A DNA stretch of 21,393 bases, from positions 1 to 21,393 of the IMG/VR virus record IMGVR_UViG_3300031726_000048. One strand, 5' to 3'. The notes beneath the pieces were generated by a model. It was not told where the DNA came from. It saw only the letters and a list, made by a program, of their open reading frames with translations, and made no database searches. Below, in pieces: positions 1-21,393 of this stretch; position 1 is the first letter of the stretch, and each line of letters begins with the position of its first letter. The translations under genes and the position numbers were made by a program. This DNA comes from a virus.

Positions 1-1539
1 GCAGCACTATCACAAGCAGGGGGTGATTATAACGTGTTATCAAAGATCGAGGGCGCTATAACGATAGCGTGGATGATGCCCAATAAATATGGATCACATA
101 TATTCATATATCGCCGTGAGCCACGAGAACTCCATTTAGGATTCACCAAAGAAGGTATTTATATCTCTTCGGAGGCAGCACCACTAAAATACATTGGGGT
201 TAACTCAGTGTGGCCAGTACAAAAGGATTGTTTAATTGTAATCAATGAAGGAATTATTGTGGATATGCTACTGCTTAAGCCACCACAAATTAAGAGTTTG
301 AAGTTCCAATGTAGTAAAGGCTATTGGGAACAGGGTGTGCCACAAGTAGAGTATGCCGAGCTGGTACCTTCACTTATTAAAAAACCATGGGCTCCAGTAC
401 ATAAAAAGTTTGAGGATTGGAGTAATGATAAATATGAACTTCCATTCGACAAAAGAGTTTCGGAGAGTAGCTCTAAGAAATTTCGACCTGACGAAAATTA
501 CGCCCTGGGAGAGTATGGGGCACTTATCGAGGATATACGATTAGAGCTTAATAGTATGGAGGTAACCCCTATTAAGCTTTTAGAGTCTACTTGGTTAGAA
601 ATAGAAGACACTACAGCCTGCTTGGTTACTATCCAACTCCTTGACTCAGTACATCAGAAACCGTTAATGGGTTTTGCTGTAATGGATGAGTTAGTAGAAG
701 ATGTTGATGGTATCACAGGCCTTCAAGGCATTACAATCCTTCGCTATGGCCCAGAGCAGTGCGAGAAAGAGCACAAGATTATCATACACGATCCTGTAGA
801 TGGCACAACAGCACACTCATTCACCATTAAACCCAAAATGGGAAGAGTCGTGGAGGTGGCTCTAACACTACCCTTTCCACAAGACGAAGATGGGTTATCC
901 AAAAGAGATACGGATGATGTTACTCAGGGAATCCTTGATGACATCGCTGGACTCGGACAAGACAAACCTGGTGTTCACATTACACATGATGATGCGTGTG
1001 AAGTACCTACAACCATTATTACAGTTAATGGAAGAGACGTACGCAAAGAATCGGGACAGAATGATAGGCCACATAAGACAGCAAAAGCTAATGGGGGACA
1101 GAAACGTGATACAAAAGAAGCATGCGGTTTATTCGATGCTTCGGGAAACGCTGAAGAAGTCACCTACATCAAACCTCTTCTATCCAAGTCCGTCGTAAAG
1201 AAGATACTAAAAGGCTATAATGAAAGGAAGTATTGGCCTTCACGAACGACGCAACCAGAGCGTGAAAGATTAAAAGCACTCTGGAATCCATTAGAGGAGA
1301 TTGTGCCATTAGCACTTATTATGAAAGATGCAAACCTTTTGTATGAGTATTGGGAGAGCGAGGAGATGTACACTGATCCTTTTATAGGTATTTTGTACTA
1401 CGCAAAATGGTTGCTGCGCACGATGACTGCAGAGTACATGTTTTACCCCCAAAACCTGAACGATCTGGGAAGAGTTTCCTCTTTCCTTCATAAATATTAT
1501 AATACGAAATTGGAGATGTCGGTCATAGACAAAGACTAG
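1..1539 (+). CDS. Class II glutamine amidotransferase-like protein, 5'-truncated by window edge
   Basis: The reading frame is open from base 1, so the gene very probably starts upstream; the GTG at 34 is only an internal candidate start. The first 80 or so residues resemble the second half of a class II (Ntn-type) glutamine amidotransferase domain as in GFAT and asparagine synthetase: an EGAITIAW strand, then RREPRELHLGF, then YISSEAAPLKYIG, matching the family's ligand-binding and SE..AL elements. The catalytic N-terminal cysteine would lie outside the window. The remaining roughly 400 residues are not recognised. They contain a low-complexity polar stretch around residues 285-375 (counting from base 34) and a helical C-terminus. 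Phage amidotransferases of this type sometimes take part in DNA base modification, but no partner enzyme for that is visible here. The domain call is moderately sure and the function is open. Confidence 0.6.
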   Translation, partial: AALSQAGGDYNVLSKIEGAITIAWMMPNKYGSHIFIYRREPRELHLGFTKEGIYISSEAAPLKYIGVNSVWPVQKDCLIVINEGIIVDMLLLKPPQIKSLKFQCSKGYWEQGVPQVEYAELVPSLIKKPWAPVHKKFEDWSNDKYELPFDKRVSESSSKKFRPDENYALGEYGALIEDIRLELNSMEVTPIKLLESTWLEIEDTTACLVTIQLLDSVHQKPLMGFAVMDELVEDVDGITGLQGITILRYGPEQCEKEHKIIIHDPVDGTTAHSFTIKPKMGRVVEVALTLPFPQDEDGLSKRDTDDVTQGILDDIAGLGQDKPGVHITHDDACEVPTTIITVNGRDVRKESGQNDRPHKTAKANGGQKRDTKEACGLFDASGNAEEVTYIKPLLSKSVVKKILKGYNERKYWPSRTTQPERERLKALWNPLEEIVPLALIMKDANLLYEYWESEEMYTDPFIGILYYAKWLLRTMTAEYMFYPQNLNDLGRVSSFLHKYYNTKLEMSVIDKD

Positions 1540-1786
1540 CACTTAGCGGGTGAAACGTCAAAGACTTGTTTAATCTTAGCCAAATAAATCTCCGGTAAAC
1601 CTTGGTATTCTAATTCGTACACTTTTTTTGTTGTCCGACAAAAGATTTCTCTTAGGAGCGTCAGTAAGGGGACTGGATAGGAACCGACTTATATGACCGT
1701 ACAATAGCGCAGGATACTGCATTGTGTAGCAATACCGCTGTAGAGGTGGGGGTTCGAGTCCCCCCCAAGGAACAAATTAAAACATT
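1540..1786 (+). other. Non-coding gap with an orphan tRNA-like T-arm
   Basis: This is about 247 bases without a credible gene. At 1748-1764 there is a perfect T-arm (GGGGG, loop TTCGAGT, CCCCC) followed by CCAAGGA plus A at 1765-1772, which looks like the 3' acceptor strand of a tRNA. A matching 5' acceptor (TCCTTGG) is not found at normal distance. The only complement is CCTTGG at 1600-1605, about 165 bases upstream. Other hairpins are TTTTGT/ACAAAA at 1626-1643 and a compound stem ACAAT...GCAG GATA CTGC ATTGT at 1701-1725. A GTGTAGC loop at 1725-1731 could be a GUA anticodon, but its stem has a mismatch. It may be a degenerate or interrupted tRNA; no intact cloverleaf could be drawn. Confidence 0.4.
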
Positions 1787-2188
1787 ATGCTTACATATAC
1801 AACAGTACAGCTCCTGCAACAAATTCAGAGGGAATACGTTAAAGGAGATAGCGTCAAGGATCAGTTTGAGTTTGCTAAAAAGAACCTATGCAGGACTATC
1901 AGCGCAGACGAGTCAAAGGGGGATGAGCTATTTCCTATGCGCACCATCACCCACATGGCAACACAGCAGAACCGTAAAACCATTGACATCATAAAAGAAA
2001 ATGCTAAACGCTACATAGCCGTAGAGTCAGAAAAAGAACTTATCAAAGACCTTCGCTACGAGGGTTACGAAATACACCATGCCCGTACAAGGGATAAGGT
2101 TTTGAAAGAAAAGAAAATGGAACCTTGCTACATTTATAATTTAAAGCAAGCACAAGAAATAAAACTCATGCCTACTGAATGCTTTTAG
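1787..2188 (+). CDS. Hypothetical protein, 133 aa
   Basis: First gene of the long rightward operon after the non-coding gap. It starts at an ATG preceded by an A-rich TTAAAACATT stretch typical of this genome. The protein is basic and helical without a recognisable motif. The middle (TITHMATQQNRKTIDIIKE) and the following K/R-rich helix might bind nucleic acid, but this is a guess. Its last 10 bases overlap the start of the winged-helix gene, so the two are probably translationally coupled. The longer frame starting at 1722 runs through the T-arm and is not credible as a start. Confidence 0.7.
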   Translation: MLTYTTVQLLQQIQREYVKGDSVKDQFEFAKKNLCRTISADESKGDELFPMRTITHMATQQNRKTIDIIKENAKRYIAVESEKELIKDLRYEGYEIHHARTRDKVLKEKKMEPCYIYNLKQAQEIKLMPTECF

Positions 2189-2799
2189 TAAATAATTATG
2201 CTATTGTTCCCGCCGCCGTAAGATACGACAAGCGCCTGTCATTGGCTGCTATTGTTGTGTTTATGGAGGTGTCTGCTAGTTCTGATGGGTATGGAATATG
2301 TGAAAGGGAGAACAGCACAATATCTTCCGCACTCGGCTTAACCATACGTACAGTAACGCGGGCTATAGCACAGCTAATTCAATGTGGACATCTAGTAAGA
2401 TTGAAACACGCAAGACGCTTAATTCAAATCATCCCTCAATTTATCCCACCACCCCAAGAGTTACAACAAGAAGAAAAGATTTTAGCGGAGGATATTAAAG
2501 AATACTCTAATGCATTACTGGATTTGTGGGAGCAAGGATTGAACTGTGAATTGCAAAAGAGGGAGATGTTTATTCCAATTATCAATCAACGTCTTGTTAC
2601 CTATACAAAAGAGGAGTTACTATCATCAATAAAGAATCGCATCCATTACGTTACCAAAGTGTCTGATTGGCACATGGCATCTGAGAACAAAATATATCAA
2701 CAAGATATTAGTATATTGCTAAGGGATGATGATGCAGTATTCAAGTATCTCAACATGAAAGCAGAGCCAGAACAACAATTAAAGAAATTTGAATCATGA
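2179..2799 (+). CDS. Replication-initiator-like winged helix-turn-helix protein
   Basis: 206 aa. Residues about 7-85 form a typical phage/plasmid replication wHTH domain (HTH_36-like): YAIVPAAVRYDKRLSLAA, a long helix, then NSTISSALGLTIRTVTRAIAQL as the recognition helix-turn-helix, and GHLVRL as the wing. Proteins of this type bind origin DNA or act as early regulators. The C-terminal half is helical and glutamine/glutamate-rich, possibly a helicase-loader-like region as in DnaD-type proteins, but no clear DnaD motif is seen. It lies at the head of the operon carrying helicase, primase and polymerase, which fits a role in initiation. It overlaps the preceding gene by 10 bases and the following gene by 4 (ATGA). 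It contains one TTTAGCGG octamer at 2481. Confidence 0.7.
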   Translation: MLLVNNYAIVPAAVRYDKRLSLAAIVVFMEVSASSDGYGICERENSTISSALGLTIRTVTRAIAQLIQCGHLVRLKHARRLIQIIPQFIPPPQELQQEEKILAEDIKEYSNALLDLWEQGLNCELQKREMFIPIINQRLVTYTKEELLSSIKNRIHYVTKVSDWHMASENKIYQQDISILLRDDDAVFKYLNMKAEPEQQLKKFES

Positions 2800-3551
2800 A
2801 ATATGAAAAGATAAATTATCCCGACGGCCAAATAGGGGTTAAGATTTTAGACATTGCCTCCCCTTTTATTATACAAGAGAGAATAAATTCTTATGAGGAT
2901 TTATTTTTTATTAAATCTATTGTAGAGGCGTTGAATAATGCTTGGATAGAGGATATTCACTTGGTTATTCCGTGTCTTTTTGGTCAAAGGAGCGATAGAC
3001 GCTTCTCTTCAACCAGCTCATTTGATTTAAAGATAATCGCTGAATTCATTAACTCATGCCATTTTACATCTGTAAATATTTTTGATCCACATTCGGACGT
3101 AGCACTTGCGTTAATTAACAATTCTTACAAAAGATCATCGTTAGAATTTGTTAGTCGAGTAATATCAGAGGTTGAACAAAATGTAGTACTTATCTCACCT
3201 GATGCTGGTGCCTATAAGAAAGTATTTGAATATGGTAAAGACCTTGGGTTGGAAGTGGTAGCGGGGGTTAAACACCGTTCGCTTAACGGGGAGGTAGACC
3301 TTAAATTTATAGGTGACGTTAACAAAAAGAATTGTCTTATTGTAGACGATCTTTGCGATGGTGGTTATACATTTATACAGTTATCTAGGGCCCTGAGAGC
3401 ACAAGGGGCAGATAAAGTGTACCTTTATGTAAGCCATGCTTATTTTTCCAAAGGGGTAGAGGTGATGCTAGACCACATCAATCATATTTTCTGCACTAAT
3501 TCTGTGAAAGACATTAACGCGCCATACGTAACTCAGTTTAAAATAATATGA
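2796..3551 (+). CDS. Ribose-phosphate pyrophosphokinase-like enzyme (candidate NARP1 ADPR pyrophosphate synthetase)
   Basis: 251 aa, shorter than housekeeping Prs (about 310 aa). The Prs fold markers are in order: the ATP-loop region FGQRSDRRF (Q64-R65-x-D67-R68), FDPHSD with H99, SPDAGAYKK (D136), the catalytic-loop equivalent VKHRSLNG (K159, R161), and the PRPP-type loop IVDDLCDGGYTF (D184-D185, T192), followed by SHAYFSKG. Classical Prs makes PRPP from ATP and ribose 5-phosphate. In phages, a Prs homologue paired with a NAMPT homologue has been shown to form NARP1, where the first enzyme (Adps) converts ADP-ribose to ADP-ribose pyrophosphate. The operon with the NAMPT-like gene at 3936 fits this. 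Whether the substrate is ribose 5-phosphate or ADP-ribose cannot be told from sequence alone. Starts and ends overlap both neighbours by 4 bases. Confidence 0.85.
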   Translation: MKYEKINYPDGQIGVKILDIASPFIIQERINSYEDLFFIKSIVEALNNAWIEDIHLVIPCLFGQRSDRRFSSTSSFDLKIIAEFINSCHFTSVNIFDPHSDVALALINNSYKRSSLEFVSRVISEVEQNVVLISPDAGAYKKVFEYGKDLGLEVVAGVKHRSLNGEVDLKFIGDVNKKNCLIVDDLCDGGYTFIQLSRALRAQGADKVYLYVSHAYFSKGVEVMLDHINHIFCTNSVKDINAPYVTQFKII

Positions 3552-3958
3552 GAGATAGATACGTTCAATATGGGCAATCCTTAAAGAGGTTGCTTGAAGA
3601 GTATACAAAATATGGAAGTTTAGTAATAGGCTTCGATTTTGATGGTACTGTTCATGATTACCACGGTGAAGGCGATACTTATGAAGGGGTGATTAAACTA
3701 CTTAGGGATTTAAAGTCTATTGGGTGCAAGCTTGTTTGCTGGACAGCCTATAAAGATTTGGAATATGTGAAGGAATACCTTGAAAAGCATGATATTCCAT
3801 GTGATGGAATAAACGAAGGGGGAATTCCTTTACCTTGGGAATCTAAAAAGCCATTTTTCTCAGCACTGCTTGATGACCGCGCAGGGCTCGAACAAGTATA
3901 CATAGATTTAAGAAAATTAATATACACTGTTAAATATGAATCCACTATTATTAACTGA
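3548..3958 (+). CDS. Small HAD-superfamily phosphatase
   Basis: 136 aa. HAD motif I is GFDFDGTVHDY (D30, D32), motif II is VCWTA (T66), and motif IV is LLDDRAG (D109, D110). A small cap may be inserted after motif I. It is a compact HAD hydrolase of the kind often called phage phosphatase or polynucleotide/deoxynucleotide 5'-phosphatase-like; the substrate is unknown. It sits between the Prs-like and NAMPT-like genes, overlapping the first by 4 bases (ATGA) and the second by 23 bases, so all three are likely made together. Such an enzyme could act on a nucleotide or ribose-phosphate intermediate of that pathway or on dNMPs. The family call is firm; the link to NAD+ metabolism is inference from position. 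Confidence 0.85.
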   Translation: MRDRYVQYGQSLKRLLEEYTKYGSLVIGFDFDGTVHDYHGEGDTYEGVIKLLRDLKSIGCKLVCWTAYKDLEYVKEYLEKHDIPCDGINEGGIPLPWESKKPFFSALLDDRAGLEQVYIDLRKLIYTVKYESTIIN

Positions 3959-5540
3959 CTTTTATAAGGTACATCATAACAAGATGTATCCTGAAGGAAT
4001 GACAAAACTCTACTCAAACTTCACCCCTAGAAAATCCCGCATTCCTGGAGTTGATAAGGTTGTGTTCTTTGGGTTGCAGCATTTTATTCTTGAATATCTC
4101 ATTAAGAAGTTTGATGATGAATTCTTTAAGAAAGCAACATATCGTCATGAAGGTAGAGTTACACTAGTAAATCTTGCTATAGAGGGTGGAAGACAGGCAG
4201 CTAAACGTGAAATGTCAAAAAACTATGCTAAACACATAGGAGTAGATACTAAACACATCGAAGCTCTCTGGGATTTAGGTTATCTACCTATAGAAATCAA
4301 AGCGGTTCCAGAAGGAACACAAGTTCCAATTGGAGTTCCATGCTTCACTATCACAAATACGCATCCTGACTTTGGCTGGTTAACTAACTATCTCGAAACA
4401 TTAATCAGTTGTATGATGTGGCAACCAATCACTTCAGCAACAATAGCCTATGAATATAAGAAACTTCTTACGAAATACGCTCTTGAGACTACAGGGAGTG
4501 CTGACTTCGTGCAGTGGCAGGGCCATGATTTTTCTATGCGTGGTATGTCTTCAGTGGAGTCCGCTATTCTTAGTGGTATGGGGCACCTCCTTAGTTTTAC
4601 TGGTACAGATACTATCCCTGCTATATATCAACTCGAAGAATCCTATAATGCAGAGGGATTAATTGGAGCAAGTGTGCCGGCCACGGAACATAGCGTGATG
4701 TGCATGGGGCAAAAGGAGTCTGAAATAGAAACCTTTAAGCGATTATTAAATCTCTACCCAACAGGAATCCTCTCAGTAGTGTCTGATACTTGGGATTTAT
4801 GGCGCGTACTCTGCGAGTACTTACCTGCAATCAAAGATCAAATCCTAGCCAGAGAGGGTAAGTTAGTAATCAGACCTGATTCAGGCGATCCTGTGGATAT
4901 TCTTTGTGGTCATGGTGTGTCTAGAAGAATTGTTGAAAAAGGTAGTCAAAAGATTTTAGACAAGGGGACTGATTTTAGTTTCTTATGTAGTGATGAAATA
5001 TTTACAAAAACTGATCTCAAAGATGGTTACAAGCCCTATGATTATAAACCTGAACACAAAGGTGTAATAGAGCTTCTTTGGGATACATTTGGAGGAACAA
5101 CAAATAAATATGGATATAAAGAACTGGATTTTCACATTGGTGCTATTTATGGTGACAGTATCACTTTGGATCGTGCAAAAGCAATCTGCGAAAGACTTAA
5201 AGCAAAGGGGTTTGCTAGTACTAATGTTGTGCTTGGCATTGGCTCTTATACTTATCAGTATAACACACGGGATACTTTCGGGTTTGCAATGAAAGCTACC
5301 TATGGTGAGGTTAACGGAGAAGGAAGAGAAATATTCAAAGACCCCATCACTGACGACGGAACTAAGAAGAGTAAGAAAGGATTGTTGATGGTTGGATATG
5401 ATGAAGATGGATTGATGCAAGTAAGAGATCAGCAGACTTGGGAACAAGAAAAATCGGGAATACTTGAAACAGTTTTTAAAGATGGCAAGCTCGTTAAGAC
5501 AACAACTCTCGAAGAAATACGTAACAGATTAAAGATATGA
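3936..5540 (+). CDS. Nicotinamide phosphoribosyltransferase-like enzyme (candidate NARP1 Namat)
   Basis: 534 aa, close to the NAMPT/NadV family length (about 460-500) with modest extra sequence. Motifs line up with NAMPT: LLTDFYKVHHNKMYP at the N-terminus, FFGLQ, GHDFSMRGMSS (196-206), FTGTDT, SVPATEHS with the catalytic-type H252, VVSDTWD, LVIRPDSGDP with R313 and D315 (human R311 and D313), GAIYGDSI, and VVLGIGSYTYQ...TRDTFGFAMKAT...IFKDP.TDDGTKKS near the C-terminus. NAMPT joins nicotinamide and PRPP to give NMN; the phage NARP1 version (Namat) joins nicotinamide and ADP-ribose pyrophosphate to give NAD+ directly. No NMN adenylyltransferase is seen in the window, which slightly favours the one-step NAD+-forming role. 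The ATG at 3936 lies inside the HAD gene. Confidence 0.92.
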   Translation: MNPLLLTDFYKVHHNKMYPEGMTKLYSNFTPRKSRIPGVDKVVFFGLQHFILEYLIKKFDDEFFKKATYRHEGRVTLVNLAIEGGRQAAKREMSKNYAKHIGVDTKHIEALWDLGYLPIEIKAVPEGTQVPIGVPCFTITNTHPDFGWLTNYLETLISCMMWQPITSATIAYEYKKLLTKYALETTGSADFVQWQGHDFSMRGMSSVESAILSGMGHLLSFTGTDTIPAIYQLEESYNAEGLIGASVPATEHSVMCMGQKESEIETFKRLLNLYPTGILSVVSDTWDLWRVLCEYLPAIKDQILAREGKLVIRPDSGDPVDILCGHGVSRRIVEKGSQKILDKGTDFSFLCSDEIFTKTDLKDGYKPYDYKPEHKGVIELLWDTFGGTTNKYGYKELDFHIGAIYGDSITLDRAKAICERLKAKGFASTNVVLGIGSYTYQYNTRDTFGFAMKATYGEVNGEGREIFKDPITDDGTKKSKKGLLMVGYDEDGLMQVRDQQTWEQEKSGILETVFKDGKLVKTTTLEEIRNRLKI

Positions 5541-5767
5541 AATTAATTGCAATTACTAAATTTAATTTAGGGGATAAAGTGAGATTTATGAGTGCATTAC
5601 CAAACAAACTAGATGGATTCGAAGGGTGGATATGCGCAGTACGACCATGTTTCGACTCTGAAAAAGACTGTACTGGTTATAAAATAAATTACTGTGTAGA
5701 CCCTTCTCCCGGCTTTGAACATGATGATGAAGAGTTCATTAGTGAAGTTAATCTTATTAAAATATAA
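5537..5767 (+). CDS. Hypothetical small SH3/KOW-like protein, 76 aa
   Basis: Starts at an ATG overlapping the stop of the NAMPT-like gene by 4 bases, with TTAAAGAT just upstream. The N-terminus FNLGDKVRF resembles the start of small SH3-like barrels, where a GDKV turn is common. Three cysteines are present but not as a zinc motif, and the C-terminus is acidic. No function is recognised. Tight coupling suggests it is expressed with the NAD+ block. Confidence 0.65.
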   Translation: MKLIAITKFNLGDKVRFMSALPNKLDGFEGWICAVRPCFDSEKDCTGYKINYCVDPSPGFEHDDEEFISEVNLIKI

Positions 5768-5782
5768 CCCCCAAACTATTGA

Positions 5783-6814
5783 TTGAAACTATACCAACAA
5801 CTAAACACACAACGTGACGCCGTCACCCAATCATGGGAACGGTTGAACGAAAATATTAATAGAGATTGGGATTTGTATGGACACGATTTTGGTATCCATC
5901 GAATCAACATGGCTATTGGTGGGATCGTTCCCACTAGGATAACAACTATAGGGGCTAGAAGCGGCAGTGGAAAAACCAGTTTACTCTGTCCGATGTTTGA
6001 GGCTTCTCTCCGACAAAAGAGCAATCTTTCTAGGGTAGAGTATCTTTTGTTCTCATGGGAACTTGATCCAAGTATCGTTATTGATAGGGCGATCTGTTCG
6101 CGAGTTGGCTTAACTTTAAGACAACTCAACCAAGGGGCAAAGTTGCTCAGCCAGGAAACTATGCATAGAGTTAAAGGTGCGTACTCTGTCGTTTCTAAGT
6201 TCCCTGTAGTTTATCAAACTCACTCCATTGATATAAACCATATCAAGCGGATTGCCAAAGAATTTGTAGATGTATGTAAAGAGAAGTCGGTAATAGCAGG
6301 CTACCACATTCAGCCAGTTATATGTATAGACTATCTCAACATGGCACAGTTCGAGGCTGCAGGGCTTCGTACCTATGGTATCGCAGATTTCATGAATGGG
6401 CTAAAACAGTTCTGCAATGAGACACGGGCAGCGGCTGTGGTGTTTGCACAATTATCCCGCGACACAGACAAGGCAAACAAGATTCCAGATCGTGCGGATT
6501 TTTCCGACTCGGCAGCTATAGAAAACGCGTCAGATAACCTAATAGTTATGTGGCGACCAGAATATCATAATATAAATAAAGTATTTGATCCAGATTTAGG
6601 AGAAGATGTTGAGTCAAGGGGTAAGGCTCTAGTCCGCGTCCTTAAAGGAAGGGATTACGGAACAGGTGATTTTCTTATCAATTGTGATATGAAACATTTT
6701 AGGTTCTGGGATCAAGCTCATTCGTTTGATGAGGCGTATTTTGATAAATACAAAGACCCAGACTTCTGGATGCAAGAATTTAAAACAAATGTTCAACAAT
6801 TAAATCTTATGTAA
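5783..6814 (+). CDS. DnaB/RecA-type replicative helicase
   Basis: 343 aa, one RecA-like helicase domain without the N-terminal primase-interacting domain of full-length DnaB. Walker A is GARSGSGKT (57-65), preceded by the IGGIVPTRIT strand typical of DnaB-family proteins. Walker B is VICIDYLNM with D183, the sensor segment is VVFAQLSRD, and the SAAIENASDNLIVMWRPE segment matches the H4/arginine-finger region of DnaB-like ATPases. It unwinds DNA at the phage fork, together with the primase at 8027 and the polymerase at 17015. A stop codon sits directly upstream of the TTG at 5783, and no ATG occurs before residue 43, so TTG is the most likely start. Confidence 0.88.
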   Translation: MKLYQQLNTQRDAVTQSWERLNENINRDWDLYGHDFGIHRINMAIGGIVPTRITTIGARSGSGKTSLLCPMFEASLRQKSNLSRVEYLLFSWELDPSIVIDRAICSRVGLTLRQLNQGAKLLSQETMHRVKGAYSVVSKFPVVYQTHSIDINHIKRIAKEFVDVCKEKSVIAGYHIQPVICIDYLNMAQFEAAGLRTYGIADFMNGLKQFCNETRAAAVVFAQLSRDTDKANKIPDRADFSDSAAIENASDNLIVMWRPEYHNINKVFDPDLGEDVESRGKALVRVLKGRDYGTGDFLINCDMKHFRFWDQAHSFDEAYFDKYKDPDFWMQEFKTNVQQLNLM

Positions 6815-7287
6815 TGGGTGAGTTAATCGCGAAAAAAGAGCCAAAAGTAAAAAAAATAATTGTAACTATAAATGGTACAAATACATGGACAGACGACTGT
6901 AATTTTGTTGTTGACGGGGATTATAAAAAGATACATGTCACAGGTACTATAACAGGGTGTGGACTGGCTCAGATGCATGGAATAAAGAGTTTCTTATGCA
7001 AGGATGTCGAAATGCTCTCCTCGATATTAGTTGCCATAAATGAATACTATAATAAACCTAAACCTGCATGGCGGGATGGTAAAGGAATTGGGGGTGTTAT
7101 CGCCACGCTAGGGAATACAGGGTCTATTTTAGCAAAAGAGTATGAAGAAAGCCTTTTTTCCATCGGCTTTCAAAAAATAGCTACTTACCCTAACTGGCGT
7201 CATGATAATACTGGCAAGGAAGTTCAATCCCTCTACATCTACATATTTACAGAATTACCAGGAACGAAATTAAAACCAAAAGAATGA
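6814..7287 (+). CDS. Hypothetical protein, 157 aa
   Basis: Not recognised. It begins with a lysine-rich leader (AKKEPKVKK) and then a beta-rich region (IIVTINGTNTW, KKIHVTGTITGCGLAQMHG). Residues 85-110 are glycine-rich (RDGKGIGGVIATLGNTG), and a last beta strand (QSLYIYIF) closes the domain. The layout looks like a small alpha/beta domain, perhaps binding a nucleotide or nucleic acid, but no family motif is certain. The ATG shares one base with the helicase stop codon, and its own end overlaps the next gene by 4 bases, placing it between helicase and primase as a possible accessory factor. Confidence 0.7.
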   Translation: MGELIAKKEPKVKKIIVTINGTNTWTDDCNFVVDGDYKKIHVTGTITGCGLAQMHGIKSFLCKDVEMLSSILVAINEYYNKPKPAWRDGKGIGGVIATLGNTGSILAKEYEESLFSIGFQKIATYPNWRHDNTGKEVQSLYIYIFTELPGTKLKPKE

Positions 7288-8030
7288 TAACAATTGTTGA
7301 AGGAGGTACCCCACGATCAAAACTTAACGAAGGACGTGGTCGTGGATTTGGTTCCACATTCCTAAAGAAGATAGGGGTAAACAAGTATGTTACCCTCTTT
7401 GGCCTTACAACCTGTAAGGACTACCTCCATGACGTACTTGCCGCAGAACACCTTGATGTAAAGGTAGATGTGTTTGGCTTAAAATACACCAAACAAGAGC
7501 CCTTTAAGACTGCTTACGCTTACATGGCTATATCTATGTTGCCACAAAAGTGGGGGGCATGGGAGGAGCTTGAAGCAGAAAAAGAAGTATTAAAAAAGAA
7601 TATTGAGAGCATAACAGCGCTTATCAATGCGTGTGAGTATCCTCTAAAATGCCCACAATACACTAAGATATACCCCACAGCAGATGAAAATGTTTGGCTT
7701 GTGAAGGTGCCTAAGTTTTGGGTCAAAACAACATACCTCATATCCTTATATACATTCCTATTAAGAATAGGGTATAAAGAGAGGATGGAACAACTAAATC
7801 TCGACGAATACGTTAAAGTATTGATGGAGATGCCATATCAATCAGGTGATTTTGGAAATGATTTGGCAATGTTCAAAGACATTTGGCCTAAGTTTGAATG
7901 GCTGAAAAAGAATGGCTGCCCTAGCGAGGACTTTAAGAAAAGAGAAGAACATGTTGGTACCAGCCACGGATGGCATAACAACGGAATCAAGGGTGTTAGT
8001 TTTGAACCTAAATCCAAATGGCTTGAGTGA
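7284..8030 (+). CDS. Hypothetical protein, 248 aa
   Basis: Not recognised. The N-terminus MITIVEGGTPRSKLNEGRG starts with a short hydrophobic strand and a basic glycine-rich segment. The centre has a heptad-like helix (ELEAEKEVLKKNIESITAL) that could be a coiled coil. The C-terminal third is tryptophan- and lysine-rich and soluble. It lies between helicase and primase and overlaps both neighbours by 4 bases (ATGA at the start, GTGA at the end), so it is probably part of the replication operon, possibly a fork accessory protein. Confidence 0.72.
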   Translation: MITIVEGGTPRSKLNEGRGRGFGSTFLKKIGVNKYVTLFGLTTCKDYLHDVLAAEHLDVKVDVFGLKYTKQEPFKTAYAYMAISMLPQKWGAWEELEAEKEVLKKNIESITALINACEYPLKCPQYTKIYPTADENVWLVKVPKFWVKTTYLISLYTFLLRIGYKERMEQLNLDEYVKVLMEMPYQSGDFGNDLAMFKDIWPKFEWLKKNGCPSEDFKKREEHVGTSHGWHNNGIKGVSFEPKSKWLE

Positions 8031-8938
8031 GGATAAGAGATATATCCATATTAGATTATCTACAAAAGAAAGGAATTGAGACAAGAAAGGATGGAAGACT
8101 ATACACATGCTCTTCCCCTTTCTCCACCGACTCTACTTGGAGTTTTGTTATATACCCTACTAACTCGTTCTACGATTGGAGTACGGGGTTTGGTGGGGGA
8201 ATAGTGCAGCTCCATTCTAAGTTTGAGAACTTATCTCACGAGGAAGCAGTAAAAGACTTAAAAACAAAAAACGATTATGGCAAAGCCATCATTAAGGAGT
8301 ACAGCAAAAAAGAGTTTAAACTTGAACGATACATCACCAAGCTCCACAGCGAAATTGAGCAAATACAAAAATACGCGGAGTCGCGGAGGATTACTGAAGG
8401 CTATGTCCCCGCTGTCTTCAACGAAAAGAAGAACGGACGATGGGAAAAAGTATTAGCATTAGGGTTTGTACACGTAGATAAAGATTTAAAACCATGTGGG
8501 ATAAAGTTAAGGAGGATAACGAAGGAGGAACCAAGGTTCAGTGCGAGAGGCAAGCTAGGTATCTACATACTTATACCCGAAATAACGAACTCGAAGACCA
8601 CTTTAACCCCACTCTTTTCGACCAATATGCTTTATGTGGTGGAAGGAGAAGCAAATGCAAATTCATTGTTTCTTTCCTTAAAAAAGAATTATCCCGTTAT
8701 ATCAATGGGAGGAGTGGCCTCTCTGAGCATATTCAAAGCCCTTCCAAAAGAATACCAGACTTTACAAAAGAAGCTGATAATTGATTATGATGGAAATGAA
8801 GAATTGTATCAAGAACGACTTAAACTCTATGATGGATTGGATGCCCAACCCATCAAACTTATTTTGCCAAAGGGGCAGGACATTAACGACTTGTACTGTA
8901 AAGATAAAATGTATTTAATTGAAAATTTTTATGACTAA
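8027..8938 (+). CDS. DNA primase with TOPRIM domain and degenerate zinc-finger region
   Basis: 303 aa. Residues 5-75 follow the CHC2 zinc-binding domain pattern of DnaG-type primases (DISILDYLQKKG, LYTCSSPFSTDSTWSFVIYP, FYDWSTGFGGGIVQL), but only C28 of the four usual zinc ligands remains; the positions of H, C and C appear replaced. The TOPRIM domain follows with YVVEGEANANSL (E206), SMGGVAS and LIIDYDGNE (D253, D255), the metal-binding residues for RNA primer synthesis. It should make primers for the family A polymerase at 17015. GTG at 8027 overlaps the previous stop as GTGA. The lack of zinc ligands raises the question of how it finds template start sites. Confidence 0.82.
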   Translation: MRIRDISILDYLQKKGIETRKDGRLYTCSSPFSTDSTWSFVIYPTNSFYDWSTGFGGGIVQLHSKFENLSHEEAVKDLKTKNDYGKAIIKEYSKKEFKLERYITKLHSEIEQIQKYAESRRITEGYVPAVFNEKKNGRWEKVLALGFVHVDKDLKPCGIKLRRITKEEPRFSARGKLGIYILIPEITNSKTTLTPLFSTNMLYVVEGEANANSLFLSLKKNYPVISMGGVASLSIFKALPKEYQTLQKKLIIDYDGNEELYQERLKLYDGLDAQPIKLILPKGQDINDLYCKDKMYLIENFYD

Positions 8939-9122
8939 AATGTGGTTAGTAATTGCCCCTAGTGATGCTGGATGTTATGCATTACCTATAGGTATATTTG
9001 ATTCTTTTGAAAAAGCAGAAGCAGCCAAAATGGAAGCAGACGAACAAAGTTCGGCTTTTACTTTTAAAGTAGAAGAATATGAATTAAACTATTCAGATTA
9101 TACAAACAAAAAATACAATTAA
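8931..9122 (+). CDS. Small hypothetical protein, paralogue-like to the gene at 19997
   Basis: About 63 aa from the ATG at 8931, which overlaps the primase stop by 8 bases; an in-frame TTG at 8919 is possible but less likely. The pattern ALPIGIFDSFEKAEAA, followed by a segment ending in VEEYELN, resembles the small protein at 19997 (LVPMGLFSTLDLAHSAAEK, then DIFELELD). It is a small acidic phage protein of unknown function. Confidence 0.65.
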   Translation: MTKMWLVIAPSDAGCYALPIGIFDSFEKAEAAKMEADEQSSAFTFKVEEYELNYSDYTNKKYN

Positions 9123-9138
9123 ACCAATAAACTATGAA

Positions 9139-9747
9139 ATGATTGAACTAAAGATCAACGCGGAGAGCGAGCCCGTAAAAGCAGCGCTAACAGAATTTAT
9201 TAAGTCGTACAAGGAAGCTATCTGCGATTACATTAATCTCGAACTTCGAGACAAAGGTAATTTAGCGGACAGCTACATTACAGTAGACAAAGATGTACTT
9301 ACAGTTTACCAAGTCACCCCTGAGAAAGGATACGTGCTTGGAGAAATTGATGATATATCTAAGTGGGAAATGATTAAGTGGTCGGTATTGGAGCAAGATA
9401 AGCTCTATATCAAGAACACGAAAGAAGGTCTTACCCTGTACATCAAATCGGAACAGGGAATCCCAGACGTAAAGATTGGGCAATTCAAATCCCTTGATGA
9501 TGCTGTCACACAGATGGAATCGGAGAGCGTGCGTACAGCTATCTTGTCAGCAAGAGAGTCTAAGAAGGCTCAACTGAAGCAGATCAAGAAGCTGGAGAAG
9601 TTGGGTAAAGGTGCAGCAAAGCCAACACTTGGTGGGTCTGGTTTAGTAACACAAGCAACGGACGAGCAAGTGGAGTCAAGAGTGCAAGCAGAGCAAGAGT
9701 CAATAGAATCTACGCTTAAAGTAGAACAGGAGGTAGTCAATGACTAA
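9139..9747 (+). CDS. Hypothetical protein, 202 aa, with charged coiled C-terminus
   Basis: Not recognised. Residues 1-140 look like a mixed alpha/beta domain with several lysine- and glutamate-rich strands. Residues 128-205 are a highly charged helix with ESKKAQLKQIKKLEKLGKG, then a glycine-rich linker (LGGSG) and a second acidic glutamine-rich helix. It lies directly before a strong Shine-Dalgarno site and the putative annealing protein at 9740, overlapping it by 8 bases. Together with 9740 and 10210 it makes a three-gene block that may work in recombination. It carries a TTTAGCGG octamer at 9261. Confidence 0.72.
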   Translation: MIELKINAESEPVKAALTEFIKSYKEAICDYINLELRDKGNLADSYITVDKDVLTVYQVTPEKGYVLGEIDDISKWEMIKWSVLEQDKLYIKNTKEGLTLYIKSEQGIPDVKIGQFKSLDDAVTQMESESVRTAILSARESKKAQLKQIKKLEKLGKGAAKPTLGGSGLVTQATDEQVESRVQAEQESIESTLKVEQEVVND

Positions 9748-10210
9748 GGACGAACTACTCAAGAAGCTATTTGTAGAGTATGATCTATTCTACGATAAGA
9801 ACAATCCAGAGTCTAGGGACAACGACATCTATAGGCATAAACACTATACGACTATCACCCGCCCAGGGCTGGATAAGATTGAAAAGAAGGCTAATATCAC
9901 TATCACATTTGATCCAGTAAATGGAGCATGTGGTGCTGATTGGGCTGTAGTTCGCGCTACGGGCTTCCGCCAAATCGAGGGTAATATGGTAGAGTATACC
10001 ACATTCGCCTCTGCTAACGCCACTACGTGTCGTACAGGGTACTATGCAGAGATGGCTGAGAAGAGGGCCCGCTCAAGGATAATCCTTAAACTCACGGGCT
10101 TATACGAGCTTGGAGTTTATGGAAAGGATGAGATACATAAGGGGGGAGATGAAGAAGACATCCCTGCAGCACAGCCAGGAGTCCAAAAGAAACCTTTATT
10201 TGTACAGTAA
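9740..10210 (+). CDS. Putative ssDNA-annealing/recombination protein
   Basis: 156 aa. The start at 9740 is supported by an unusually good ribosome site for this genome (AGGAGGT at about 9727-9733). The stretch YTTITRPGLDKIEKKANITITFDP, followed by EYTTFASANATTC and YYAEMAEKRARSRIILKLTGLY, is reminiscent of the pattern in phage annealing proteins (Erf/Rad52-like), where an AEKRA.SRAIL-type helix is conserved. This is resemblance only; no catalytic site can be named. The C-terminus is acidic and flexible. The next gene is a PD-(D/E)XK nuclease, a common partner of phage annealing proteins, which supports the guess. Confidence 0.5.
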   Translation: MTKDELLKKLFVEYDLFYDKNNPESRDNDIYRHKHYTTITRPGLDKIEKKANITITFDPVNGACGADWAVVRATGFRQIEGNMVEYTTFASANATTCRTGYYAEMAEKRARSRIILKLTGLYELGVYGKDEIHKGGDEEDIPAAQPGVQKKPLFVQ

Positions 10211-10953
10211 TGTTCAAATTTAGTCAATCTTCAACAAAAGCTCTCGAAGACATAGATGCATGTCCATCAAAATGGAATGCGATGTATGTCAATAAAGAAT
10301 GGCGAAGGATACCTTCCCTCGCCATGTTAAAAGGCTCATACTTTGAACAGTTATGGCTTGGATCAGGGGCTACCGATGAGGTAGTCCTTGACCTTCCTCG
10401 TAAGAAGAATGGGGAGAAGACTATAGACCAAGTAAGGATTGAAGAGCAGGCGAGGACGGCAACGGACTTGTTTACTCCGAGCCATCCATCGTTTCTTGGG
10501 TACACAATCCACAAGACTCAGATTAGATTTGAATCGGAAGACAAGGAGGGTACAGCCGACATCTGGGCAACAGACAGAGATGGAGAATCCTGGCTCATCG
10601 ATTGTAAACTAACCGAAGACCTAACCTCTACTTGGGGGGACTACGCTTGGGGTAAAAATTATGATGAGCTAGACCTAATACAGCTCCCTCATTATCAAGA
10701 CCTATTCTATTTAAAGTATGGTCACCGGCCGCGTATGGCGCTATTTATAGCTGACTATTCCCCTAAGAAGCGAATAGAATTTAACGAGATCGTGGTAACT
10801 GACGACAGACGTAAAACCAAAGATTTCCGTTTCGCTGAAGCACGAAGGATATATAATGAGTATTTAGCGGAAGGATTTCCAACAGTGCCCACGAAAAAAG
10901 AATGTGCAACTTGTCAATTAATTTGTAAAGATAGATATGAAGAACCCGCGTAG
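10210..10953 (+). CDS. Cas4/RecB-like PD-(D/E)XK nuclease
   Basis: 247 aa. The PD-(D/E)XK signature is complete: GTAD (114-117, acidic residue D117), LIDCK (D131, K133) and the RecB-family QLPHY (Q158, Y162). An early FSQSSTKALEDIDACPSKW segment with C18 and a C-terminal CATCQLIC (C232, C235, C239) give the one-plus-three cysteine arrangement seen in Cas4/AddB-type iron-sulfur nucleases. It is likely a 5' end-resection exonuclease acting with the preceding putative annealing protein. It overlaps that gene by one base and the following gene by 17. There is a TTTAGCGG octamer at 10863. No CRISPR genes are present, so it is a stand-alone phage recombination nuclease. Confidence 0.82.
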   Translation: MFKFSQSSTKALEDIDACPSKWNAMYVNKEWRRIPSLAMLKGSYFEQLWLGSGATDEVVLDLPRKKNGEKTIDQVRIEEQARTATDLFTPSHPSFLGYTIHKTQIRFESEDKEGTADIWATDRDGESWLIDCKLTEDLTSTWGDYAWGKNYDELDLIQLPHYQDLFYLKYGHRPRMALFIADYSPKKRIEFNEIVVTDDRRKTKDFRFAEARRIYNEYLAEGFPTVPTKKECATCQLICKDRYEEPA

Positions 10954-11608
10954 TATTGCTAAATCGATTGCTCTGCAGAACAAAAGAAGCCCTATTTTAA
11001 GGTTGTTTTTTGCGCAGATAGGCCCCTTTTTTCCACAAGAGTTTGAACTGTATTTTGGGGATGAAAAGATTGTTGATATACTTGTTAAAACTGCAAGTGT
11101 AACTACTCCAGTAAGAGTGGAGAAATGGATGTTCCGGCAAGTTCTACGCACTTCTTTCAAGGATTATGTGGTGGAGGATAATAGATATAAATTAGATTTT
11201 GAACTTATCCCGTATGCAGCCGCTGAGATATTGTTCTACAAAGTGCTGGGAAGCGATGGGACGAAGAGTTGGCTCGAACCCCTTCAGGAGATAATGCTCA
11301 GTAGCAATGAAAGAAAAAGAAAAAATAGTAAGGCTTTAGTTCATGAAGAGTATGAAGAGGATGGAGATTATGTCCCAGAACCCTTCAAGGCTAAGCCATA
11401 CGCTTTCGCAGCTAAAAACATAAAATGGGCGCCTGGGCCACTACAGGATAAATATTTTCATCCCCCAATTGCAGGACAAGCAGTACAAGATGTCCCACCA
11501 CAACCCCCTGCAGTTCCAAATGAAGTAGCCAACGCTGCTTTTGCTCAAGCGCTCAAGAAGTTGAAGGATAAACACATACAGGATTTAGCGGATGCATGGA
11601 TTGGATAG
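10937..11608 (+). CDS. Hypothetical protein, 223 aa, with proline-rich linker
   Basis: Not recognised. Residues 1-125 are a folded, mainly helical region with a basic N-terminus (SIAKSIALQNKRSPILRLFF). After a basic patch (NERKRKNSK) comes a disordered acidic and proline-rich stretch (PPQPPAVP near residue 187), then a C-terminal helix (FAQALKKLKDKHIQDLADAW). Such a tail could be a tether to a partner. It overlaps the nuclease gene by 17 bases and the sigma-like gene by 13, so expression is linked. An octamer TTTAGCGG lies in its last codons at 11584. Confidence 0.7.
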   Translation: MKNPRSIAKSIALQNKRSPILRLFFAQIGPFFPQEFELYFGDEKIVDILVKTASVTTPVRVEKWMFRQVLRTSFKDYVVEDNRYKLDFELIPYAAAEILFYKVLGSDGTKSWLEPLQEIMLSSNERKRKNSKALVHEEYEEDGDYVPEPFKAKPYAFAAKNIKWAPGPLQDKYFHPPIAGQAVQDVPPQPPAVPNEVANAAFAQALKKLKDKHIQDLADAWIG

Positions 11609-12234
11609 ATAAATACAGATTGGCCTTGAGCTACGCCCGTTCACATAGTTATGATTATGCTAAAGATATAACGCACGATGCTTGGCTTTTATATTATAAA
11701 AAAACTAAGCTAGACTTGTTTGAAGTTCCAGTTAAAAACAGTTATATCTACAGAACGATTAAGTATGCTTTTTATAACTGGCTGAAATCTACTAAAAAAA
11801 CAGATCACAAAGGTCAATCTTATATCTATTTTGATGCAGAGGATATTTCATCCGCCATAGACTCTCCAGAAGAGGCAATATTTGGTAAGGATATGCATGA
11901 ATACTTCATTAAGAAAATAAATGAAGATCAAAGGTACAAAACTAATCAGAATTACAAAGACGTCTTTGGCTTAAAAGTTGATGGGTATACTACTGACGAA
12001 ATTGCACACAAACTGAACATACAAAAGTCGCTGGTAAGCTACTACAATAAAAAAATGAGTCTAGTAAACCCCTTTAACGGCAACAAACTAAAAATAACAA
12101 GAACAATTAATAAGGATACCTGGGATAAGAAGAGTGATAAGGATGATTACACAAGAAACGATTATAATGAGTGGTTTGAGTTGTGGGAACATAACGAATC
12201 GCATCAAGGTATTTTAGTAAGGTTAAACAAATGA
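11596..12234 (+). CDS. ECF-like RNA polymerase sigma factor
   Basis: 212 aa. Residues about 8-65 match sigma-70 region 2 of extracytoplasmic-function type: AKDITHDAWLLYYKK, then NSYIYRTIKYAFYNWLKSTKK, with the helix that binds the -10 element. Residues about 130-165 (VDGYTTDEIAHKLNIQKSLVSYYNKK) form the region 4 helix-turn-helix. A lysine- and aspartate-rich C-terminal extension of about 45 residues is unusual for the family. It probably redirects host RNA polymerase to phage middle or late promoters; no phage RNA polymerase is seen in the window. Base composition is more AT-rich than the nuclease region before it. The ATG at 11596 lies inside the previous gene. Confidence 0.75.
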   Translation: MDWIDKYRLALSYARSHSYDYAKDITHDAWLLYYKKTKLDLFEVPVKNSYIYRTIKYAFYNWLKSTKKTDHKGQSYIYFDAEDISSAIDSPEEAIFGKDMHEYFIKKINEDQRYKTNQNYKDVFGLKVDGYTTDEIAHKLNIQKSLVSYYNKKMSLVNPFNGNKLKITRTINKDTWDKKSDKDDYTRNDYNEWFELWEHNESHQGILVRLNK

Positions 12235-12235
12235 T

Positions 12236-12463
12236 ATGAAAACAGTTATGAACCAAGCATTAATAAACCGAATAAAGCAAAGAGTCTCTCTTGATTCTGA
12301 TGAGGAAATAATGAGGTGGATTGATGAATACGCTACTGAATTTGCACGGGAGAAATGTGAAGAGGCTGTGAAGTTGGCTCGGTATCAAATGGGGGACATC
12401 TCTGGGGATGTTGAACCTAATCCATACACCGAACAAGAAATACTTGAAAAAGTAAAATTATGA
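12236..12463 (+). CDS. Small hypothetical protein, 75 aa
   Basis: A mostly helical, acidic protein (NRIKQRVSLDSDEEIMRWIDEYATEFAREKCEEA) with no recognised motif. The start follows a TTAAACAAATGAT context one base after the sigma-like gene's stop. The end overlaps the next small frame by 4 bases (ATGA). Confidence 0.65.
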   Translation: MKTVMNQALINRIKQRVSLDSDEEIMRWIDEYATEFAREKCEEAVKLARYQMGDISGDVEPNPYTEQEILEKVKL

Positions 12464-12558
12464 AAACAATAACAAAATACGAGGATTTGTGGCTGGTGTC
12501 TGCTTGCCAAGGTTACCTCGGCCCCAAAATTGAAAAGCCCAAAGCACGTAACAAGTAA
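12460..12558 (+). CDS. Very small ORF, 32 aa
   Basis: ATG at 12460 overlaps the previous stop (ATGA), encoding MKTITKYEDLWLVSACQGYL and a basic tail. It overlaps the beginning of the next gene in another frame. It may be a real micro-protein or a leader whose translation feeds the next gene, which has only a TTG or GTG start. Support is the start context and coupling alone. Confidence 0.4.
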   Translation: MKTITKYEDLWLVSACQGYLGPKIEKPKARNK

Positions 12559-12754
12559 TTACTATGTGGTGGTAGAAGACCTACCACTAGATCAGAAAGA
12601 GCTGTTCTATGATTGGCTAACTGGTCGTACAACCCCTGTAGTTATAGAGGAAGAGATTCGTAGACAAAAATGGGTGATGTGCGCATATAAAGATGACTAT
12701 GACTACTTCTATACTGTAATTTTCAATCCAGAATACAAAATAAAAGACGAATGA
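12530..12754 (+). CDS. Small hypothetical phage protein, 74 aa
   Basis: The segment NYYVVVEDLPLDQKELFYDWLTGRTTP, then WVMCAYKDDYDYFYTV, looks like a real small folded protein and resembles small proteins recurrent in Bacteroidota phages (recollection, not a search). The start is uncertain: TTG at 12530, or GTG at 12566 or 12569. No ATG is in frame. It overlaps the 32-aa frame before it and the 38-aa gene after it. Confidence 0.6.
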   Translation: MKSPKHVTSNYYVVVEDLPLDQKELFYDWLTGRTTPVVIEEEIRRQKWVMCAYKDDYDYFYTVIFNPEYKIKDE

Positions 12755-12867
12755 AACTAAGCGACAGAGAAATGTTAGGAATTATATTTCTACTGAAGGG
12801 TAAAGAAATACCCACAGAAGTTATAGAAACGGTCTGTATTGTTCCATTTAGAATCCATAAAAATTGA
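12751..12867 (+). CDS. Very small ORF, 38 aa
   Basis: ATG at 12751 overlaps the previous stop (ATGA) with AAAATAAAAGACGA upstream, and its TGA shares one base with the endolysin ATG at 12867. The product is MKLSDREMLGIIFLLKGKEI plus 18 residues. The tight fit on both sides supports it as a real small gene coupled to the endolysin. No function is recognised. Confidence 0.5.
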   Translation: MKLSDREMLGIIFLLKGKEIPTEVIETVCIVPFRIHKN

Positions 12868-13340
12868 TGGTAAAAATTACCCAAACGTGCATTGATTTTA
12901 TAAAGAAATTTGAAGCCTTTGTCCCACATCCATACCACGGAGCAGCGGATGTTCCTGGCCTATACACCATCGGCTACGGCACCATCAAATACCCACCTTA
13001 CTATTTAGGGGGTAAAAAGGTGGATTTAGCGGACGTCCCAATAACAGAAACACAAGCCGCTGATTTCCTCTTATATGAGCTTCAACATAAGATGGTCTAT
13101 ATCGATCCCCTTTTAAGGGATGATTTAACAGACAATCAGTTTGCAGCACTATCATCATTTGCTTATAATTGTGGTGAGCAAAACCTCAAGATTTCAACTC
13201 TCCTAAAGAAAGTGAACGCTAACCCAAACGATCCATCCATAGCGGATGAGTTTTATAAGTGGTGTCATGTGGAGCAGACGATAGTTCCTGGGTTAGTTAG
13301 ACGTCGCCATGAAGAAGCGCAATTGTATTTTAAGATATAA
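12867..13340 (+). CDS. Endolysin, GH24 (T4-type) lysozyme
   Basis: 157 aa, normal length for phage GH24 muramidases. The catalytic face is FIKKFEAF with E16, then D28 and LYTIGYGT with T34, giving the E-D-T triad with slightly longer spacing between E and D than in T4 lysozyme because of an insert (HGAADVPG). The helix DNQFAALSSFAYNCG and the C-terminal PGLVRRRHEEAQLY are typical of the family. It hydrolyses the MurNAc-GlcNAc bonds of peptidoglycan at the end of infection. No signal peptide is seen, so it needs a holin; small two-helix membrane proteins appear near 21152. ATG at 12867 is chosen over an in-frame TTG at 12864. A TTTAGCGG octamer is at 13025. Confidence 0.9.
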   Translation: MVKITQTCIDFIKKFEAFVPHPYHGAADVPGLYTIGYGTIKYPPYYLGGKKVDLADVPITETQAADFLLYELQHKMVYIDPLLRDDLTDNQFAALSSFAYNCGEQNLKISTLLKKVNANPNDPSIADEFYKWCHVEQTIVPGLVRRRHEEAQLYFKI

Positions 13341-13481
13341 CCACGGATGGCTCCCTCAAACTACACCTCTGTAGTTAAGACAATGAGGTAAAACAGACAG
13401 CATATATGTAGTGCCGTCAAGGCGTACCTTGAGCATCCCGCTAAACGGAGTGTTAGCGATACAGGGGGTGAAAGTGGTTTT
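13341..13481 (+). other. Non-coding stretch with hairpins upstream of tRNA-Thr
   Basis: No credible gene. It contains a perfect 7-bp hairpin AACTACA/TGTAGTT with loop CCTC (13359-13376), a 6-bp hairpin TCAAGG/CCTTGA with loop CGTA (13417-13432), and a minus-strand TTTAGCGG octamer (13438-13445). The leftward reading frame across 13361-13633 is a tRNA-antisense artefact. Confidence 0.5.
13359..13376. repeat. Inverted repeat AAACTAC/GTAGTT, copy 1
   Basis: A hairpin with stem AACTACA/TGTAGTT and loop CCTC just after the endolysin gene. It shares half-sites with the inverted repeat at 14101-14124, so the two bracket the tRNA and virion-like gene. No T-tract follows, so it is not a classical terminator. 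Confidence 0.45.
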
Positions 13482-13553
13482 GGCCTAGAAGCTTTGCAGG
13501 TGAAGCCCCGATTTGTAATTGGGAAGAAGATGGTTTGAATCCATCCTAGGTCT
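13482..13553 (+). tRNA. tRNA-Thr(UGU) candidate
   Basis: A cloverleaf can be folded by eye. The acceptor is GGCCTAG (13482-13488) with CTAGGTC (13546-13552), 7 pairs including one G-U. The D-arm is GCTT/AAGC (13491-13506) with a GG-containing loop. The anticodon arm is CCCGA-TTTGTAA-TTGGG (13507-13523), giving anticodon UGU for Thr ACA codons. The variable loop is AAGAA, and the T-arm is GATGG-TTTGAAT-CCATC (13529-13545). Discriminator T is at 13553; CCA is not encoded. Odd points: nucleotide 26 seems to be missing, position 8 is A instead of U, and the T-loop has TTT in place of TTC. It may be functional or decaying. ACA is a natural codon for an AT-rich phage to supplement. Confidence 0.65.
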
Positions 13554-13562
13554 CTAATTGTC

Positions 13563-13587
13563 GTGGGTTCGACTCCTGCCTCTACAG
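13563..13587 (+). other. Orphan T-arm/acceptor-like sequence downstream of tRNA-Thr
   Basis: GTGGG, loop TTCGACT, CCTGC, then CTCTACA and G look like the 3' quarter of a second tRNA. The T-stem has two weak G-U pairs. Only about 10 bases separate it from the tRNA-Thr 3' end, too few for a normal tRNA body. The only acceptor complement is TGTAG at 13407-13411, on the far side of tRNA-Thr. It is probably a tRNA remnant. Confidence 0.35.
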
Positions 13588-13648
13588 CTTTGGCATTATA
13601 GTTGTAATAGCGTTTGTCTACGGGATAAACCAACCGCAGTTAAAGCAA

Positions 13649-14089
13649 ATGGCTAAAATTTACAATCTTAGAAATAACGGTGACGGATCAGTGCTTTTTG
13701 GCCTGCGTCAAGTTAATTCTTACAACGTGTTTCCAACTACCGTCACAGCTACGGCAGCAGGAACGACAATTTCCTACAACTCATTCAACAACTATGACTG
13801 GTTCAATGTTGCTCAAACAGGAGCGGCAACGGATTCAGTCTTTTTGCCTGTAGCATTGGGCCCCTCGGCCCCCGGTATCGCCGCAGCTCCAGTAGGAGCT
13901 GAGTTCCATGTGTTTGCAATTTCTTCTTTTGCAATTAAAATAATTCCAGCATCTGGGGTGTTAATTAATGGCGTCGCAGTAGTTACTTGTACTGCAGGTT
14001 CCCACGGGGTACTGACACGTACAGGTGCATTAACATGGACGTTTGGCATGTATAGCTCGGTCGGAGCTTTCACAGCACCAGTTGTTTAA
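13649..14089 (+). CDS. Putative virion surface/decoration protein
   Basis: 146 aa, rich in Ala, Gly, Ser, Thr and Val with very few lysines, beta-rich, no catalytic motif. The run DSVFLPVALGP, GAEFHVFAISSFAIKIIPASG, LINGVAVVTCTAGSHGVL and ALTWTF follows the layout of phage capsid- or tail-associated beta proteins in which LP.a...G....v.N.g....v.pasG..InG is followed by a tryptophan near the end. It has its own upstream non-coding region, a good TTAAAGCAA start context and a strong terminator just after it, as for an abundantly made protein. Composition differs from the neighbouring replication genes. It could be a head decoration, head-fibre or minor tail protein, and it may have come in as an extra cassette. 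Confidence 0.55.
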   Translation: MAKIYNLRNNGDGSVLFGLRQVNSYNVFPTTVTATAAGTTISYNSFNNYDWFNVAQTGAATDSVFLPVALGPSAPGIAAAPVGAEFHVFAISSFAIKIIPASGVLINGVAVVTCTAGSHGVLTRTGALTWTFGMYSSVGAFTAPVV

Positions 14090-14100
14090 GTTTTTAGTAT

Positions 14101-14124
14101 AAACTACTTACATAAGTGTAGTTT
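14101..14124. repeat. Inverted repeat AAACTAC/GTAGTTT, copy 2
   Basis: AAACTAC (14101-14107) pairs with GTAGTTT (14118-14124). Nested inside is a second palindrome, ACTTA-CA-TAAGT (14106-14117). It shares half-sites with the hairpin at 13359-13376. It lies between the stop of the virion-like gene and its terminator. Confidence 0.45.
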
Positions 14125-14146
14125 GTAATTGGCACAGTAATTGAGG

Positions 14147-14178
14147 GGGTTAGGATTGAATAAATCTTAACCCTTTTT
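14147..14178 (+). terminator. Rho-independent terminator of the virion-like gene
   Basis: Stem GGGTTAGGAT (14147-14156) pairs with ATCTTAACCC (14164-14173) over 10 bp with one G-U pair. The loop is TGAATAA and five T's follow (14174-14178). It is the clearest terminator in the window and insulates the 13649 gene from downstream genes. The next ATG follows immediately after the T-tract. Confidence 0.85.
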
Positions 14179-14703
14179 ATGTATAAAGCAGGCCGAAGTC
14201 AATTACTCTTAACTGAATTACCTTGTAACGTATGCAAGGATATTAAACCAAAAACGTCTGAATTCTTTCAATTAAGAAGAACTCAACCATTACAAACAGG
14301 GGAGATTCTTTTTGATAGAACATGCAAAAAATGTAAAGTTAAAGCTACAGATAGGCGTAGGCACGCCTCTTTGTTTAATCACATTAAAACTTTATACCAA
14401 TACGCAAAATATAGGGCTAAAATACAACAAATTCCCTTCACTATTCCCCCTAAATACTTACATCAACTCTTTGAAATCCAAGAAGGAAAATGTGCATTGA
14501 CTGGCGTTCCGTTGGAACGAAAAGCCTATGATAAAGGAATAAACATAACTAATATAAGTGTAGACAAAATAGACCCATCGCTTGGTTATGTGGAGGGTAA
14601 TATCCAGTTAGTATGTTATTGGGTTAATGTGGCTAAGTTTAATTTAGCCACAGAAGAATTTAAAAAATGGTGTGGATACGTGGTATCACATGTAACAAAA
14701 TAA
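14179..14703 (+). CDS. HNH homing-type endonuclease
   Basis: 174 aa. An N-terminal zinc-finger-like module (CNVCKDIKPKTSEFF, then CKKC) is followed by a helical region. The HNH core lies near residues 110-155: GKCALTGVPL, then NISVDKIDPSLGYVEGNIQLVC, the D.ID...GY..GNIQLV pattern of phage HNH nucleases, where the usual first His is replaced by Asp. The ATG begins at the base after the terminator T-tract, so upstream transcription should stop before it and expression is likely weak or from read-through. This placement is typical of a selfish endonuclease gene inserted in an intergenic gap. The 3' end is followed by 26 bases before the next small gene. Confidence 0.85.
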   Translation: MYKAGRSQLLLTELPCNVCKDIKPKTSEFFQLRRTQPLQTGEILFDRTCKKCKVKATDRRRHASLFNHIKTLYQYAKYRAKIQQIPFTIPPKYLHQLFEIQEGKCALTGVPLERKAYDKGINITNISVDKIDPSLGYVEGNIQLVCYWVNVAKFNLATEEFKKWCGYVVSHVTK

Positions 14704-14729
14704 ATTTTTATACGTTTAAACAATTATCT

Positions 14730-14903
14730 ATGCGAGCAAAATTTTACGACAGCGAGACATTACAACAAATTTTTAGTTTAACTAATCACAAGCCCATCAA
14801 CAAGTACTTCTGGTTAAAGGAAGTCGCTGAAGCAGTGGAGAAACTATCAAGGGATCGCAACATCCCCAAAACCCAAATACTTGTGGAGGAAGTAACAAAA
14901 TGA
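14730..14903 (+). CDS. Small hypothetical protein, 57 aa
   Basis: ATG at 14730 is chosen because it follows a TTTAAACAATTATCT context; longer starts run into the HNH gene. The product has a helical KEVAEAVEKLSRDRNIPKTQIL segment, which might be a small helix-turn-helix, but this is weak. It ends with a GGAGG-containing region serving the next gene, with a 4-base overlap. Confidence 0.6.
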   Translation: MRAKFYDSETLQQIFSLTNHKPINKYFWLKEVAEAVEKLSRDRNIPKTQILVEEVTK

Positions 14904-15154
14904 AAGATAAGAAAAAAGTAACTCCGCTAAACGCAGCACAAATCTCCATGATGCCCCCAACCCCATTCGCCGATGCATATTCATTTATGCGTAATAGGAA
15001 GGGGCAGATCATCAATGATCCTGCAACCAACGAACCACTATCTAAAAGGCCTAAGAGGGAGTGGTCGTTTGATGGAGTACATCAAGTGTATTTCGATGAT
15101 GGAACGATGGAGGAGCGTCCTGGGAGATATGTAATTAAACAAACAAGACAATAA
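14900..15154 (+). CDS. Hypothetical protein, 84 aa
   Basis: Starts at an ATG with GGAGG about 12 bases upstream. The N-terminus is lysine-rich, followed by SMMPPTPFADAYSFMRNRKG and a C-terminal half with a repeated G/D turn pattern (WSFDGVHQVYFDDGTMEERPG) that suggests two beta hairpins. No family is recognised. It contains the minus-strand octamer CCGCTAAA at 14924. Confidence 0.65.
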   Translation: MKDKKKVTPLNAAQISMMPPTPFADAYSFMRNRKGQIINDPATNEPLSKRPKREWSFDGVHQVYFDDGTMEERPGRYVIKQTRQ

Positions 15155-15167
15155 ACAAAAAAAGAAT

Positions 15168-15299
15168 ATGGCAAAACACACACTAGCTGGCAAGACAACT
15201 GACCAGCACAAGCTGAAGTCCAAGGGACAGACGCCCACAACCGCTAAAGCGGAAGCAAAGAAAGACAAATTCAAATTTCCAAAAACCAAGGTAAAATAA
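15168..15299 (+). CDS. Very small basic protein, 43 aa
   Basis: ATG at 15168 follows AATAAACAAAAAAAGAAT. The product MAKHTLAGKTTDQHKLKSKG continues with a lysine- and threonine-rich tail, strongly positive and probably disordered; it could bind nucleic acid. The stop lies one base before the next ATG. Spacing and start context support it. Confidence 0.55.
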   Translation: MAKHTLAGKTTDQHKLKSKGQTPTTAKAEAKKDKFKFPKTKVK

Positions 15300-15300
15300 C

Positions 15301-15621
15301 ATGGCTGAAGTTACTAAACGAAAGTACATTAAGGGTTCTTCACGGACAAAAATATTTGAGAATGGTGGTTCAAATACCTATCTTTCTCTCTTGAAAGCTG
15401 ACCTTGATAAGTTAGTTGTCAATGAAGATGGTTATGTTAAGCTTGTTATCTCCGAAAAGAAAGAGGTGGATAAGTTTGGTAATTCCCACGATGTATATGA
15501 AAATGAATGGAAGCCAGACCCTAATTTTAGAGGTAAAAAAGGTGTAACTCCTCCTGGAGGTGATGCTACTAAAAGAGCAACACCTGTGGATTTGAAGACA
15601 AGCCAAGAATGGCCTTTTTGA
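15301..15621 (+). CDS. Hypothetical protein, 106 aa, with SSB-like C-terminal tip
   Basis: The body is beta-rich: NTYLSLLKADLDKLVVNEDGYVKLVISEKKE, then DKFGNSHDVYENEW, reminiscent of small OB-fold-like phage proteins. After a glycine/proline linker (RGKKGVTPPGGD) the protein ends in QEWPF. A terminal tryptophan/proline/phenylalanine tip after a flexible linker recalls the DDIPF tip of single-strand-binding proteins, though it is less acidic. No other SSB candidate is seen in the window, so this is the best one. Function is inference. Confidence 0.6.
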   Translation: MAEVTKRKYIKGSSRTKIFENGGSNTYLSLLKADLDKLVVNEDGYVKLVISEKKEVDKFGNSHDVYENEWKPDPNFRGKKGVTPPGGDATKRATPVDLKTSQEWPF

Positions 15622-15624
15622 TGA

Positions 15625-15939
15625 ATGACTAAAAAAATAGCTAAGGTTTACAGCCAAAGCCATTGGTGTTTCTTACGGACAGCCCCTAATCTGCGGGCTG
15701 CCGTTAAGTTTCGTATGGAGCAGTTGGGGAAGAAAGGAATGGATTTAGCGAAAGAGGTTGGTATACCCCAATACCGTATATCCACCTACCTTAACGGGAT
15801 GAATAAACCCATGACTCAATACCATCTTCTGCAGCTATGTAAGTATCTAGGTATTACTGTGGATTTGAAGGTGGGGTTTAGCGATGAGCTGTATCCAGAA
15901 CCAGATGTATTAAAGAATTTATATGAGCGATCTACGTAA
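15625..15939 (+). CDS. XRE-type helix-turn-helix protein
   Basis: 104 aa. Residues about 25-80 hold a Cro/CI-type HTH: AVKFRMEQLGKKGMDLAKEVGIPQYRISTYLNGMNKPMTQYHLLQLCKYLG-type layout, with DLAKEVGIPQ as helix 2 and turn and RISTYLNG as recognition helix. It likely binds a phage operator as a small regulator. It lies just before the only leftward gene, so it might control the divergent segment near 16295-16325. It carries two near-octamers, TTTAGCGA, at 15744 and 15878. Confidence 0.78.
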   Translation: MTKKIAKVYSQSHWCFLRTAPNLRAAVKFRMEQLGKKGMDLAKEVGIPQYRISTYLNGMNKPMTQYHLLQLCKYLGITVDLKVGFSDELYPEPDVLKNLYERST

Positions 15940-16102
15940 GAGTTTACTTGAAGTATTAAAGGAACACCAAATTACTGAGTACCAGGTACTTCAATATTTG
16001 CTTGAAATAGGTAAAATCAAATTAAGTGATTATGTGGCTTATCATCAAGGAGAAACAACGTTATCTGCTATAGTGGTGTCTCTTAGACCCCTTGAGCCTT
16101 GA
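15923..16102 (+). CDS. Small hypothetical protein, 59 aa
   Basis: ATG at 15923 overlaps the end of the XRE gene by 17 bases. The product (MSDLRKSLLEVLKEHQITEY followed by QVLQYLLEIGKIKLSDYVAY) is helical and may be a small HTH or dimerisation partner. Its last 42 bases overlap the end of the leftward gene at 16061-16294, tail to tail. Confidence 0.55.
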   Translation: MSDLRKSLLEVLKEHQITEYQVLQYLLEIGKIKLSDYVAYHQGETTLSAIVVSLRPLEP

Positions 16103-16294
16103 TTTCTCTCTCCTCCCACGATTAATCGCCGCGGATTCGTACCCTACGATCTTCCCATTTTTATGGGAGGCATCGGTACCAGAACCGCCACCACCATGTT
16201 CCCGGTTATATTTATTTAGCTCAGCACGGTAGCGTTTGCGCTTGCGTGATTTCTGAAATTTTGCGTATTCAGATTTATAGTCCCTTTCTGCCAT
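16061..16294 (-). CDS. Small basic HNH-like/DNA-binding protein, only leftward gene
   Basis: 77 aa from the ATG complementary to 16292-16294; the longer frame upstream is an unlikely extension with hydrophobic junk. The sequence MAERDYKSEYAKFQKSRKRK continues with an arginine-rich helix, a glycine-rich linker (HGGGGSG), and TDASHKNGKIVGYESAAINRGRR. The SHKNG and NRGR elements match small phage proteins with an HNH-like DHKNG core, but the second catalytic histidine is not evident, so it may only bind DNA. It is the sole minus-strand gene in the window, convergent with the 59-aa gene and divergent from the phosphatase gene at 16326 (31 bases between starts). Confidence 0.72.
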   Translation of the reverse strand: MAERDYKSEYAKFQKSRKRKRYRAELNKYNREHGGGGSGTDASHKNGKIVGYESAAINRGRREKSRLKGSKRHHYSR

Positions 16295-16325
16295 ACAACT
16301 CACCAAACAAATATTAGACCAAATT

Positions 16326-17018
16326 ATGAAGCAAATTATACTGGGGGACATCCACGGAAGAACTATATGGAAGGATGTTGTAGCCAAACATCCAGAGGCA
16401 GATCGTTTTATATGGATTGGAGATTATCTTGACACTCACGAGGATATTACAGGTGGGCAACAATTGGAAAATTTGGCGGATATTTGTGAGTTTAAAAAGC
16501 AGAACAATGATAAGGTTATATTATTGATTGGAAACCACGACCACCATTATTGGCCTGGGGTTGGTAATTCTGGTACATCTGGCTACCAAGGAAAAATGGC
16601 CTCTTCTTTTGAATATTTACTTGAGCGAAACAAAGCACTATTTCAAATGTGCTTTAAAGATCAAAACGACGTTATATATTCCCATGCTGGGTTGAGTAAA
16701 ACATTCATAGAGAAAAATAATTTATACAATACTGATGATGTAAACGAGTTGTTTTTTCATCAACCTTTAAAGTTCTGCTTTAGTGAATTAGATTTAAGTG
16801 GTTACGGGCAACATAAATCTCAATCTTGTATATGGATAAGACCAGAATCATTATTTAGTGATAAATGGGGAGGATTGCAAGTGGTAGGACATACACAAGT
16901 AGAAAAAATAAATCACCCCCCAAAATCGGAAAGAAGAGGGTTCTATTTAATTGATTGTCTACCTAAGCAATATCTTTCTTGTACTGACGGGGAATTTAAA
17001 ATAGAAACTATGCAGTGA
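16326..17018 (+). CDS. Calcineurin-like metallophosphatase
   Basis: 230 aa. All metal-site motifs are present: GDIHGR (D8, H10), GDYLDTHED (D33), GNHDHHY (N70, H71), YSHAGLS, and VGHTQ. The layout is that of phage Ser/Thr protein phosphatase-like enzymes (lambda PP type), which can act on phosphoproteins, RNA ends or nucleotides. It is coupled to the DNA polymerase gene by a GTGA overlap. Substrate cannot be assigned. It follows AGACCAAATT, the usual start context here. Confidence 0.88.
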   Translation: MKQIILGDIHGRTIWKDVVAKHPEADRFIWIGDYLDTHEDITGGQQLENLADICEFKKQNNDKVILLIGNHDHHYWPGVGNSGTSGYQGKMASSFEYLLERNKALFQMCFKDQNDVIYSHAGLSKTFIEKNNLYNTDDVNELFFHQPLKFCFSELDLSGYGQHKSQSCIWIRPESLFSDKWGGLQVVGHTQVEKINHPPKSERRGFYLIDCLPKQYLSCTDGEFKIETMQ

Positions 17019-18934
17019 TCCTAAACCCCCAAATAGAAGACATCATATTCACCCCGTTGATGGGGTTCGACTTAGAGACTACCGGGCTTGATGCTTGGCT
17101 CTCAGAGATCGGTCTTATAGCACTCGCTAATGAGAACGGGGATAAGTACGTCTTAGAGGCCGCTAAATACCCAAAAGAGGATTTGGCTTGGTTGTGTGAA
17201 CGGTTGAAGGGATGTAAGTGTATAGGTCAGAACATCAAGTTTGATACTAACTTCGTTTGGTATCATTATGGTGTATTGTTAACCAACATACACTGCAGCA
17301 TGGTAACAGCTCAAATAATTGAGAACGGTTATCAGAGGGAGAGAGATTTTGATTTAGCGGCAATACTTAAAAGATATTTAAATGTCGACCACCAGTTCGC
17401 AGAAGACAAGAAAAAGCTACAGAAAAGCTTTGTTAATCCACTCATACGCCGCAATCTACTTAGTCTACCTGCGTTGCGCGACAAACAGATACGATATGCT
17501 GCGGAGGATACACATCATCTTATACAACTATACCATAAGCAGCTAGAATTAATAGCTAAATATAACCTTGATAGGATATATAAGCTAGAGCACCTACTAC
17601 TCCCAGTCCTAACAAAGATTGAGGTACGCGGCTGTCTTATAGATGCTCCTAAATGGCAAGCTTTTGTTAAAGATCACTGGGAGCCTAAGCTCAATGCAGT
17701 ACGTAAGCAAATCGACGACTATCTAGGATTTGAACGTAAAGTTCAATCATATACAATATTTAATCTTTTCGAGAACCCGTCGCAAGAAGTTGTTGAGTCG
17801 GAGGATGCATACAACTATGCATCTTCTACTCAGCTCTTTGAGATATTTCGTAAAGCGGGTGAGCCTGTTCCCACTAAAAAGGATGGGACGGAAAGTGTGG
17901 ATGAGGATACGCTATCAACTTATTTGACGGAGAATCCAGACACGAAACTAGCACCATTAATTGATTTATTATTAACATATAGACAATATGCAAAGCTTAT
18001 CAGCACGTATGGCTCTACCTTTCTGGCTAAGCTCGATGCCGGAAGTCATATACATACTCAATACACCCAAACTACGACGGAGACAGCGCGCTTATCTTCT
18101 AAAAGCCCTAATCTCCAAAATTTACCAAAACCAGATAAAGAAGATTCGTCGACGGACATCCGCCAGTGCTTCATAGCCCATCCAGGCTATAAGTTAATAA
18201 CTTGTGATATGGATGCTGCTGAGGTTCGCATAGCTGCGGACTTTAGTGGAGATGAACTCCTGATAAACTCACTTGAAAGTGGCGCTGATATGCACTCTAA
18301 GATTGCATCCGTTACCTATTCAATTATATTCAAACAACACCTTACGATAAGTAAGTCTAAAGAACCTTTTACAGCAGATGGCAAAACATATATACCCCAA
18401 GAACTTCGAGATCACCACAAAACAGGATTATTTGCAAAATTCTACAAAGCTGGAGCTGCACGCATGTACTCTGTCTTTGCTGAGTATATCAATGCGCACC
18501 ATACTGCTTCCAGGCGTAAGTCAATCGCACAAGAAATCTCTGACGCGATTGATAAAGAGCTGCCACAACTTTCTAAGTACTTATCCCGTTTAATACAAGA
18601 GGCAAAGAAGAATGGATTTTTAATTGCAAACAAACTTGGGCGTATACGTCATTTTGATTCAGATGTTTATGGGCAAGCAGCGAATCTACCAATTCAAACA
18701 ACTAACGCAGACGCTATTAAGATAGCGATGATTAAAGTAGATGAATATTTACAAACTATTGGTGGATATATTGTGCTCTCAGTTCATGATGAGTTATGCA
18801 TTGAAGTACCTGAAGCCTTGGCCGAAGAGGCAGCAAAAGAATTAAGAAAGAGTATGAGCGAAGCATTAGGTTGGTTTCTAACGAGGATTAAAGGGGATAC
18901 CTCAGTAAAAATAAGTACCCACTGGCAGAAATAA
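17015..18934 (+). CDS. Family A DNA polymerase with 3'-5' exonuclease
   Basis: 639 aa, with proofreading domain then polymerase domain; no 5' nuclease domain. Exonuclease motifs are FDLETTG (D19, E21), GQNIKFD (N73, D77) and YAAED (Y161, D165). Polymerase motif A is CDMDAAEVR with D398 and E403, in which the usual Ser of DYSQIELR is Asp. Motif B is RDHHKTGLFAKFYKAGA with K469, F473 and Y477; the phenylalanine at 473 predicts discrimination against dideoxynucleotides. Motif C is VHDE (D592, E593). It is the replicative polymerase of the phage, used with the helicase at 5783 and the primase at 8027. GTG at 17015 overlaps the phosphatase stop. It contains two octamers, one on each strand (17160 minus, 17353 plus). 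Confidence 0.95.
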   Translation: MILNPQIEDIIFTPLMGFDLETTGLDAWLSEIGLIALANENGDKYVLEAAKYPKEDLAWLCERLKGCKCIGQNIKFDTNFVWYHYGVLLTNIHCSMVTAQIIENGYQRERDFDLAAILKRYLNVDHQFAEDKKKLQKSFVNPLIRRNLLSLPALRDKQIRYAAEDTHHLIQLYHKQLELIAKYNLDRIYKLEHLLLPVLTKIEVRGCLIDAPKWQAFVKDHWEPKLNAVRKQIDDYLGFERKVQSYTIFNLFENPSQEVVESEDAYNYASSTQLFEIFRKAGEPVPTKKDGTESVDEDTLSTYLTENPDTKLAPLIDLLLTYRQYAKLISTYGSTFLAKLDAGSHIHTQYTQTTTETARLSSKSPNLQNLPKPDKEDSSTDIRQCFIAHPGYKLITCDMDAAEVRIAADFSGDELLINSLESGADMHSKIASVTYSIIFKQHLTISKSKEPFTADGKTYIPQELRDHHKTGLFAKFYKAGAARMYSVFAEYINAHHTASRRKSIAQEISDAIDKELPQLSKYLSRLIQEAKKNGFLIANKLGRIRHFDSDVYGQAANLPIQTTNADAIKIAMIKVDEYLQTIGGYIVLSVHDELCIEVPEALAEEAAKELRKSMSEALGWFLTRIKGDTSVKISTHWQK

Positions 18935-19191
18935 TGGCAAAGAAAACTATGGAATTAATAAAAAGAGAAACACTTAACATGACCTGTGGGGCTTGTCCTT
19001 CTCAATGGGAAGGAAAAACAGTCACCAATGGAGATGTTTATATACGCTTACGCCACGGATATTTCTACCTTGAGGTAGATAATAAAACATTATTTGAAGG
19101 CCATCCAGATGGCTTTGATGGTGTTATGGGGACTGACGAAATGATTAATTATGTGAATGAATATTCAGGTAAAGTAAAAATATTAGCATAA
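18934..19191 (+). CDS. Small conserved-looking protein, 85 aa
   Basis: Starts on the last base of the polymerase stop. The N-terminal half TCGACPSQWEGKT, then GDVYIRLRHGYFYLEV, resembles a small phage protein recurrent next to polymerases (recollection, not a search). Two cysteines sit in CGAC, which could bind metal with other residues, but no full site is seen. The C-terminal half is acidic. Function unknown. Confidence 0.68.
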   Translation: MAKKTMELIKRETLNMTCGACPSQWEGKTVTNGDVYIRLRHGYFYLEVDNKTLFEGHPDGFDGVMGTDEMINYVNEYSGKVKILA

Positions 19192-19193
19192 GA

Positions 19194-20000
19194 ATGGAAG
19201 TAGCAATAGGCGCGGGAGAGCGCAAAGACGAAGGCAAACTTAGATACGATTTACTTCACCCAGAATCCATCAACGAATTGGTGAAAATTCTGACTATGGG
19301 GAGTAAAAAATATGCTCCTAGGAATTGGGAGCGTGGGATGGCATGGTCAAAGATCATTGGGCCACTAAAACGACACCTAGCAGCCATAGAACGCGGAGAA
19401 GATTACGATCCAGAGAGCGGACTACTCCATAGCGCACACGTAGAGTGTAATGCCCACTTTCTCACTGCCTATTATAAGATATTCCCACAAGGGGATGACC
19501 GCTCAATCAAGGCTCTCAATCCCCGTAAAATAGGACTAGACATTGATGGTGTGCTTGCTAATTTTACCGATGGTTTAGCGGCTGCGTTTGGAGAATATAA
19601 CTATAAACCTATTCACTGGAATGACCCTAAGGTTTTAGCTTGGTTTGAACAGGTTAAAGATAAACCATATTTTTGGGAAACACTTGTGCCTTTAACTCTG
19701 CCGCAAGATATACCTTTCGAGCCACATGCATACGTTACAGCACGATCTATTGATCCAAAAGTAACCCAAGCATGGTTAGATAATTGTCAGTTTCCTAAAG
19801 CGCCACTAATTTGTGTAGGGCATAATGAATCGAAAGTAGAAGCTGTTAAGAAAGCGGGTATTGAAATATTCGTTGACGATCGGTACGAAAACTTCGTGGA
19901 ATTAACCAATGCTGGTATCTTCACTTATCTATTCGATCAATCTTATAATCGGCATTATAATGTAGGCCACCGTAGAATTAAATCACTTAAAGAATTATGA
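19194..20000 (+). CDS. Fusion of dATP/dGTP diphosphohydrolase-like domain and HAD nucleotidase
   Basis: 268 aa, two domains. Residues 9-97 match the DUF5664/dGTP_diPhyd_N (MazG-like) pattern: RKDEGKLRYDL, GSKKYAPRNWERG, RHLAAIERGEDYDPESGLLH. Family members split dATP or dGTP to the monophosphate plus pyrophosphate. Residues 111-268 are a HAD 5'(3')-deoxyribonucleotidase-like domain with LDIDGVLANF (D116, D118), a threonine-containing YVTARS and FVDDRYENF (D228, D229). A fused pair would convert dNTP to dNMP and on to the nucleoside, draining selected pools. The order of activities is inference. Starts one base after the previous gene's end region with no SD. A TTTAGCGG octamer is at 19574, inside the HAD domain. 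Confidence 0.82.
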   Translation: MEVAIGAGERKDEGKLRYDLLHPESINELVKILTMGSKKYAPRNWERGMAWSKIIGPLKRHLAAIERGEDYDPESGLLHSAHVECNAHFLTAYYKIFPQGDDRSIKALNPRKIGLDIDGVLANFTDGLAAAFGEYNYKPIHWNDPKVLAWFEQVKDKPYFWETLVPLTLPQDIPFEPHAYVTARSIDPKVTQAWLDNCQFPKAPLICVGHNESKVEAVKKAGIEIFVDDRYENFVELTNAGIFTYLFDQSYNRHYNVGHRRIKSLKEL

Positions 20001-20197
20001 AAGTATATATGGCGTCCGTAGATTACGGATATGATGGTGGATTAGTGCCTATGGGGTTGTTTTCAACTTTAGATTTAGCCCATTCGGCAGCAGAAAAACT
20101 ACACAAATTTTACACATCAGAGCCTGTTGATATATTTGAACTTGAACTGGATACAGAGCCTGATTTTAGTTACTTTAACAAAGCAAAAAGAATGTAA
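19997..20197 (+). CDS. Small hypothetical protein, 66 aa, paralogue-like to 8931
   Basis: Overlaps the fusion gene by 4 bases (ATGA) with ACTTAAAGAATT upstream. The pattern LVPMGLFSTLDLAHSAAEK and an acidic ELELD segment near the end mirror the small protein at 8931. Possibly an ancient duplication. Function unknown. Confidence 0.65.
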   Translation: MKVYMASVDYGYDGGLVPMGLFSTLDLAHSAAEKLHKFYTSEPVDIFELELDTEPDFSYFNKAKRM

Positions 20198-20198
20198 T

Positions 20199-20453
20199 AT
20201 GTATAGATGTAAAACTTGCCACTCAACCGCCGTAGAGGGGTTGGGATGGGTTGACCTTAACTCCCCTAAACTCAAGCACGAAGACGTACTGGACTTAGAT
20301 GAGTTCTGGTGTGAAGGGTGCGATCAACGCACTGAAATTTACTACAAAAATGAACCAAATGAAGAAGACCTATTTGAAGAGGATGAAGAAGACGATTATA
20401 ATGGTGATGATGTTCCTATTCATATTCCTCCTTCTGGCCTGCTCAGCAGCTAA
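20199..20453 (+). CDS. Small zinc-ribbon protein with acidic tail
   Basis: 84 aa from the ATG at 20199, one base after the preceding stop; longer starts run into the previous gene. CKTC near the N-terminus and CEGC near residue 36 give a CxxC...CxxC zinc ribbon, with a WVDLN strand between. The C-terminal 30 residues are extremely acidic (EEDLFEEDEEDDYNGDD). The acidic tail's bases are also read in the +1 frame as the signal peptide of the next gene. Confidence 0.7.
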   Translation: MYRCKTCHSTAVEGLGWVDLNSPKLKHEDVLDLDEFWCEGCDQRTEIYYKNEPNEEDLFEEDEEDDYNGDDVPIHIPPSGLLSS

Positions 20454-20913
20454 ACCCACTGTAAGCTACCCACTTGTCAAACGAATAATTTCAAAATATG
20501 AAACAGCGGGGCACCCGAAGGAATATACTCTTGTTAATAAATGGGGGTATATGGGCAAGTATCAGTTCCATTCCTCAACGCTTAGAACTTTGGGTTTTAG
20601 CAAAAAGGAAATAAGGAGATATTTAAAAGACCCTGCACTTCAGGAGAAGGCTATGAATCGCTTGATTACCTGGAACTACAACTATTTTGAGAAACAAGGC
20701 CTATTTGATTGTGTAGGTGACACAATTAATTGTGTGGTTATAACTAAAGAAGGGATGCTTGCGGGGGCCCATTTACTTGGGGCTTTAGCGGTAGAACACT
20801 TTATGTGGAATGATGGCCACATGGGTACAGTAAAATACAAGGGGGTTACAGTTTACAAGTGTGATGGAAATGGAACTCCGTTAACTAAATATATGAATAT
20901 ATTAAATGAATAA
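20383..20913 (+). CDS. Lipoprotein-anchored transglycosylase/lysozyme-like enzyme
   Basis: About 176 aa from the ATG at 20383 (in-frame ATGs at 20350 and 20359 are alternatives). Residues 1-20 are a signal peptide with basic start MKKT, a hydrophobic run and a lipobox LLAC with C20 as the lipid site. The mature part has YETAG with E40 as a candidate catalytic acid, then NKWGYMGKYQFHSSTL, the pattern of SLT/lysozyme-fold virion peptidoglycan hydrolases, followed by helical segments and a short tail. It probably sits on the outer face of the inner membrane or on the outer membrane and cleaves peptidoglycan during lysis or helps disrupt the envelope. Its first 71 bases overlap the zinc-ribbon gene. 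A TTTAGCGG octamer is at 20784. Confidence 0.72.
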   Translation: MKKTIIMVMMFLFIFLLLACSAAKPTVSYPLVKRIISKYETAGHPKEYTLVNKWGYMGKYQFHSSTLRTLGFSKKEIRRYLKDPALQEKAMNRLITWNYNYFEKQGLFDCVGDTINCVVITKEGMLAGAHLLGALAVEHFMWNDGHMGTVKYKGVTVYKCDGNGTPLTKYMNILNE

Positions 20914-21148
20914 TATGGAACAACATTTATACTACGCAATATGGATTTTAGTGGGCACTATAGTGCTGTTGACATACGTTGCCCACGTAGCATCAATTAT
21001 GTTTGACTTGAAAGCAAACAAACATACTAATAAATTTAAAAACAAGAAAGATTTTTGGTTATCGTTCGTCCCCTTTTATAGAACAATAAAAGCTTTCACC
21101 GAAATTGGTTCTAGTTATAATTCAATAGGGTTTAAACAGAAAAAGTAA
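20906..21148 (+). CDS. Single-span membrane protein, about 80 aa
   Basis: Start at 20906 overlaps the previous stop; ATG at 20915 is an alternative. One strong transmembrane helix (YAIWILVGTIVLLTYVAHVA) is followed by a lysine-rich cytoplasmic or periplasmic tail with a second weak amphipathic stretch (FWLSFVPFY). Being directly after the lipoprotein hydrolase suggests a lysis accessory role such as a holin or spanin-like protein, but this is only position-based. Confidence 0.6.
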   Translation: MNNMEQHLYYAIWILVGTIVLLTYVAHVASIMFDLKANKHTNKFKNKKDFWLSFVPFYRTIKAFTEIGSSYNSIGFKQKK

Positions 21149-21151
21149 TGA

Positions 21152-21292
21152 ATGAAAAAAGATTTACTAATATTACCACAACTATTTTTATTTGGCCTAG
21201 CAATAGGTGTCCTCGTATTTAGTGGGGATTATAAGGTATCACTATCATTAGTGGTAGCAATTTTAGTGTTAAACTATTTTAAGGAGAGATGA
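21152..21292 (+). CDS. Tiny two-helix membrane protein, holin-like
   Basis: 46 aa: MKKD, then a hydrophobic helix (LLILPQLFLFGLAIGVLVF), a short turn SGDYK, then a second hydrophobic helix (VSLSLVVAILVLNYF) and KER. This hairpin shape with charged ends fits small class II-like holins. It lies close to the lipoprotein hydrolase. The start ATG at 21152 is preceded by an A-rich AAAAGTAATGA context, and the end overlaps the next gene by 4 bases. Confidence 0.55.
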   Translation: MKKDLLILPQLFLFGLAIGVLVFSGDYKVSLSLVVAILVLNYFKER

Positions 21293-21393
21293 AAATAAAT
21301 AAAAGATTAAGAAGGAAAGTGTGTAGAAAGCGAATTACACAGTGTATGGTTATATTAGATGGCCATGAAAATGAAATCTATTATGGCTTTTTT
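21289..21393 (+). CDS. Partial gene running off the window, basic N-terminus
   Basis: ATG at 21289 overlaps the preceding stop (ATGA) with AAGGAG just upstream. The first 35 residues (MKINKRLRRKVCRKRITQCM onward) are very basic, then LDGHENEIYYGFF. The reading frame is open to the last base. Too short to classify. Confidence 0.5.
   Translation, partial: MKINKRLRRKVCRKRITQCMVILDGHENEIYYGFF

Follow-up and report, generated by a model that had tools for sequence, protein, structure and literature searches.

A predicted NARP1 operon for NAD+ reconstitution in a phage genome fragment and its linked gene for a HAD phosphatase-like protein

Gene layout of the operon

The window analysed here spans an entire virus record (21,393 bases), which is probably a genome fragment. 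Its phage origin is well supported because genes for a DnaB-like helicase, a primase, a family A DNA polymerase, a phage lysozyme and a tRNA-Thr are carried elsewhere in the window. Within the phage collection, SPbetaL1 was found to be the best DNA match. The genes and features of interest are the following:

2796..3551, + strand: gene for an ADP-ribose pyrophosphate synthetase-like protein (Adps), 251 aa; assigned by TIGR01251 (8e-33), position in the Adps clade and motifs
3548..3958, + strand: cap-less HAD phosphatase-like gene, 136 aa; assigned by catalytic residues, structure model, fold and linkage
3635..3649, + strand: HAD motif I, DFDGT (D30-T34), with the predicted nucleophile D30 and the predicted acid/base D32
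3872..3889, + strand: HAD motif IV, DDRAGL (D109-L114), a mark of the family of the window HAD
3936..5540, + strand: gene for a predicted nicotinamide ADP-ribose transferase (Namat), 534 aa; assigned by PDB entries 9w5x/9w5w, clade and site residues
4014..4040, + strand: Namat clamp loop, SNFTPRKSR, in which R35 aligns with R40 of SPbetaL1
5241..5273, + strand: Namat clamp helix, GSYTYQYNTRD (residues 436-446), corresponding to the published signature

The adps and namat genes thus flank the HAD gene in one operon; all three are on the same strand and their frames overlap. In detail, the stop codon of adps and the start codon of the HAD gene share 4 nt (ATGA), and the start of namat overlaps the end of the HAD gene by 23 nt. 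The flanking open reading frames at 2179-2799 (upstream) and 5537-5767 (downstream) each overlap their neighbour by 4 nt as well. A preliminary description of this DNA had reported homologues of Prs and NAMPT at 2796-3551 (251 aa) and 3936-5540 (534 aa) of the + strand, and both were recovered at these positions; the HAD gene at 3548-3958 had gone unmentioned. The first protein matches Pribosyltran_N/Pribosyl_synth and TIGR01251 (8e-33), the second NAPRTase/NAMPT_N and the equivalog NF006629 (1.3e-176), and with such scores chance is excluded. PADLOC yielded no relevant match.

Adps and Namat in comparison with Prs and Nampt enzymes

Since the match to TIGR01251 alone cannot tell Adps from Prs, a phylogenetic tree was built, for which the Prs sequences were taken from bacterial genomes in which the HAD protein was found, most of them with NARP1. 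The window protein falls into the Adps clade, apart from Prs (branch support 100/99). On this side of the branch are 37 NARP1-linked proteins, including those of SPbetaL1, ICP1 (NrsA) and a felixounavirus, and on the opposite side all 20 cellular Prs or Prs-like proteins; a quick tree was built in addition. Furthermore, the window protein carries the Adps-type motifs PHS, SPDAGAYKK and DGGYT. The marks that mostly track the split are (D/E)xHS in Adps versus DLHA in Prs, and loops of the DGGxT type versus DTGGT. It had been remarked earlier that the protein is shorter than housekeeping Prs, which holds for the present set (251 aa versus open frames of at least 313 aa), and that its DDLCDGGYT loop is atypical. 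The loop is indeed there, yet it is atypical for Prs only, as many members of the Adps clade have loops of the DGGxT type.

For the second protein, the best PDB matches were 9w5x/9w5w (4e-162), with human NAMPT far lower (6e-74). These two entries are taken to be the Namat of SPbetaL1, because their sequence and numbering (D13, Y15, F189, R192, D215) fit the published description (PMC12774641). NARP1 activity has been shown for this enzyme, and a clamp consisting of the loop residue R40 and the aromatic helix motif GS-X-phi-X-phi-X-phi-TRD determines its preference for ADPR-PP over PRPP (PMC12774641). In our tree the window protein is located on the Namat side of a branch with a support of 100, opposite to eight Nampts including the human enzyme. 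The alignment revealed a complete adenine selectivity clamp, composed of GSYTYQYNTRD and R35, and none of the Nampts set against it, which were of five kinds (human, RB43, Vibrio phage, Caulobacter phage and Mucilaginibacter), has the clamp motif. The site for nicotinamide and ribose phosphate is formed by DYFRDAR and SDGDGSR as in SPbetaL1, and the nicotinamide-site residues are identical to those of the SPbetaL1 enzyme. The residues published as substrate-determining in Namat (PMC12774641) were found in the window protein. The phylogenetic check against known NARP1 and cellular enzymes, which the preliminary description had proposed, placed both proteins on the NARP1 side.

The reactions of the operon can be predicted from the clades of the two proteins and from the residues of the substrate site. 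Adps would transfer pyrophosphate from ATP onto ADP-ribose to give ADPR-PP, and Namat would join nicotinamide and ADPR-PP directly to NAD+, so that NAD+ cleaved by NADase defences of the host would be rebuilt. Both steps have been demonstrated biochemically in relatives, and the immune systems named as defeated by NARP1 are known from work on other phages.

Clade placement of both proteins, together with the substrate-site residues of Namat, supports the interpretation as NARP1 put forward earlier. The accompanying claim that no NMN adenylyltransferase gene is present was confirmed for the window (no match to PF01467, a family found in all 14 control genomes), although it carries little weight as the record is probably a fragment. 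Ordinary nicotinamide salvage, in which a true Prs supplies PRPP, a true Nampt forms NMN and an NMN adenylyltransferase of the host completes NAD+, could draw on the incomplete record and on the Nampt-like core of Namat, which can still make NMN from PRPP in vitro (PMC12774641), but it is very improbable given the complete adenine clamp and the position of both proteins in the Adps and Namat clades, and plain Prs/Nampt salvage was rejected on both trees.

The locus shares the arrangement of Adps and Namat in one operon, the membership in the same clades, the nicotinamide site and the adenine clamp with the NARP1 systems of Bacillus phage SPbetaL1, ICP1 (NrsAB) and DyoEdafos. It differs from SPbetaL1 and ICP1, whose loci have no HAD gene between the pair, and from DyoEdafos, where the inserted gene is RyDEP (PMC13232231) instead of HAD. 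With NARP2-like pairs of Nampt and NadM, such as that of Caulobacter phage Ccr34, it has a NAD+-rebuilding enzyme of the Nampt fold in common. In Ccr34, NadM stands beside a clamp-free Nampt, whereas the window shows neither feature: PF01467 found no match in this possibly fragmentary record, and the protein lies on the Namat side.

The HAD phosphatase-like protein and its linkage to NARP1

The protein encoded between adps and namat contains the complete HAD catalytic set (D30, D32, T34, T66, K101, D109 and D110), and these residues are invariant or nearly so in the alignment. Both characteristics of the HAD superfamily, motifs I-IV (DxDxT, T/S, K, DD) and a Rossmann-like fold, were found. The fold was obtained from an AlphaFold2 model with a pLDDT of 92.9, for which the alignment was used without 7 of its 96 rows, namely those from annotated phage records. 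The nearest fold to this model is BT_0820 (Z 10.1), followed by the phosphatase domains of T4 PNKP and Pnkp1 (Z about 8) and, lower, by the phage pentose-bisphosphate phosphatase AfhF (Z 7.4). BT_0820 was also hit by a profile search of the PDB (1.5e-9), and a search with the single sequence gave only chance matches there. No Pfam family was matched above threshold, and the protein remains below the curated cut-off of the BT0820 family (NF046079; 14.9 bits versus 165). It shares the cap-less HAD fold with the BT0820-family phosphatase (PDB 2obb), its best match by profile and fold, and differs from this family by the DDRAGL motif and by an additional helix at the N-terminus, in which R14, L15 and E18 are conserved. 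PHROGs place it in phrog_1238, labelled phosphoheptose isomerase; this label is ruled out by the catalytic motifs and the fold. The complete catalytic set leads to the strong inference that the protein is an active phosphatase.

In 68 of the 80 viral loci of IMG/VR that were seeded with the HAD protein, Adps and Namat both lie within 6 kb, a fraction that may be inflated since some of the HADs in the alignment used for the scan had first been noticed at NARP1 loci. For scale, a NAMPT or Namat homologue occurs anywhere in 3.8% of phage records (1,937/50,697). When the HAD sequence by itself was used to search phage records, the outcome agreed with this linkage. The 27 matched records include crAss-like phages, Lak phages, Phass-1, an Aeromonas phage and a 735-kb phage. 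In the regions inspected, the HAD gene adjoins a pair of the Prs/Nampt type in crAss-like phages, Phass-1 and PhAER-3, and Adps alone was recognised beside it in Lak phages. Neither Adps nor Namat was present within 4 kb of the HAD gene in the 735-kb phage, where an Adps-like match lies about 23 kb away.

Adps and/or Namat also accompany the HAD gene in bacterial chromosomes (38 of 56 loci), including those of Flavobacterium, Saprospiraceae, Mucilaginibacter, Paenibacillus, Cohnella and Clostridium. The bacterial loci without either enzyme are mostly weak, BT0820-like matches. Three HAD loci that lack NARP1 neighbours belong to genomes with both enzymes elsewhere (L140, L181 and L217), and among the relatives without NARP1 are two close ones adjoining a thymidylate synthase gene. 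In 107 non-redundant loci that have the complete trio, every one of the six possible orders was observed and strands were never mixed. With A for Adps, H for HAD and N for Namat, the order A-H-N was the most frequent (60 loci), followed by A-N-H and N-H-A (18 each), N-A-H (6), H-A-N (3) and H-N-A (2).

The preserved neighbourhood of these genes in distantly related phages and bacteria is good evidence that the HAD protein is a working partner of NARP1. As a whole, it is highly probable that Adps and Namat of the window constitute NARP1 and that the HAD protein is their linked partner. The core of two enzymes adds a member to the known NARP1 kind, and the HAD gene inside the operon is the part for which we found no description. 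The literature searched yielded no account of a HAD gene in NARP1 operons, a mention in the original NARP1 article being possible. NARP1 has been shown to work without a HAD both in vitro and in vivo, and no HAD gene stands beside NARP1 in the loci of SPbetaL1, ICP1, a felixounavirus and Bromden; it is therefore not required for the core reaction.

Possible roles of the HAD protein and a nicotinate-like variant

As a tentative proposal, the HAD protein might recycle a dead-end ADP-ribose phosphate for Adps. It would remove the phosphate and return ADP-ribose, with ADPR-1''-phosphate and ADPR-2'-phosphate as candidate substrates; the former by-product would come from decayed ADPR-PP and the latter from cleaved NADP+. 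The substrate is a guess and a weak inference. Of 69 viral loci seeded with Namat, 21 have the HAD gene and 17 a macro-domain gene, and none has both (0/21 with HAD versus 17/48 without HAD, p 8e-4). On the Namat tree, this exclusion reduces to two to four pairs that are independent of each other; each of them points the expected way (p 0.125-0.5). It is thus not significant on independent pairs and was discarded as proof of a common function, and the idea of the recycled substrate is kept at its tentative level because the exclusion rests on so few pairs. Genes of the NDT type were considered as a HAD-specific partner and rejected, for they show no association in the Namat-seeded set (9/21 versus 25/48, p 0.6).

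The macro protein matches macrodomains including an ADP-ribose 1''-phosphate phosphatase. In Pseudomonas phage Adele, a macro gene near NARP1 was proposed to free ADP-ribose for this pathway (PMC12846349), and RyDEP likewise feeds ADP-ribose to NARP1 (PMC13232231). The Adele locus and the window both combine NARP1 with an accessory enzyme for which an ADP-ribose phosphate may be the substrate; this enzyme is a macro domain in the former and a HAD in the latter, and the two rarely occur at one locus. The macro pattern, the macro gene of Adele and RyDEP suggest that it is common for accessory enzymes to supply the Adps substrate or to repair it. It is conceivable, if doubtful, that NARP1 in a large proportion of phages and in bacterial chromosomes is a three-enzyme pathway in which the HAD protein repairs or recycles a phosphorylated by-product of ADP-ribose, with an unrelated macro-domain enzyme doing so in other phages.

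On a similar level of likelihood, the HAD protein could be an end-healing or nucleotide phosphatase resembling T4 PNKP that resides in the operon for nucleotide metabolism or for repair of RNA or DNA. The rank of the T4 PNKP and Pnkp1 phosphatase domains directly after BT_0820 (Z about 8), weak matches of 6 of the 96 family members to a phage polynucleotide-kinase family, and the two close relatives beside thymidylate synthase without NARP1 point in this direction, but such a function leaves unexplained why the gene is paired with Adps and Namat across all gene orders and in bacterial chromosomes. Less likely, the HAD protein would draw the pathway forward through removal of a product, which would be PPi from Namat or AMP from Adps. 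Following the established chemistry of PRPP synthetases and Nampt, AMP and PPi are by-products of the two steps, and their removal would favour the formation of NAD+; against this stand the pyrophosphatase that hosts themselves possess and the lack of any pyrophosphatase among the listed sequence and fold matches.

Alongside the main survey, a nicotinate-like form of NARP1 was observed with the composition PncA-Adps-Namat*-NadE. In 19 loci, many of them interrelated and 14 fetched with a member as query, the NARP1 pair is accompanied by a nicotinamidase (isochorismatase family) and/or a NAD synthase. They originate from phages including Phass-1 and from the bacteria Thomasclavelia cocleata and Clostridium tagluense, and five of them also contain the HAD gene. 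The amide-recognising aspartate (D215 in SPbetaL1, D219 in human NAMPT) is replaced by Ala or Ser in all 19 Namat* proteins and A242 by Ser, changes that do not occur in the other 160 Namat/Nampt homologues of the comparison. In human NAMPT, the exchange D219N lowers the activity, as does its counterpart in the NAMPT of Xanthomonas (PMC10907753). Residues and gene content have as their natural reading a nicotinate version of NARP1, in which nicotinamide would be converted to nicotinate, nicotinate and ADPR-PP would yield NaAD, and amidation would then give NAD+.

Phages meet NAD+-depleting immunity broadly with NARP1, a pathway whose chemistry has been described as that of two enzymes. The presence of the HAD gene beside NARP1 in crAss-like, Lak and other phages as well as in Bacteroidota and Bacillota suggests a so far unrecognised need, most likely metabolite repair. 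If the nicotinate version is true, the rebuilding of NAD+ would have been re-plumbed more than once.

Nicotinate-like operons

Several of the compared viral and bacterial loci (L-numbers; coordinates are those within each locus) carry operons in which Adps and Namat are accompanied by a nicotinamidase and an NAD synthase. The Namat of such nicotinate-like loci is termed Namat*.

Operons of nicotinamidase, Adps, Namat* and NAD synthase
L132:5959-9978
L149:3145-7171
L086:782-5337, Phass-1
L216:2107-7156
L218:2721-7141
L305-L318, operons of the same composition

In a residue comparison, the amide-recognising aspartate (D215 of SPbetaL1) was replaced by alanine or serine and A242 by serine in 19 of 19 Namat* proteins, as opposed to none of 160 other homologues. 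Judged from sequence, these operons look like a nicotinate version of NARP1, of which NaAD would be the first product.

Separately, glutamate replaces Asp215 in Namat of crAss-like phages (L084, L088).

HAD proteins in other contexts

All 96 aligned proteins of the HAD phosphatase-like family (window 3548-3958) match phrog_1238, and the PHROG label, phosphoheptose isomerase, looks wrong. In the Mucilaginibacter loci L197, L200 and L202, HAD lies near a true Nampt without the adenine selectivity clamp and near a diverged Prs-like protein that belongs neither to the Adps group nor to the main Prs group. In two records without any Adps or Namat matches, proteins closely related to the window HAD are encoded beside a thymidylate synthase-like gene, as read from sequence.

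L102:5998-7710, HAD and thymidylate synthase-like neighbour
L126:6001-7787, HAD and thymidylate synthase-like neighbour

The operon HAD shares its record with another HAD-type fusion.

Window 19194-20000, one protein that begins with a dATP/dGTP diphosphohydrolase domain and, in its C-terminal part, weakly matches 5'-nucleotidase (NT5C)

Recurrent neighbours of NARP1

Three further gene types recur near NARP1.

L067:1020-1577 and L022:5473-5985, macro-domain genes, ADP-ribose 1''-phosphate phosphatase-like
L022:7733-8206, nucleoside 2-deoxyribosyltransferase-like gene (PF15891)
L195:4576-4977, NrtR winged-helix domain gene

Macro-domain genes occur near NARP1 in 15 further Namat-seeded loci; no locus of this set combined one with HAD, although the tree provides no more than 2-4 independent pairs for this comparison. 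The PF15891 gene adjoins NARP1 in about 35 additional loci and is possibly another glycosidase, acting on ADP-ribose signals. The NrtR-domain gene, whose examined member belongs to Saprospiraceae (Bacteroidota), adjoins NARP1 in 19 loci besides L195, and its recurrence suggests that cellular NARP1 is regulated by NAD metabolites.
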